Shown here: positions 1 through 53,094 of the stretch, one piece after another | How positions within the stretch are numbered: the stretch's first letter is position 1 | How the letters are laid out: each line of letters opens with the position of its first letter | From: Seleniivibrio sp. | GTDB lineage: Bacteria > Chrysiogenota > Deferribacteres > Deferribacterales > Geovibrionaceae | Assembly: GCF_021209385.1 (NCBI RefSeq) | Contig: NZ_JAJOIL010000038.1 | Location: forward strand, 1 to 53,094 | Reading direction: 5' to 3' | Length of the DNA stretch: 53,094 nucleotides | Program-made: the position numbers and the translations under genes | Notes under the pieces: model-generated | Seen by the model: the letters and a program-made list of their open reading frames with translations, nothing else | What the model was told of the DNA's origin: nothing | Database searches by the model: none

Positions 1-36
1 AAGGGATAGGATTACATTAACAAAAATCCACCCCGA

Positions 37-57
37 CCCTCCTTTTATAAAGGAGGG
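37..57. repeat. Palindromic element downstream of rseP
   Basis: A perfect 9-base inverted repeat (arms CCCTCCTTT and AAAGGAGGG, 3-base centre TAT) lies just beyond the rseP stop. On the minus strand it is followed by GGGGTGGATTTTTG, so it may end transcription of the housekeeping operon, although the T-run is not directly next to the stem. The core with flanking GGTGGATTT also resembles short palindromes that are dispersed in many copies in some bacterial genomes. Only one copy is visible here, so terminator and repeat readings both remain open. Confidence 0.5.
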
Positions 58-64
58 AGCAAAA

Positions 65-1120
65 TCATTTGAAGAGACGCATTATGTCGTTATAAAATGC
101 AAAGAACATTACAAACATGAGAAGCGCCATACCTGCAAGGTTGGCTATTTCACGCACGCGGATGCTCACCGCGCGTCTGGTTATCGCTTCGATTATGAGA
201 AAGAAAATGTGTCCGCCGTCAAGTACCGGAATGGGCAGCAGATTCAGTATGCCGAGGTTTATACTGATAAGCGCCATGAACCCGAAAAATGCCACCGCGC
301 CTGTTTCAGCCGATTCCTTCGCAAGCTGAACGATCATTATGGGACCGCCAAGGGAATCAGCAGGAACTACCTTCTGGAAGAGTTTGACCACGCCTGTGAC
401 CATTAGCACACTTACGTTATACGTCTGCTTTACCCCTTGCGAAACCGCCTGAGGAAACGCAAGGCTGACCTTCTCGTTCTTCTCTCCGCGCATCACGCCC
501 ATGCGTCCGACCTTAACAGCTTCACCGAAGATATTCTTATCTGTTACTGTCTGCGGGGTCACTGTGACCTCAAAGGTACGTCCGCCCCTGTCTATGCCGA
601 GGACAACGGGCTTGCCGCCCTTGCCCTGTATATATTCGCTCATGTCGTCCCAGAACTTCATGCTCACTCCGTCAACGGATATGATCATGTCGCCCTTTGC
701 AAGACCCGCCTGAGCCGCCGCAGAACCTTCCGTCACGCCGCCCACCTCTGTAAGAAATCGGGGCGTGCCGTGCATGAATATCGCTGCGTATATGACTATT
801 GCCAGTATGAAGTTAAAGAAAGGTCCCGCGAAGACAATGAGGAACCTCTGAAAGATGCTTTTATTGTTAAAAGCTCTGTCTGCCTTGTCCTCGTCAACTT
901 CGGAGTCGGGCTGTTCGCCGTACATCTTTACATATCCGCCGAGAGGTATCGCCGAAAGCGCATACTCTGTCTCGCCCTTCTGCCATTTGAAAAGCACGGG
1001 TCCGAAACCTATGGAAAAGCGCTCAACAAGTACGCCTGTGTATTTTGCAAGGAGGAAGTGTCCAAGCTCGTGTATGAAGATGAGAACACCCAGAAGGATG
1101 ACAGCGGAAATTATACCCAT
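65..1120 (-). CDS. rseP: Site-2 intramembrane zinc metalloprotease RseP
   Basis: Polytopic M50-family protease of the inner membrane that cleaves transmembrane segments such as anti-sigma factors or signal-peptide remnants. The zinc motif HELGH is at residues 17-21 within the first membrane helix. A PDZ domain follows at about 115-185, and the conserved NLLPIPVLDGGH motif supplying the third zinc ligand region is at 293-304, followed by a last hydrophobic helix. At 351 residues it is shorter than E. coli RseP because it has one PDZ domain rather than two. Its ATG overlaps the dxr stop (TAATG), so it is translationally coupled as the last gene of the operon. An ECF sigma/anti-sigma pair lies at 20844-21885, but no link between them is shown. 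Confidence 0.95.
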   Translation of the reverse strand: MGIISAVILLGVLIFIHELGHFLLAKYTGVLVERFSIGFGPVLFKWQKGETEYALSAIPLGGYVKMYGEQPDSEVDEDKADRAFNNKSIFQRFLIVFAGPFFNFILAIVIYAAIFMHGTPRFLTEVGGVTEGSAAAQAGLAKGDMIISVDGVSMKFWDDMSEYIQGKGGKPVVLGIDRGGRTFEVTVTPQTVTDKNIFGEAVKVGRMGVMRGEKNEKVSLAFPQAVSQGVKQTYNVSVLMVTGVVKLFQKVVPADSLGGPIMIVQLAKESAETGAVAFFGFMALISINLGILNLLPIPVLDGGHIFFLIIEAITRRAVSIRVREIANLAGMALLMFVMFFAFYNDIMRLFK

Positions 1121-2247
1121 TACCTATAAAACCTCTTTATTACCTTTTCGGACGCCTCCCTTGCCATTGCGTCGGCAGAGAGCACGTCAGCAATTTCCTC
1201 CGGTTCGGACGGCGCGCAAACGTCAAGAACTGCGGATATTACACCTGCGATATCCCTGTATTCTATCTGTCCGCCGATGAACTCGGCCACTGCGACTTCG
1301 TTAGCCGCATTCATTACTATCATAGGTGCGTTGCTGTCCTTTTTCAATACCTCAACGGCTATGCCGAGACACGGATATTTTTTCATATCCGGCTCGAAAA
1401 AGGTCAGACTGCCCACTTTTGCCAGATCTATCGGCCGAACGCCCGATTCCATCCTTTCGGGATAAGCCATTGCATAGGCTATGGGCGTGCGCATGTCCGG
1501 CTCTCCCATCTGGGCGATAAGGCTTCCGTCCTTAAATGATACGAAAGAGTGTACAACCGACTGCGGATGTATCACAACGCTCAGCATGGAAGGTTCTATA
1601 TCAAAGAGGTATCTCGCCTCAATAAGTTCAAGTCCTTTGTTCATCATCGTGGCGCTGTCCACGGTTATCTTGCTCCCCATTGACCAGTTTGGATGTCTGA
1701 GCGCCTGCTCCAGCGTTACATATTCCAGAGCGTCCGCAGGCGTGTTACGGAATGCTCCGCCGCTTGCAGTTAAGGTCACTTTGTCAAGAAACCGCTTGTC
1801 CTGCCCATGAAGGCACTGAAAGATTGCGGAGTGTTCCGAATCCACAGGCAATATCTTTGCGCCTGTGCGCTTTGCCGCATCGAACAGAATACGTCCTGAC
1901 GCAACAATTGATTCTTTATTTGCAAGGGCAAGTGTTATACCCCTTTTTACCGTTTCGTATGCATACACGGTTCCGGCAGCACCTACAGCCGCCAGAAGAA
2001 CCATATCTATCTTTTCGTTGTCCAGAATCTTTAAGATTTCACATTCACCGGAGAGAATACCCTCCCCCGCAAGTCCTGTGGAACAGAGATATCTTGCGCC
2101 GCACTGCGCGCCTTGCTGTTTCAGCAGTTCCAGATTGCCATTACAGCTTATGAAAACAACTTCAAATTTATCGGGATTGCGGCTGATAACATCAAGAGCC
2201 TGTCTGCCGATGGAGCCTGTGGAGCCGATGATGCCGATTCTTTTCAT
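1120..2247 (-). CDS. dxr: 1-deoxy-D-xylulose 5-phosphate reductoisomerase
   Basis: Catalyses the NADPH-dependent rearrangement and reduction of DXP to 2-C-methyl-D-erythritol 4-phosphate, the committed step of the non-mevalonate isoprenoid pathway in the cytoplasm. The NADPH-binding glycine motif GSTGSIG is at residues 8-14. The substrate motif ALANKESIV and the metal site segment beginning PVDSEHSAIFQCL are intact, as is the Asn/Lys-rich C-terminal region with NKGLELIEA. At 375 residues it is slightly shorter than the usual 385-400. It sits between cdsA and rseP, a common arrangement (uppS-cdsA-dxr-rseP) that groups undecaprenyl and phospholipid synthesis. Confidence 0.96.
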   Translation of the reverse strand: MKRIGIIGSTGSIGRQALDVISRNPDKFEVVFISCNGNLELLKQQGAQCGARYLCSTGLAGEGILSGECEILKILDNEKIDMVLLAAVGAAGTVYAYETVKRGITLALANKESIVASGRILFDAAKRTGAKILPVDSEHSAIFQCLHGQDKRFLDKVTLTASGGAFRNTPADALEYVTLEQALRHPNWSMGSKITVDSATMMNKGLELIEARYLFDIEPSMLSVVIHPQSVVHSFVSFKDGSLIAQMGEPDMRTPIAYAMAYPERMESGVRPIDLAKVGSLTFFEPDMKKYPCLGIAVEVLKKDSNAPMIVMNAANEVAVAEFIGGQIEYRDIAGVISAVLDVCAPSEPEEIADVLSADAMAREASEKVIKRFYR

Positions 2248-2250
2248 GGA

Positions 2251-3051
2251 TTACACTAGATATATAAGATAAAGATAAAGAACGGGAGCGCCGAACAGAA
2301 GTGAATCCACCCTGTCCAGTATGCCGCCGTGACCTGGTATGAGACTGCCGGAATCTTTAACGTTCGCCTTGCGTTTGAACATGGATTCCGCCAAATCGCC
2401 CACTATTCCAGCCGTCACCACCAGTATGCTGATGATTATACCGTGGATGGGTTTGAAATCCAGCAGAAGCCAGCTGTATGCAACGCCGACCGCCACGCCG
2501 CCGATATATGCAGCTATAACGCCTTCGATGCTCTTTTTAGGGCTTATCTTCTCATAAAGTTTGCGTCTTCCGAACCTGCACCCTACAAAATACGCGCTGG
2601 TGTCGCTCATCCATATAAGAACTATCAGAAAAAAGATATATGCGCCGTGGGCGTCCATCTTTCTCAGTAATATTATGAATGAAAACATAAGTGGTGCATA
2701 GAGAACAGACGTAAGCGTCCCGCCGACGCTGTCGAAGGTGTCCTTGAGTGCGTCCTCGGAAAACAGCTTTACGGTCATGGCAAGAAGCACAGTCACCAGC
2801 AGTGCGCCGGAGAAGAAACGAACGTCCGCAGTATATATGCCGTAGGGCAGTGAAACCGCGCCTATGTACGCAGGAAGGCTCATGACCTTAACGCCGCCGG
2901 CTTCAAGAATATCAATAAATTCGCGTGTGGAAAGCAGTATGATCACCAGCACAGCCAGAAAGAAGACAATATTGTCAAACTGATAGATGAAAGCGATTAT
3001 AGGCGGTATGGCAACCAGTGAAGTCAGTATTCTTTTTTGTCTGTCGCTCAC
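2251..3051 (-). CDS. cdsA: Phosphatidate cytidylyltransferase (CDP-diglyceride synthase)
   Basis: Integral membrane enzyme making CDP-diacylglycerol from phosphatidate and CTP, the precursor of all bacterial phospholipids. The 266-residue protein is almost wholly hydrophobic with about seven to eight helices. The family signature is near the C-terminus: SMFKRKANVKDSG followed by IPGHGGILDRVDS. It follows uppS with no gap in the same operon. Assignment is secure from the signature and the context. Confidence 0.95.
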   Translation of the reverse strand: MSDRQKRILTSLVAIPPIIAFIYQFDNIVFFLAVLVIILLSTREFIDILEAGGVKVMSLPAYIGAVSLPYGIYTADVRFFSGALLVTVLLAMTVKLFSEDALKDTFDSVGGTLTSVLYAPLMFSFIILLRKMDAHGAYIFFLIVLIWMSDTSAYFVGCRFGRRKLYEKISPKKSIEGVIAAYIGGVAVGVAYSWLLLDFKPIHGIIISILVVTAGIVGDLAESMFKRKANVKDSGSLIPGHGGILDRVDSLLFGAPVLYLYLIYLV

Positions 3052-3777
3052 CTAATTACCCACCTGTTCGTCTGTCATTCCGAACCGTCTCACCCTGCCG
3101 GAAAAATCGGCGATTGCGCGGTCAAGTTCGGCTCTGTCAAAATCCGGCCACAGACATTCCGTAAAGAAAAATTCGCTGTATGCCGCGCGCCAAAGCATAA
3201 AGTTGCTTATGCGCTTCTCCCCGCTGGTGCGGATAACAAGGTCAACGTCCGGTATATCCGCATTATAAAGACAGGATGCCATAAGCTCCTGTGTGATGTC
3301 TTCGGTTTTTATCTTTCCTTCCGCAACCATCTGCGCCATTTTCTTAGCCGCATCCACAAGTTCGTTGCGTCCGCCGTAGCTGAGGGCAATGTTAAGCACC
3401 ATCCCCGTGTTTTCAGCAAGGATGGATTCGGCGCTCTGGGTTATCTCCCTTGTTTTCGGAGGAAGGAGGTCAAGCCTGCCGGAGAAAACTATCTTTATGT
3501 TGTTCTCCTGCATCTTGTCCAGTTCCTTTTCCAGATACTTTTGCAGAAGATCCATGAGAAAGCCCACTTCCTCTTTGGGTCGCAGCCAGTTCTCCATGGA
3601 AAATGTGTAAAGAGTGAGATATGAAACGCCAATATCCGAACAATACCTTACAATCTCTGTGACAACCTCGGCTCCCCGCTTATGTCCGAAAATTCTTGGC
3701 AGACCTCTGGACTTTGCCCAGCGTCCGTTTCCGTCCATAATGATGGCGAGGTGTCTCGGTATGATGATATCAGCCAC
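3052..3777 (-). CDS. uppS: Isoprenyl transferase (undecaprenyl diphosphate synthase)
   Basis: Cis-prenyltransferase that extends farnesyl diphosphate with isopentenyl diphosphate to undecaprenyl diphosphate, the lipid carrier for peptidoglycan and for the surface polysaccharides encoded near the window end. The catalytic Asp15 lies in MDGNGRWA. The segment GHKRGAE, the YTFSMENW motif and the C-terminal DVDLVIRTSGEKRISNFMLW substrate region are all present. The length of 241 residues is normal. Its ATG abuts the frr stop (ends at 3777). Confidence 0.95.
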   Translation of the reverse strand: MADIIIPRHLAIIMDGNGRWAKSRGLPRIFGHKRGAEVVTEIVRYCSDIGVSYLTLYTFSMENWLRPKEEVGFLMDLLQKYLEKELDKMQENNIKIVFSGRLDLLPPKTREITQSAESILAENTGMVLNIALSYGGRNELVDAAKKMAQMVAEGKIKTEDITQELMASCLYNADIPDVDLVIRTSGEKRISNFMLWRAAYSEFFFTECLWPDFDRAELDRAIADFSGRVRRFGMTDEQVGN

Positions 3778-4334
3778 TAGATCTCCATGATCTCTTTTTC
3801 TTTCTCGCCTGTTATAACATCAACTTTCTTTATGAAATCATCTGTAGCAACCTGAATCTGCTCGATGAATTTTTTTCCGTCGTCTTCTGATACTTCTTTA
3901 TCTTTTTCCATTTTTTTAATTCTTTCGTTTGCATCGCGTCTCAGGTTGCGAACAGCAACTTTAGTGTCCTCAGCCATTTTCTTAACGTGCTTAACAAGGT
4001 CTTTTCTGCGTTCTTCGGTAAGCTGGGGAACGGGGATGCGGATTATTTTGCCGTCGTTTGACGGATTAAAGCCCATGTTGGCGTTCTGGATAGCCTTTTC
4101 AATAGGGCTGATCATTGAAGTGTCCCAGGGAGAGACTGTTATAAGTCTGGGTTCCGGTGAGCTAAGTGTGGCAACGCCGGAAAGGGGTGTGGGAGAACCG
4201 TAGTAGTCAACTTTGATGTTGTCGAACATTGAAATTGAAGCTCTTCCCGTACGGATGGTCTTAAGCTCGTCTTTATAGTGCTGGATTGTTTTATCCATCT
4301 TGTCTTTCATATCTTTAACAACTGCTGCGCCCAT
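3777..4334 (-). CDS. frr: Ribosome recycling factor
   Basis: Splits post-termination ribosomes together with EF-G. The frame is open 15 codons further upstream into pyrH, but the start at 4334 is preferred. It gives 185 residues, exactly the family length, and the Shine-Dalgarno GGAGGG formed by the last pyrH codons lies at the right distance. The N-terminus KDMKDKMDKTIQHYKDELKTIRTGRAS and the C-terminal helical bundle with NLRRDANERIKKMEKDKEVSEDD are typical. It sits between pyrH and uppS, the classical pyrH-frr-uppS order. Confidence 0.95.
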   Translation of the reverse strand: MGAAVVKDMKDKMDKTIQHYKDELKTIRTGRASISMFDNIKVDYYGSPTPLSGVATLSSPEPRLITVSPWDTSMISPIEKAIQNANMGFNPSNDGKIIRIPVPQLTEERRKDLVKHVKKMAEDTKVAVRNLRRDANERIKKMEKDKEVSEDDGKKFIEQIQVATDDFIKKVDVITGEKEKEIMEI

Positions 4335-4338
4335 TAAA

Positions 4339-5052
4339 TTATCCCTCCACGATTGTTCCGATCTTCTCGCCCATGACAACCTTTTTCATGTTGCCTTTGC
4401 CGTAGATGTCGAAAACTATTATCGGTATTTTATTGTCCATACACATTGTTATCGCTGTTGAATCCATTACCTGAAGCCCTTTGTTGAGGACATCGAGGTA
4501 CTGGATGCTTTCAAATTTGACTGCGTTTTTATCCTTTTTGGGGTCTGCGGTGTAAACACCGTCAACCTTTGTTGCCTTAAGAATGACCTGCGCATTAATT
4601 TCGGTTCCTCTGAGAGTTGCCGCAGTGTCAGTTGTGAAATATGGGTTTCCGGTACCCGCCGCAAAGATTACCACTCTGCTCTTTTCAAGGTGACGCATTG
4701 CGCGTCTTCTGATGAAGGGCTCGGCTATCTGGCGCATTTCAATCGCCGTCTGCACCCTTGTGGGTACGCCGACCTTTTCAAGTCCGTCCTGAAGCGCGAG
4801 AGAGTTGATAACGGTTGCCAGCATACCCATGTAGTCTGCCGTAACCCTGTCCATGTTTCGGGCTGTTCCCTGAATTCCTCTGAAAATGTTCCCGCCGCCG
4901 ACAACAACGCCAATATTGACGCCCATATCAGCAACTTCTTTGATTTCGTTCACGATGAAATTAGCGGTTTTGAAATCTATGCCGTACTCTCCGTCACCCA
5001 TGAGAGCCTCGCCGCTAAGTTTTAAAAGAATAGTATTGTATTTAACTTGCAC
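4339..5052 (-). CDS. pyrH: Uridylate (UMP) kinase
   Basis: Bacterial-type hexameric UMP kinase of the amino-acid kinase fold, phosphorylating UMP to UDP. The N-terminal [10 protein letters not shown] phosphate-binding loop, the [10 protein letters not shown] motif, the [17 protein letters not shown] segment and the ATP-site region TDTAATLRG are all visible. The length of 237 residues is normal. It begins a new transcription segment after a 76-base gap containing an extended -10 promoter. The usual upstream partners rpsB and tsf are absent and lepB takes their place. Confidence 0.95.
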
Positions 5053-5090
5053 GGTTTTTCACCTTGTTCTGAATTCTTTAATTATTACAT

Positions 5091-5099
5091 ATTATAACA
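5091..5099 (-). promoter_or_regulatory. Extended -10 promoter ahead of pyrH
   Basis: On the minus strand the sequence TGTTATAAT (a TGnTATAAT extended -10) lies 39 bases upstream of the pyrH start in the lepB-pyrH gap. The -35 region is poor, which extended -10 promoters tolerate. It would let pyrH-frr-uppS-cdsA-dxr-rseP be transcribed independently of lepA-lepB. Confidence 0.5.
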
Positions 5100-5128
5100 G
5101 TTTAATCAATTCCTGTATTGCCGTTTCT

Positions 5129-5803
5129 CTATCTGATAGGTTTAAAAAATCTCTCAAACCTGTCGTATGCCGGATTCAAAAACCTGAACACACTGAGAGG
5201 GAATTTCGACCATGCGGAATTGTATTCCGGCGTTTTAAGCGACCAGTAGATAAGCACAGCTCTGCCTTTTATCGCCTTTTTATCAACAAAGCCCCAGAAG
5301 CGGCTGTCGTAGCTGTTGTCCCTGTTGTCGCCCATCATGAAATACTTGCCGGCAGGCACTGTGAACTGCGGGAAGTTATCCTTTGAAGAAAGCTCACCAG
5401 GCATTGACATCATGCCGTTCACCTGTTTGTATGCCTCAGGCTGCGCAACTCCGTTAACGTATATTGTCTTATCTTTAAGTTCAATTTTGTCACCCGGGGT
5501 GCCTATAACCCTTTTTATGAAATCCTTTGACGGATCAAGAGGGTACTCGAAAACAACCACATCCCCGCGATCAGGTCCCGAACCCAGATAAGACAGCCTG
5601 TTCAGCAGGATGAAATCGCCTTTAAGAAGCGTCCCCACCATGGATTCGGAAGGTATCTGGTATGTCTGGAGCAGAAGTCCCTTTATAACCATAGCAATGA
5701 CAACCGCCACCACAAGGGAATCAAAGAAAGTATCTTTTTTAGCCTGTGGCGCTTTTGCCTCTTCTGCGGAATTTTTTACATCGTTTATGTCGTTCTTGCT
5801 CAT
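5129..5803 (-). CDS. lepB: Signal peptidase I
   Basis: Membrane-bound serine protease that removes signal peptides from exported proteins. A short cytoplasmic N-terminus is followed by one membrane helix (about residues 29-46). The catalytic Ser54 is in PSESM and the general-base Lys97 is in [11 protein letters not shown]. The [11 protein letters not shown] box near residue 165 completes the fold. The 224 residues are shorter than E. coli LepB, as is common outside enterobacteria. Its ATG overlaps the lepA stop (ATGA), so the two are coupled. Confidence 0.95.
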
Positions 5804-7602
5804 TTGTCACCTAGTTTAAGCACTGCGAGGAAGGCTTCCTGCGGAATCTCCACGTTGCCCACACTCTTCATGCGTTTTTTACCTGCTTTCTGTTTCTCCA
5901 GCAGTTTTCTTTTTCGCGTTATATCGCCGCCGTAACATTTTGCCGTAACGTTCTTGCGGAATGCCTTAACGGTTGTCCTCGCAAGTATCTTGTTGCCCAC
6001 CGCCGCCTGAATGGCGATGTCGAACATCTGCCTGTGGATAACGTCTTTAAGTTTGTCCGCCAGATCGCGTCCTTTATAAAAAGCCTGATCTTTATGCACT
6101 ATAATTGAGAGCGCATCAACCTTGTCTTTGTTCAGAAGAATATCGAGTTTGACAAGATCGCCTCTGGCATAGCCAGCCACTTCATAGTCGAAAGACGCAT
6201 AGCCTCTGGAAACGGATTTCAGCTTGTCATAGAAATCCATCACCACTTCCGCCAGCGGCAGAGTGTATTCAAGAATAGCTCTGGTCTTGCTGATGAACTT
6301 AATATTGTTCTGCATACCCCGTCTGGATATCAGCAGCTGTATTACGCCGCCTATGTATTCTTCCGGAAGGATCACTGTTGCCGCGATGACAGGTTCCTCT
6401 ATCATCTCTATCTCTGTGGGGTCAGGCATACCTGCGGGGTTGTCGATCTCTATCACTTCACCATTTCGTTTAGTGATGCGATAAACCACTGTAGGTGCTG
6501 TACTTACGAGATCAAGATCGAACTCACGCTCAAGACGTTCCTGTATGATCTCCATATGCAGAAGACCGAGGAAACCGATGCGGTATCCGAAACCGAGAGC
6601 CGCGGAAGATTCCGCCTCATAGGTTATGGAACTGTCGTTCAGAGACAGTTTTTCCAGAGCATCGCGGAGGTCTTCATAATCTGCCGAGTCAACCGGATAC
6701 ATACCGCAGAACACCACCGGCTTAACTTTTTTAAATCCGGGGAAAGGTGTCTGGGTAGGTTTTCTGGGGTTAGTAACGGTATCGCCTATATCTATTTCGC
6801 GGATATCCTTGATGGAGGCGGTCATAAAACCCACCTCTCCCGCGCGGATAACGTCATTTTTCGTCGGTTTCGGAGTGAAATAGCCGACAGCATCAACAAT
6901 GCGCTCCGCTTTGTTCGACATAAACTGTATCTTGTCCCCTGCGCGCAATTCGCCGTCTATGACGCGAAGAAGAACCACAACACCGAGGTAAGAATCGTAC
7001 CATGAATCAACTATCATTGCCTTGAGCGGTTTAGCAACGTCGCCCACAGGTGCCGGTATCCTTTTGACGATAGCTTCGAGTATCTCTTTCGTCCCGATGT
7101 TCTCTTTGGCGCTGGCAAGCACAGCTTCGGTGGCGTCTATACCGATGATATCCTCTATCTCAGCCTTTACCTTGTCAGGTTCGGCGCTGGGGAGATCAAT
7201 TTTATTCAGAACCGGAACAAGGTCAAGCTCCTGATCAACAGCCATATAAGCGTTTGCAATAGTCTGCGCCTCAACACCCTGCGCAGCGTCAACCACAAGA
7301 AGCGCGCCTTCGCATGCGGCAAGGCTTCTTGAAACTTCATAAGTGAAGTCAACGTGACCTGGCGTATCTATAAGGTTCAGCACATAGTTATTACCGTCGT
7401 CCGCCTTATAATTCAGGCGTATGGTCTGCGCTTTGACAGTGATGCCTCTCTCTCTTTCTATGTCCATACTGTCCAGTATCTGATCGCGCATCTGGCGTTT
7501 GTCCACTGCGGCAGTAAATTCGATCAGCCTGTCGGCAATGGTGGACTTACCGTGGTCAATGTGTGCTATGATACTGAAATTTCTGATATTTTCGTTTCCC
7601 AT
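5800..7602 (-). CDS. lepA: Elongation factor 4 (back-translocating GTPase LepA)
   Basis: Translational GTPase that acts on stalled or mistranslocated ribosomes. The G1 motif AHIDHGKS is at residues 13-20, G3 DTPGH and G4 NKID follow, and the LepA-specific C-terminal domain ends with the Lys-rich [16 protein letters not shown] segment. The length of 600 residues matches the family. The Shine-Dalgarno AGAGG precedes the ATG. It leads the lepA-lepB pair, and the 111 bases upstream separate it from the toxin gene. Confidence 0.97.
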
Positions 7603-7713
7603 GTAACCTCTTGAAAAGCTGCGGTGCGGTCATTGCCGCCGTTTGAAAACATACGGGTTAAAAATACCTTATCCCCCGTATAAAAGACAAGCAAAAAAAT
7701 AATACGCTATGAT

Positions 7714-7992
7714 TTAACGATAAACGGAATCGTGCGTACTGACATCAATAAGAACGATTTCGTATTCAGAAACGTAAAATTCCATTGTTATTCTGTACTG
7801 TATATTGATACTGACTGAATACAGTTCTCTCTTACCAACTTTCAGTTTATGCAGACGTAGAGAATTATAATATGGATCAAGCGAAAGCAGTTTCAAAGTT
7901 TTTAAATATTGCTCACGCAGTTCAGGATGTTTTTTAATGAACTTTGACGCTTTCTTTTCGTATTCATCCGAATAAAATATTTTGTATATCAT
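7714..7992 (-). CDS. RelE/ParE-superfamily toxin
   Basis: Predicted small toxin of a type II toxin-antitoxin module, 92 residues. The pattern is that of the RelE/ParE/YafQ fold: N-terminal IFYSDEYEKKASKFIKKHP, a central two-helix stretch, then the strand-rich part ending in IDVSTHDSVYR, where a C-terminal H-D-x-V-Y is common in mRNA-cleaving members. Whether it is a ribosome-dependent mRNA interferase or a gyrase poison (ParE-type) cannot be decided from sequence alone. Its start overlaps the antitoxin stop by four bases (ATGA), the usual arrangement for stoichiometric control. Confidence 0.8.
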   Translation of the reverse strand: MIYKIFYSDEYEKKASKFIKKHPELREQYLKTLKLLSLDPYYNSLRLHKLKVGKRELYSVSINIQYRITMEFYVSEYEIVLIDVSTHDSVYR

Positions 7993-8222
7993 TCCGAGAT
8001 ACGCTTTAAGTGTTCTTCGGGAGTACCGAGATGGTACCTTCCGTTTTTGATATCATCCTCAACCTGTGCTATAGCATAATCGAGCTCAAGCTCTCTCAGT
8101 CTGTTGTAATGTTCCATAGATAAAACAACAAACTCATCCTTACCGCGAACACTGATGATTGTTTCGTCCTCTAAAACACCGACACCTTTGGTTTTAATAT
8201 CATTTGCCGTAACTTTTGACAT
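7989..8222 (-). CDS. Phd/YefM-type antitoxin
   Basis: Predicted antitoxin, 77 residues, transcribed first in the pair. The N-terminal half (VTANDIKTKGVGVLEDE then ISVRGKDEFVVLSMEHYNRL) matches the Phd/YefM DNA-binding fold. The C-terminal half is charged and helical, as expected for the toxin-neutralising tail. A Shine-Dalgarno GAGGTG lies just ahead of the ATG. It is preceded by two palindromic boxes, consistent with self-repression. The module sits between the housekeeping lepA and gspF, whose 3' end abuts the operator. Confidence 0.8.
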   Translation of the reverse strand: MSKVTANDIKTKGVGVLEDETIISVRGKDEFVVLSMEHYNRLRELELDYAIAQVEDDIKNGRYHLGTPEEHLKRISE

Positions 8223-8238
8223 AATTCACCTCAACAAT

Positions 8239-8274
8239 ACTATTAATAGTACTTTTAATCATACTGTCAATAGT
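8239..8274. promoter_or_regulatory. Paired operator boxes of the toxin-antitoxin operon
   Basis: A perfect 12-base palindrome ACTATTAATAGT (8239-8250) and a second copy ACTGTCAATAGT (8263-8274, two mismatches) lie upstream of the antitoxin start. Their centres are 24 bases apart, near two helical turns. Such paired sites suit cooperative binding of an antitoxin/toxin complex. The second box reaches to within one base of the gspF stop codon. Confidence 0.6.
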
Positions 8275-8275
8275 G

Positions 8276-9463
8276 TTATTTCACAAGTGAGTTGACGGAG
8301 AACAGAGGTTCCATGATAGAGATAACGATAAAACCGACGATGAGACCGATGAACATAATGAACACAGGCTCTATAATGGAGACGAATTTTGCCGTAAACT
8401 GCTCGGTTTTTCTGCTGTAATATACGTTAACACGCTCAAGCAGATCCGGCAGGTTACCGCTCCGTTCGCCTGTGGCGGCGGCGGCAACAAAAAGTTCCGT
8501 GAAAAGTCCGCTCTGGCTTACGCTGTCGGAAAATTTCTTACCTGCGGCAACACTTTCCGCGATATCCATAACAGCCTGACCGACATAGATATTCGCGATA
8601 CCGGGGGCAGTGTTTCTAAGTGCCTCAACAAGGGGAAGACCCTCGCGGAGCTGGAAGCTGAGAACGTGGGAAAGTCTTGAAGCTGTAGCGTCTTTTACAA
8701 TGCTCAGCCTGTAAAGCCGCTGATCTATGTACATACGGAATTTTCCCTTTATCGCGTAGTATCTTGTGAATACAGACACGCATACCATTATGAACAGGAA
8801 CAAGAGAAGCCCGTAATGCTGTAAAAGATTGGACATGAACAGCAGAAATTTTGTGGAAGCCGGGATATCCGCCCCTGCGCTTTCAAATATGCTTTGAAGT
8901 TTCGGGACAACGAACGCAAGCATGAAACCCACAACACCCAGCCCCATGGTAAGAACCACTGTGGGGTAGATCATAGCGCCGGTAAGCTTTTCGCCCGCTT
9001 TCTTCCTGTCCTCTTCAAACTTTGAAATATCCATGAGAACAGTGGACAGCCTGCCCACTTTTTCAGAGGTTCTGATAAGGTGAACGTAAAGCTCGCCGAA
9101 AAGTTTTTTATGCGCATCCATGGCGTCGGAGAATTTCTTACCGCCTGATACCTTTTCGCACATGTCAGTGAGCGCATCCTTGGTCTTCTTGTCATGAACG
9201 GACAGAGCGGTTACAGACAGGGCTTTCGTAAGCTGTATGCCGCTTGAAAGAAGTATGGAGAGCTGGAAGAACACGTCCGCCAGCGGTTTTTTTCTGAAAG
9301 AGAAGGAGAATCTGGAAGGCTTATCGGTCGCGTCCTTTATGCCGGATATCAGGAGCCCGTCTGCCATGAGTTTTGACAGAGCTGTATTCTTACCCGATGC
9401 TTCAACACGTCCTTTGACCTTTTTTCCCTGTTTGTCGATGCCCTCGTAAGAAAAAACAGGCAT
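8276..9463 (-). CDS. gspF: T2SS inner-membrane platform protein GspF
   Basis: Polytopic platform protein that connects the GspE ATPase to the pseudopilus in the inner membrane. The 395 residues contain two repeated GspF/PilC domains (about 65-190 and 265-390). Hydrophobic segments follow each cytoplasmic helical bundle, including one near the C-terminus (IIEPVFIMFIGLIVGFIVI). The N-terminal MPVFSYEGIDKQGKKVKG is typical. It is the last gene of the minus-strand gspCDEF operon and its start touches the gspE stop. Confidence 0.95.
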   Translation of the reverse strand: MPVFSYEGIDKQGKKVKGRVEASGKNTALSKLMADGLLISGIKDATDKPSRFSFSFRKKPLADVFFQLSILLSSGIQLTKALSVTALSVHDKKTKDALTDMCEKVSGGKKFSDAMDAHKKLFGELYVHLIRTSEKVGRLSTVLMDISKFEEDRKKAGEKLTGAMIYPTVVLTMGLGVVGFMLAFVVPKLQSIFESAGADIPASTKFLLFMSNLLQHYGLLLFLFIMVCVSVFTRYYAIKGKFRMYIDQRLYRLSIVKDATASRLSHVLSFQLREGLPLVEALRNTAPGIANIYVGQAVMDIAESVAAGKKFSDSVSQSGLFTELFVAAAATGERSGNLPDLLERVNVYYSRKTEQFTAKFVSIIEPVFIMFIGLIVGFIVISIMEPLFSVNSLVK

Positions 9464-10908
9464 TACTTGGCACCTATAACGGCAACTATCTCACCCGCAC
9501 AGGTGATGCCTTCGGAAACAAGGTCGTGTCCGTGGAACACGAACGGTTTGTATCCGCTCTTTGCCGCCTCTTTGGCTATCTCCGAAGCGTCCGCCTTGGC
9601 GTTTATCAGCCTGCGGATGCCGTCGGTAATGGTGACCATTTCAAATACACCTACCCTGCCTGCGAATCCTGTATGCATACATTCGTCACAGCCAACGGGT
9701 TCATATATATGTTTGGGCAGCTTGCCTGCCGGTTCAAAGAATTCTTTAACGTATTTTTCAGGCTCAACCTCTTTCTTACAATGGGGGCAGAGCTTTCTGA
9801 CCAGACGCTGACCTATTACAGTAACCAGCGCAGAGGACAGCAGGAAAGGCTCAACGTCCATATCCAGCATCCTTGCAACAGCTGTAGGGGCGTTGTTGGT
9901 GTGCAAAGTTGAAAGCACAAGGTGACCTGTCAGTGCTGCCTGAACGGCGGCGGAAGCTGTCTCCTTGTCCCTGATCTCACCGATAAGAATGACATCCGGA
10001 TCCTGTCTGAGGAAGGCACGCACTGCGGATGCAAATGTGATATCCACCGTGCGGTTCACCTGAACCTGAGTTATCTTCTCCATGTGGTATTCCACCGGAT
10101 CCTCAATCGTCATTATGTTTGTATCGTCGCTTATCATCTCGGAAAGCGCCGAGTAAAGGGTCGTGGTCTTACCTGAACCTGTGGGACCTGTAACAAGTAT
10201 GATACCGTTGGGACGTTTTATAGCTTTTCTGAAATCGGGAAGCATACTTTCCGGCATACCCGTTTTTTCCAGAGTTACCATCGTTTTCGATTTTTCAAGT
10301 ATTCTCAGAACCGCTTTTTCGCCTGTAACTGACGGAACGGTTGAAACCCTTATATCCACGTCGCGGTTACCGATGCGGATGTTGATACGTCCGTCCTGCG
10401 CTTTTCTGGTCTCTGCAACGTCAAGGTCGGACATGACTTTTATACGCGCAATAACCGATTCCTGCAAACTTTTGGGGAATTCCCTGATAGTAGCCAGTTT
10501 TCCGTCGATACGGAAACGCACGGCAAATCTGCCCGTAAGTCCTTCAAAGTGGATATCACTGGCGCCTGACTTAACAGCTTTGATGACTGTGCTGTTCACA
10601 AGCCTGATAATAGGCGCGTCATCGTATGAAGCGGCAAGTATGTCGTCCGCCCCTTCGATATCCTGAATATCACCCTGAAATTCGTCAGAGCGGGAGGATT
10701 CCAGAGCTTCAAGGATAGACAGAATTCTCTGTTTATCAGCTTCTTCCGTTTCCAGCTTCTCTCCGGAGGCAAAAAGAAGATGTCTTGCCTTAGCAAGACC
10801 CGCCGCACTGCTGTAAAGCATAACGGCATCGTCTCCTATCCTTTCCGGCGCAAAGTCCGCACGATCCGGATATTTCAGATAAAGTTCAACCAGTTTAGCG
10901 TAATCCAT
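9463..10908 (-). CDS. gspE: T2SS assembly ATPase GspE
   Basis: Cytoplasmic hexameric ATPase that powers pseudopilus assembly. Walker A GPTGSGKT is at residues 241-248. The Asp box (TIEDPVEY), the His box region (STLHTNNA) and Walker B (LIGEIRDKE) are present, as is the tetracysteine zinc site CPHC ... CDEC in the C-terminal third. The length of 481 residues fits GspE with a short N1 domain. It lies between gspD and gspF with end-to-start contacts on both sides, showing translational coupling. Confidence 0.95.
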   Translation of the reverse strand: MDYAKLVELYLKYPDRADFAPERIGDDAVMLYSSAAGLAKARHLLFASGEKLETEEADKQRILSILEALESSRSDEFQGDIQDIEGADDILAASYDDAPIIRLVNSTVIKAVKSGASDIHFEGLTGRFAVRFRIDGKLATIREFPKSLQESVIARIKVMSDLDVAETRKAQDGRINIRIGNRDVDIRVSTVPSVTGEKAVLRILEKSKTMVTLEKTGMPESMLPDFRKAIKRPNGIILVTGPTGSGKTTTLYSALSEMISDDTNIMTIEDPVEYHMEKITQVQVNRTVDITFASAVRAFLRQDPDVILIGEIRDKETASAAVQAALTGHLVLSTLHTNNAPTAVARMLDMDVEPFLLSSALVTVIGQRLVRKLCPHCKKEVEPEKYVKEFFEPAGKLPKHIYEPVGCDECMHTGFAGRVGVFEMVTITDGIRRLINAKADASEIAKEAAKSGYKPFVFHGHDLVSEGITCAGEIVAVIGAK

Positions 10909-12749
10909 TACTTGAACTCTTTTCTCATCTTTTCATCAATCTGTTTTTTGAAATCCATTGATTCCTGATGCTTGCTTTCAGTCAGCTTGGCTGCATCTTC
11001 ATGAGTTTTAATTATGTGAGCCGAAATAAAGACCATCATATTGGTTTTTTCATAGTTGGTAGATCTGTTTTTGAACAGCCAGCCGATAACAGGCAGTCTT
11101 GAAAGTCCTGGAATAGCGGAATCACTTCTGTCGCTGTCGTCTTTAAGCAAGCCCGAAATCACGACCATTGAACCGTCTTTCAGCTTAACCCTTGTTTTAG
11201 TGTTTCTGGTAAGGGTAATAGGAGAAGTTGAACTCGCAGAGCCTTCCGCAACCTTCTTAACTTCCTGCTCTATCTTAAGAGTAACCGAATCGTCGGATGT
11301 TATCTGAGGAACTATTTTCAGCTTAACGCCCACATCGTTGTATTCATATGACTGAACGGGGTTGTTGTTCGAGTCGTATTTTGTGCTGGTAAGGAAGGGT
11401 CTGTTTTCACCCACGAAAACTTCAGCCTCTTCGTTGTCCAGAGTGAGTATCTGCGGGTTTGAAAGGATGTTTATACCGCTTGCGGTTTCTATAAAGTTAA
11501 TAAGCATACCAATGGTCGGGAAATTCAAACCCTGATATGTAATGGTGTCACCGAGAACACCAAGGTTAAATCCTGTACTGAGTGACGTTGTGTCTCCGTT
11601 TGCAAGTCCCATAAGAGAATTGTTCTCGCCGACAAAACCGATGGTTCCTGCTGTGTTTCCGTTACCGACCGAACCCTGCCACTCAACGCCGAACTGGTTA
11701 CCGTTGTCCAGTGTGGTTTCAAGGATAAGCGCCTCAACATAGACCTGACGTCTGGGAACATCCAGTTTCTTTATAAGATCATCTATCTTGCCGTAAAGTT
11801 CCTGATCCCCGAAAACAACTATTGAGTTTGTCGCGGCGTCAAATGTCACGGATGATTTAACTTTTTCGGTTTTTTTAGCTCCGTCTGCTCCTGTTGTAGT
11901 CTGAGCAAGAGTACCTGTCAGGGTGTTAAGAACCTTATCCACGTCCTCAGCGTTTGCGTTTTTCAGATAGAACACTCTGGGAGCGTTAAAGCTGCCCGGT
12001 TTCTGCGTGTCAAGCTGGGCGACGATAGTGTTTATCCTTTCAAAATCGTTGTCCAGAGACGCAACAAGTATAATATTGGCATAATCGTCGGCGACTATAA
12101 CCGGATCGGTTGCTATAAGGCTCTTCTTCTCCATGTCTGCGAATAGTTTTGTCATTTTGTCCGCAACGTTGGAAGCAGAAGCGTTATGTATCGGTATGGC
12201 GCGGACAGTGAAGTTTTCCGCGCGCTGGTCGAGTTTGTCTATGAATGAGCGTATCTTGACTATTCTCGATACGCGGTCTCTAACAACGATTGCGTTTATA
12301 CTTTTAATAACCTCGGCATATCCGCCCTTCGACTTCATCTTGTTCAGTGCGTTTGCAAGAACCCTTGCATCGAAATTTTTTGGGTGGATAACGGTGGTGA
12401 TGAGGGCGTTCGCTTCGCCTGTTCCGGTGGAATCATCGGCATCCATGAAATCAGCCTGCTTGACTATCTCATAGTAGTTTCCTCTGTCCACAAGTTCAAA
12501 TCCGTTTGCGCGCAGCGTGGAGGCAAATATATCTATGATATCGGATGAACGTACCTGCGTGGCGGAATCAATACTGACCTTGCCTTTAAGAGCGGTCTTA
12601 TCGTATACAAAATTCTTTTTGGTGAATTCTGAAACGAACGTAACGAAATCCGTAAGCTCCATATCGCTGAAATTAACATTGAAGCCTGCGTTTGCCGATC
12701 CGACGGCAAAAAGCAGTATTATCAGTACAAACTTTCTGATCAGGTTCAT
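10908..12749 (-). CDS. gspD: T2SS outer-membrane secretin GspD
   Basis: Secretin that forms the outer-membrane exit channel. A signal peptide (about 1-21, ending SANA) is followed by an N0 domain, three N1-N3 repeats (about 110-345, with a linker-rich N3), and the secretin domain. The secretin domain has the hallmark C-terminal PVIGWLFKNRST and MMVFISAHII segments. The length of 613 residues is within range. No lipobox is seen, so piloting is unclear and no pilotin gene is recognised nearby. Confidence 0.95.
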   Translation of the reverse strand: MNLIRKFVLIILLFAVGSANAGFNVNFSDMELTDFVTFVSEFTKKNFVYDKTALKGKVSIDSATQVRSSDIIDIFASTLRANGFELVDRGNYYEIVKQADFMDADDSTGTGEANALITTVIHPKNFDARVLANALNKMKSKGGYAEVIKSINAIVVRDRVSRIVKIRSFIDKLDQRAENFTVRAIPIHNASASNVADKMTKLFADMEKKSLIATDPVIVADDYANIILVASLDNDFERINTIVAQLDTQKPGSFNAPRVFYLKNANAEDVDKVLNTLTGTLAQTTTGADGAKKTEKVKSSVTFDAATNSIVVFGDQELYGKIDDLIKKLDVPRRQVYVEALILETTLDNGNQFGVEWQGSVGNGNTAGTIGFVGENNSLMGLANGDTTSLSTGFNLGVLGDTITYQGLNFPTIGMLINFIETASGINILSNPQILTLDNEEAEVFVGENRPFLTSTKYDSNNNPVQSYEYNDVGVKLKIVPQITSDDSVTLKIEQEVKKVAEGSASSTSPITLTRNTKTRVKLKDGSMVVISGLLKDDSDRSDSAIPGLSRLPVIGWLFKNRSTNYEKTNMMVFISAHIIKTHEDAAKLTESKHQESMDFKKQIDEKMRKEFK

Positions 12750-13606
12750 CCTTTTATCTCCACATATATGGTCTTTTTCTGCTGGGCTCTTTCTATGTCA
12801 AGCGTAAGCGCGCTCAGATTCTCTGCGTTTGAAAGGGTATCAAAAAATACGGTGGGGTTCTTAAGATCTTTTCCGTTAAGGCGGATAATGACATCACCGG
12901 ATATGAGTCCCATCTGTACCAGAGCGGAATCCGGTCTGATTCTGGAAAGACGGTATCCGACAAATTTTCCCCCGCGATCGTATGGGTTTATGGCAACCGA
13001 TTTCATAACTGAATTTATATTGGACAGCTTTTCAATGACAGTTTTTCTGGGTATGCTTCTTCTGTCCACTCCGTCCGGAACGGATGCAGTTGAAGCAGAT
13101 GAAGATTTATCCTGATTCTGCCCCGCCATAGGGTCTTTTATATCAAGTGTAAGCTTAAAGCGTTTTCCGTTCTGTTCAAGTTCGACCTCGGTCTCTCCTG
13201 CCGAAACAAGAAGGATTCCCTCTTTTTCAAATCCCTGCCTGAGAACAAGGTTTTTGCCGTCCGGTTTTTTAAGGATGGCGAAGGACTCTCCTGTTCCTTT
13301 AAGAACACCGACCAGTTTGAAAGCGTTTGTATCCTGAGCGGGTGCGCCGTCAGGGTTCACCGAAGGCTCGAAGCCGACAGCATCCAGAGTGCCTTTAACA
13401 GACGCTATTTCCGCTTTAAAAATGTTTTTCTGAAGGATAAATTCGGTATCAGGCTCGTTGCTGACATTAAGACGCGCGCCTCTGCCCTCTGCACCAAGTG
13501 AAACGTTGGCAGTGGTGCGGTACTGTAAAAAACCTGTCACAGACCAGGCAATAAACACTCCTGCCGCAACAGGATAGATAAGATAGTTATAATTTATTTT
13601 CATCAT
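12746..13606 (-). CDS. gspC: T2SS inner-membrane clamp protein GspC
   Basis: Bitopic protein linking the inner-membrane platform to the secretin. A short cytoplasmic N-terminus and one membrane helix (about residues 9-27) precede the periplasmic homology region (FKLVGVLKGTGESFAIL). A linker and a C-terminal PDZ domain (about 205-285, containing YRLSRIRPDSALVQMGLISGDVI) follow. The length of 286 residues is normal. The annotated start has two adjacent ATG codons and either is possible. It overlaps gspD by four bases. Confidence 0.9.
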   Translation of the reverse strand: MMKINYNYLIYPVAAGVFIAWSVTGFLQYRTTANVSLGAEGRGARLNVSNEPDTEFILQKNIFKAEIASVKGTLDAVGFEPSVNPDGAPAQDTNAFKLVGVLKGTGESFAILKKPDGKNLVLRQGFEKEGILLVSAGETEVELEQNGKRFKLTLDIKDPMAGQNQDKSSSASTASVPDGVDRRSIPRKTVIEKLSNINSVMKSVAINPYDRGGKFVGYRLSRIRPDSALVQMGLISGDVIIRLNGKDLKNPTVFFDTLSNAENLSALTLDIERAQQKKTIYVEIKG

Positions 13607-13632
13607 TCCGCTTTTTCCGCATAGGTCAGGTG

Positions 13633-14086
13633 TCAGACAACCGCTGCATTGAGATTATATATACTATGAAGAAAGATTGCAAAGGAAACTCTTCCCGTTC
13701 TGTCATATAAAATACCTATTAAGAGCGATGGTGCCAAAACCATAAGCCCGTGTTCAGCTCCCCAGCCCACCATATGAACACCGGCAAACAACAGAGATGT
13801 CACAAGGTTTGCTCCGGAAACACCTAAGTACATTGAAGTTATTCTCTTTTTCAGCCAGTTATGTAAAAATCCGCGGAAGAAAAATTCTTCGGCAACAGGT
13901 GCCAGATAAAAAAAAACGATTAACATATACAGCGAAGGAATAACGACCCTTCCGTTTAAAAGACCGCAGCCCTATCCACAAAAAACCCAAAAAAATAAAA
14001 AACAAAAGCAGCTTTATATCTGTCTTTAGCACAGGGCTTACTGATGATTGGTTCAAGTTCGCCCCGCCGTCATTAATATATGTCAT
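13633..14086 (-). pseudogene. Frameshifted CPBP intramembrane protease gene
   Basis: Two overlapping frames together encode a CPBP (CAAX protease and bacteriocin-processing) protein. Bases 14086 to about 13950 give an N-terminus with one membrane helix (LLLFFIFLGFLWIGL). The frame reached by a +1 shift (open from about 13971) carries all three catalytic motifs: EEFFFRG, FAGVH and HSIYN. Joined, they would give about 150 residues, near the minimum for the family. It is the first gene ahead of gspC on the same strand. The shift may be a true inactivating indel or an assembly error. The TTTTAAAC run present here would favour a -1 slip, the wrong direction for programmed expression. Confidence 0.65.
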
Positions 14087-14091
14087 GACAA

Positions 14092-14121
14092 ATCATCTAT
14101 TGAATATGGGCGGTTTGTCAA
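14092..14121 (-). promoter_or_regulatory. Putative promoter of the CPBP-gspCDEF operon
   Basis: On the minus strand a perfect -35 TTGACA (14121-14116) is followed after 18 bases by GATGAT (14097-14092). It points into the CPBP/gspC operon and overlaps the opposite gspG promoter. The -10 box is only moderately matched. Confidence 0.4.
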
Positions 14122-14128
14122 ATATAAT
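14100..14128 (+). promoter_or_regulatory. Promoter of the gspGHIJKLMN operon
   Basis: TTGAAT (14100-14105), a 17-base spacer and TATAAT (14123-14128) form a strong sigma-70 type promoter. Transcription would start near 14135, about 32 bases before the gspG ATG. Confidence 0.7.
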
Positions 14129-14166
14129 AACTGCGGCAATAAAAACAGTTTTGATTGAGGTGTAGA

Positions 14167-14601
14167 ATGAGAAACAACAAGGGCTTTACCATCATCGAGA
14201 TACTTGTGGTGCTTGTCATCCTCGGTATTCTCGGTACGCTTCTGGTTCCCAAGATAATCGACAAACCCGACGAAGCCAGAGTTACGAGGGCTAAACTGGA
14301 CATAAAAGCTATCGAATCAGCTCTTAAGATGTATAAACTGGAAAACAGTATCTACCCTACCACTGAACAGGGGCTTGAGGCTCTTGTAAAAGAAACCACC
14401 ATTGATCCCGTTCCCACAAATTTCAAAAAAGGCGGATACCTTGACGAACTCCCCAAAGACCCGTGGGGTGGCGACTATGTGTACACAAGCCCCGGCGACA
14501 ATGACCGCGACTATGAGATAGTCAGCTACGGAGCCGACAGGAAAGAGGGCGGCGAAGGCGTCAGTGCGGATATAAAGAGCTTTAATGACACTGAAGAATA
14601 A
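14167..14601 (+). CDS. gspG: T2SS major pseudopilin GspG
   Basis: Main subunit of the periplasmic pseudopilus. The prepilin cleavage site NNKG^FTIIE is at residues 3-11, with Glu at mature position 5, followed by the long hydrophobic helix. The C-terminal region DPWGGDYVY...[10 protein letters not shown] matches the calcium-binding loop of GspG. The ATG at 14167 is chosen over an upstream in-frame TTG (14155) because GAGGTG at 14157-14162 spaces correctly to it and the leader then has the usual six residues. Length 144 residues. No prepilin peptidase gene is in the window, so cleavage must depend on one elsewhere. Confidence 0.95.
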
Positions 14602-15010
14602 CACCCGCGGCTTCACCCTTGTGGAGCTTCTGGTTGTAATGGTTATTATAGGTCTCGGGTTCGTCTCCCTGTCGCCGTCACTGGCTGACAGAACCGTGAA
14701 AAGCGGCGGGGACGAATCCTTTTTCAACGACATCATAAAATCACAGTTAAAGGCTGCAAAAGATCTTAACCGACAGGTGTTCATAAAAGGAACGCTCGGC
14801 ACCGACAGCCTTGTTCTGTCCGACGGTACCTCTGTGACCATTCCTTTGGGTAAAGTTGACAAGGTGAAGGTCAACGACAAAAATGTCAACGGTATCGAAT
14901 ACAATATATATTTCTATCCCGACGGCATCTTTGACGATTTTGAAATTGACATGTCAGACGGCAAGATTGTGGAATCCTATCCCATGATAGCCACGGCGGT
15001 GATTAAATGA
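14585..15010 (+). CDS. gspH: T2SS minor pseudopilin GspH
   Basis: Minor pseudopilin. The prepilin motif TRG^[14 protein letters not shown] with Glu5 is near the N-terminus. The remaining 115 residues are a small beta-rich domain with little conserved sequence, as is usual for GspH. The length of 141 residues is short but acceptable. The start overlaps the gspG end by 17 bases. Assignment as GspH rests on position between gspG and gspI and on the motif. Confidence 0.85.
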
Positions 15011-15345
15011 ACAGCAGAGGTTTCACTCTGATTGAGATACTCATAGCGCTTGCAATTCTCTCCTTAAGCATGCTCGGCATTTACAGACTGACCTTCGTAT
15101 CCCTTAACGCTTCGGAATATTCCGTTCGCAAGGCATATGTGAACGAAGCAGGCTATCTGCGCGTGCTGGAACAGCTCAACTATCCGGGCAGGAATTTTAA
15201 CGAAACTAAAGCCATGCCCGACGGAACAAAAATCAAATTTACCGTTGAATCGGGAGCGGCTCTTTACTCCGGTGTGGACGAGATAAAACTCACCTGCGAG
15301 GCAAAGGACGCAAAATCGGTGTATTACTACTATGAAGCGCAATAA
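15007..15345 (+). CDS. gspI: T2SS minor pseudopilin GspI
   Basis: Minor pseudopilin of the GspI-J-K tip complex. The N-terminus MNSRG^FTLIEILIALAILS is a canonical class III signal with Glu5. The 112-residue length is typical of GspI, which is the smallest of the set. It overlaps gspH by four bases and gspJ by 14 bases. Confidence 0.88.
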   Translation: MNSRGFTLIEILIALAILSLSMLGIYRLTFVSLNASEYSVRKAYVNEAGYLRVLEQLNYPGRNFNETKAMPDGTKIKFTVESGAALYSGVDEIKLTCEAKDAKSVYYYYEAQ

Positions 15346-15961
15346 TAAAGGCTTCACCCTGATAGAGATGCTGATCGCCCTCCTCATCTCCGCATTTGTT
15401 GTGATGGGGGTCTATTCTCTGTTCAATTCCGTTATAAATTCAAAAGAGGCGATTGAAAAGAGCAACAGGGTAAACACCCTTCTGATGTCCGCCAGAAGAC
15501 TTTTCAAACCGGATCTGCTCCAGCTTTATCAGAACTCCCTGTCAATAAACAACGGCGGTAAAAACGCTGTACTTAAGTTCACCAGTCTGAACAGCATCAA
15601 GCTGGACCGCGCACTTCCCGTTGATATAACATATTATGTAGACGACGACGGCTGGCTTATCCGCAAAGAGGAGCAGACCGATCTTGGCTATACATGGGAA
15701 CTGAGACTTCTGCCTGAGATAACGGATTTCACTGTCTATTCCCACAACGGATACCGTTTCACCGAGGACTATGACAACACGGACACCATCATTCAGGTGT
15801 CATTTAAATATAAGGATATCCCTGTTGAATTTGTTGCCGGTTGCGGGTTTACCGCAAAAGGACTTACAGAAGCGGCAGAATCTGCATCGAGCAGCACTTC
15901 AACCACAAGCAGCAGTTCCACAGCAACATCAGACGATTCTCCTTCTGACATGGCGGAATAG
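15332..15961 (+). CDS. gspJ: T2SS minor pseudopilin GspJ
   Basis: Minor pseudopilin of the tip complex. The prepilin site NNKG^FTLIEMLIALLISAFVV is at the N-terminus. The periplasmic domain (about 40-180) includes a LRLLPEITDFTVY segment resembling GspJ. The last 30 residues are an unusual Ser/Thr-rich tail (SSSTSTTSSSSTATS) likely to be disordered. Length 209 residues. Identity is supported by order I-J-K. Confidence 0.88.
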   Translation: MKRNNKGFTLIEMLIALLISAFVVMGVYSLFNSVINSKEAIEKSNRVNTLLMSARRLFKPDLLQLYQNSLSINNGGKNAVLKFTSLNSIKLDRALPVDITYYVDDDGWLIRKEEQTDLGYTWELRLLPEITDFTVYSHNGYRFTEDYDNTDTIIQVSFKYKDIPVEFVAGCGFTAKGLTEAAESASSSTSTTSSSSTATSDDSPSDMAE

Positions 15962-15963
15962 AA

Positions 15964-16884
15964 ATGAAAAACAACAAAGGCTCCGTTCTTATTTTTGTGC
16001 TTATATTCATTGCCTTCGGTGCATCCGTGGCAATATATATTTATGAGAAGAGTATGGAGGATTTTACAGGGGTCACCGACGACTTTTATGAAAACCAGTC
16101 CCACATATACGCGATGTCTGCCGTAACCGCTGTTGAGAAGGTGCTGGAAGACGACGACAACTCATACGATACACGCGAGGAGGACTGGGCAATAATACCT
16201 CTCGTAGAGGTACCCTACGGGGATATATCAATATCCGTTACCCCTGTGAACGCAAAGATACCGCTGAACGATATGGTGGAAAGCAAGTCTTACGACGCGG
16301 AAAGATTCAAAACCGCCTGCGAAAATGTTATAGAGGAAGAGAGCATCACCGACATCGACTGCGCGGAGATACTGGACTATATAGACACTGACAGCGACAC
16401 AACCGTAGGCGGAAATGAAAGCGGCAGATATGAATATTCCGGTATGGAATTCAACACAAAAAATGCGCCCCTTGAAACTATGAACGAGCTTCGCATACTC
16501 ACCGAAAATCCCGACGATTACAACAAACTCTTAAAATATTTTACGGCTCTGGACGACGGAAACGCCATAAACCTTAATTTCGCATCGGCAGAAACCATAA
16601 AAATGTTCCTTCCGGAGCTGGAAGACTATGCAGAGCAGATCGCAGACTATACAAAGACCGACGAGATTAAGGACGTTTCAAACATACAGCAGGAATTCGG
16701 CGTTCCTGCTGACGTTTATCTGACAGTTCTTCCGTACATAACCGTAAAAAGCACTTTATTTTATGTAAGGGTTGAGATAACCTTAAACGATGTTCCCCGT
16801 TATTACCATGCTCTGGTGAGCAAAGAGGGAGCAAGCACGAAAGTCATCAGATTTATGGCAGGTTTAGATGGATACTACTACTAG
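15964..16884 (+). CDS. gspK: T2SS minor pseudopilin GspK
   Basis: Large tip pseudopilin. The N-terminus NNKG^SVLIFVLIFIAFGAS lacks the Glu5 of other pseudopilins, which is the known hallmark of GspK at the pseudopilus tip. The 306-residue length, the inserted alpha domain (about 95-220, with ILDYIDTDSD) and a helix-hairpin-helix-like NLNFASAETIKMFLPELEDY stretch fit the family. An Asp-rich loop (DTDSDTTVGGNE) may bind calcium. Confidence 0.9.
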   Translation: MKNNKGSVLIFVLIFIAFGASVAIYIYEKSMEDFTGVTDDFYENQSHIYAMSAVTAVEKVLEDDDNSYDTREEDWAIIPLVEVPYGDISISVTPVNAKIPLNDMVESKSYDAERFKTACENVIEEESITDIDCAEILDYIDTDSDTTVGGNESGRYEYSGMEFNTKNAPLETMNELRILTENPDDYNKLLKYFTALDDGNAINLNFASAETIKMFLPELEDYAEQIADYTKTDEIKDVSNIQQEFGVPADVYLTVLPYITVKSTLFYVRVEITLNDVPRYYHALVSKEGASTKVIRFMAGLDGYYY

Positions 16885-17857
16885 CACAGTACTCCTGACG
16901 GGAGGTTCCGATTTCTTTCTGCTGACGGACGCGGCAAAAACTCCGGTTGAAAAGTCCGCCGTTCTTTCGATGAAATCCGGATATAACCTGATCATCGACG
17001 ACACGTCCTTCTTTTACACAGGGATGGAATTTCCGCAGGCACCGAAAAGAAAAACAGATATGTTCATACGCAACTATCTGTCTTCACAGTTTCCGGCGGA
17101 ACTCACTTCCAACTTCGCATACATGAAAAAGGGAGACAACTTCCTGATATGCATGTTTAAGCCTGATCTCGCAGAGAACAGTGAGGTCATGTCCGTTCTG
17201 AACAGAGCGGGCAGAATAACAAGCCCCATGGCAATTCGCTACGGCACGACAGACACATTTGTACACACCTATGCCGACACATCCATACAATCCGAAGACG
17301 GCATAATAACCCATATAGAAAAACAGGGGCAGAACTCGCCTAAACCTACACAGGTTCCGTCATCATCCGCACTGACAGTCCCTTTTGTCAAAGCACCTAA
17401 TGCCACTCTGGGCGAATATAAAACACCGCTGACAGTGCTTGTTTTGTGCTATGTCCTTTTCGTTCTCGGTCTGTGGTTCCGCTACGAATATCACGACAAC
17501 AAAGTGCAGCGGGCGCAGGCGATGCTGAACAGGATATACCAGCAGGCAAAAGTAGCGGACACACCCAATCCCTACGGAATGTTAAAATCAAAAGCGGAAA
17601 AAGCGGGAGGCGGGTCTTCTTTTCAAACTCTTGCTGTCATCGAACAGATAAGCCGTGCGCAATCTGAAAGGATAACCGCAACGTCCATCGACATAAAAAA
17701 CAGAAGTGTCGTCTATGAGGGAAAAACTTCGGACTACGCGTTCATAGAAGATTTCCGCAAACAGCTTAAAAAAGAGATCGGTAAGGAAATCAATCTGCTC
17801 GACACCAAAAAACAGGATGGCGGAGATATCGCCTTTACATTGAGGTTTCAACAGTGA
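16868..17857 (+). CDS. gspL: T2SS inner-membrane protein GspL
   Basis: Bitopic platform protein that recruits GspE through its cytoplasmic actin-like domain (about residues 1-170). It has one membrane helix (about 178-198, TPLTVLVLCYVLFVLGLWF) and a periplasmic ferredoxin-like domain. The cytoplasmic domain is poorly conserved here and shorter than in Vibrio (329 residues overall), so identity leans on the topology and on position between gspK and gspM. It overlaps gspK by 17 bases. Confidence 0.82.
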   Translation: MDTTTSTVLLTGGSDFFLLTDAAKTPVEKSAVLSMKSGYNLIIDDTSFFYTGMEFPQAPKRKTDMFIRNYLSSQFPAELTSNFAYMKKGDNFLICMFKPDLAENSEVMSVLNRAGRITSPMAIRYGTTDTFVHTYADTSIQSEDGIITHIEKQGQNSPKPTQVPSSSALTVPFVKAPNATLGEYKTPLTVLVLCYVLFVLGLWFRYEYHDNKVQRAQAMLNRIYQQAKVADTPNPYGMLKSKAEKAGGGSSFQTLAVIEQISRAQSERITATSIDIKNRSVVYEGKTSDYAFIEDFRKQLKKEIGKEINLLDTKKQDGGDIAFTLRFQQ

Positions 17858-18309
17858 ACAGAGACAAACTTGCACTAACAGCACTGGTATGCGGAATATT
17901 GTTCCTCGTATTCTACTGGACGTACACAGCTTTCAGCTCTGCTACGGCTAAGGCCGACACGGCTTATAACGATACAATCGAAAAAACCGGAAAGGCTCTG
18001 GATTACTACATGCAGACCCTCAGAGCGCCTGTGCAGAATCCGAAGGTTGAAACAGGTCTTCTGAGCTTCATTGAAAGCAGTGCGGAAGCGCTGGGGCTTT
18101 CAAACCGTCTCGGCGATATGAAACCCATAAACGTACAGGGTGGCGAATCCGTCTCTTTCCGTATTGACAGCGTAACCGGTGACGAAGCTGTCAGCTTCAT
18201 CCGTATCCTTGAAGGCAGATCGAACATAAAGCTCAACAGCGTTAAATTAAGTAAAAGATTTGATAATGAAAAACGCCTTAACCTGGTGATACAGGCCGAG
18301 AAATCATGA
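17854..18309 (+). CDS. gspM: T2SS inner-membrane protein GspM
   Basis: Small bitopic partner of GspL. One N-terminal membrane helix (about residues 7-27) precedes a coiled-coil segment and a periplasmic ferredoxin-like domain, total 151 residues. The start is GTG at 17854, overlapping the gspL stop by four bases. The sequence itself is weakly conserved, and the call relies on topology, size and operon position. Confidence 0.8.
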   Translation: MNRDKLALTALVCGILFLVFYWTYTAFSSATAKADTAYNDTIEKTGKALDYYMQTLRAPVQNPKVETGLLSFIESSAEALGLSNRLGDMKPINVQGGESVSFRIDSVTGDEAVSFIRILEGRSNIKLNSVKLSKRFDNEKRLNLVIQAEKS

Positions 18310-19046
18310 ATAGAATACTGATATCGGTCGGCGTATTCATACTGGTTTTCGCAGCTTCTCTGTGGATATTCTTTCCTTTCGGTTCATACATAGAAACCAT
18401 GGCGGCGCAATCTGCCAAAAACATGGGACTACGTATGAAATATGAAGGCATGTCATCAGGCATATTTTCAACAGAGCTTACTGGCGTTTCTATAAATGAC
18501 AAGGAAATAGGTGATTTTACGTTTCACCACACACCGCTGACGCTTCTGACGAAACATATGAGCATTGACGTGAAAGGCATCTATAACGCCAAGGCGAAGA
18601 TATCCGATTCGGACATGGAATTTGACGTTACGACCAGCGGCGCGGCTCTGGACTTCATAAAAGAACCCGTCTCTCTGAAAGGAAATGTTAACCTTAAGGG
18701 CAAAATAGATACCAAAACGGACGTATCGCAGATCACAGCAAACGTTGACAAAATGCTTCTTAAAACGCCTCTGGGCGAGATGCCTTTTGAAAACATCACA
18801 ACCGACATTGAGGCAAAAGGCAAGATAATAACCATAAATAAGTTACGTTCAGACGACAAAACAGAGCTTAATATGCAGGGCAGAGTCAGGCTGAACAAAC
18901 TGAACATAGTTAATTCAAACGTGGATCTCCAAGGTACCATAAAGCTTGCAGGGCAAAAACAGACTATCTCCATCAGGGGAGATGTAGACAATCTGCACCC
19001 AATGCTGGGCGGCGCAGGTGATTCAGCACCTGAGGATGACGAGTAA
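18306..19046 (+). CDS. gspN: T2SS protein GspN
   Basis: Predicted GspN: a short cytoplasmic tip, one membrane helix (about residues 5-23, ending in WIFFPFGSY) and a long beta-strand-rich periplasmic region. The latter has repeating hydrophobic patterns (KGNVNLKGKIDTKTDVSQI, INKLRSDDKTELNMQGRV) like AsmA/GspN proteins. At 246 residues its size is typical. GspN is dispensable in several systems. It ends the plus-strand operon with four-base overlap to gspM, and the C-terminus is acidic (PEDDE). Confidence 0.78.
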   Translation: MNRILISVGVFILVFAASLWIFFPFGSYIETMAAQSAKNMGLRMKYEGMSSGIFSTELTGVSINDKEIGDFTFHHTPLTLLTKHMSIDVKGIYNAKAKISDSDMEFDVTTSGAALDFIKEPVSLKGNVNLKGKIDTKTDVSQITANVDKMLLKTPLGEMPFENITTDIEAKGKIITINKLRSDDKTELNMQGRVRLNKLNIVNSNVDLQGTIKLAGQKQTISIRGDVDNLHPMLGGAGDSAPEDDE

Positions 19047-19146
19047 GTTTTTTCTCCATCCATCAATATTTACAAACCGAACTGACCAAAAGCCTTCCGT
19101 GTCCACGCAAGCGGGGTTCATCCTGAAACCTGTATTTAATTCAATC

Positions 19147-20196
19147 TCATTTAAACAGTTGGAGGTATTCCCCGTAACCTTCCTTTTCCAGGTTTTCTTT
19201 CGGTATGAAGCGCAGAGCCGCAGAGTTTATGCAGTAGCGCATACCGCCCTTATCTTTCGGACCGTCTTCAAAAACATGCCCAAGGTGAGAATCGCCGTAT
19301 TTGCTGCGCACTTCCGTACGTTTTGAAAACAGTTTAAAGTCACTCTTTTCAGTAACCATGCTTTTATCAATGGGTTTTGTGAAGCTCGGCCATCCTGTGC
19401 CGGAATCAAACTTGTCCCTTGAGCTGAAAAGCGGTTCACCTGTGGCTATATCAACATAGATACCGTCTTTATGGTTGTCCCAGTATTCATTGTTGAACGG
19501 GCGTTCTGTCCCTTCCTGCTGAGTAACGCTGTATTGAAGGGGAGTAAGCTTTTTCTTAAGTTCGCTTTCCGCCGGTTTGTTATATTTCTTATTCACTTTC
19601 TTCTCCTCTTTTCCCCATGTGCGCTCTATGTATCCCGCTCTGCCGGAGCCGACTTTATATCTGTCATAATGATCCTTGTTGGTGCGGAAATAATCCTGAT
19701 GATAGTTTTCTGCAACATAGAATTTTTTAGCGGGAAGAATTGCGGTCGCAATGGGTGATTTGAACTTGCCCGATTTTCCGAGCGCATCCTTTGACTTTTC
19801 AGCCACAGCCTTTTGCTGAGGGGTTGTGTAGAACACTGCCGTGAGATACTGGGTGCCGCGGTCGGCAAACTGTCCGCCGTCGTCTGTCGGGTCAATATTC
19901 TTCCAGAATATCTCAAGAAGCCGTTCATATTTTACCTTCGCAGGGTCGTAAATTACGCGCACAGCTTCGTAATGCCCTGTTTTACCTGACGAAACCTGCT
20001 CATATGTCGGGTTTTCAGTTTTGCCTCCGGTATATCCTGCGGAAACGTCCTTAACTCCGTCCAGAAACGAAAAAGGAGGCTCCATACACCAGAAACAGCC
20101 TCCTGCAAATATCGCAGTTTCATACTTCGCCGCGTTTGCCGAGGGTGCAACACAGAACATCATAAGCATCGGTATTATATATTTTGAATATCTCAT
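19147..20196 (-). CDS. msrAB: Exported bifunctional methionine sulfoxide reductase MsrAB
   Basis: Repairs both S- and R-methionine sulfoxide in envelope proteins. The start at 20196 is chosen over one 12 codons upstream because GAGGTG lies just ahead and a clean signal peptide (about 1-22, ending SANA) results. The MsrA domain has GGCFWC with catalytic Cys34 and a second Cys37. The MsrB domain ends with [11 protein letters not shown] and catalytic Cys322. MsrB lacks the zinc CxxC pairs (the position reads [10 protein letters not shown]) and has no second Cys, so its regeneration route is unclear. Length 349 residues. It is transcribed divergently from the Gly-rich/ECF gene group. Confidence 0.93.
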
Positions 20197-20251
20197 AGAC
20201 ACCTCATATGAACTAAGATAGCTTTGACGCAAAAAAGTCCTATAGTTTTTT

Positions 20252-20281
20252 ATCCTATGAAAAACATAATATTGAGATCAA
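20252..20281 (-). promoter_or_regulatory. Putative promoter of msrAB
   Basis: On the minus strand TTGATC (20281-20276), an 18-base spacer and TAGGAT (20257-20252) precede msrAB. Transcription would start near 20245, about 50 bases before the chosen start codon. Confidence 0.45.
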
Positions 20282-20348
20282 TTTTCTTTTTGTTTGAGCG
20301 TACCTTGTAAAAATAAAATGAATATTTCCACATTTTTCTCAAATTATC

Positions 20349-20375
20349 TGTAACCTTTGTTCTCCCCGTCCGTTA
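20349..20375 (+). promoter_or_regulatory. Candidate ECF sigma-dependent promoter
   Basis: TGTAACC (20349-20355) and CGTTA (20371-20375) place AAC and CGT exactly 16 bases apart, the common layout of ECF sigma promoters (AAC at -35, CGT at -10). It lies 40 bases upstream of the Gly/Ser-rich gene start. The obvious candidate to read it is the sigma factor encoded two positions downstream at 20844. Confidence 0.55.
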
Positions 20376-20414
20376 TGAAAGTACAAACACCCTATAGATA
20401 CAAGGAGACATACA

Positions 20415-20798
20415 ATGAGAAAAATTATTGCAGTTTTAACAGTGGCTATGATGGTTCTGGCAGCGGGACAGGCACTCGCTAGAGGCGGCATGGGCGGACA
20501 TGGCGGCGGAAACGGACACGGCGGTTCTTCTTCATCAGGAGGCTCTTCATCAGGAGGCTCTTCATCAGGTGGTTCCTCCTCCGGTGGTTCCTCCTCCGGT
20601 GGCTCATCTTCAGGCGGCGGCTCTCCTTCATCTGGAGGCAGCTCTTCATCTGGCGGACATGGCGACGGCACAGGCACACACTCCATGGACGGAACGGGTC
20701 TCGGCAGTATGTACAACCATGACATAAACCACCCCGCCACAGACGACGACACCACTGACGAAACAACAACAGAAACTGATCCTTCTTTCTCAATGTAG
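20415..20798 (+). CDS. Secreted Gly/Ser-repeat protein
   Basis: No family is recognised. The 127-residue protein has a clear signal peptide (about 1-22, ending ALA). A Gly/His-rich stretch (RGGMGGHGGGNGHGG) and six tandem SSSGG repeats (residues 39-68) follow. The tail is Asp/Thr-rich and acidic. The low-complexity composition suggests a flexible, disordered envelope or extracellular polypeptide, and the GGHGG pattern could bind metal. A good Shine-Dalgarno (AAGGAGA) and the ECF-type promoter upstream support real expression. A second signal-peptide protein with a Gly/His-rich tail lies at 22195, bracketing the sigma/anti-sigma genes. Confidence 0.75.
   Translation: MRKIIAVLTVAMMVLAAGQALARGGMGGHGGGNGHGGSSSSGGSSSGGSSSGGSSSGGSSSGGSSSGGGSPSSGGSSSSGGHGDGTGTHSMDGTGLGSMYNHDINHPATDDDTTDETTTETDPSFSM
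20529..20618 (+). repeat. Six tandem 15-base repeats encoding SSSGG
   Basis: In-frame 15-base units (variants of TCTTCATCAGGAGGC) repeat six times inside the secreted Gly/Ser protein gene. The first copies are nearly identical and later ones (TCCTCCTCCGGTGGT) drift at synonymous positions. Such an array can expand or contract by slippage in whole codon multiples. Confidence 0.85.
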
Positions 20799-20808
20799 TG
20801 AGAAACAT

Positions 20809-20837
20809 TTGGCGGGGGCTTCCGCCCCCGCTATAAT
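20809..20837 (+). promoter_or_regulatory. Sigma-70 promoter ahead of the ECF gene with hairpin spacer
   Basis: TTGGCG (20809-20814), exactly 17 bases, then TATAAT (20832-20837) form a plausible promoter. Its spacer is the GC-rich hairpin listed separately. The predicted transcription start falls at about 20844, the A of the sigma factor ATG, implying a leaderless message. No Shine-Dalgarno is seen before that ATG (AATAAGCAT). Confidence 0.45.
20812..20831 (+). terminator. GC-rich hairpin after the Gly/Ser protein gene
   Basis: GCGGGGGC-TTCC-GCCCCCGC is a perfect 8-base stem with a 4-base loop, 14 bases beyond the stop codon. It is followed by TATAATAAG rather than a T-run, so it could be an attenuating or mRNA-stabilising hairpin rather than a full terminator. 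Confidence 0.55.
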
Positions 20838-20843
20838 AAGCAT

Positions 20844-21326
20844 ATGAAACACAACACAGCACTGACGGCTTTTTTTGAACAGAACAGGCAAAAGCTTTTT
20901 GCCTATCTGGTAAGACTTTCCGGAGACACCCACGAAGCGGAGGACGTCTTTCAGGACACGTTTATCAGATATGCGCAGTCCTATCCTGATCAGCAAAATC
21001 CGGCACTGCTTTTCACAGTGGCAAAGAGCATTTTTCTTGACGGCAGACGCAGACACAGGTTTTCCGAAATGCCGGAAGGGTTTGAACCGACTGATGAACA
21101 AAGCCCCGAAAGCATTGTGATGTGCCGACAGGCACAGAACAGGCTTAAAACTGCCATGAACAGTCTTCCGCAGGAAGAACGGGAACTCCTTGCAATGGCA
21201 GGAGGGGAAGGACTGAAATACGATGAGATAGCAAAGGCGGCGGGGATATCCGTTGCCAATGTTAAGGTCAGGGTACACAGAGCAAGACAACGCCTGCGTT
21301 CCTTACTGGAGGTTTCCGATGGATGA
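20844..21326 (+). CDS. ECF-family RNA polymerase sigma factor
   Basis: Alternative sigma factor of 160 residues with the two-domain ECF layout. Sigma region 2 is at about residues 8-75 (YLVRLSGDTHEAEDVFQDTFIRY) and region 4 at about 105-155 (LPQEERELLAMAGGEGLKYDEIAKAAGISVANVKVRVHRARQRL). It is most like the small ECF proteins paired with membrane anti-sigma factors. The next gene overlaps it by eight bases and has an anti-sigma-like N-terminus. The ATG lacks a Shine-Dalgarno but sits exactly where a promoter directly upstream would start transcription. Likely targets include the AAC-N16-CGT promoter at 20349. Confidence 0.9.
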   Translation: MKHNTALTAFFEQNRQKLFAYLVRLSGDTHEAEDVFQDTFIRYAQSYPDQQNPALLFTVAKSIFLDGRRRHRFSEMPEGFEPTDEQSPESIVMCRQAQNRLKTAMNSLPQEERELLAMAGGEGLKYDEIAKAAGISVANVKVRVHRARQRLRSLLEVSDG

Positions 21327-21885
21327 CAGAGATTTACTTATAAGCCAGTATATCGACAACGAACTGAGCCTTGAAGAAAAGGCTGAATTTGTCAAAGAGA
21401 TAAATATTGACGATGCTTTCTGCGCCGAAACACTCTCTATGCTGGACAGTGAGCTTCTCATGGCGGGCATGATACCTGATGCGCCCCCTGTTCCTGAGAT
21501 AAAGCCAAAACGCGGACGCATCCTCACACCGGCGTCGGTTATGTCATTCACAGCGCTGGCAGCGTCACTTCTGGTTGCTTTCAAAGTTTTCATGTTTACG
21601 CCGGAGGCAGCACAGCAGCCGACCGACAGATACAGATTTGTCATACACGTTCCCGAAGCGCAGCATGTTGCCCTTGCCGGAAGTTTCTCCGACTGGCAGA
21701 GTATAGACATGCGTCCGGTGGGCAACGGATACTGGCAGGTCAGCGTTCCTCTGGAAAAGGGCGAATATACTTACACATACATACTTGACGGAAAAATAAA
21801 AATAGCCGACCCTGCTTCACCTGCGAAACAGGTTGACGATTTCGGCGGAGAAAACTCCGTAATAACCATAGGGAGCGATATCTGA
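21319..21885 (+). CDS. Membrane anti-sigma-like protein with CBM48 domain
   Basis: 188 residues from the ATG at 21319, preferred over the upstream in-frame ATG because CTGGAGG spaces to it and it overlaps the sigma gene stop. Residues 1-40 (LISQYIDNELSLEEKAEFVKEI) resemble the N-terminal helices of anti-sigma factors, without the zinc HxxxCxxC motif. A membrane helix follows at about 70-93. Residues 105-185 match the CBM48/isoamylase early-set glycogen-binding domain (VALAGSFSDW, then YTYTYILDG). The predicted topology puts the anti-sigma part inside and the carbohydrate-binding-like part in the periplasm. Family knowledge supports each domain; the signalling role is inferred. Confidence 0.75.
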   Translation: MDDRDLLISQYIDNELSLEEKAEFVKEINIDDAFCAETLSMLDSELLMAGMIPDAPPVPEIKPKRGRILTPASVMSFTALAASLLVAFKVFMFTPEAAQQPTDRYRFVIHVPEAQHVALAGSFSDWQSIDMRPVGNGYWQVSVPLEKGEYTYTYILDGKIKIADPASPAKQVDDFGGENSVITIGSDI

Positions 21886-22193
21886 AATATTTCACGATTC
21901 TGCTCGTTATCTTTATGACAGGCTGCGCAGCGGCCGAATTTAAAACGGAAGGCTCTGTAATGAAGGGATATTTCCGTGTAAAAGACGCGAACAGCGTAGC
22001 GTTCTACTCGTCTTCAGACGGGTTCACAAAGAACGAAGCCGTTAAAGACGGCAAAAAATGGACGGTGACAGTGCCTAAAAACGGCGAATTCACCTATTAC
22101 CTCGAAAAAGACGGCGAAATCTACGTCCCTGACTGCGAAATGAAACAGCAGGACGATTTCGGCGGAACCGTCTGTGTTTATCAGGAGGATTGA
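21882..22193 (+). CDS. Small lipoprotein related to the CBM48 domain of its neighbour
   Basis: The first ATG (21915) would leave only MTGC ahead of the lipobox cysteine, too short for a signal peptide. Starting at CTG (21882) gives a proper lipoprotein signal (KYFTILLVIFMTGC) of 15 residues before the Cys. It overlaps the previous stop as CTGA and has AGGGAG just upstream, so CTG is proposed as the start (103 residues). The mature part mirrors the end of the preceding protein (W-V-VP, GE-TY, DG-I, KQxDDFGG), suggesting a duplicated early-set domain. It may assist the neighbouring membrane protein in the periplasm. Function unknown. Confidence 0.65.
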   Translation: MKYFTILLVIFMTGCAAAEFKTEGSVMKGYFRVKDANSVAFYSSSDGFTKNEAVKDGKKWTVTVPKNGEFTYYLEKDGEIYVPDCEMKQQDDFGGTVCVYQED

Positions 22194-22194
22194 A

Positions 22195-22989
22195 ATGAAG
22201 TTTCTGGCAATATGCATCATGATGCTGACAGCCGCAACGGCGTTTGCCGATATATACGATGACCTTGGGCGCACTGCCGAGAAGAACGGTGCGGAAAAGA
22301 CGCTGACGGCAAAGCTTACGGAACGCACCAGAGAGGCGAAATATTCTCAGGAAAGCATTTCCGCCATTGAGAACGCACTGAGCGTGCAGATAGGCATGTC
22401 CGCAACAAGAGTCAGCGAAAAGGTGCTTGAGGGAATAGCAAAACGCGTTCAACAGCAGGCGGTTGCAAACGCCGCGCTTAAAGTAAGAGCGCGCTATGAA
22501 ACGGCATACGCAGTTGCTAAACAGGTCGGATTAAAGGGCAAACAGGCGGAAAACACGGCAGACATAGCCGCGGACGCTCTGGCGGCAGGTGCAAACGAAG
22601 CATCTATGATAAAAACAGCTAAACGCCTCTCCGCAATGCAGAAGGAAAAAGAACAGTACACTGTAGCAGTGATGGCATTCTACAGGGATATGCTCCGCTA
22701 CGGGGTAAAAGAAACAACAGCGGCGAGCATAGCCGACGAATCTCTGAACAATCTGTCTGCGGAACAGATAACCGAATACAGACATCATTTCATGAAAAAT
22801 GCGGGGAACAACGCCCAGAGTATGGCGGAATCCATGTGTGACAGTATTGAACACGGAAATTCTGCATCTTCAATGGGTTCAGGAGGACACAGCGGAAGCG
22901 GCGGACATAGCTCCGGCGGAAGCGGAACAGGCGGCGGTTCAGGCGGCGGCGGACATGGCGGTGGCGGTGGACACGGAGGACAGCACTGA
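22195..22989 (+). CDS. Secreted helical protein with Gly/His-rich tail
   Basis: No family recognised. The ATG at 22195 has AGGAGG six bases upstream and gives 264 residues with a signal peptide (about 1-18, ending AFA). Residues 19-225 are charged and Ala-rich, predicted mostly helical (AAKNAx-type stretches such as VQQQAVANAALKVRARYETAYAV). The last 35 residues are Gly/Ser/His low complexity (GGHSSGGSGTGGGSGGGGHG). The tail resembles that of the secreted protein at 20415, so both may share an export route or partner, possibly the T2SS encoded next door. It closes the five-gene group, six codons or fewer from each neighbour. Confidence 0.7.
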   Translation: MKFLAICIMMLTAATAFADIYDDLGRTAEKNGAEKTLTAKLTERTREAKYSQESISAIENALSVQIGMSATRVSEKVLEGIAKRVQQQAVANAALKVRARYETAYAVAKQVGLKGKQAENTADIAADALAAGANEASMIKTAKRLSAMQKEKEQYTVAVMAFYRDMLRYGVKETTAASIADESLNNLSAEQITEYRHHFMKNAGNNAQSMAESMCDSIEHGNSASSMGSGGHSGSGGHSSGGSGTGGGSGGGGHGGGGGHGGQH

Positions 22990-23057
22990 GGTGCGCAATC
23001 CTCCGCGTATATATAAAAGGGAGTTATTCTTCATTTCCTCCCAATACCTTGAACAGT

Positions 23058-24428
23058 TCAACCCGGTTGTTTTTTTTCACTCAGCCGGAGTGAGATCAAA
23101 GTTTGTTGAGCGCTGTAAAGTGACCGCTGACTGTCAAGGGTCTCCAGATAGCTGTCAACGCCATTGCGGTAGCGTGCTTCCGACAGGGTGTAGCTTTTTT
23201 CATAGGATTTCACCAGACTTTGCTGCGCGTCCATCTGCTCGCCTATATGTCTGCGGAAAGAAAGAGCATCTGCAACCTCACTGAAAGCGGTCTGTATGGT
23301 CTTTTCATAATCTGCAACCTCTATTTTCTTCGATATTTCAGCTACGTCCAGAGAGGCTTTCAACGACCCGGCATTGAAGATCGGCACCGAAACTGACGGC
23401 ACGAAAGACCAGACCTCTGATCCTGAACTGAAAAGGTTTGTCAGCGATGAACTGGCGATTCCTGCTGAAGCCGTCAGCGAGATTGACGGAAAGAATGCCG
23501 CACGGGCTGCACCGATATCCGCATTTGCCGCCTTTAGAGTATGTTCAGCCGACAGAACGTCAGGTCGTTTAAGAAGAATCTCAGAAGGCATGTCAGCAGG
23601 CACAGCCGCCAAGGTTACGTCTGACGGGCTTTCAACCGAATCCGGCAGAAGTTCTTTGGAAACGGCAGTGCCGACAACCAGATTGAGCGCGTTAAGGGAC
23701 TGCTCAAGAAGAACGCTGTAATTCGCTACATCAACCCTTGCACTGTCAACGGTTGCCTGTATCTGGGCAAGATCGAGTGAGGAAACAAGCCCGTACTCCT
23801 TTTTGGCGTTCGTAAGGGACAGGGTTTTCTCTCTGCTTTCCAGAGTCTTTTTCGCAAGATTCAACTGCTGCTGGTAAGCGCCGTATGCAAGCCAGTCCGA
23901 AGCGACCTCGGCAATAAGGCTTATTCTGGTGCTTCTCTGGGTCTCCGATGTGGCGAAGTAGCTTTCAAGGGCTTCGTTTTTGAGGCTTCTGACTTTTCCG
24001 AACAGATCCAGTTCCCAGCTACTGAATCCAACCGACGCCTCTGCGGATCGGCTGACCGAGGTTGAATTTCCCGAACCTGTCAGGCTGCGTGCCGCACTGT
24101 TTGAAACGCTCGCGTCAATGCTCGGAAACAGATCGGCTTCCTGTATGCGGTAAGTCGCCCTCGCCTTTTCAATATTCAGCACAGCAGTGCGTAAATCCCT
24201 GTTATTTTCAAGGGCAAGCTCTATTGTTGACTGTAGTTTTTTATCTGCAAAAACATCACGCCAGCCCATTTCATTAACGGAAACAGTTCCCTTGTCCGCT
24301 TTTTCGTTATTGAACGAAGCGGGAACCGGAGATTCCGGACGGCGGTATTCCGGTGCCATAGTTGCACACCCGACCAGACTGAAGGCTATCATACACGCAA
24401 GGATTGATCTTCTGTATATTGCTTTCAT
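23058..24428 (-). CDS. Outer-membrane efflux lipoprotein (OprM/NodT family)
   Basis: TolC-like channel for the adjacent RND pump. The N-terminus has a lipobox (FSLVGC) and the family start CATMAPEYRRPESPVP. Two duplicated outer-membrane efflux domains follow with long helical segments (LDLAQIQATVDSARVDVANY and RYRNGVDSYLETLDSQRSLYSAQ). The length of 456 residues is normal. It begins one base after the pump stop, so it is the third gene of the marR-mfp-rnd-omf operon. Confidence 0.93.
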   Translation of the reverse strand: MKAIYRRSILACMIAFSLVGCATMAPEYRRPESPVPASFNNEKADKGTVSVNEMGWRDVFADKKLQSTIELALENNRDLRTAVLNIEKARATYRIQEADLFPSIDASVSNSAARSLTGSGNSTSVSRSAEASVGFSSWELDLFGKVRSLKNEALESYFATSETQRSTRISLIAEVASDWLAYGAYQQQLNLAKKTLESREKTLSLTNAKKEYGLVSSLDLAQIQATVDSARVDVANYSVLLEQSLNALNLVVGTAVSKELLPDSVESPSDVTLAAVPADMPSEILLKRPDVLSAEHTLKAANADIGAARAAFFPSISLTASAGIASSSLTNLFSSGSEVWSFVPSVSVPIFNAGSLKASLDVAEISKKIEVADYEKTIQTAFSEVADALSFRRHIGEQMDAQQSLVKSYEKSYTLSEARYRNGVDSYLETLDSQRSLYSAQQTLISLRLSEKKQPG

Positions 24429-24429
24429 A

Positions 24430-27400
24430 TTATATCTTCTCCGATTGTTGTTCGTGTATGCCGCGTTTAAAGATTGTTCGCACTATCACATAAAACACAG
24501 GCACGAAAAATATACCGAACGCCGTTGAAGCTATGGTTCCGCCCAGAACGCCCGTTCCCAGAGAATGACGACCGCCGGAGCCTGCGCCGGAGCTTATCAC
24601 CAGAGGAAAAACCCCAAGCATGAACGCAAAAGAAGTCATAAGTATCGGGCGAAGCCTCATATGCGCCGCCTGAACGGTGGCTTTAAGAAGAGGCATCCCC
24701 TTCTCTTCCAGCTCTTTTGCAAACTCGACGATAAGGATACCGTTTTTCGCCGCCAGACCGATTGTTGCCAGCAGACCGACCTGGAAATAAACGTCGTTGT
24801 TCAGTCCGCGCAAAGTCGTAAACAGAAGCGTACCCACAATACCTATCGGCACTGCCAGCATCACGGAAAAAGGTATCGACCAGCTTTCATAAAGACCCGC
24901 AAGACACAGGAAGATGAAAAGCAGCGATATAGCATACAGATAAGGAGCCTGATTGCCGGACTGCAATTCCTGATAAGACAGGCCCGACCATGAATAGCCG
25001 AAGCCGTTCGGAAGGTCTTTGATCATCTTTGCCATTTCATCCATAGCAGTACCGGAGCTTACTCCGTCCGCCGCCTGTCCGCTGATCTCCATTGACGCAA
25101 AACCGTTGAATCTTGTCAATGATGCCGGCTCGTATTTCCATGAGGTTGATGAGAACGAGGAGAAAGGAACCATATCGCCGTCGCTGTTTTTGACAGACCA
25201 TTTGTCAATGTCCGCAGGCATCATACGCGCGTCCGCCTCGCCCTGTACATAAACTTTCTTTATGTTGTCCTTATTTATGAAGTCATTAATATATGTACTT
25301 CCCACAGCAGTGGAAAGAACGTCGTTAATGTCGCTCTGGCTCAATCCTAGAGCGCCTGCTTTGGAATCGTTTATCTTAACGTCAAATGTCGGCGCGTCTT
25401 CCAGATTGTCGTAACGTACCGACGACAGATTATCATTTTTACCAGCCATGGCGATTACTTTGTCTTTTGCATCAACAAGAGCGTCGTGTCCGGAACCCGC
25501 AAGATCCTGCAATTCAAATGTAAAGCCTGAAGACTGCCCCAGACCGGGTATACCGGAAGGCGATATAGCGAATATCTGCGCATCTTTGAACATGCCGTGC
25601 ACTGTGCCGTTCAACCGTCCGGCGATCTCTCCGGCACTGGCTTCTCTCTCGTCCCAGTCTTTAAGCTTTATAAATCCCATACCTGAGTTCTGCCCACCCC
25701 CTCCCATACTGAATCCGCTAACTGACATAACGGATGCTATCTCCGGCTGAACGGAAGCATATTCGGATATCTGATCCAGCACTTTCTGCGTCTGCTGCTG
25801 GGTTGAACCGGATGGAAGTTTCACCTGCACCATCAACATCCCCTGATCCTCTTCCGGAAGGAATGACGTCGGCAGGTGCATAAACAAAGTGACCATAACA
25901 GCAATGAGTATGCTGTAAATTAAAAGTGCAAACTTCTTTCTGTGCAGTGTCTTATCGACTACCATCTGGTAAAGCCGTGATGATTTATCAAATTTTATAT
26001 TAAACCAGCCGAAAAACCTGCCCAAAGGACCACGCGCACCGCTGTGTCCGCCTTTTTTTATGGGTTTCAGCATGGTTGCACACAATGCAGGGGTAAGGGT
26101 CATTGCAACCAGAACCGAAAGCATCATTGAAGAAGCAATGGTCACGGAGAACTGACGGTATATAACTCCGGTTGATCCGCCGAAAAATGCCATGGGAAGG
26201 AAAACGGCTGTCAGAACAAGGACGATCCCTATCAACGCCCCTTTTATCTGCCCCATGGATTTCTTTGTCGCCTCTTTCGGTGAAAGCCCCTCCTCGCTCA
26301 TGATACGTTCCACGTTTTCAACCACGACAATGGCATCGTCAACCAAAAGCCCTATGGCAAGAACCATGGCGAACATTGTCAGCGTGTTGATGGAATATCC
26401 CAGAGCGGAGAGGATTCCGAAGGTTCCCATAAGAACGACAGGCACTGCAACCGCGGGAATAAGCGTTGCCCTCCAGTTCTGCAGAAACAGATACATGATT
26501 GCAACAACAAGGATTATCGCTTCTATAAGGGTCTGAACCACTTCCTCAATGGATATCTGAACAAACGGGGTTGTATCATATGCCACATGGTAATTCAAAC
26601 CTGCCGGAAAGAAGGGTTTCAGCTCTTTAAGTTTTGCATCCACTATCTTTGAAACGCTTAACGCATTTGCCCCGGATGACAGTTCTATACCCATTCCGGA
26701 AGCATCCTGACCGTTAAATTTACTTATCATCGTATAATCTTCACTGCCAAGCTCCACCTTTGCCACGTCGGAAAGACGTATATCGGAACCGTCAGTCTGA
26801 GTTTTAAGAACTATATTTTTAAATTCATCAACTGTGGTAAGTTTGCTTCTCGCACTGATTGTTGCCGTAAGTTCCTGTTTGTCAACAGCGGGAAGAGAGC
26901 CGAGAGAACCGGCGGCAACGTCCGTATTCTGCGCTTCCACGGCACTGACTATGTCGGAAGGCATCAGAGAATAGGTTCGCATTTTTTCCGGATCCATCCA
27001 GATCCGCATGGAATATTCCGACCCCATGACCCTTATGTTTCCCACACCGTCAAGACGGCTTATCTGATCTTTCAGGGTGGTAACCATATAATCCGCTATA
27101 TCAGTACTGTTCATACTGCCGTTGTCCGACGTAAATGCCAGAACCATGAATATGTTGCCTGAAGATTTCGTTACGGTTACACCGTCATTCTGAACCGATT
27201 GCGGAAGGGATGATTCAGCTTCCTGTAATTTATTCTGTACCTGCACCTGCGCGGTATCGGGATCGGTTCCAGCTTTGAACGTCAGCGTTATGCTGGAACT
27301 GCCGGACGATGAACTGGAAGACGACATATACAAAAGATTATCCAGTCCCGTCATGCTCTGCTCTATCACCTGAGTAACGGATTTCTCGACAGTATTTGCC

Positions 27401-27558
27401 GATGCACCTGTATAGGTTGAGTTTATGGAAACACTTGGGGGCGCAATATCAGGGTATTGCTCAATGGGAAGAGTGTATATTGAAAAAGCTCCGGCAAGAG
27501 TTATGACAATTGCCAGAACCCACGATAGTATCGGGCGCTCAATGAAAAAATCTGCCAT
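24430..27558 (-). CDS. RND multidrug efflux permease (AcrB/HAE1 type)
   Basis: Proton-driven inner-membrane pump, 1042 residues, with 12 membrane helices and two large periplasmic loops. The N-terminus [20 protein letters not shown] is canonical. The proton-relay aspartates lie in [16 protein letters not shown] and the partner lysine in [14 protein letters not shown]. Repeats of the family motifs occur in both halves, showing an intact gene. HAE1-type pumps export hydrophobic drugs, bile salts or solvents; the exact substrates cannot be told from sequence. It is flanked by its adaptor and outer-membrane channel. Confidence 0.96.
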
Positions 27559-27579
27559 GTCTGTATCCCCTTAAATCAT

Positions 27580-28743
27580 CTATTTGGTAACAGCGGTCTG
27601 CTCGCTGCTTTGTGTTATTTTAACTGTCTGACCTGAAGAAACACTGCTGGCACCGCTGACTATAAGTTTGTCGCCAGCTTTAAGACCTCCGGATACGACC
27701 CAGAAGTTACCGTAATTGCTGTCTGTTCTGATGTTTTGCAAAACAACCTTATTATCATTGCCAACTATTTTAACCTGTGGTTCACCCTTACTGTCTCTGG
27801 TCACAGATGAAACAGGAACAAGAATTGCCTGTGTGTTTACAGCCATAGGCAAAACAGCCTGCACATAGGTACCAGGTAAAAGAAGGTTTTCAGGATTAGG
27901 AACCTTTACGCGCAATTTGACGCTTCCCGTCCCCGTGTCCACAGTCGCACCTACAAAATTAAGCTCCCCTTTGTGCTGATATTCCGAACCGTCTTCAAGG
28001 ATTATTTTAACCGGAATAGTACCCTGAACCTCAGACAGATCACCTGCTTTTATCCGTTTTCTCAACGCGAGCAGTCTTGCGCTTGTTTCTGTCACGTCAA
28101 CATAAATAGGATCAAGCTGCTGAATGGTGGTCAGAGCATCCTCCTGATCCGCCGTTACAAGAGCACCAGGGGTATATGCAGAAGTGCTGATCCTTCCGGA
28201 GATAGGCGCTGTTATTCGGGTATATCCCAGATTTATGGCAGCAGTTTCCAAGGCGGCCTTTGCAGAAATAACCGCAGCGGCTGCCTGTTTATATTCAGAT
28301 ACAGCATCCGCAGCATCCTGTTTGCTGACAGCCTCTATACCGACCAGACTCTGATACCTTTCAGCCTTCTGACGCGCAGATTCAACAGCGGCATCCGCCT
28401 TGGCAAGATCGCCCTCGGCGCTGTCATACGCTGCCCGATATTTTTTAGAATCCAGCAGGTAGAGAACCTGACCCTCTTTAACCTGCTGTCCCTCCTGAAA
28501 CATACGTTTCTGTATAATTCCCCCGACCTGCGGACGGACGTCGGAGACCGTATAAGCCACAGTGCGGCCGTTAAGAGACTGTTCTATCTTGATATTATGT
28601 TTTACCAACGACGTAACGGACACTTCCTGAACCTGTTCAGGGTTATTTGCCGTCGGCGGCTGTGAACAGCCTGAAAGAATAAATAATGACGCAATAACAC
28701 ATTGCGCCGCTCTTCTCTTGAATATTGCTTTGATATCACACAT
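27580..28743 (-). CDS. RND periplasmic adaptor (membrane fusion lipoprotein)
   Basis: AcrA-type adaptor joining the RND pump to the outer-membrane channel. The start at 28743 is preferred over one six codons upstream because AAAGGTG precedes it. A lipobox (FILSGC) is followed by the biotinyl-lipoyl hairpin (VGGIIQKRMFQEGQQVKEGQ), a long coiled-coil alpha-hairpin (about 95-165), the second lipoyl half (INLGYTRITAPISGRI) and the beta-barrel. Length 387 residues. It lies immediately downstream of marR and 21 bases before the pump gene. Confidence 0.94.
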   Translation of the reverse strand: MCDIKAIFKRRAAQCVIASLFILSGCSQPPTANNPEQVQEVSVTSLVKHNIKIEQSLNGRTVAYTVSDVRPQVGGIIQKRMFQEGQQVKEGQVLYLLDSKKYRAAYDSAEGDLAKADAAVESARQKAERYQSLVGIEAVSKQDAADAVSEYKQAAAAVISAKAALETAAINLGYTRITAPISGRISTSAYTPGALVTADQEDALTTIQQLDPIYVDVTETSARLLALRKRIKAGDLSEVQGTIPVKIILEDGSEYQHKGELNFVGATVDTGTGSVKLRVKVPNPENLLLPGTYVQAVLPMAVNTQAILVPVSSVTRDSKGEPQVKIVGNDNKVVLQNIRTDSNYGNFWVVSGGLKAGDKLIVSGASSVSSGQTVKITQSSEQTAVTK

Positions 28744-28764
28744 TATTTCACCTTTGTTCATGGA

Positions 28765-29253
28765 TTATTTTTTATTTAAAGTCAGATCAATATCCGGTCT
28801 ATCCTGCGGAAGGTAACAGTTGACCTTAACCAGAACTTCTATAAATTCTGCCCTCAGTTCATCAGACAGACCGGAAAGCAGCCTGTCATACACACTGATT
28901 GTCAGATCTCTTAAACCCTCAAGTACTTTTTCGCCTCTTGTCGTGATAAATACCCATTTTTTACGATGATCTTTTTTATCCGTTACCCTGCGCACCATTC
29001 TGTTCTTTACAAGACTGTCCACCAGTTTGCTCGCGGCATTGTGTGAAATAGAAGACTGATCCGCTATCATAGATATTGTCTGCGGTCCGCACTTGAGAAG
29101 GTAAAACAAAGTATTGTACTGATTGAACGAATAATTAGAGTAGCGGATATTTTTGCTTAAATAGGGAAAGATGTAAGATGTGGCAAGTCCGTGCAGCTGA
29201 TCCATCAACTCTCCCAAAGTTCTCTGTTCCTGATTTTCTGTTTCTGCTGTCAA
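28765..29253 (-). CDS. MarR-family transcriptional regulator
   Basis: Winged-helix regulator of 162 residues. The DNA-binding region holds SMIADQSSISHNAASKLVDSLVKNRMVRRVTDKKDHRKKWVFITTRGE, the typical MarR recognition helix plus wing. The start appears to be TTG at 29253 with GAGG upstream. It is the first gene of the RND efflux operon and very likely represses it. Inducers are unknown. The leader contains an 11-base direct repeat that touches the start codon. Confidence 0.88.
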   Translation of the reverse strand: MTAETENQEQRTLGELMDQLHGLATSYIFPYLSKNIRYSNYSFNQYNTLFYLLKCGPQTISMIADQSSISHNAASKLVDSLVKNRMVRRVTDKKDHRKKWVFITTRGEKVLEGLRDLTISVYDRLLSGLSDELRAEFIEVLVKVNCYLPQDRPDIDLTLNKK

Positions 29254-29280
29254 ATTATATTCCTCACTGAATTATATTCC
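29253..29280. repeat. 11-base direct repeat at the marR start
   Basis: AATTATATTCC occurs at 29253-29263 and again at 29270-29280, a period of 17 bases, covering the marR ribosome-binding region and touching its TTG start. It may be part of a regulatory site or AT-rich coincidence. Confidence 0.4.
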
Positions 29281-29410
29281 AAAGATCATATTTTATTTAC
29301 CAAGTTCAACAGATATTTACATCAACATATCTTTCATATGATATCCACAGATAAAGCACACATTTCAGCATCGCAGCATTTGAAAAAAACGTTTCCATTC
29401 AAATTTTTTA

Positions 29411-29438
29411 TTGCGCAAATTTCTTTTGTGAATATACT
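29411..29438 (+). promoter_or_regulatory. Promoter of the tetR-tolC-emrAB operon
   Basis: TTGCGC (29411-29416), a 16-base spacer and TATACT (29433-29438) lie ahead of the TetR gene. The start of the operator palindrome overlaps the 3' end of the -10 box. Confidence 0.5.
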
Positions 29439-29457
29439 GACTGACTACTCAGTCAGT
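29436..29457. promoter_or_regulatory. TetR-type operator palindrome
   Basis: Perfect 9-base arms ACTGACTGA and TCAGTCAGT around a 4-base centre (CTAC). The GACTGA/TCAGTC repeat is a widely used operator core of TetR-family repressors. It spans the end of the -10 box through the expected transcription start and borders the Shine-Dalgarno, so binding should block transcription of the TetR gene and its efflux operon. Confidence 0.75.
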
Positions 29458-29467
29458 GAGGTGAGTT

Positions 29468-30052
29468 TTGACCAAAAAACAGAAGATACTGCGCGAAGCC
29501 GCAAGGCTTTTTGCTGAAAAGGGTTTCATCGAAACCAGCACACAGGAGATAGCCGAGGCGGCAGAAACCGCCACCGGAACCATCTTTTACCATTTCGCCA
29601 CCAAAGAGGGGATACTGAAAGAGATATACGTTAACCTCATTAACGAATATCTCGAAACCATGAAGCAGGTATCCGCATCATCGGAAAACGGGCTTTCCGC
29701 AGTGGAAAAGGTACTTCGTATGCACTTCGCGTTCTCAAGAGACTACCGCGCGGAATTCACCGTTTGCCATAGGGACATGCCCGCCCAGATAGTCTTTGAC
29801 GACAACCGCAGGAACACAATGCGCAGAAACACCGACATAAGCATAACCATTGTGAAAGAAGCGATCGAAAGAGGTATAGCCGACGGCTCCATAAAGCCTG
29901 ATGCAGACCCCGTTAACGATGCAAAACTCATAAAGGCGATGCTGTTGGGTACTGCCAGACTGACACACCTTCACATGACAGAGTTTGACGATGCGGAGAA
30001 GACAACATGCGATTTCTGCATGTCCGCACTCAGAAACAGAGGTAAAGAATGA
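29468..30052 (+). CDS. TetR/AcrR-family repressor
   Basis: 194-residue regulator with the N-terminal helix-turn-helix KKQKILREAARLFAEKGF then TSTQEIAEAAETATGTIFYHFATKEGIL, and a variable C-terminal ligand domain containing CDFC near the end. The start is TTG at 29468 with AGGTGAG close upstream. It overlaps the next gene by four bases and heads the tolC-like-emrA-emrB operon. The palindrome over its promoter predicts self-control and control of the pump genes. Confidence 0.9.
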   Translation: MTKKQKILREAARLFAEKGFIETSTQEIAEAAETATGTIFYHFATKEGILKEIYVNLINEYLETMKQVSASSENGLSAVEKVLRMHFAFSRDYRAEFTVCHRDMPAQIVFDDNRRNTMRRNTDISITIVKEAIERGIADGSIKPDADPVNDAKLIKAMLLGTARLTHLHMTEFDDAEKTTCDFCMSALRNRGKE

Positions 30053-31518
30053 GACTTTTTATTTTATTGATGCTCTTCATACTTCCGGCAATGTGTTTCG
30101 CCGGAACGCTGACCCTGCGGGATGCCATAGCAACTGGGCTTCAGAACAGCTATTCCGTCATGATACAAAAAAGTGCAGCCGACTCAGGACGTGAAAACGT
30201 TACGGCGGAAGACGCAAAATTCGACCCTGTGGCGGGCGGTTCCGTATCAGCAGGCGGTTCAAACCAGCCTACCTCCTATTCACCCTATAACATGGACTAT
30301 CTGAAAGAGCGTACCCTTGCCGCCACAGCCGAACTGGAGAAACTCCACAGAAACGGTATGACTGGCAGATTTGCACTTGAAACCTCAAAACTTGGAACAA
30401 ACGACCCTTATGAAGAGCTGGATCCCCAGTACAGAACAGTATTTCTGATGAACATAATCCAGCCTATTCTTAAAAACTACGGAAAGGACATAAACGCAAC
30501 AGGAGTTAAGAACGCCGAACTGTCTTTCAAACAGGCGGAATATGACCTTTATGCAAAAATGACGGCAACTGCGGCGGAGATAGAGACCGCATATTACGCC
30601 CTGGTTCGTGCGCAGGACGTTCTCGCCCTTTCAAAGACATCCGAACAGCTGGCAAAAGACCTTCTGGATTCAGACAGAAAACGGTTCAACGCAGGCATAA
30701 TCCCCATCACAGAGGTGCAGGAGGCGGAAACGGCTCTTGCAGGAAGACGAGAGCAGACGGTGAATGCTCAGGCGTCAGTCCGGTCGGCGGTCATCGCACT
30801 CGAAAACCTTATCAATGCCGATATAGACGGCATGTCAGCGGAAAAACTGAATCCTGTTTTCATAACTCCTGACGAGAGCGAGTTTTATAAGACCGCTCTC
30901 AGCACAAATCCCGACATAGAGAAACAGCGCACGGAGCTTGAAAAACGGGACATAACCATAAAATATCTGAAAAATCAGGAGCTTCCTGAACTTGACGCAA
31001 TGGCGACACTGGGAGTGATAGGTTTTTCCGGCAATCAGACCACATCCAATCATTTCGATGGCTATTATCAGGATTCTCTTTCTGATATGACAAGCGGAGA
31101 CGGATTTGAATGGAAGCTGGGACTGAGCGTTTCCTATCCTCTTGGTGCGAGAGGTGCAAAAGCGCGCACGGCATCGGCATCCGCAGAAAAGATGCGCGCC
31201 GTGTACACACTGAAAAAGCTGGAGCAGGACACAAAATCACAGATACGCACGGCTGCCACAGCCATGAAGAGCGGACAGGACCGCTATGCCATAGCTCAGG
31301 ATTTCGTCCGGCTGGCGGACGTGACCCTTTCGCAGGAGATGAAAAAGCTGAGCGAAGGTCTGTCGGACACTTTCCGCGTGCTTAAATTTCAGGAAGACCT
31401 TACAGATGCCAGAATACGCGCCGTAAACGCAGTTTATGACTACAGAAAAGGCGAAGCGGAACTTTACAGATCAGCCGGAACAAACCTTGACCGTTTCGGT
31501 TTCAAAACGGGGGAATAG
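30049..31518 (+). CDS. TolC-family outer-membrane efflux protein
   Basis: 489-residue channel with a signal peptide (about 1-18, ending CFA) and no lipobox cysteine, unlike the OprM-type protein at 23058. Two outer-membrane efflux domains are seen, the first starting LTLRDAIATGLQNSYSV and the second around DARIRAVNAVYDYRKGEAELYRSAG. It overlaps tetR by four bases and ends next to the adaptor, forming a complete tripartite EmrAB set. Confidence 0.9.
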   Translation: MRLFILLMLFILPAMCFAGTLTLRDAIATGLQNSYSVMIQKSAADSGRENVTAEDAKFDPVAGGSVSAGGSNQPTSYSPYNMDYLKERTLAATAELEKLHRNGMTGRFALETSKLGTNDPYEELDPQYRTVFLMNIIQPILKNYGKDINATGVKNAELSFKQAEYDLYAKMTATAAEIETAYYALVRAQDVLALSKTSEQLAKDLLDSDRKRFNAGIIPITEVQEAETALAGRREQTVNAQASVRSAVIALENLINADIDGMSAEKLNPVFITPDESEFYKTALSTNPDIEKQRTELEKRDITIKYLKNQELPELDAMATLGVIGFSGNQTTSNHFDGYYQDSLSDMTSGDGFEWKLGLSVSYPLGARGAKARTASASAEKMRAVYTLKKLEQDTKSQIRTAATAMKSGQDRYAIAQDFVRLADVTLSQEMKKLSEGLSDTFRVLKFQEDLTDARIRAVNAVYDYRKGEAELYRSAGTNLDRFGFKTGE

Positions 31519-32586
31519 ATGAACGCCGAAGAATACTCTAAAAAGCTTGAAAAACAGGTTATGAAACCTGTGAAGAAGAAGAAGCTGGTACTTTATGCCG
31601 TAATAACAGTCGTCGCGGCACTTCTTCTGATACATTATACGCCGAAAATCGTTTATGCAATGCACCACGAGACCACCGACAACGCCTTTGTAAAAGGCGA
31701 CATGGTTCCCGTCTCGCCGCAGGTGAAAGGGCGCATTTCAAAGGTATATATAGAAGACAATATGCAGGTGAAAGCCGGCGACATTCTGTTTGAGATAGAA
31801 AAAGCGGACTATGAAATAGCTCTCGCCAAAAGCCGCGAGGAACTTTCTGCGGCAGAAGCGCAGATAGCCGCCATCAACGCATCGGCGGCACAGACAGAGC
31901 AGAGCGTCAAACAGGCACAGTCGCTCCTTGCAAAAGCGCAGACGGAGAAAAACTTTGCCGACAGAGAACAGCAGCGCTACGCCCGTCTCGTGTCCGAAAA
32001 TCTTGTTTCAAAGAGCTTCTACGACAGTGTGAAGGCAAAATCGGACGAAACAACATCACAGGCAGCGGCGGCTGAAGCTTCCGTAAAAATGGCATCCGCC
32101 AGCCTCTCCGCCATAGAGGCGAACAGAAAGGCGGCGGAATATAAAGCGGCATCGGCACAGCAGGCGGTCAAAGCCGCTGAGCTTGACCTTGAACGCACAG
32201 TAATACGCGCACCCAGAAGCGGACGCATCGGACAGAACAATGTCAAAATCGGCAGATTTGTACAGCCGGGACAAACAGTAATATCCCTTGTGGGATCGGA
32301 AAAGCTCTGGATAGAGGCGAACTTCAAAGAGACACAGCTCAACCACATCCGCGTGGGTCAGCCTGTCGAAATAAAAGCGGACGCATTCCCCGATATGAAG
32401 ATAAACGGGCATGTGGACAGCATCCAGCCAGGCACAGGTTCGGCATTCAGCCTGCTTCCGGCGGAGAACGCCACAGGCAACTTTGTTAAAGTTGTTCAGC
32501 GCGTTCCGGTAAAAATACTCATAGACGGCGACCCGGGTCTTCTTGTCCCGGGTCTGTCCGTGGAACCCAGTGTAAAGATAAAATAA
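31519..32586 (+). CDS. EmrA/HlyD-family membrane fusion protein
   Basis: Adaptor of a tripartite MFS efflux system, 355 residues. A Lys-rich cytoplasmic start and one membrane helix (about residues 23-40) precede the lipoyl half (VPVSPQVKGRISKVYIEDNMQVKAGD). An Ala/Gln-rich coiled coil (about 95-200) and the second lipoyl half (LERTVIRAPRSGRIGQNNVKIG) follow. EmrA-like proteins carry a single N-terminal anchor, as here. It directly follows the TolC-like gene. Confidence 0.92.
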   Translation: MNAEEYSKKLEKQVMKPVKKKKLVLYAVITVVAALLLIHYTPKIVYAMHHETTDNAFVKGDMVPVSPQVKGRISKVYIEDNMQVKAGDILFEIEKADYEIALAKSREELSAAEAQIAAINASAAQTEQSVKQAQSLLAKAQTEKNFADREQQRYARLVSENLVSKSFYDSVKAKSDETTSQAAAAEASVKMASASLSAIEANRKAAEYKAASAQQAVKAAELDLERTVIRAPRSGRIGQNNVKIGRFVQPGQTVISLVGSEKLWIEANFKETQLNHIRVGQPVEIKADAFPDMKINGHVDSIQPGTGSAFSLLPAENATGNFVKVVQRVPVKILIDGDPGLLVPGLSVEPSVKIK

Positions 32587-32587
32587 T

Positions 32588-34138
32588 ATGTCACAATCAA
32601 GCAATAAACTGATGATAACCCTGACAGTTATGTCGGGAGCCATCATCAGCGCACTGGACACCAGCATCGTGAACGTTGCTCTGCCGTACATGCGGGGCAA
32701 TATGGGCGCCTCCGTTGAAGAGATTGCGTGGGTATCCACATCGTATATCCTTGCAAACGTTATTATTATGCCCATCATCGGACTTCTCAGTGCCAGATAC
32801 GGAAGAAAAAACTTCTATCTGGCAAGCGTGGTTCTGTTCACAATAACATCCATGCTGTGCGGTATCGCATGGGATCTTAACTCAATGATATTTTTCAGAG
32901 TATTACAGGGTATCGGCGGCGGCGCGCTCATTCCGGTTTCGCAGGCGATCCTGCGTGAAAACTATCCGCCGGAACAGCAGGGACTTGCCATGGGCATCTT
33001 CGGTCTTGGCGTCGTTATGGGTCCGGCGTTCGGTCCCACACTGGGCGGCTGGCTCACAGACCACTTTTCATGGCCATGGATATTTTTCATCAACCTTCCC
33101 ATAGGGATTCTGAGCATCCTGCTCACAATGAAATATGTACAGGATCCTCCCTACCTCGAACGTAAAAAAGAGAGGTGGGACATGGCTGGGCTTCTGTTCA
33201 TGGTGGTGGGTCTCGGCTCGCTCCAGCTTATGCTTGAAGAGGGTCAGACTAAGGACTGGTTCGCTTCCGACTATATCAGGATACTTGCGGTATCCGCAGT
33301 GGTTGGACTTTCTCTTTTCATATGGCGCGAACTCACAGCAGAGAAACCCGCGGTGAACATAAGGCTTCTGAAAGACAGGACATTCTGCACGGGAACGTTT
33401 CTCGGAGGGGTTCTCGGGATAAGCCTTTTTGCGTCGCTGTTCCTTCTGCCTCTGTTTCTCCAGCAGCTTCTGGGATATCCGGCGTTCGATTCGGGACTTG
33501 CCATGATGCCCCGAAGTCTTGCCATGGCATTCTTTATGCCGGTTGTCGGACGATTGTACACCATTCTCGGCGCACGTACACTTATCGCGGCGGGGCTTGC
33601 CGTGAACGCTTTCAGTTTCTGGGAACTTTCTACCCTGTCTCTTGACATTGGCTATTGGGACATCTTCTTTCCGCAGGTCTGGCAGGGATTCGGTTTCGGG
33701 GCGATATTCGTCGCGCTGTCAACTGTCACTCTATCCACAGTGGAAAAGTCCAAAATGACCGACGCATCGGGACTTTACAACGTTGTCAGGCAGGTATTCG
33801 GTTCCGTTGGGATCGCGCTTTCAGCTACGTTTCTGACACGTTACGAAACAGTTTACCACAGTTTCCTCGTTGAAAAGATAACCGCTGTCAGCGATGCAAC
33901 CCAGAATCTTCTTTCGGGGCTTGGCGGAATGTACTTCTCTTCGGGGTACGACCCGGACAGAGCGTCCATGATGAGCATACAGGCTGTGAACGGGCTGGTG
34001 ACAAAACAGGGAGCCATGATGGCGTTCAACCACGTCTTCCTGCTGGTGGCGCTACTGTTCCTTGTCAGTCTGCCTCTGGTTCTTCTTTTGAAAGATGAAA
34101 AGAAACCTACTGCATCAGGTCAGGTACACGTTGATTAG
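32588..34138 (+). CDS. EmrB/QacA-type MFS multidrug transporter (DHA2)
   Basis: 516 residues with the 14-helix layout of the DHA2 family. The helix 1 motif ALDTSIVNVALPYM, motif A (GLLSARYGRKNFY) and the antiporter motif C (GLGVVMGPAFGPTLGG) are intact. The protein would export hydrophobic compounds through EmrA and the TolC-like channel encoded upstream. Its stop overlaps the stop of the convergent RMD1-type gene by a few bases (34135-34138), leaving no room for a separate terminator. Confidence 0.93.
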   Translation: MSQSSNKLMITLTVMSGAIISALDTSIVNVALPYMRGNMGASVEEIAWVSTSYILANVIIMPIIGLLSARYGRKNFYLASVVLFTITSMLCGIAWDLNSMIFFRVLQGIGGGALIPVSQAILRENYPPEQQGLAMGIFGLGVVMGPAFGPTLGGWLTDHFSWPWIFFINLPIGILSILLTMKYVQDPPYLERKKERWDMAGLLFMVVGLGSLQLMLEEGQTKDWFASDYIRILAVSAVVGLSLFIWRELTAEKPAVNIRLLKDRTFCTGTFLGGVLGISLFASLFLLPLFLQQLLGYPAFDSGLAMMPRSLAMAFFMPVVGRLYTILGARTLIAAGLAVNAFSFWELSTLSLDIGYWDIFFPQVWQGFGFGAIFVALSTVTLSTVEKSKMTDASGLYNVVRQVFGSVGIALSATFLTRYETVYHSFLVEKITAVSDATQNLLSGLGGMYFSSGYDPDRASMMSIQAVNGLVTKQGAMMAFNHVFLLVALLFLVSLPLVLLLKDEKKPTASGQVHVD

Positions 34139-34911
34139 TGTACGGGTTTCAGGAACATTTCGTAAAGAGTAAGCAGTATCTCAAAAACTATAAGAATAAC
34201 GATATACCACTCGACACGCAGTGAATGGCTGTTATGCAGCAGCCCCAGCTGCGTTTCGGCGGTGGTGTTTATAAGCCTCAGCTTCTTTTCAAGTGCGTCG
34301 TTGCGCTCTTTTATCTCGTATTCATCCTCAAGACGGGCATAGAATTTTTCAAGTTCAGGATGCTCCCAGAGCACCTCAGGCTTTTCATGCACCTCAACAC
34401 GACCTATCATGTTTTGCTGTGCCATGAGAGTTGCGCCTATGGTTCTTTTAAGCGCCGAAGAGCTGACCTTGCGGTGAAATCCGGTCATAAGTTTTTCAGC
34501 TATCGGCTCCGTTTCGCTGAAAACCTCTGACATTACAGATTCATAGCGCTCCAGCATAACGCTCTTTGCCAGAATGTCCGCCATAACAAGAACGTGTTCG
34601 CGCGTAAGCGCCTGTATACGCGCCTGTTCACTGCCCACCTCGTCCACACCTCCACCAAGTTCAATGGAGATGTCTTCGCTCTTCTGGACAGCATGGGGGT
34701 TTTCCATGAATGGTTTGAGTTCGCTGAAAACATCCTCCCGCTCACGTTCGTTAAGCCCCGCCGTGGCGACAACGCCGAAGCGGAACACAACAACCCACTG
34801 GTTGTCACCAAGCCGGAAGGAAAGGGGGAGATGGCTGGTGCGTTCGCCCAGCTCTATTCCTTTGGTCTTTATCTTTTCGCACAGGGATGTAGCTATCATT
34901 GTAAGGCTCAT
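34135..34911 (-). CDS. RMD1/YagE (DUF155) family membrane protein
   Basis: 258-residue protein of the DUF155/RMD1 family, known from yeast mitochondrial and many bacterial members but of unknown biochemical role. The N-terminal region (VVVFRFGVVATAGL) and the conserved C-terminal block (LEKKLRLINTTAETQLGLLHNSHSLRVEWYIVILIVFEILLTLYEMF), with a single membrane helix, fit the family. AAGGAAG precedes the ATG, and a 27-base near-palindrome lies directly upstream of that, next to the two-component genes, suggesting regulation. Confidence 0.8.
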   Translation of the reverse strand: MSLTMIATSLCEKIKTKGIELGERTSHLPLSFRLGDNQWVVVFRFGVVATAGLNEREREDVFSELKPFMENPHAVQKSEDISIELGGGVDEVGSEQARIQALTREHVLVMADILAKSVMLERYESVMSEVFSETEPIAEKLMTGFHRKVSSSALKRTIGATLMAQQNMIGRVEVHEKPEVLWEHPELEKFYARLEDEYEIKERNDALEKKLRLINTTAETQLGLLHNSHSLRVEWYIVILIVFEILLTLYEMFLKPVH

Positions 34912-34923
34912 ATGCGCTTCCTT

Positions 34924-34950
34924 GTATATCGTTTCTCAGAAACAATATAC
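34924..34950. promoter_or_regulatory. 27-base near-perfect palindrome upstream of the RMD1 gene
   Basis: 13-base arms GTATATCGTTTCT and AGAAACAATATAC around a central C match at all but one position. It ends 13 bases before the ATG of the DUF155 gene. Without a following T-run it looks like an operator or an mRNA hairpin at the ribosome-binding site rather than a terminator. Confidence 0.55.
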
Positions 34951-34983
34951 TGCTTTTAAAAGAAAAAAATTATTAAATCTTTG

Positions 34984-35550
34984 TCAGATCGGCTCGCGTG
35001 TTTTATTGAGCATCTTTTCAAGCGTGAGCAGAAGTTCCTTGAAATCCGCACTCTTTGCAAGCACCTGAACATTTTTGAACTCTGTCAGAGCAGGCTCAAG
35101 CTCCTCCGGAAGCCGTGCCGTATAAACAATCACATGAATTTTGTCCAGACACCCTTCTTCGTTCAGATTATTGAGTACCTCAAGCCCGTTAATTCCCGGC
35201 ATGCTGTAATCAAGAATTATAATGTCGGGAACTATCGCCTTAAGGCTATGACCCATTTCAAAAGCATTTGAAGCAATATTGACAGTCATCCGCGGAAAGC
35301 GCTGAAACAGCCTCTTGAGAGAGTTCAGCATATTCTGCTCGTCATCAACGATAAGCACCCTTATGCTGTTGGTTCTGAAAACATCAGGTACAAACCTGCC
35401 CTCCGCAGTGAGGTAGCTCTCTATGCTGGCAGGGGAAATATATGTTACCCCGTCTCTGTCCTCTGCCGTAAGAATACCCTGACCGATAAGCTCTTTCAGC
35501 TTCGCCGCCTTTATTCCTGTGACAAGCTCGACATATGACAGTTTGAACAT
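34984..35550 (-). CDS. Response regulator with N-terminal helix-turn-helix
   Basis: 188 residues with reversed domain order. Residues 1-52 (LSYVELVTGIKAAKLKELIGQGILTAE then YISPASIESYL) resemble a MerR/excisionase-type winged helix. Residues 63-180 form a receiver domain with Asp69-Asp70 (IVDDEQ), phospho-acceptor Asp114 (ILDYSMPG) and Lys166 (AKSAD). Most DNA-binding regulators carry the receiver first. It is the last gene of the kinase/HDOD/regulator group, 11 bases after the HDOD gene. Confidence 0.82.
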   Translation of the reverse strand: MFKLSYVELVTGIKAAKLKELIGQGILTAEDRDGVTYISPASIESYLTAEGRFVPDVFRTNSIRVLIVDDEQNMLNSLKRLFQRFPRMTVNIASNAFEMGHSLKAIVPDIIILDYSMPGINGLEVLNNLNEEGCLDKIHVIVYTARLPEELEPALTEFKNVQVLAKSADFKELLLTLEKMLNKTREPI

Positions 35551-35560
35551 TTTACCTCCG

Positions 35561-36766
35561 TCATTTCCCGATATTCCACACCTCGGACATTATGTATGTG
35601 GTGTTGTTCAGCTTTTCTTTGTTCAGAATACCGTATATGCATTTATCTATGAACATATCGTCCACACTCTCTCCGTTCTCAAGTGCGGCGGCAATCTTTA
35701 CCATTGCGGAATATGCCGCGGCAATAACACGATTCTCCTCCGACACCTTCTCAGGTCTGCCCACATAAAGGATTATCTCAAGTATCTCGAACGGTATGTT
35801 GTACAGGTCGAGAAAACTGCATGTTATGGCTGCACTGCTGTCGGTGATATGCCCCATTTCGGTTTCCGCCTCTTCAAAGGATAATCCGCATCCTTCCGAG
35901 AATGCAGTCGTGCCGTAATATCTGTCGGGGTGGTAACTTAGAAGGATTATCTTCCCTATACATGAAATGACACCCAGCGTATTGGAAATCTGTCTGTTGT
36001 ATTTCTGACCGCTGTGAACAAGATAGTGCTCCACTGCCTTGTTAAGAACGAGTCCGTGACTGAATATCCTTGCCAGTTCCTTTTCGATGCGAGGTCCGGC
36101 GCCAAGTCCTTCGGACAGCTTATACATCAGGACAATTTCCTTAACGGTATTAAGTCCTATCATAAGTATAGCCTGCTCAAGGGTAGCACTGCCCTTTCCG
36201 CTGTAAAAAACAGAATTGCCTATCTGAAGAATCTTAGCCGTAAGCGAGGCATCCCTTTTAAAAATGGAAGCTATATGATCAATTGATTCACCGCTGTTCA
36301 CGGCATCGTCAAGCTCGTAATATATTCTCGGTATGCTCGGCAGTTTATTTATACTGCTGAAAATACGGATGATTTCTTTATCTTTTATCTGCCGCATGGT
36401 GGTCAGTACATGCATCACTTTTCCCACAAGGTCATAATCAGTCCAGGGTTTTTTAAAATATGCCATTGCGGTTCCTTTGCCGATGGCATAGGTCATAGCG
36501 TCAGGTTCCGCATATCCGCTTATCACTGCACGGAACATATCAGGGTATGTATCCTTGACCGACTCAAGAAGCTGTATGCCGTTGATATCCGGCATTCTGT
36601 AATCGCATAGGAAAAAATCCACCTTATTTGATGCAAGAAGCTCCACAGCCTGCTGTGAGCTGTTTGCTGTCAATACCTCTATATCGTGGTTCATGAACAG
36701 TCTTCGCATTGAATTAAGGATATTCTGTTCGTCGTCAACTATCAGAATGGTTCCCTGTTTCTCCAT
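35561..36766 (-). CDS. Response regulator with HDOD output domain
   Basis: 401 residues from the ATG at 36766, chosen because AGAGAGG precedes it and the receiver begins at once (GTILIVDDEQ); the frame stays open much further upstream but only antisense to the kinase. The receiver has Asp55 (FLCDYRMPD) and a Lys-Lys-Pro-Trp switch region. From about residue 145 an HDOD domain (SSINKLPSIPRIYYELDDAV, IFKRDASLTAKILQIGNS) follows. HDOD proteins relay signals to motility, cell-cycle or second-messenger systems. The start overlaps the kinase stop region (TGATATG). Confidence 0.88.
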   Translation of the reverse strand: MEKQGTILIVDDEQNILNSMRRLFMNHDIEVLTANSSQQAVELLASNKVDFFLCDYRMPDINGIQLLESVKDTYPDMFRAVISGYAEPDAMTYAIGKGTAMAYFKKPWTDYDLVGKVMHVLTTMRQIKDKEIIRIFSSINKLPSIPRIYYELDDAVNSGESIDHIASIFKRDASLTAKILQIGNSVFYSGKGSATLEQAILMIGLNTVKEIVLMYKLSEGLGAGPRIEKELARIFSHGLVLNKAVEHYLVHSGQKYNRQISNTLGVISCIGKIILLSYHPDRYYGTTAFSEGCGLSFEEAETEMGHITDSSAAITCSFLDLYNIPFEILEIILYVGRPEKVSEENRVIAAAYSAMVKIAAALENGESVDDMFIDKCIYGILNKEKLNNTTYIMSEVWNIGK

Positions 36767-36767
36767 A

Positions 36768-37793
36768 TCAAACCTCTCTGCTGAGCGGCAGACGGAATGT
36801 AAAAAGCGTCCTGCCCGGCTCGCTCTCAACATCGAAAGCGCCTTTATGTCTGTGAGCAACAATGTCGTAAGAGATATTAAGCCCCAGTCCCGTACCTTCC
36901 CCCACGGGTTTGGTTGTAAAGAACGGGTCGAAGACCTTGTGCATATTATCAGCCGAAATACCGGGACCGTCGTCCTCAACAGAACAGACAGCCATTCCGT
37001 CTTCCGTCCACGTTCTGACTGTTACACGTCCCGCAGTCTCTCTTTTCTGACCTTTTATCGCCTGAACAGAGTTGAGTATTAAGTTTAAAAGAACCTGATT
37101 GATCTCGCCGGCATTGAACTCAAAATCGGGAACGTTCCCAAGTATCAGCTCAACGGCAGCAACAAATTTTGCCTGACCGGACACTATTGCGGCAGTGGTC
37201 TGCACACTGCTGTTCAGACTGCCCGTTTTAAAACTTCCGCCGTCTATACGGGCAAACGCCAGCAGATTATTCACGATGCCTGATACACGCTTAAAACCGT
37301 CAGCGGATTCAGTGAAAATGTCTTTTGTGTCCTGAAGTATATTGTCTATTTTATATTTTGCACGGAGCTCCGCCGTTGTCTCTTTTCCGACAGCGCTCTC
37401 CAGAATTTTTATATAGCTCCAGACGGAAATGCTGTAGTTTTTGAGTGCTTCAAAATTTCCGGCTACAAAACCGATGGGGTTATTGAGTTCATGTGCGATT
37501 CCCGATGCAAGCTGACCAAGGGCGGCAAGCTTCTCCTGACGAATCATTACTGAACGGGCGGCATATACGTTCTCACAGCTCCGGCTTTCGGCGTCTTTCA
37601 GAAGCTCTTCCAGATAAGCCGAGCGCTCTTTTGACCGCCTGAGTTCGGTATAAGTTTCAGCTACCGCCTTTGCCGCGAACAAAGTTTCAGGTGAGGCATA
37701 CTTTTCTATGAGTGACTCAGCATAGGACGCGAATTCATACGATGATTCCGGTCCGGACTCCAGCATACCTATGAATTGTGCTATGTCAGACAT
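36768..37793 (-). CDS. Soluble sensor histidine kinase
   Basis: 341 residues without membrane helices, so a cytoplasmic sensor. After an N-terminal helical region of about 95 residues with no recognised sensor fold comes the H-box LGQLASGIAHELNNPIGFV with phospho-His101. The N-box (NQVLLNLILNSVQAI), G1 (VEDDGPGI), F-box (DPFFTTKP) and G2 (GTGLGLNISYDIV) follow. The Asn-Pro after the His places it in the HPK4 (NtrB/ZraS-like) class. It is the first gene of an operon with two response regulators, so one kinase may feed both. Confidence 0.93.
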   Translation of the reverse strand: MSDIAQFIGMLESGPESSYEFASYAESLIEKYASPETLFAAKAVAETYTELRRSKERSAYLEELLKDAESRSCENVYAARSVMIRQEKLAALGQLASGIAHELNNPIGFVAGNFEALKNYSISVWSYIKILESAVGKETTAELRAKYKIDNILQDTKDIFTESADGFKRVSGIVNNLLAFARIDGGSFKTGSLNSSVQTTAAIVSGQAKFVAAVELILGNVPDFEFNAGEINQVLLNLILNSVQAIKGQKRETAGRVTVRTWTEDGMAVCSVEDDGPGISADNMHKVFDPFFTTKPVGEGTGLGLNISYDIVAHRHKGAFDVESEPGRTLFTFRLPLSREV

Positions 37794-37812
37794 ATCATAC
37801 TCCTGTCTGACA

Positions 37813-37821
37813 ATTATAACA
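37813..37821 (-). promoter_or_regulatory. Extended -10 promoter of the kinase operon
   Basis: Minus-strand TGTTATAAT (37821-37813) lies 20 bases before the kinase ATG, with AGGAG between them. The predicted leader is only about 13 bases. Confidence 0.45.
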
Positions 37822-37842
37822 TATTTAATGAATTAAATGATA

Positions 37843-38031
37843 TCAGTAAAAGGTTTTCTGAGATTCTGAATGTTCGTGACATCTGCCGCAGCAGACATGT
37901 TCTATGCTCTCTCTGTCCTGCGGATCGTCCTTGTCTCCGGCACACGAGCATTTTCTAACAAAAAGATAATACGTAATATAAATTACAGCCGACAAAACCA
38001 GTGATATAAATATTAAAACATCGGAATCCAT
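37843..38031 (-). CDS. Cys-rich single-helix membrane protein (FeoB-associated-like)
   Basis: 62 residues from the ATG at 38031, preferred over one four codons upstream because GGAGGA then serves as Shine-Dalgarno. One membrane helix (about 5-25) is followed by a Cys-rich tail (RKCSCAGDKDD and HVCCGRCHEH) with five cysteines and two histidines. This layout resembles the FeoB-associated Cys-rich membrane proteins that accompany ferrous iron transporters. No feoA or feoB is in the window, so the link rests on the fold pattern and on the Fur box covering its promoter. Confidence 0.65.
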   Translation of the reverse strand: MDSDVLIFISLVLSAVIYITYYLFVRKCSCAGDKDDPQDRESIEHVCCGRCHEHSESQKTFY

Positions 38032-38048
38032 ATTATCCTCCATACCGG

Positions 38049-38077
38049 ATTAAATTGATAATGGTTATCATTATCAA
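38049..38077 (-). promoter_or_regulatory. Fur box embedded in a promoter
   Basis: Minus-strand TTGATA (38077-38072), 17 bases, TTTAAT (38054-38049). The 19-base stretch at 38057-38075 (GATAATGGTTATCATTATC on plus) matches the classical Fur consensus at 17 of 19 positions and fills the spacer between -35 and -10. Arms TTGATAATG/CATTATCAA are perfect. This geometry predicts iron-dependent repression of the Cys-rich membrane protein gene and possibly of the divergent permease. Confidence 0.75.
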
Positions 38078-38181
38078 TTATTGAAATTAATGTCAAGTGT
38101 ATTTTTTTAAGTACCGCATTCTTGCCATATGCATTAAAGAGGCATATGATAGGTATCTGTTTTTGTTATACGGGGTGCTAT

Positions 38182-39129
38182 ATGAATAAGGTTCTTGAAA
38201 AACCCATGTTCTGGATAGTCATAGCTGTTCTGCTGACTGTCTTTGAAAAATCACCCGCCGTTGCCCTCTGCATAGGCGCAGCAATCAGCCTTATCTGGGG
38301 AAACCCTATCCAGAAGGTTACCGGCGGTTATTCCAAAAAACTTTTACAGCTCTCTGTTATCCTTCTCGGCTTCGGTTTACAGCTTGCGGTGGTTCTCCGC
38401 GTGGGTCTGGCGTCAATCGGTCTGACACTTGTCAGCATAAGCCTTACGATGGCAGTGGGCTTTATGCTCGCGTCTTTTTTCAGGGTTGACCGCAACCTCG
38501 GCATCCTTCTGTCCAGCGGAACCGCCATCTGCGGAGGAAGCGCCATAGCGGCAATGTCCCCCGCCATCGGTGCGAGCCATGCACAGACAGCCATTGCCAT
38601 GGCAGTTGTTTTTCTGCTTAACGGACTTGGGCTTATCATTTTCCCGCACATAGGAACTTCTCTTGGCATGAGCCAGACGGATTTCGGCATATGGAGCGCA
38701 CTCGCCATACACGACACAAGCTCAGTTGTGGGCGCGGCTGCAATATACGGTACACAGGCGCTTGCTGTGGCTACAACCGTGAAGCTCACACGCGCACTCT
38801 GGATACTCCCGCTCTCATTCGCAGGAGCAAAGCTCAACAGATCTGAGAGCAAAGCAAAATTTCCATATTTTCTTCTGGGATTTCTTCTTGCAGCACTTAT
38901 ACGCTCATACGTTCCGGCACTTGATACTTTCTGGGACGGAATGGCTCTCACAGGCAAAAAAATTATGGTGGCAACACTGTTCCTCGTCGGTTCGGGTCTC
39001 ACCGTAACAGAGCTTAAAAAGATAGGAACCGGCGCCCTTCTGATGGCTGTAACTTTATGGGTGATAGTCTCATGCGTCTCCCTCTGGGCAATCAAAAGCG
39101 GGCTGATTCACCTTAATCTGCCGATGTAA
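38182..39129 (+). CDS. YeiH-family putative sulfate exporter (UPF0324)
   Basis: Polytopic inner-membrane protein with about ten helices, 315 residues from the ATG at 38182. This start has GGGGTG upstream and begins with the family-typical short tail before the first helix, whereas the longer frame from 38122 lacks a ribosome-binding site. The conserved blocks GTAICGGSAIAAMSPAIGA and SALAIHDTSSVVGAAAIYG identify the Cons_hypoth698/YeiH family, which is annotated as sulfate exporter largely by inference. It is divergent from the Cys-rich gene, sharing the Fur-box region. Confidence 0.88.
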   Translation: MNKVLEKPMFWIVIAVLLTVFEKSPAVALCIGAAISLIWGNPIQKVTGGYSKKLLQLSVILLGFGLQLAVVLRVGLASIGLTLVSISLTMAVGFMLASFFRVDRNLGILLSSGTAICGGSAIAAMSPAIGASHAQTAIAMAVVFLLNGLGLIIFPHIGTSLGMSQTDFGIWSALAIHDTSSVVGAAAIYGTQALAVATTVKLTRALWILPLSFAGAKLNRSESKAKFPYFLLGFLLAALIRSYVPALDTFWDGMALTGKKIMVATLFLVGSGLTVTELKKIGTGALLMAVTLWVIVSCVSLWAIKSGLIHLNLPM

Positions 39130-39194
39130 TTTGTACTTGTTTAAGGCGGGCATATCAGGTAATTTGATGATATTGAAACCATGCGGAAGGTCTG

Positions 39195-40427
39195 ATGAGC
39201 TATACTGAGTTTTTTGAGTTTAAGGAACATCCTTTCAGGATAACGCCCGATGTAGAGTATTTCTTCGCCAGTCCGAACCACATGGAGGCGCTCCAGTCGC
39301 TTAAGTATTTCGTGGATTCCGACGAAGGCTTTCTGGTGCTGACAGGTGAACCGGGTACGGGAAAGACCATAACCATGCGCAAGTTTATGAATGAACTGCC
39401 AGATACAGTGGAATACGCATACGTTATGTTCCCTTCTCTGGAACCGGAAGAGATGTTTCGTGCAGTGCTTGAAGATTTCGGATTCCCCATAGGCGAAAAC
39501 CAGACAAAGAATACGCTGTTCTCCGGTTTCCGCGATTTTCTCACAGAAAAAAAGAGGCAGGGCAAGCAGCCTCTGCTGATAATAGACGAAGCGCAGAACC
39601 TCCCCGAAAGAACCCTTGAGGAACTGCGTATCCTATCCAATCTTGAAACTGAGAAGGAAAAGCTGATACGCTTTGTCATAGCGGGTCAGCCGGAGCTGGA
39701 AACAAAACTGAACTCTAACCAGCTCAGACAGCTCCGCCAGAGGATAACTCTATACATAAACCTTGATTACATGAGCCTTGAGGATATGTCTAAATACGTC
39801 GCTTTCAGGCTTTCAAAGGGCGGCTTCCACGGACAGTATCCGGACAGGGCATTTTATAAAAAACTTTATGCGTACACAGGCGGAAACCCCAGACTGGTGA
39901 ACCTTGCCATGGAACGCACACTGATGGCAGCATACGTTGACCAGAACAAAGTGCTGACGGCAAAACATCTCTCATCCGCCGCCGCCAGCCTCAGGCTTGA
40001 AAAGGAAAAAATAAATATGAAATCAAAATTCTTCCTCTACGCCGGATTCGCCATTCTTGCCGCTGTTTTTGTGGCGGGAGCAATCTTTTACTACAGCAGT
40101 CTTTACGGAAAACATCAGGCGGAAACCCCTGCCCCGACCGCTCCGCCCGTTCAGGAGAAAAAGGCAGAGCCGAAAACGGCGCCTGTCGTCAGCAACATCC
40201 TTGAAGAACCGAAAACCGTTGCTCCGAAAAAAGGTATTACTAAAGCAAATGTACTGAATATGCGCGAACAGCCGGACATCACGTCCGCCGTTCTTGCCAA
40301 ACTGCCCCTTGATACCCATATACTGATACTTCTGGACAGAGACAGATGGATGAATATCAGAGTTACAGTGGACGGAAAGGAACTTACAGGATGGGTCTAC
40401 GGGCGAAACGTTGAAGTTGAAAATTGA
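39195..40427 (+). CDS. GspA/ExeA-like AAA ATPase with SH3 domain
   Basis: 410 residues. Residues 6-270 are an ExeA-type AAA ATPase (FFEFKEHPFRITPDVEYFF, Walker A GEPGTGKT at 51-58, Walker B LLIIDEAQNLP). A membrane helix at about 278-300 leads to a Pro/Lys-rich linker, and a C-terminal bacterial SH3 domain (about 345-408) contains ANVLNMREQPDITSAVLAKLP. In Aeromonas, ExeA with ExeB helps the secretin pass the peptidoglycan; here an SH3 fold may take the place of the usual wall-binding module. It is separated from the gsp operons by about 20 kb, and no gspB is seen. Confidence 0.85.
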   Translation: MSYTEFFEFKEHPFRITPDVEYFFASPNHMEALQSLKYFVDSDEGFLVLTGEPGTGKTITMRKFMNELPDTVEYAYVMFPSLEPEEMFRAVLEDFGFPIGENQTKNTLFSGFRDFLTEKKRQGKQPLLIIDEAQNLPERTLEELRILSNLETEKEKLIRFVIAGQPELETKLNSNQLRQLRQRITLYINLDYMSLEDMSKYVAFRLSKGGFHGQYPDRAFYKKLYAYTGGNPRLVNLAMERTLMAAYVDQNKVLTAKHLSSAAASLRLEKEKINMKSKFFLYAGFAILAAVFVAGAIFYYSSLYGKHQAETPAPTAPPVQEKKAEPKTAPVVSNILEEPKTVAPKKGITKANVLNMREQPDITSAVLAKLPLDTHILILLDRDRWMNIRVTVDGKELTGWVYGRNVEVEN

Positions 40428-40492
40428 TTTTTTTCTTGAAAATTTCACGCAGAATTATATTATTTCAAAAAATATAAAACAGAAGGTGCAAT

Positions 40493-40741
40493 ATGCCTAT
40501 ATATGAATATTCGTGTCCAAAATGCGGCAAAGTCACTGAAAAACTGGTAAGCTTCAGCAAAGCTGATGAACCCGTCGAATGTCCCGAATGTAAAGGCGAA
40601 GCGAAGAGAATAATATCATCCTCAGCTTTCCACCTTAAAGGCGGCGGATGGGCTGCACAGGGATACGGAAAACAGGCGACCGCTCCCTCCTGCGCTGCGG
40701 CAGGCGGCGGATGCTGCGGATGTCCCGCGGCTAAGTCATAA
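40493..40741 (+). CDS. FmdB-family zinc ribbon protein
   Basis: 82 residues. The N-terminus MPIYEYSCPKCGKVTEKLVSF and the second knuckle VECPECKGEAKR form the four-Cys zinc ribbon of the FmdB/CxxC_CxxC_SSSS family. The tail is Gly/Cys-rich (GGGCCGCPAAKS). Family members are named after a putative regulator of formamidase genes, but most have no known role. A strong terminator follows 30 bases after the stop. Confidence 0.88.
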   Translation: MPIYEYSCPKCGKVTEKLVSFSKADEPVECPECKGEAKRIISSSAFHLKGGGWAAQGYGKQATAPSCAAAGGGCCGCPAAKS

Positions 40742-40770
40742 GCCGTTTCAGAAAATAAAAAAACTGAATG

Positions 40771-40800
40771 AGCCGGGTCTTTTATGACCTGGCTTTTTTT
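40771..40800. terminator. Rho-independent terminator after fmdB gene
   Basis: AGCCGGGTC and GACCTGGCT pair over nine bases (one G-T) around a 6-base loop, followed by TTTTTT on the plus strand. The right half lies inside the 3' end of the convergent hemerythrin gene, whose stop codon falls in the loop. Confidence 0.85.
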
Positions 40801-41225
40801 GCGGCTGAATGAAGGTAATCGCCAAGAACTTTGTCGGAACGGGAGATATGGTGGTTAAGCCAGCTTGCCATAAACCTCTGCACCAGAAGAGGAAAAGCGT
40901 GATCAGCTCCCTTCCCTGCATATTCATCGGATATCCTGATAAGTTCCGAACGGAATTCATCGTGCTGAACCGCGTGTCCCTCGATGTCGTGGAAACGATA
41001 CTTGATCATCACCTTTTCTTCTGAGATAAGGTGCTTTTCAGAATACTCGTTTAAAAAATCAAGAGCGAAGATGACATACTGTCTGCCCTCTCCGTTCTTC
41101 ATTGCATCGGACAGCTTATTGAGTTCAAATATGAACTTTTTTGTGCCGTTGTCCATGAATGAAATGTTTGTACTGAATTCTTCTCCGAATACTGCCAATT
41201 TGAGCCTCGTGAAAATAATGGACAT
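40782..41225 (-). CDS. Hemerythrin-like protein lacking the first His ligand
   Basis: 147 residues with the four-helix pattern of bacteriohemerythrin, an O2- or iron-sensing/carrying diiron fold. Ligands matching His65-xxx-Glu69, His84-xxx-His88 and His126-xxxx-Asp131 are present. The helix 1 ligand is missing: where DxQHK is expected the sequence reads DNGTKK, with Thr28 in the His position. The diiron site may therefore be altered or mononuclear, or the protein may have another role. The Shine-Dalgarno is weak. It is divergent from smpB. Confidence 0.8.
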   Translation of the reverse strand: MSIIFTRLKLAVFGEEFSTNISFMDNGTKKFIFELNKLSDAMKNGEGRQYVIFALDFLNEYSEKHLISEEKVMIKYRFHDIEGHAVQHDEFRSELIRISDEYAGKGADHAFPLLVQRFMASWLNHHISRSDKVLGDYLHSAAKKARS

Positions 41226-41312
41226 TTTACATCAAACGGGTTGCATTTCAAGACAAAAAATGTAATTTCTAATATAAATCGTATTCGGCATAAAACTGTT
41301 AAGGAAATTTAA

Positions 41313-41753
41313 ATGTCAACTTTTGCAAAAATAAAAAGCCTTTTTGACTATGAGATACTGGAGACCTTCGAGACCGGTATAGTTCTGGCTGGAACAGAGG
41401 TTAAATCTGTCAAGGCAGGGAAGATCAGCATTAAGGAGTCCTTTGTTAAAATACTGTCAAATGAAATATGGCTTGTGAACTCCCACGTTGCCGAATATGA
41501 ACAGGCAAACAGGTTCAACCATAATCCCACAAGAAGCAGAAAACTGCTGATGAAACGCAGGGATATAGACAGGCTCATCGGCAGGATTAAGGAAGCCGGA
41601 CTTACGCTGGTGCCGATTTCCGTCTATCAGAAAAAACGTCTGGTAAAGGTTGAAATAGCTCTCGCTAAAGGCAAAAAGACGCACGACAAGAGAAACACCA
41701 TCCGAGAACGCGACCTGCAACGCGAAATGGGCAGAGATATTAAACTCAAGTAG
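41313..41753 (+). CDS. smpB: SsrA-binding protein SmpB
   Basis: tmRNA-binding protein required for trans-translation rescue of stalled ribosomes. The segment YEILETFETGIVLAGTEVKSVKAGKISIKESFVKI, the LL(M)KRRDIDRL region and the basic C-terminal tail (GKKTHDKRNTIRERDLQREMGRDIK) are diagnostic. The length of 146 residues is normal. AAGGAAA precedes the ATG. No tmRNA gene is visible downstream. Confidence 0.96.
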   Translation: MSTFAKIKSLFDYEILETFETGIVLAGTEVKSVKAGKISIKESFVKILSNEIWLVNSHVAEYEQANRFNHNPTRSRKLLMKRRDIDRLIGRIKEAGLTLVPISVYQKKRLVKVEIALAKGKKTHDKRNTIRERDLQREMGRDIKLK

Positions 41754-41800
41754 ACTTTAAAATAATCATAATATTTTTAAAATAGACTTTATAATTATTA

Positions 41801-41829
41801 TTGTTTTTTCTTAGAATACTATCTATAAT
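41801..41829 (+). promoter_or_regulatory. Promoter of the AAA_14/DUF4143 gene, probably leaderless
   Basis: TTGTTT (41801-41806), 17 bases, TATAAT (41824-41829). The expected transcription start coincides with the ATG at 41836, and no Shine-Dalgarno is present (CATCTT precedes the start). Confidence 0.55.
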
Positions 41830-41835
41830 CATCTT

Positions 41836-42960
41836 ATGATTAGAAGAAATATTGAAGCAAAAATAAACAGCAGGCTTGGAAAAGGAAAGGCTGTAATTAT
41901 TTACGGACCCCGCCAAAGCGGAAAGACCACTCTGGTAAATGAAATCCTGAAAAACAAACCGTCGGGTGACATTCTTTCTCTGAACGGAGATGAGATGGAT
42001 GTGCGCGAAATCCTGTCGTCTTATTCATCGGCAAAACTCAAAGCGATTATAGGCAACAAAAAAATCATTTTTATCGACGAAGCTCAGCGCATAAAAGATA
42101 TAGGACTCATAATCAAAATAATCACAGATAATTTCAAAGATATACAGGTGATTGCAACCGGTTCCAGTGCCTTTGAATTAATGAACAATATAAAAGAGCC
42201 GCTTACAGGCAGGAAATACGAGTTTAATCTGTTTCCATTGTCTTTTTCAGAACTCGCTGATAACCACGGACTGCTGGAAGAAACAAGAATGACGGATCAT
42301 AGGTTGATTTTCGGCAGTTATCCGGAAATAGTGATAAATTCCGGTGACGCAGAAGAAAATCTCAAAATGCTTGCAGACAGCTACCTCTATAAAGATCTGC
42401 TTGCACTTGAAAATATCTCAAAACCGTATCTTCTGGAAAAAATTGTGAAATCACTGGCACTTCAGATAGGCAATGAGGTTTCATTCAGCGAACTGGCGCA
42501 AAACACAGGAACCAGCCCGGCTACCGCTGAAAAATACGTCAATCTGCTGGAAAAAGCATACGTTGTGTTCCAGCTCACCGCATTCAGCAGAAATGTCAGA
42601 AACGAAATAAAAAAAAGCAGAAAAATTTATTTTTATGATAATGGTATCAGAAACGCCGTAATAGGAAATTTCAGCACTCCTGAATCCAGAACTGACATAG
42701 GCGCTTTGTGGGAAAACTATCTTGTAAGCGAAAGGGCGAAAAGAAACAGTAACCTAGGGATATCATGTTCAAGCTTCTTCTGGCGAACCACACAACAGCA
42801 GGAAATTGATTATATTGAAGAAACAGAGGGAAAACTTAATGCGTATGAATTTAAATACGGAAAGAAAAAAGCCAGACCTCCCCTGACATTTTCAAACGCG
42901 TATCCGGAAAGCACCTTCACGGCGGTTTCAAAAGATAACTATTATGAATTTCTGACCTGA
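41836..42960 (+). CDS. AAA_14 ATPase with DUF4143 domain
   Basis: 374 residues. Walker A GPRQSGKT is at 24-31 and Walker B KKIIFIDEAQRI near 75. A helix-turn-helix-like segment (FSELAQNTGTSPATAEKYVNLLEKAYVVFQL) follows, and a C-terminal DUF4143 domain has a PD-(D/E)xK-like pattern (QEIDYIEE ... AYEFKYGK). The family is common and often variable between strains, and its function is unknown. The AT-rich flank and the isolated promoter suggest a mobile or recently gained gene. The start has no ribosome-binding site but a promoter at exact leaderless distance. Confidence 0.88.
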   Translation: MIRRNIEAKINSRLGKGKAVIIYGPRQSGKTTLVNEILKNKPSGDILSLNGDEMDVREILSSYSSAKLKAIIGNKKIIFIDEAQRIKDIGLIIKIITDNFKDIQVIATGSSAFELMNNIKEPLTGRKYEFNLFPLSFSELADNHGLLEETRMTDHRLIFGSYPEIVINSGDAEENLKMLADSYLYKDLLALENISKPYLLEKIVKSLALQIGNEVSFSELAQNTGTSPATAEKYVNLLEKAYVVFQLTAFSRNVRNEIKKSRKIYFYDNGIRNAVIGNFSTPESRTDIGALWENYLVSERAKRNSNLGISCSSFFWRTTQQQEIDYIEETEGKLNAYEFKYGKKKARPPLTFSNAYPESTFTAVSKDNYYEFLT

Positions 42961-42976
42961 ACAGGATCACCCCACA

Positions 42977-43345
42977 TTAAGACTTGGGTTTAATCAAGAT
43001 GTTAAAGCGGCTCAGGTTCAGAATAAACAGGGCGAAATGTCCCAGTGCTATCCCCGCGATATCTGCGGCTACATCTTCCGCAGATGCAGTGCGGAACGGC
43101 AGAAAGCTCTGCAATATCTCAATAAATATGCCGTATGCGATAAGCCTGCCCCACAAATACAAGGCTTTGCGATATGCATAGCAACCGACAAAAAACAGCA
43201 TACCAAACGCCGCTGCGTGATTGACCTTGTCACCCCAGTCCGGATCCACCTGCGGAACGTGCAGAGGAGTGACAGCAAGCCACGTTATCACTGTCAGAAG
43301 CCCGTAAAACAATATCTTTGCATTTCTCATTTTTGTATTATACAT
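42977..43345 (-). CDS. VanZ-like membrane protein
   Basis: 122 residues with four hydrophobic segments and the VanZ pattern: an N-terminal helix, then DKVNHAAAFGMLFFVGCYA, a FIEILQSFLPFRTASAEDVAADIAGIALG block with the conserved Q-x-F and D-x-x-x-N/D-x-x-G arrangement, and a final helix. VanZ itself lowers teicoplanin sensitivity; the function of stand-alone relatives is unknown. It is divergent from the nucleotide-sugar epimerase gene. Confidence 0.85.
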   Translation of the reverse strand: MYNTKMRNAKILFYGLLTVITWLAVTPLHVPQVDPDWGDKVNHAAAFGMLFFVGCYAYRKALYLWGRLIAYGIFIEILQSFLPFRTASAEDVAADIAGIALGHFALFILNLSRFNILIKPKS

Positions 43346-43411
43346 GATAAACGGCTATACAAAAAGCGGATAATCCAATAATATGAGTACACGAACAAAG
43401 AGAGGGTTGAA

Positions 43412-44464
43412 ATGAAGATTCTGCTCACAGGAACCGCCGGATTCATCGGATTTTACACTGTCAAAAAGCTCATCGCCTCAGGTCACGAGGTCGTCGGGAT
43501 TGACAGCATAAACGATTATTATCAGGTGAGCCTGAAATATGACAGGCTGGCTCAGGACGGCATACCGGAAGAGAACATTGAGTACGGCAAACCTGTAAAA
43601 TCTGAAACTCTCAAAGGCTATTCCTTCGTTCGGATGAACCTTGAGGACAGGGAAAACCTGCACAAACTCATGCAGGATCAGAAGTTCGACAAGGTCTGCA
43701 ACCTTGCCGCACAGGCAGGTGTTCGCTACAGCATTGAAAACCCTTACGCTTATATAGATTCAAATATAGTCGGCTTTATCAACATCCTTGAAGGATGCCG
43801 CCACTTCGGCGTAAAGCACCTTATTTACGCTTCCAGCTCCTCCGTTTACGGAAAGAACACCGCACAGCCGTTTTCAACCCATCACGGCGCAGACCACCCA
43901 GTGAGCCTCTATGCCGCCACAAAAAAGGCGAACGAGCTTATGGCACACACCTACAGCCACCTTTACAACCTGCCGGCAACAGGGCTTCGCTTCTTCACGG
44001 TATACGGTCCATGGGGCAGACCGGACATGGCGATGTATAAGTTCGCTGAACTCATGCGCACCGGAAAACCGATAGATATCTATAATTTCGGGGATATGGA
44101 GAGGGATTTCACCTATATCGACGATATAGTGGAAGGTGTTTGCAAAGTGATCTGTTCCGATCAGAAGCCGAATCCCGAATGGGACAGCAATAACCCGTCA
44201 CCGGATTCATCCGACGTACCCTATAAGGTGTATAACATCGGCAACAACAATCCTGTCAAACTTATGGACATGATAGAGATGCTGGAAAAAGCACTTGGAA
44301 TGACCGCACAGAAGAACATGATGCCCATGCAGCCAGGCGACGTTCATAAGACCTATGCGGATGTTGACGACCTTATCCGCGATCACGGATACAGCCCGAA
44401 AACACCGCTCAGCGACGGCATTGAGCGTTTTGCATTGTGGTATAAGGGATACTACGGACTTTAA
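43412..44464 (+). CDS. UDP-glucuronate 4-epimerase-like nucleotide-sugar epimerase
   Basis: 350-residue extended SDR enzyme. The NAD motif GTAGFIG is at residues 7-13 (TGTAGFIGFYTV), the catalytic Ser/Tyr-xxx-Lys is in SSSSVYG and SLYAATKK, and the C-terminal part ends DHGYSPKTPLSDGIERFALWY. The sequence style (VGIDSINDYYQVSLKYDRL) is that of UDP-GlcA 4-epimerases (CapI/WbpP-like), which feed galacturonate to capsule or LPS. The stop overlaps that of the convergent manC by three bases (TTAA). Confidence 0.88.
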   Translation: MKILLTGTAGFIGFYTVKKLIASGHEVVGIDSINDYYQVSLKYDRLAQDGIPEENIEYGKPVKSETLKGYSFVRMNLEDRENLHKLMQDQKFDKVCNLAAQAGVRYSIENPYAYIDSNIVGFINILEGCRHFGVKHLIYASSSSVYGKNTAQPFSTHHGADHPVSLYAATKKANELMAHTYSHLYNLPATGLRFFTVYGPWGRPDMAMYKFAELMRTGKPIDIYNFGDMERDFTYIDDIVEGVCKVICSDQKPNPEWDSNNPSPDSSDVPYKVYNIGNNNPVKLMDMIEMLEKALGMTAQKNMMPMQPGDVHKTYADVDDLIRDHGYSPKTPLSDGIERFALWYKGYYGL

Positions 44465-45801
44465 TCTCTGTCGTAATCATCCTCAGCGCGGATGATATCG
44501 TCCTCGCCTGTATATTCCCCAACCTGCGCCTCAATGACAACCAGCGGTATCTTGCCCTCATTGGCAAGTCTGTGCATCTCGCCCATTTTGATATAAGTCG
44601 ATTCGTTCGGACGAACCATAGTTGTTCTGTCGCCCACAGTGACGGTTGCGGTTCCGCTGACCACTATCCAGTGTTCACTTCGGTGCATATGCCTTTGCAG
44701 ACTGAGTTTCTTGCCGGGTTTAACCTCTATGCGCTTTATCTTGTAGCCGTAGGTATTCTCAAGAACGGTATAAGTTCCCCACGGGCGGTAGGCGGTCATA
44801 TGAATATTTGCAAGTTCAGGTTTTTCTTTTTTAATCCTTTGTACGATATCCTTCACTTTCTGGCTGGAACCCTTTTTGCATATCAAAAGAGCATCGTCAG
44901 TATCCACTACTATGGTATCCCTTACGTCGATGGTGGCGACATATTTATTTGATATGATAAGATTATTATCTTTATCGTTCTCAAGCTCGGCGGAGAGAGA
45001 ATCAAAGCTTCCGACGTCGCTCCAGCCGAGGTCACTTACAACCACTTTAAGACAGTCGCATTTCTCTATGACGGAATAGTCTATGCTGTCTTCGGGTATT
45101 TTCAGCATATCTTCAACGGCAATACGGATATACTGGGAATTTGAAGCGTTCTCAAGGGCTGTTTTACAGCCGTCATATATCTCCGGCGCATACTTTTGAA
45201 GCTCCTCAAGAAATTTTCCCGCCCTGAAACAGAACATTCCGCTGTTCCAATAATAATTACCGCTGTTCAGATACGACTGAGCTGTGTCAGCGTCCGGTTT
45301 TTCCGTGAAACTGACAACGTTCTCACCGTCAACCTCGATATATCCGTAACCCGTTTCGGCAAAATCCGGTTTAACTCCGAAAACGACTATATTCCCCTGC
45401 TCCGCAAGTTTGGAAGCACGGGCGACCGCTTTTTCGTACTCTGCATGGTTTTTGATAAGGTGGTCACTGGGTGAAACCAGCACCATATCGTCCTCTTTCA
45501 GGGTCAGACACGCCAATGCTATGGCGGGGGCGGTGTTTCTGCCCACAGGTTCAAGCATGTATCTGGTGTCTTTTATGGCACGTTTATTCAGCTCTGAAGC
45601 GTCCATCTGATCGTGCGCCAGAAAAAAGTGGTCGATGTTTGATATAACGTAAAAATCGTCGCAAAAAGCGTTGTTGCGCTCAAGAACAAGTTGGAAAAGC
45701 GATTTGTTATTAATAAGTTTAGCAAACTGTTTAGGCATCAGGTTACGGCTTAAAGGCCAGAGCCTTGTTCCGGAGCCCCCGCATATAACAAGGTTTATCA
45801 T
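44461..45801 (-). CDS. manC: Mannose-1-phosphate guanylyltransferase / mannose-6-phosphate isomerase
   Basis: Bifunctional enzyme (ManC/AlgA type) making GDP-mannose and interconverting fructose-6-P and mannose-6-P. The nucleotidyltransferase signature GGSGTRLWPLSR is at residues 8-19 with FTEKPD near 160. The C-terminal type II cupin isomerase domain has RPWGTYTVLE, QRHMHRSEHW and the YIKMGEMHRL metal-site segments. The 446 residues are slightly short of the usual 470. It supplies GDP-mannose to the gmd product encoded just upstream. Confidence 0.94.
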   Translation of the reverse strand: MINLVICGGSGTRLWPLSRNLMPKQFAKLINNKSLFQLVLERNNAFCDDFYVISNIDHFFLAHDQMDASELNKRAIKDTRYMLEPVGRNTAPAIALACLTLKEDDMVLVSPSDHLIKNHAEYEKAVARASKLAEQGNIVVFGVKPDFAETGYGYIEVDGENVVSFTEKPDADTAQSYLNSGNYYWNSGMFCFRAGKFLEELQKYAPEIYDGCKTALENASNSQYIRIAVEDMLKIPEDSIDYSVIEKCDCLKVVVSDLGWSDVGSFDSLSAELENDKDNNLIISNKYVATIDVRDTIVVDTDDALLICKKGSSQKVKDIVQRIKKEKPELANIHMTAYRPWGTYTVLENTYGYKIKRIEVKPGKKLSLQRHMHRSEHWIVVSGTATVTVGDRTTMVRPNESTYIKMGEMHRLANEGKIPLVVIEAQVGEYTGEDDIIRAEDDYDRD

Positions 45802-45822
45802 GAACTTACCTCAATTTTGATA

Positions 45823-46857
45823 TCAGAAACAGAATCCTACTTCGTTTCTTTTGATGTCAGCCTGCACCATCATGCTGCAAAGCTCTTCAAGGGTTGTGGC
45901 GGACTGCCAGCCCAGAATCGTTTTAGCTTTTTCGGGGTTTCCGATTAGAAGCTCGACCTCTGTCGGACGGTAAAATTTTGGATCCACCTGCACAACGGTT
46001 TTACCTGTGGAAGTATCCACACCTATCTCGTCTGCGCCGTGACCTTTGAATTCGATATCTCTGCCGACAACACTGAACGCCATTTTAACAAAATCCCTGA
46101 CTGTCACAGTGCGGTTTGTGGCAAGAACGAACGTATCGGGTTTATCAGCCTGAAGTATTCTCCACATGCCCTCAACATAGTCCTTGGCATAGCCCCAGTC
46201 GCGCTTTGCGTCCAGATTTCCGAGACTGACGCATTCCGCTTTTCCGCTGATTATCTTTGCCACTGCATCGGTGATTTTTCTTGTAACAAACTCAAGCCCG
46301 CGAAGGGGTGATTCGTGGTTGAAAAGTATACCGCTGCTGCCGAATATGCCGTAGGCCTCGCGGTAGTTCACAGTCATCCAGTGGGCGTAAAGTTTGGCTA
46401 TCGCATAAGGGCTTCTGGGATAAAATGGAGTTTTTTCAGACTGAGGTATCTCCTGAACCATACCGAACATTTCGGATGACGATGCCTGATAGAATTTTAT
46501 ATTAGGGTTAACGATGCGCACCGCCTCAAGAAGGTGCAGAGCGCCTATACCAGTTATCTGGGAAGTTGTCACCGGCTGTTCAAACGACACGCCTACAAAA
46601 CTCTGTGCAGCAAGGTTATATATCTCATCCGGCTTCTGCGCGGCAACAAGCCTTATACTGTTCGGCTGGTCTGTCAGGTCATACTCCACCAGTTTCAGAG
46701 ACGGATGCTTCAGAATACCAAGCTCCTCCAATCTCCAGAAATTCACCGACGAGGTTCTTCTGTATGTGCCGCATACCTCATAGCCCTTGTTTATCAGAAG
46801 CTCCGCAAGATATGCCCCGTCCTGACCTGTTATGCCTGTAATCACAGCTTTTCTCAT
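45823..46857 (-). CDS. gmd: GDP-mannose 4,6-dehydratase
   Basis: Converts GDP-mannose to GDP-4-keto-6-deoxymannose, precursor of fucose, rhamnose or perosamine. The start at 46857 gives the canonical N-terminus [20 protein letters not shown] and 344 residues, with GTGGGGA just upstream; the longer frame has no supporting ribosome-binding site. The TGxxGxxG motif, the SSSEMFG catalytic region and [12 protein letters not shown] (Tyr-xxx-Lys) are intact. Which end product is made cannot be told because no fcl, rmd or per gene is in the window. It lies 21 bases before manC. Confidence 0.93.
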
Positions 46858-46995
46858 ATTTCCCCACAAATAATTCAAAAACACTATAGGTCTTTGATTG
46901 TACGTTAAATTAAGCACCTTTTCAACTTATCTTTGCCTGTGAACCATGGGGATTTTCTGTTGTCTTTTCATACAGAAGTATTAGTATGACATCTG

Positions 46996-47013
46996 TTGGA
47001 ACTTAGCTTCCAA
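46996..47013. promoter_or_regulatory. Short palindrome upstream of the aminotransferase gene
   Basis: TTGGAA and TTCCAA arms around CTTAGC form an 18-base element ending 18 bases before the ATG at 47032. It could be a small operator or mRNA hairpin. Significance is uncertain. Confidence 0.3.
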
Positions 47014-47031
47014 ACCAATCGAAGGTGAAAA

Positions 47032-48117
47032 ATGAAAATGAATTTTATCGACCTACAGGCACAGTACAAAAAATATAAGGACGAGATCGACGCTCAGGTA
47101 CATCAGGTTCTGGATACCTCTGCTTATATCCTCGGACCCAAAGTAGCCGAACTTGAAAAAAATCTTGCCGAATTTACAGGCGTTAAACACGCCATCGCAT
47201 GCAGCAGCGGAACCGACGCGCTCCTTCTCGCTCTCATGGCTCTCGACATCAAAGCAGGCGACGAGGTAATCACCTCTCCCTTCACATTCATAGCAACAGC
47301 AGAAATGATAGCTTTTGTCGGCGCCACTCCCGTTTTTGTGGACATCGACGAAAAAACATACAACATTGACCCAGCCAAAATAGAAGCCAAGATAACATGT
47401 AAAACAAAAGCGATCATGCCCGTGTCAATCTTCGGACAAACCCCCGATATGGATGCTATAAACGCCATCGGCAAAAAACATAACATACCCGTTATCGAAG
47501 ACGGCGCACAGAGCTTCGGCGCTCTTTACAAGGGCAAACGCTCATGTGGAATGTCAGAAATCGGCTGTACGTCATTCTTCCCCGCAAAACCACTCGGATG
47601 CTACGGAGACGGCGGCGCAGTTTTCACTAACTGCGACGAGATGAATGAAAAAATGCGCATCCTTCTGAACCACGGACAGACAGAACGCTACGTCCACAGC
47701 CATGTCGGTATCAACGGCAGACTGGACGCCATTCAGGCAGGCGTGCTGAACGTTAAACTCAAATATTACAAAGAAGAGATAGAAACTAGGCAGGCTGTTG
47801 CAAAACGCTACGCAAACGGACTTAAAAACGTAGTTGTTCCCCATGTGGACAAAGACTGCGTATCGGTCTGGGCGCAATACTGCATCAGAGTTAAAGACCG
47901 CAACGCTATGATCAAAAAATGCGGCGATGCGGGCGTTCCCACAGCGGTTTACTACCCCATCCCCCTGCACCTTCAGAACGTATTCAAATACCTCGGATAC
48001 AAAGAGGGCGATATGCCCGTTACCGAAGAGGTTTCCAAAGACATCATGGCTCTGCCTATGTCAGCGTTTCTGAAAGAGGAAGAACAGAAATTCGTTATCG
48101 AAACCGTTAACGCATAA
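47032..48117 (+). CDS. DegT/DnrJ/EryC1-family sugar aminotransferase
   Basis: 361-residue PLP enzyme transferring an amino group to a keto sugar nucleotide. The N-terminus FIDLQAQYKKYKDEID, the SSGTDALLLALMAL PLP segment, EDGAQSFGA (Asp and Gln/Ser contacts) and the internal aldimine Lys in FFPAKPLGCYGDGGA are all present. Length and style are closest to WbpE/WlbC, which aminates UDP-3-keto-GlcNAcA. A Gfo/Idh dehydrogenase of WbpB size is encoded convergently next to it. AAGGTGA precedes the ATG. Confidence 0.88.
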   Translation: MKMNFIDLQAQYKKYKDEIDAQVHQVLDTSAYILGPKVAELEKNLAEFTGVKHAIACSSGTDALLLALMALDIKAGDEVITSPFTFIATAEMIAFVGATPVFVDIDEKTYNIDPAKIEAKITCKTKAIMPVSIFGQTPDMDAINAIGKKHNIPVIEDGAQSFGALYKGKRSCGMSEIGCTSFFPAKPLGCYGDGGAVFTNCDEMNEKMRILLNHGQTERYVHSHVGINGRLDAIQAGVLNVKLKYYKEEIETRQAVAKRYANGLKNVVVPHVDKDCVSVWAQYCIRVKDRNAMIKKCGDAGVPTAVYYPIPLHLQNVFKYLGYKEGDMPVTEEVSKDIMALPMSAFLKEEEQKFVIETVNA

Positions 48118-48123
48118 AACAAA

Positions 48124-48150
48124 GGCGGGTCGCTCGACCCGCCTTTTCTA
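48124..48150. terminator. Bidirectional terminator between the aminotransferase and Gfo/Idh genes
   Basis: GGCGGGTCG and CGACCCGCC form a perfect 9-base stem with a 2-base loop, followed by TTTTCTATTTT on plus and by TTTGTTTT on minus. It separates the two convergent genes and can serve both. Confidence 0.9.
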
Positions 48151-48153
48151 TTT

Positions 48154-49098
48154 TCATCCTTTTATCTGTTTTCTTATCTCTTCCGCAATCTCAAGGGATT
48201 CAAGCCCGGCGTAAACATCCGAAGCCTGCGTTTTTTCTCCTCTGCAAAGTTTCAGGAAATCTGAAAGCTCAGCCTGAAGAGCATCATAAAGTTTGACCTC
48301 AACAGCTTCGTCCTTTGCCGTAAGAACGGCACCGTTAAGGTTCTGCTCTGCGGGGCGGTGAACCTTGACCTCGCGAACCAAAAGGTTGCAATCAATGAAC
48401 ATGTCCTCGCACGCAACGTTTATCTGGCGGATACGCTTCTCTGTTATACGGCTTGCTGTTATATCCGATACTCTACCGTTCTCATGTGTAACAAGCGCTC
48501 TGGCATATTCTATCACATCATTTTTCTGATGCCCGTGTGCAGTCACCCTTACCGCTTTGCCGTTAAGTCCAAGAGCAAGGTCTATATCATGTATCATAAG
48601 GTCGATAACGACGTCCACATCTGTGATGCGTCCGCTTGCAACCTTGTTTGAGCGGTTAAATTCGGCGCTGATAATGCTTTCACTATTCTGCATGACAGAT
48701 TTAAGTGTTGCAACGGCCGGATTGTATCTTTCTATGAAACCAACCTGAATGTTGAGACCTTTTGCCTCTGCCAGCTTAACAACCTCTTTGGCTGTTTCCG
48801 CGCTGTCTGTAAGCGGTTTTTCAACGAATATGTTCTTAACGCACTCTGCGGCGCGTTTAATATAGTCGAAGTGAGTGAAGGTGGGTGTGACAATGACTAC
48901 GCCGTCGACCTGTTTCATATCTGCATCGAGATTTTCAGAGACCCTTACACCATACTGTACCGAAAGTTTAGCACATGCCTCTTTATCAACATCGTATATG
49001 AACGCCAGTTCGGCATCTTTTAAAAGCATTATGTTGCGCAGATGGTTCTGCCCCATCCTGCCGATGCCGAGAAGTCCGATTCTGATTTTATCAGCCAT
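48154..49098 (-). CDS. Gfo/Idh/MocA-family nucleotide-sugar dehydrogenase
   Basis: 314 residues. The N-terminal Rossmann fold has GLLGIGRMGQNH (residues 8-19) and the family motif VEKPLTDSAE near residue 95. The catalytic region holds MIHDIDLALGL. Members next to DegT aminotransferases in polysaccharide loci oxidise C3 of UDP-GlcNAc-type sugars (WbpB/WlbA). The substrate here is inferred from that pairing only. Confidence 0.85.
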   Translation of the reverse strand: MADKIRIGLLGIGRMGQNHLRNIMLLKDAELAFIYDVDKEACAKLSVQYGVRVSENLDADMKQVDGVVIVTPTFTHFDYIKRAAECVKNIFVEKPLTDSAETAKEVVKLAEAKGLNIQVGFIERYNPAVATLKSVMQNSESIISAEFNRSNKVASGRITDVDVVIDLMIHDIDLALGLNGKAVRVTAHGHQKNDVIEYARALVTHENGRVSDITASRITEKRIRQINVACEDMFIDCNLLVREVKVHRPAEQNLNGAVLTAKDEAVEVKLYDALQAELSDFLKLCRGEKTQASDVYAGLESLEIAEEIRKQIKG

Positions 49099-49271
49099 AT
49101 TCTCCCCCGTTATTTTATTATATATTTTATACTCTCATTTCACTTGCAAATCATCATTTTTCAGTTCATAACACATCTTAAAAACTATATATAATATTCA
49201 TTAGTGAAAAAGCACATTAATTGCATACATATTTTGTTTTTTTACCTACCAATTATGGTATGATTAAAACG

Positions 49272-49300
49272 TTTACAGTTTTGTAAGTATTTGTTAGTAT
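49272..49300 (+). promoter_or_regulatory. Promoter of the phosphoglycosyl transferase gene
   Basis: TTTACA (49272-49277), 17 bases, TAGTAT (49295-49300), about 30 bases before the ATG. It lies in a 233-base AT-rich intergenic region (49099-49331) between divergent genes in which no other gene is seen. Confidence 0.5.
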
Positions 49301-49331
49301 TTGAATGCAATATAGTGTTTAGGAAATTATA

Positions 49332-50261
49332 ATGATATGTCTCGGTCGTAAATATATATTTAATGAATATGAACTCAAAGTAATAGAAAAATTATGTCCA
49401 GAGTTCTCAATTATTGATTACAATGAAAAGGAACCCAATTCAGTTATAGAAGAAATAGATGAGAGACTCAGCAAATCTGCAATCCGTATAGTAATTCTTA
49501 ACACTGAGCATAAAGTTGACAACAATATAATTTCCTATCTGGTAAATCACAAAAACCAACCTTGCCGTCAAAGAATCAAAATAATTACACTGGAACACTT
49601 TATGGAGATGTATCTCAAAAAATGTTTAATTCCTGATGATAATATCTCTCTTGATTATCTTGATAATATCAGGTCTTACACTTTCAAGCAGTATATTACA
49701 AAACGACTAATAGACTATTTCTTCTGTTTAATAATATTCACTTTTGGAGCACTGTTCATAGGTGTCATTGCCTTTATCATCAAAAAACAATCTTCCGGAA
49801 AACTGTTTTTCAAACAAACAAGGGTAGGACTAAACGGAAAACTTTTCCAATGTTATAAGTTTCGCAGTATGCATGAAAATATGGAATATGACCCTTATAC
49901 CAGAAAGGAAGATCCAAGAATTTTTCCGTTCGGTAAATTCATGAGAAAAGCAAGAATAGACGAGTTTCCACAAATCATTAATGTTTTCAAAGGGGACATG
50001 CACATGATAGGACCAAGAGCTGAATGGAATGTTCTAGTCAACGAATACGAAAAGGTTTTACCTTATTACAACGAAAGACATATTGTGGCTCCGGGGATAA
50101 CCGGCTGGGCTCAAGTCAACTATCCTTATGGAGCATCTATTCAAGATACAAAACAAAAGCTTATGTACGACCTGTTTTTCATCAAACACTGGAGTATAAA
50201 ACTTGAACTGTTGATAATTTGGCGAACGATGATAACTATCTTCAAACTTAAAGGGAGATGA
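49332..50261 (+). CDS. Sugar transferase initiating polysaccharide synthesis (PGT)
   Basis: Transfers a sugar-1-phosphate from UDP-sugar to undecaprenyl phosphate, the first step of O-antigen or capsule repeat assembly. 309 residues. Residues 1-110 form a Rossmann-like remnant without the usual four N-terminal membrane helices. One hydrophobic segment at about 120-150 is followed by the monotopic PGT catalytic core (FKQTRVGLNGKLFQCYKFRSM, KARIDEFPQIINVFKGDMHMIGPR, PGITGWAQVNY). The gene is notably AT-rich: 15 G/C of 60 bases at 49321-49380. Its 3' end overlaps the convergent GT2 gene by 14 bases. Confidence 0.9.
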   Translation: MICLGRKYIFNEYELKVIEKLCPEFSIIDYNEKEPNSVIEEIDERLSKSAIRIVILNTEHKVDNNIISYLVNHKNQPCRQRIKIITLEHFMEMYLKKCLIPDDNISLDYLDNIRSYTFKQYITKRLIDYFFCLIIFTFGALFIGVIAFIIKKQSSGKLFFKQTRVGLNGKLFQCYKFRSMHENMEYDPYTRKEDPRIFPFGKFMRKARIDEFPQIINVFKGDMHMIGPRAEWNVLVNEYEKVLPYYNERHIVAPGITGWAQVNYPYGASIQDTKQKLMYDLFFIKHWSIKLELLIIWRTMITIFKLKGR

Positions 50262-51102
50262 CCACGAATAAAACAACTTGCAAGTAAGAAGGTTCTCTTA
50301 GATTTCTGTATATTCTCTTAAGTATACTTTTGTGCATTGTTCTAGCTACAAAGCGTATGGCAACATTCCTAGCAAATTCAAAAAAATTGAGAAAGCCAAT
50401 ATTCTTTAATTCTTTCATAAACCTGTATTCAGCAACAGCATATCTGAGTCCGCTTCTTCTGACAAGTTGACCATAACCTGCTCTCATATTTACCAGCGGT
50501 TCTTGTATATTGAAAAAAATAGAACCATTCAGAAGCATTCTCACCCACAAATAATAATCTTCAAACCATATCATCGTCTGATAGCTACCTGCATTAAGAA
50601 CAGCAGTTTTTTTAAACATCACCGCCGGATGGTTGACTGCACTGCGTACTTTAAAATATTTAAAAATTTCATCATGACTTTCAGGTATATTGCGATAAAA
50701 AATAATTTTGTGTTCGTCCTGATCAAACTCACTGACATTGCCACTGCAAATATCGACATTCATATGTTCAAAAACCGCAAGTTGTTTCTCAAATCTATCA
50801 CTATAGGAAATGTCATCAGTATCCATACGGGCAATAAGTTCGTTTGAACATCTATCAATACCTATATTTAGAGCTCCACCCAGACCGATATTCTCAGGCA
50901 GTCCCACAATAATAAGTACATCGCTCAATATAACTTTCCATCTATTAATAACAGTTTCAAGTTGATCGTTCAAAGGTCCGTCTTTGACAAGAACAATTTC
51001 GTCAGGTTTCACAGTTTGCTCATTCCAAACTGAACGCATTGCCCTTTCAAAAAACTCAGGCTTTTCTTTATTGTATATTGACATTAATAACGAAAACTTC
51101 AT
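50248..51102 (-). CDS. Family 2 glycosyltransferase
   Basis: 284 residues of GT-A fold. The N-terminus FSLLMSIYNKEKPEFFERAMRSVW, the VLVKDGP nucleotide segment, NIGLGGALNIGID and the metal-binding IARMDTDDI motif identify GT2. A conserved acceptor-side block HPAVMFKK follows. It adds a sugar to the undecaprenyl-linked repeat; donor and acceptor are unknown. It overlaps the epimerase gene upstream by four bases. Confidence 0.9.
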   Translation of the reverse strand: MKFSLLMSIYNKEKPEFFERAMRSVWNEQTVKPDEIVLVKDGPLNDQLETVINRWKVILSDVLIIVGLPENIGLGGALNIGIDRCSNELIARMDTDDISYSDRFEKQLAVFEHMNVDICSGNVSEFDQDEHKIIFYRNIPESHDEIFKYFKVRSAVNHPAVMFKKTAVLNAGSYQTMIWFEDYYLWVRMLLNGSIFFNIQEPLVNMRAGYGQLVRRSGLRYAVAEYRFMKELKNIGFLNFFEFARNVAIRFVARTMHKSILKRIYRNLREPSYLQVVLFVVISL

Positions 51103-52136
51103 TGTCCCATGCTCATAATTTGGTTTTCCAATTCATTTGTCCCGCCATTAAAATCATAATCAGGTGAGTACAATAATAATCTATTTGCTTTATCTATGCC
51201 AGCATAAAAATTACAAAAATGAACTTTTCTAGTTACAGCAATTGGCTCTGTCAAAGTGTGATTTCTAGGCGTTGCAAGATGTGCAAGCAACTCATTTTTC
51301 TTTATTGGCATAACAAAACGCTTTGATCTTAGTCTTTTTGCAAAAACTATAGGATAAGACAATGAACTCCCTAAAAAAGTTTCAAATAAAATACTAAATA
51401 TAAAGTTAAAAACCTTGCTATTATGAAACTCATTGGAATTGGAAGAAGTGATACTACATTGCACATCTAAACCAATGGCTTTGAGTACCTGATTATGCGC
51501 TTTGTAAAAATCTTTCCATTTAACTGGTTCTTGTGAAGATATTATAAATTTATCGAACTTTATATCTGCCAGACAGCTTTTGTAAATTGCCTGAGCTACA
51601 TCATCAACATACACAGCATTGCATATACAATTACCATTTTCAGGAAGTCTTATATTCGCGCCACGACAGGCATAAAACGCGTATCGGCTCCAGTTTCCAC
51701 CTAATCCATAGACAACTGTGGGCTGAAGAATAATAATAGACGTCATATTCTTGCCTTCATCTATGAGTATACGTTCAATGCTCTGCTTTTCTTTAGTGTA
51801 GATATCATTATATGTGGAATAATCACAACTCTCATTCAGCTCACCTACGATATTATGGTCGTATACAGAAAAACTGCTTAGGTGTACAAGTTTTTGAATT
51901 TTATTTGCATCACAGGCTTTCAGAAGATTACGAATTCCTGTTATGTTATGTCTGTAACTATGATCAAAAGCACAATGCACAACAACGTCAACGTCTTTTG
52001 TTTTTTCTATCAATAATTCAGAATTATCCAAAGGGGCGTTTTCACTGCCCAAGGCAACTATCTCAAGTCTGTTCCTGTACAATGCGACAAATCTGCTCCC
52101 TATGAATCCATTCGCTCCTGTTACTGCTACTTTCAT
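51099..52136 (-). CDS. NAD-dependent nucleotide-sugar epimerase/dehydratase
   Basis: 345-residue extended SDR. The NAD motif TGANGFIG is at residues 6-13, SSFSVYD carries the catalytic Ser, and DIYTKEK gives Tyr-xxx-Lys. The middle has QPTVVYGLGG. The C-terminal 60 residues are divergent and contain a His-Asn-rich segment not typical of GalE. The substrate is unknown. The 5' end overlaps the GMC oxidoreductase stop by four bases, so the three genes 50248-53094 form one operon. Confidence 0.85.
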   Translation of the reverse strand: MKVAVTGANGFIGSRFVALYRNRLEIVALGSENAPLDNSELLIEKTKDVDVVVHCAFDHSYRHNITGIRNLLKACDANKIQKLVHLSSFSVYDHNIVGELNESCDYSTYNDIYTKEKQSIERILIDEGKNMTSIIILQPTVVYGLGGNWSRYAFYACRGANIRLPENGNCICNAVYVDDVAQAIYKSCLADIKFDKFIISSQEPVKWKDFYKAHNQVLKAIGLDVQCSITSSNSNEFHNSKVFNFIFSILFETFLGSSLSYPIVFAKRLRSKRFVMPIKKNELLAHLATPRNHTLTEPIAVTRKVHFCNFYAGIDKANRLLLYSPDYDFNGGTNELENQIMSMGQ

Positions 52137-53094
52137 AAGTCCTTCTTTAAATATTCAGCCAATCTGCAAGCAAATGCTGAAATTGTGAATCCGTTATTTA
52201 CATTTCCTGCGGTCGTAAAGATTGAACCATCGCAAATATATAAGTTATCCAATCCAAAAACTTTCAGATTTGCATTTACAACACCATCATTCTCACCGTT
52301 ACCAATTCTGGCTGTCCCAACATGATGGATAGCAGAGGTAAATATATCTTCCCAATTAAAATCATTGATAGTGTGGGTAAATTTATAACTTTCCCGAGGA
52401 AATAACTCTGTGAGCAATAATTTAAACCAAACCCTCATCGAATCAATATCATATTTTGTAACTTGCCAGTTGACGCGGCTTATAGGGTATCCCCATTTAT
52501 CTTTTTGATCAGACAATGTCACGCTGCTGTCAAAATTTGGTATCTGTTCTGTGACAAAGAAAAGATCTGCATATTTAAACGTGACGTTCAAAGAAAACTT
52601 ATATGCAAGTATCTGGCGAACGACATTGGGATTTGTTATAACCTTCCACACATCCGTCAGCGAAACTTTTCCGTCTTTAAAAGATAACAGAGACAATTTA
52701 ATTTTTTCAGATTCGTTGTCGATTCCTTTCACAAAAGAAGGACGCAGGTAAAAATTATTGTTGGGCAATGCAAGCTGTTTCTGCTTCTCTTCAGTCATTT
52801 CAAAGCCAGTTTTGATCTTGTTATTGCTACTGTACTTTGTATCCGAATATATCGGATATTTATCAGGCTTCAGAAACTCTATCTGGCAAAGATTTCCCAT
52901 AGGATGATCCATCAGATATCGACCGATATTTCTGTTAGAGATATTTGAATTCAGCAGCAGCCTTGGTGTTTCCCTGTATACAGAAGTTTCCAGTTCTTCT
53001 GTATAATCTAAGGCGATTGCTTTAATGGTATTTACTGCAAGTCCGGTTTCGTTTGCGAGTAATGTAAAGGTGTTGTTAAAGCACCTTGCTTGAA
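52133..53094 (-). CDS. GMC-family oxidoreductase, C-terminal part (cut by window end)
   Basis: FAD-dependent glucose-methanol-choline oxidoreductase. The reading frame stays open from the stop at 52133 to the window end, so the gene continues upstream of the window; an internal ATG at 52912 is not the real start. Near the edge the frame encodes RETPRLLLNSN then IGRYLMDHPMG, typical GMC motifs. The C-terminal domain has the catalytic HHVGTARIGN and the FAD-contacting NLYICDGSIFTTAGNVNNG. The Rossmann FAD-binding N-terminus is outside the window. A GMC enzyme in a polysaccharide locus is unusual; it may oxidise a sugar hydroxyl or a lipid-linked intermediate, but this is inference. Confidence 0.85.
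   Translation of the reverse strand, partial: QARCFNNTFTLLANETGLAVNTIKAIALDYTEELETSVYRETPRLLLNSNISNRNIGRYLMDHPMGNLCQIEFLKPDKYPIYSDTKYSSNNKIKTGFEMTEEKQKQLALPNNNFYLRPSFVKGIDNESEKIKLSLLSFKDGKVSLTDVWKVITNPNVVRQILAYKFSLNVTFKYADLFFVTEQIPNFDSSVTLSDQKDKWGYPISRVNWQVTKYDIDSMRVWFKLLLTELFPRESYKFTHTINDFNWEDIFTSAIHHVGTARIGNGENDGVVNANLKVFGLDNLYICDGSIFTTAGNVNNGFTISAFACRLAEYLKKDL

Follow-up and report, generated by a model that had tools for sequence, protein, structure and literature searches.

An ECF Sigma Factor Operon with a Putative Anti-Sigma Factor Bearing an AMPK-Type Domain and a Predicted Narrow Regulon

Introduction

What does an ECF sigma factor control, and to what does it respond, when its neighbors encode low-complexity secreted proteins and a membrane protein whose outer domain resembles the glycogen-binding domain of AMPK? 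The question is raised by five genes in a stretch of DNA of 53,094 nucleotides (the window), which is contig 42 of a 2.9-Mb genome; Seleniivibrio woodruffii is the nearest named relative, judged by one of the five products (protein C, 83% identical). To our knowledge, few envelope-stress systems have been studied in the Deferribacterota and Desulfobacterota. We describe here the products of the five genes, their conservation, the promoter that they appear to share, and a circuit that would account for these features.

The Operon and Its Products

Positions 20349–22989 of the window form an operon of five tightly packed genes (A to E), all on the plus strand and all with open reading frames; both the coordinates and the packing agree with a preliminary description of this DNA, which sets the left end at 20349, where the promoter motif discussed below begins. 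Gene A (20415–20798) encodes a Gly/Ser-rich secreted protein of 127 amino acids (27% Gly) with a signal peptide and a DGTG motif. The only Rfam match, to a snoRNA within gene A on the minus strand, was sub-threshold and is taken as chance. Gene B (20844–21326) encodes an ECF sigma factor of 160 amino acids, in which the Sigma70_r2 (residues 10–72, E=1.6e-9) and Sigma70_r4_2 (residues 99–151, E=2e-15) domains score above the Pfam cut-offs and the sigma70-ECF model TIGR02937 also matches above its cut-off; as is characteristic of ECF sigma factors, it has sigma2 and sigma4 domains only, joined by a linker of fewer than 50 residues. The start of gene C (21319–21885; 188 amino acids) overlaps the end of gene B. 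It is followed by gene D (21882–22193; 103 amino acids), whose product is a lipoprotein carrying a degenerate form of the AMPK-CBM domain, and by gene E (22195–22989; 264 amino acids), whose secreted product combines an alpha-helical repeat with a Gly/His-rich tail. The preliminary description had recognized two signal-peptide proteins with Gly-rich regions (A and E), an ECF sigma factor, a one-helix protein with a CBM48-like domain, and a small lipoprotein homologous to that domain; the sequences of A and E, the Pfam domains of B and C, and the profile and fold comparisons of D given below bear out each of these assignments.

Protein C has a single hydrophobic segment at approximately residues 74–93 and, beyond it, ends in an AMPK-beta/CBM48 domain that is predicted to lie in the periplasm. 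This domain scores above cut-off with both AMPK1_CBM (38.2 bits) and CBM_48 (32.0 bits) in Pfam. The N-terminus is anti-sigma-like, resembling zf-HC2 without its zinc ligands; in the window the match (E=0.0057) is below the Pfam cut-off. Of three divergent C proteins compared in the same way, two (L176 and L179), with the same layout, score above it. A sigma gene stands next to that of C in all 80 of the best loci (see below), and C is a putative anti-sigma factor that would hold or inhibit B.

Protein D carries the lipobox ...FMTGC and probably starts at a CTG codon (21882–21884) that overlaps the stop codon of C, where relatives outside the close group have TTG or ATG. Its direct sequence match to C is weak; a profile-profile comparison (hhalign, 98.8%) confirmed that it is homologous to the domain of C. 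Its predicted fold (mean pLDDT 87) has 41 Foldseek matches at E≤0.001, and among those listed at this threshold all are AMPK-type carbohydrate-binding domains; comparison with PDB sequences gave no credible match. The Trp that corresponds to AMPK W100 is replaced in D by Phe or Tyr, and there are two invariant cysteines (C85 and C98) in addition to the lipid-anchored one.

For E, a helical-repeat body is predicted with high confidence, and after it comes a disordered tail with 24 Gly within 45 residues; His is present in the tails of both A and E. In a Foldseek search against solved structures E had no match at E≤0.001, the best aligned chains being designed helical repeats, a result that neither identifies a known fold nor establishes a new one.

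Between A and B lies a G+C-rich hairpin (GCGGGGGC-TTCC-GCCCCCGC, 20812–20831, plus strand). Of 20 loci, 19 keep a stem between A and B that is better than in shuffled sequences, and 17 different stem sequences occur in this set. The hairpin of the window has no T-run, and in one genome (G010) the stem is terminator-like and B has a motif copy of its own. The hairpin after A may allow its product, which would be abundant, to accumulate above the level of the sigma factor. A sigma-70-like sequence, TTGGCG-N17-TATAAT (20809–20837), overlies the hairpin, at a rate that equals the chance expectation for the region.

Conservation across Two Phyla

Among 84,980 species genomes scanned, 387 loci encode a relative of C. 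The best 80 of these 387, from the Deferribacterota and Desulfobacterota, have the sigma gene adjacent in every case, D in 77, and E in 74, several of the missing D and E genes being accounted for by contig ends; in four of them E, or D and E together, lies upstream of the sigma gene. Within the phylum of the window, 24 of 51 genomes have C and 23 have E, each gene occurring in 9 of 20 genera. Genes B, C, D, and E stand together in this order in the phylum loci that were read. Gene A precedes B in most of these and in most carries DGTG...DGTGFG; among the phylum genomes, three from a single family, and also G001, yielded no A gene.

In the Desulfobacterota, a match to C at E≤1e-10 is present in 94 of 395 genomes. 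Only about 19 of these matches are full-length C proteins; most of the others cover just the CBM part. Eight divergent loci were read, and in seven an ECF sigma factor, a protein with a CBM48 tail, and an E homologue are encoded together; the eighth (L177) has only an E-like match. A D-like protein is encoded upstream of the sigma gene in three of the divergent loci (L173, L174, and L178). Loss of the gene order in relatives, which the preliminary description had named as a finding that would count against the group, was looked for, and the result leaves the group standing, gene content being conserved across two phyla.

The flanking genes vary from genus to genus. The suggestion that the neighboring T2SS may export the Gly-rich products is not supported by this comparison, nor is a functional link to MsrAB, since both adjoin the module only in close relatives; the neighbors differ elsewhere, so that T2SS and MsrAB are not taken as parts of the unit. 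In the window, E is separated from a TetR gene (29468–30052) by a stretch (23058–29253) that holds a MarR-like gene and an operon for RND efflux, whereas in three genomes (G026, G027, and G028) the TetR gene directly follows E, so that this stretch was either gained here or lost there.

The Outer Domain of C

The closest domain to that of C among solved structures is the glycogen-binding domain of the AMPK beta subunit. In AMPK beta-1, residues W100, K126, W133, L146, and T148 touch the sugar and matter for glycogen binding, which was reduced by every mutation tested at the contact residues (PMC2642990); N150 is likewise named as critical (PMC4032982). We compared these six residues with their equivalents in 103 C proteins. 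Those of W100 and N150 are kept in all 103, and the other four have changed: K126 is mostly Ser, Thr, or Ala, W133 is in most cases a polar residue or Val, T148 is generally Gly, and L146 is Phe in 100 of the 103. Given the loss of K126, W133, and T148 and the general replacement of L146 by Phe, a standard alpha-glucan site in C is unlikely, as judged from these alignments; another ligand is possible.

The preliminary description had C sensing a polysaccharide through the CBM48 fold. The fold is real, but with two of six AMPK contacts kept across the 103 proteins the ligand is in doubt. As a full explanation, this would have C detect an alpha-glucan or another envelope or extracellular polysaccharide in the manner of RsgI, the Gly-rich proteins being the response. 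Anti-sigma factors with carbohydrate-binding modules are indeed known (RsgI; PMC4711584, PMC12203970), and both the domain scores and the invariance of the W100 and N150 equivalents fit such a role; the lost K126, W133, and T148 equivalents, at positions of the kind whose mutation weakens glycogen binding in AMPK (PMC2642990), do not fit it, nor is any glycoside hydrolase or transporter conspicuous among the recurrent flanking genes. We consider sensing of a carbohydrate unlikely.

A sugar site that is half lost would also be expected if the domain were a mere folded plug, or a handle for proteolysis, with no specific ligand, and if the signal were general envelope damage transmitted by proteases. 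Genes for RseP-type proteases are general, and the window has one (65–1120, minus strand). Against such a plug stand the strict conservation of the Trp, the Asn, and a DxFGxxNS motif in C across two phyla, and the duplication of the domain as D in nearly all loci; these features suggest a specific partner for the domain, and we give the plug explanation little credence.

Promoter Motif and Predicted Regulon

A motif search predicts an ECF-type promoter, TGTAACC-N15-CGTTA (TGTAACCTTTGTTCTCCCCGTCCGTTA), at 20349–20375 on the plus strand. Nearly every Deferribacterota locus has the motif, or a near-form of it, ahead of A or, if A is missing, ahead of B. ECF sigma factors characteristically recognize AAC at −35 and CGT at −10 and regulate themselves positively (PMC8103513), and the motif, lying before the sigma factor's own operon, appears to follow this pattern.

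The form TGTAAC-N16-CGTT occurs 128 times in the 80 loci (1.43 Mb of strand), compared with 3 times for the reversed control, and is thus about 40 times commoner. Assigned by script to the gene downstream, 52 of these sites precede the sigma gene, 31 E, 15 DGTG-type genes, 1 a DUF2202 gene, and 1 C/D; most of the remaining 28, inspected by eye, precede genes for small Gly/DG-rich secreted proteins or copies of E truncated by the end of a contig. Six of the 80 loci have no site, and in five of the six the sigma gene lies no more than 731 bases from a contig end. One site (G052, L163) has no evident gene downstream. In the Desulfobacterota, genes of the DGTG type are repeatedly found next to the module. 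The conserved gene content, together with one motif before A, sigma, E, and the Gly/DGTG genes, supports at the sequence level the suggestion of the preliminary description that the sigma factor controls Gly-rich secreted proteins.

The exact pattern TGTAAC-N16-CGTTA has a single match in the 2.9-Mb genome of the window, that at 20349–20375; allowing one mismatch adds six sites, compared with four for the control, which is about the control rate. A related pattern has 17 sites across the phylum; module loci account for 12, including one before E. In D. alkanivorans, two sites lie away from the module, and a cytochrome b561-PepSY gene follows one of them. A few additional sites are present in the larger Desulfobacterota genomes, so the regulon may be wider there.

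Several other genes accompany the module or the motif. Genes for DUF2202 proteins, which we take to be ferritin-like, stand beside DGTG-type genes at the module in six Desulfobacterota loci (L098, L106, L110, L123, L127, and L142), several apparently behind the same motif. Motif sites are followed by secreted proteins with repeated DGSC motifs in L154 (7357, minus strand) and L158 (7350, minus strand), and a similar DGSC-type protein is encoded near a divergent module (L173, 567–890, minus strand). Two similar PAS-like-looking proteins, behind sites in L101 (6289, minus strand) and L129 (4237, minus strand), are possible further members of the regulon.

A circuit for metal or redox stress, in which the Gly/His-rich secreted proteins and neighboring DUF2202 proteins bind metal and C senses the consequence, could draw on these DUF2202 genes, on the site before the cytochrome b561-PepSY gene, and on the histidines of the A and E tails, but DUF2202 was not found in the genome of the window and neither A nor E has a conserved metal site, and we think it very improbable.

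A Proposed Circuit

We propose that the module is an autoregulated ECF sigma circuit of ancient origin whose regulon is very narrow, and in which C would act as the sensor and D and/or E would feed back on it; we place the probability of this reading at about 0.6. In such a circuit C would keep sigma factor B at the inner membrane, and an event in the periplasm or at the surface, acting on the outer domain of C, would release it, probably by regulated proteolysis. The RseP-type site-2 protease of the window, whose gene lies beside dxr and other housekeeping genes, is a candidate for cleaving C. The freed sigma factor would transcribe A to E from TGTAACC-N15-CGTTA, and the outputs would be low-complexity envelope or surface proteins. 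The loop would close if D and/or E, on the outer side, bound the domain of C or competed for its ligand, somewhat as RseB gates RseA; neither D nor E has a Pfam match to an RseB-like (MucB/RseB) periplasmic regulator.

More tentatively, the AMPK-type domain may be a protein-protein sensor that counts or checks the secreted products without any sugar, the sigma factor controlling essentially its own sensor, D, and the secreted proteins. This is a possibility that we would not yet favor.

If the circuit is as proposed, it provides a candidate regulator for the Gly/DGTG secreted families and the E proteins, and possibly for the DUF2202 proteins, all of which lack a known role, and its defined promoter would allow targets to be read from Deferribacterota and Desulfobacterota genomes.

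Comparison with Known Systems

The preliminary description considered the combination of domains and its output to be undescribed, and in the literature searched, which covered CBM48/AMPK1_CBM domains in anti-sigma factors, Gly-rich ECF targets, and DUF2202, we likewise found no description of this unit. On present evidence, which is that of sequence, we file the module as a variant of ECF sigma/anti-sigma systems. With RpoE-RseA-RseB and SigW-RsiW it shares a two-domain ECF sigma factor, an adjacent one-helix anti-sigma-like protein, and an AAC/CGT-type promoter before its own operon. It differs from them in the AMPK-CBM-like outer domain of C, in the apparent inclusion in the circuit of a lipoprotein that carries a copy of this domain and of a helical-repeat protein with a Gly-rich tail, and in a predicted regulon that stays close to the operon itself.

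The SigI/RsgI systems of Clostridium thermocellum, whose RsgI proteins are sensors of plant polysaccharides, likewise have a membrane anti-sigma factor with an outer module of carbohydrate-binding type. Here, in contrast, the sigma factor is of the ECF type, the predicted targets are other than polysaccharide-degrading enzymes, the sugar site is half kept, and a Pfam search of protein C gave no RsgI domain match at E≤1. With the glycogen-binding domain of the AMPK beta subunit, finally, C shares the fold and the W100 and N150 equivalents, but its domain lacks K126, W133, and T148 and has an extracytoplasmic location. The module offers an instance of the AMPK-type glycogen-binding fold as a putative extracellular signaling domain.

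Follow-up and report, generated by a model that had tools for sequence, protein, structure and literature searches.

A lipoprotein gene probably translated from a CTG codon that overlaps the anti-sigma factor stop codon in an ECF sigma factor operon of Seleniivibrio sp.

The stretch of DNA analysed here (the window, 53,094 nucleotides of contig NZ_JAJOIL010000038.1) belongs to the genome of a Seleniivibrio sp. (G000; 42 contigs, 2.9 Mb), and four genes of a conserved module lie on its forward strand. The first gene (20,844–21,326) encodes an ECF sigma factor with matches to Pfam Sigma70_r4_2 (E 2e-15) and Sigma70_r2 (E 1.6e-9). The second (21,319–21,885) encodes a protein of 188 amino acids (AA) with matches to AMPK1_CBM (E 1.6e-9) and CBM_48 (E 1.6e-7), in which a cytosolic N-terminal part and one membrane helix (approximately residues 72–93, by eye) are followed by an extracytoplasmic E-set/AMPK-beta-like CBM48 domain. 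The third (21,882–22,193, stop codon at 22,191–22,193) encodes a predicted lipoprotein of 103 AA, a putative E-set paralogue of the C-terminal domain of the second, and the fourth (22,195–22,989), which starts at ATG with AGGAGG 6 nt upstream, encodes a secreted protein that is helical and has a tail rich in Gly, Ser and His. The second gene adjoins a sigma factor gene in 23 of 23 loci, and this position, together with the N-terminal part and the membrane helix, suggests that its product is a membrane-bound ECF anti-sigma factor. The zf-HC2 model was seen in only three of 22 homologues and there below cut-off, which points to a divergent anti-sigma domain.

Several features surround the module. 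A Gly/Ser-rich secreted protein with GGSSS repeats is encoded directly upstream of the sigma factor gene (20,415–20,798), and weak relatives of it occupy the same position at some, not all, related loci. At 20,809–20,843 a G+C-rich palindrome, GGCGGGGGC..GCCCCCGC, is located between TTGGCG and TATAAT; this TATAAT ends 6 nt before the ATG of the sigma factor, which has no Shine-Dalgarno (SD) sequence. A hairpin of a G-run and a C-run, with differing stems, appears by eye to be present upstream of the sigma factor gene in all 11 family genomes inspected, and in seven of them TATAAT follows it immediately. A leaderless sigma factor mRNA or an operator is possible at this site. On the minus strand, an ORF at 19,147–20,232 contains GCFWCME and a later MsrB-like part and looks by eye like an MsrA-MsrB fusion; a gene of envelope oxidation repair would adjoin a module whose lipoprotein carries an invariant pair of cysteines.

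The anti-sigma gene ends in GAT ATC TGA, with its stop codon at 21,883–21,885, and the lipoprotein frame is opened by CTG at 21,882–21,884. The last two bases of this CTG belong to the stop codon and its C occupies the third position of ATC, the last Ile codon of the anti-sigma gene, giving a CTGA overlap at 21,882–21,885. An SD-like AGGGAG (21,870–21,875) lies 6 nt before the CTG, in which the longest match to the canonical anti-SD is the 4-nt GGAG. An earlier note, made from the sequence alone, had proposed that this CTG is the start codon, citing the overlap and the spacing of AGGGAG, and both are borne out with the qualification that only GGAG pairs. Read from the CTG, the frame gives LKYFTILLVIFMTGCAAA... 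and the N-terminus LKYFTILLVIFMTGC, in which a K/R n-region, a hydrophobic stretch and a lipobox Cys were recognised by eye; the predicted lipoprotein signal peptide, also assigned by eye, comprises 14 AA before the lipobox Cys (21,882–21,923). Between the upstream in-frame stop and CTG 21,882 there is no ATG, GTG, TTG, CTG, ATT, ATC or ATA codon. In-frame ATT 21,897 and CTG 21,900 were rejected as starts by eye, as neither would leave a charged n-region and both are too distant from the SD; ATT 21,897 is moreover replaced by GCA in two sister species (G002 and G003). The 80-nt RNA around the CTG has a predicted fold of −23.7 kcal/mol, which was calculated without a shuffle control and is unused as evidence.

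In the window's genome, ATG 21,915 (21,915–21,917) is the only standard start codon close to where the frame begins, and a cytosolic protein of 92 AA would be made from it. This start is very improbable: the codon specifies lipobox residue −3 and is Leu (CTT) in both G002 and G003, the protein would begin MTGC... without a signal peptide, although the signal peptide and the lipobox Cys (Cys-15) are present in 23 of 23 homologues, and by eye no SD lies at a fitting distance. The claim of the earlier note that only the CTG yields a complete lipoprotein signal holds.

A search covered 59 genomes, 50 of them from the phylum, and lipoprotein homologues were found in 23, all from the same phylum. 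Their starts, assigned by the position of the overlap and the signal peptide, are CTG in three, TTG in nine, ATG in nine, GTG in one and an ATA at the site in one. The CTG is found in G000, G002 and G003, sister species of the same genus, and TTG, within TTGA, in the nine other genomes of the family. The 4-nt overlap NTGA is hence present in 12 of 12 family genomes, with N being C or T and TGA invariant, and the G at alignment column 27, within AGGGAG, is likewise invariant among the 12; the second residue of the lipoprotein is K or R in all of them. The GTG of G048 also lies in a 4-nt overlap. An assembly error behind CTGA was rejected, as the same four bases stand in the separate records of G002 and G003, and in these two genomes the stretch from the upstream in-frame stop to the lipobox Cys contains no ATG, GTG or TTG. 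The conserved CTGA/TTGA overlap and the want of an alternative start in two sister species support the CTG, and translation of the lipoprotein can be placed at CTG 21,882 with high confidence from comparative sequence evidence. Standard annotation would shorten the gene, and the signal peptide would be lost. The lipoprotein tree combined with the codons describes the change from TTG to CTG as a single event.

The earlier note had also named homologues with an ATG start elsewhere as evidence that would speak against the CTG. Such homologues do exist (9 of 23, in other families), but their ATG opens the same signal peptide just past the anti-sigma stop, outside the overlap, which supports the position of the start: the codon was changed, not the site. 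The same nine genomes indicate that the system can in general do without a weak start. They also bear on a −1 shift at the end of the anti-sigma gene, by which the two conserved frames, overlapping by 4 nt, would be read into one fused protein. This possibility is scarcely credible, given that no slippery heptamer was seen by eye at the junction, that in those nine of 23 genomes the lipoprotein gene has a separate ATG beyond the anti-sigma stop, and that fusion would bury the lipobox inside the protein. In G031 (73% complete; L017, minus strand) the position of the ATG of its sister G012 is taken by an ATA, which may be either a second near-cognate start, a sign of an upstream start inside the anti-sigma gene, or a sequence error.

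A control sample of 435,962 bases of the window's genome, comprising 21 stretches (20 and the window), was screened with a simple coding filter, and 53 NTGA junctions passed, namely 32 ATGA, 12 CTGA, seven TTGA and two GTGA. In seven of the 12 CTGA junctions an ATG or GTG follows within 12 nt downstream, five of them being CTGATG, and one more, in L091, is followed by TTG (+21) and ATG (+30). Two others (L081 and L086) look by eye like one gene split by an indel, and the CTGA at 37,299 on the minus strand of the window opens a frame of 84 codons that is doubtfully coding, with GTG only at +51. The remaining one is the lipoprotein gene at 21,882. CTG starts as a general habit of the genome are thus not supported by this 436-kb sample. 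The two split genes, a malic-enzyme-like gene in two overlapping frames near 16,738 of L081 and a LysM-type lipoprotein gene in two overlapping frames near 14,880 on the minus strand of L086 (both by eye), look like cases of single-base indels, either assembly errors or pseudogenes. The statement of the earlier note that CTG starts are rare in bacteria agrees with the available part of PMC5622118, where CUG arose from 2 of 61,358 ancestral AUG, 1 of 5,080 GUG and 1 of 2,468 UUG starts. Initiation complexes on CUG are described as less stable than those on AUG, GUG or UUG in the accessible text of PMC11497404.

Both Pfam models, AMPK1_CBM and CBM_48, match 22 of 22 anti-sigma homologues, and the nearest solved chain by sequence is AMPK beta-1 (1z0n, E 3.8e-12), with which the domain aligns. 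As in the glycogen-binding domain of AMPK beta/CBM48 (PF16561, PF02922), the equivalents of W100 (W126) and N150 (N179) are kept, each in 22 of 22, with Phe in place of L146; W100 is the sugar-contact Trp and, together with W133, one of the two stacking tryptophans of AMPK beta. Unlike AMPK beta, the anti-sigmas have an aromatic residue at the W133-equivalent position in none of 22. The lipoproteins differ from AMPK beta in other respects: the W100-equivalent is Phe in 16 and Tyr in seven of the 23, so that the aromatic character is kept and the Trp is gone, the N150-equivalent is variable, and two extra cysteines, Cys-85 (codon 22,134–22,136) and Cys-98 (codon 22,173–22,175), are invariant in 23 of 23 and form a candidate disulfide that is absent from the anti-sigma domain. 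No lipoprotein among the 23 matched the CBM48, AMPK1_CBM or CBM53 models of Pfam at E ≤ 0.1, and the few Pfam matches of these proteins are weak and scattered. A search of the PDB with the lipoprotein profile returned nothing meaningful (best E 0.13), and a search of the G000 proteins against NCBIfam returned weak or generic matches only.

The earlier note had drawn attention to a pattern common to both proteins (GE.TY, DG.I and KQ.DDFGG), and this is substantiated by alignment. Comparison of the two family profiles in hhalign gave a probability of 98.6 (E 5.5e-16 in a single comparison, 84 columns), and direct BLASTP gave 30 of 90 identical residues (E 3e-8 in one comparison). When 384 genomes were searched with the lipoprotein profile at E ≤ 1e-4, 27 matched, being the 23 and four from outside the phylum, and the anti-sigma was the second match in 18 of the 23. 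Profile search, hhalign and BLASTP together rule out a chance likeness of the two domains. Structure models of the lipoprotein and of the anti-sigma domain, three sequences each, were of low confidence (mean pLDDT 53.8 and 37.0), and the presumed shared fold consequently rests on the sequence profiles. The cytosolic part and the membrane helix are absent from the lipoprotein, in line with the loss of the anti-sigma part that the earlier note had suspected. With good confidence, the lipoprotein can be taken for a paralogue of the extracytoplasmic E-set domain of the anti-sigma that has diverged from it. The duplication of a CBM48 domain, as it had been called, stands as far as descent is concerned and is doubtful for function, because the want of any CBM48 or AMPK1_CBM match and the missing invariant Trp argue against a second carbohydrate-binding module and for an E-set paralogue.

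In a tree of 58 domains (91 columns) the 23 lipoproteins fall on one side of a branch with support of 99/94, and a tree in which they are held together with the phylum's own anti-sigmas has p 0.245 on this short alignment of 91 columns. The duplication is neither recent nor confined to the window's genome, being common to those members of the phylum in which the operon is found. Outside the phylum, the lipoprotein profile has its best match (E 5.8e-8) in a short E-set protein of G313 (L093, 2,372–2,851), encoded outside any sigma factor operon.

The order of ECF sigma factor, E-set anti-sigma and lipoprotein is kept in 23 of 23 loci. A relative of the fourth gene detected by tblastn comes right after the lipoprotein gene in 16 of these, and in the other seven an ORF that is, by eye, of similar make-up follows. 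The anti-sigma is present in 24 of 50 genomes of the phylum and the lipoprotein gene stands directly behind it in 23; in the 24th (G026) the anti-sigma gene is cut by the contig end. The anti-sigma profile matches 131 of the 384 genomes (phylum included), mostly through the E-set domain alone. Twelve out-of-phylum loci, drawn from the top matches and not at random, were inspected, with the neighbours of the E-set gene in L115 and L116 searched by profile only. An ECF sigma factor gene adjoins the E-set anti-sigma in nine of the 12, and six of these nine also have the fourth gene. A second E-set protein takes the place of the lipoprotein in two of the nine (G157 and G063) and none was found in the other seven, indicating that the anti-sigma can work without one. 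The module is therefore older than the phylum, with the second E-set protein being optional, and an invention of the latter by the Deferribacterota alone is not supported. A tree in which the second E-sets of G157 and G063 are held together with the lipoproteins is not rejected (p 0.344; 91 columns, with long branches). No description of this ECF module was found in the available portions of the literature on anti-sigma and glycogen-binding domains, AMPK1_CBM and sigma factors, ECF/CBM/lipoprotein combinations, or Seleniivibrio and ECF.

Within the family, N in NTGA coincides with the third position of the last Ile or Val codon of the anti-sigma, which is ATC in three, ATT in eight and GTT in one of the 12 genomes. 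A is found at this wobble base in 0 of 12, even though a terminal ATA would keep the anti-sigma unaltered and turn the lipoprotein start into ATG. ATA is the commonest Ile codon, accounting for 47.6% of 7,277 Ile codons in the 219 long frames taken from the genome sample and for 92 of 157 non-terminal Ile codons in the 12 family anti-sigma genes. Eight alignment columns qualified as Ile-rich (Ile or Val in 10 or more of the 12, Ile in six or more); the seven others have a third-base A in three to six genomes each, and the terminal column has none. The frequency of ATGA junctions in the genome (32 of 53) shows that the four-letter word itself is not avoided. The missing terminal A suggests that a weak, coupled start has been kept by selection; since the 12 genomes share ancestry and a single column counts as one observation, the pattern is a pointer and not a clean test. 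The ATG that the gene has outside the family speaks against such selection.

The best rival to such a reading, and a real possibility, is that the CTG is used without regulatory meaning, a weak TTG having drifted through the synonymous change of ATT to ATC and its low output being tolerated. One T-to-C event in the ancestor of the three sister species covers all CTG cases, and the available part of PMC5622118 reports more frequent start codon switching in fast-evolving genes; the lipoproteins show greater divergence (22–83% identity to the protein of the window) than the anti-sigmas (34–83%). Against drift, A is found at the wobble base in none of the 12, although ATA is so common and would give ATG; in the same part of PMC5622118, UUG switched to AUG in 43 and to CUG in one of 2,468 cases.

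We regard as moderately probable, taken as a whole, an explanation in which the CTG-started lipoprotein is translated by coupling, at a low ratio, and acts as an E-set partner of the anti-sigma. The ribosome that finishes the membrane-bound anti-sigma would terminate at TGA and, held by the upstream GGAG, would re-initiate with fMet at the overlapping CTG. Since CTG and TTG initiate poorly, the lipoprotein would be expected at a low and fixed ratio to the anti-sigma, while the next gene (22,195–22,989) has its own ATG and a strong SD. The lipoprotein probably originated from a duplicated extracytoplasmic E-set domain of the anti-sigma from which the cytosolic part and the membrane helix were dropped, after which a lipoprotein signal and the invariant Cys pair would have been gained and the sugar-contact Trp lost. 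Lipidated at the lipobox Cys, the protein could serve as a sensing or tuning partner that contacts the E-set domain of the anti-sigma in the envelope via the presumed shared fold, and this contact would set the timing of ECF sigma factor release. That the lipoprotein is a low-ratio partner of the anti-sigma is, taken by itself, a tentative proposal. In the available text of PMC10666635, short overlaps are enriched among genes for subunits of one complex (45.2% versus 5.6% in H. volcanii, 30.4% versus 6.8% in E. coli).

A further step would be to see the wobble base as an inherited rheostat, kept as a pyrimidine (ATT, ATC or GTT) and never A, by which TTG or CTG fixes a low ratio of lipoprotein to anti-sigma for an E-set hetero-complex that gates the ECF sigma factor, with Seleniivibrio-type species set one step lower through CTG; we consider this rather doubtful. 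It is likewise rather doubtful that the lipoprotein is an independent output of the operon, for instance an outer-membrane lipoprotein that, with the secreted Gly-rich protein, would bind a polymer of the cell surface. The operon does encode one, and in some genomes two, secreted Gly-rich proteins, position +2 is Ala or Ser in 23 of 23, as is usual for outer-membrane lipoproteins of E. coli, and alpha-glucan is bound by the relatives of the anti-sigma domain that are AMPK-like. Against this, the sugar-contact Trp position is occupied by Phe or Tyr in all 23, no CBM model is matched, and the gene is linked to the stop codon of the anti-sigma.

The preferred reading, a coupled E-set partner of the anti-sigma, has parallels in known systems. 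Operons of the RpoE-RseA-RseB type consist of a sigma factor gene, a one-helix anti-sigma with an envelope domain and a third envelope protein, and the operon of the window likewise comprises these three. RseB is soluble, has another fold and is no copy of the periplasmic domain of RseA, whereas the third protein here is a predicted lipoprotein that is paralogous to the envelope domain of the anti-sigma itself, with an overlapping CTG or TTG start. Start-codon tuning in an anti-sigma operon is known from rsbW of Listeria monocytogenes (PMC13068326), but there an ATG-to-ATT change, along with other changes, was laboratory-derived and lies in the anti-sigma gene itself, at a 17-bp overlap, in contrast to the natural CTG of the lipoprotein, which is fixed in three species at a 4-nt overlap. 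The same −4 nt geometry, with an upstream SD, is known for NTGA termination-reinitiation pairs with coupled translation in the available parts of PMC6728339, PMC10666635 and PMC12548453; unlike the present case, CTG or CTGA is absent from the main text of PMC6728339, CTG and TTG from the available text of PMC10666635, and CUG from that of PMC12548453. PMC4648390, in its accessible part, concerns eukaryotic reinitiation and was set aside.

The module comprises a sigma factor, an E-set anti-sigma, optionally an E-set lipoprotein, and a helical protein that is secreted. Starts at CTG are rare in nature, and the present case is backed by three species and by the silent-site argument. The locus moreover offers a silent change, from ATC to ATA in the anti-sigma gene, that would turn the CTG into ATG and bears on a possible role of weak coupled starts in setting the ratios of proteins in sigma/anti-sigma systems.
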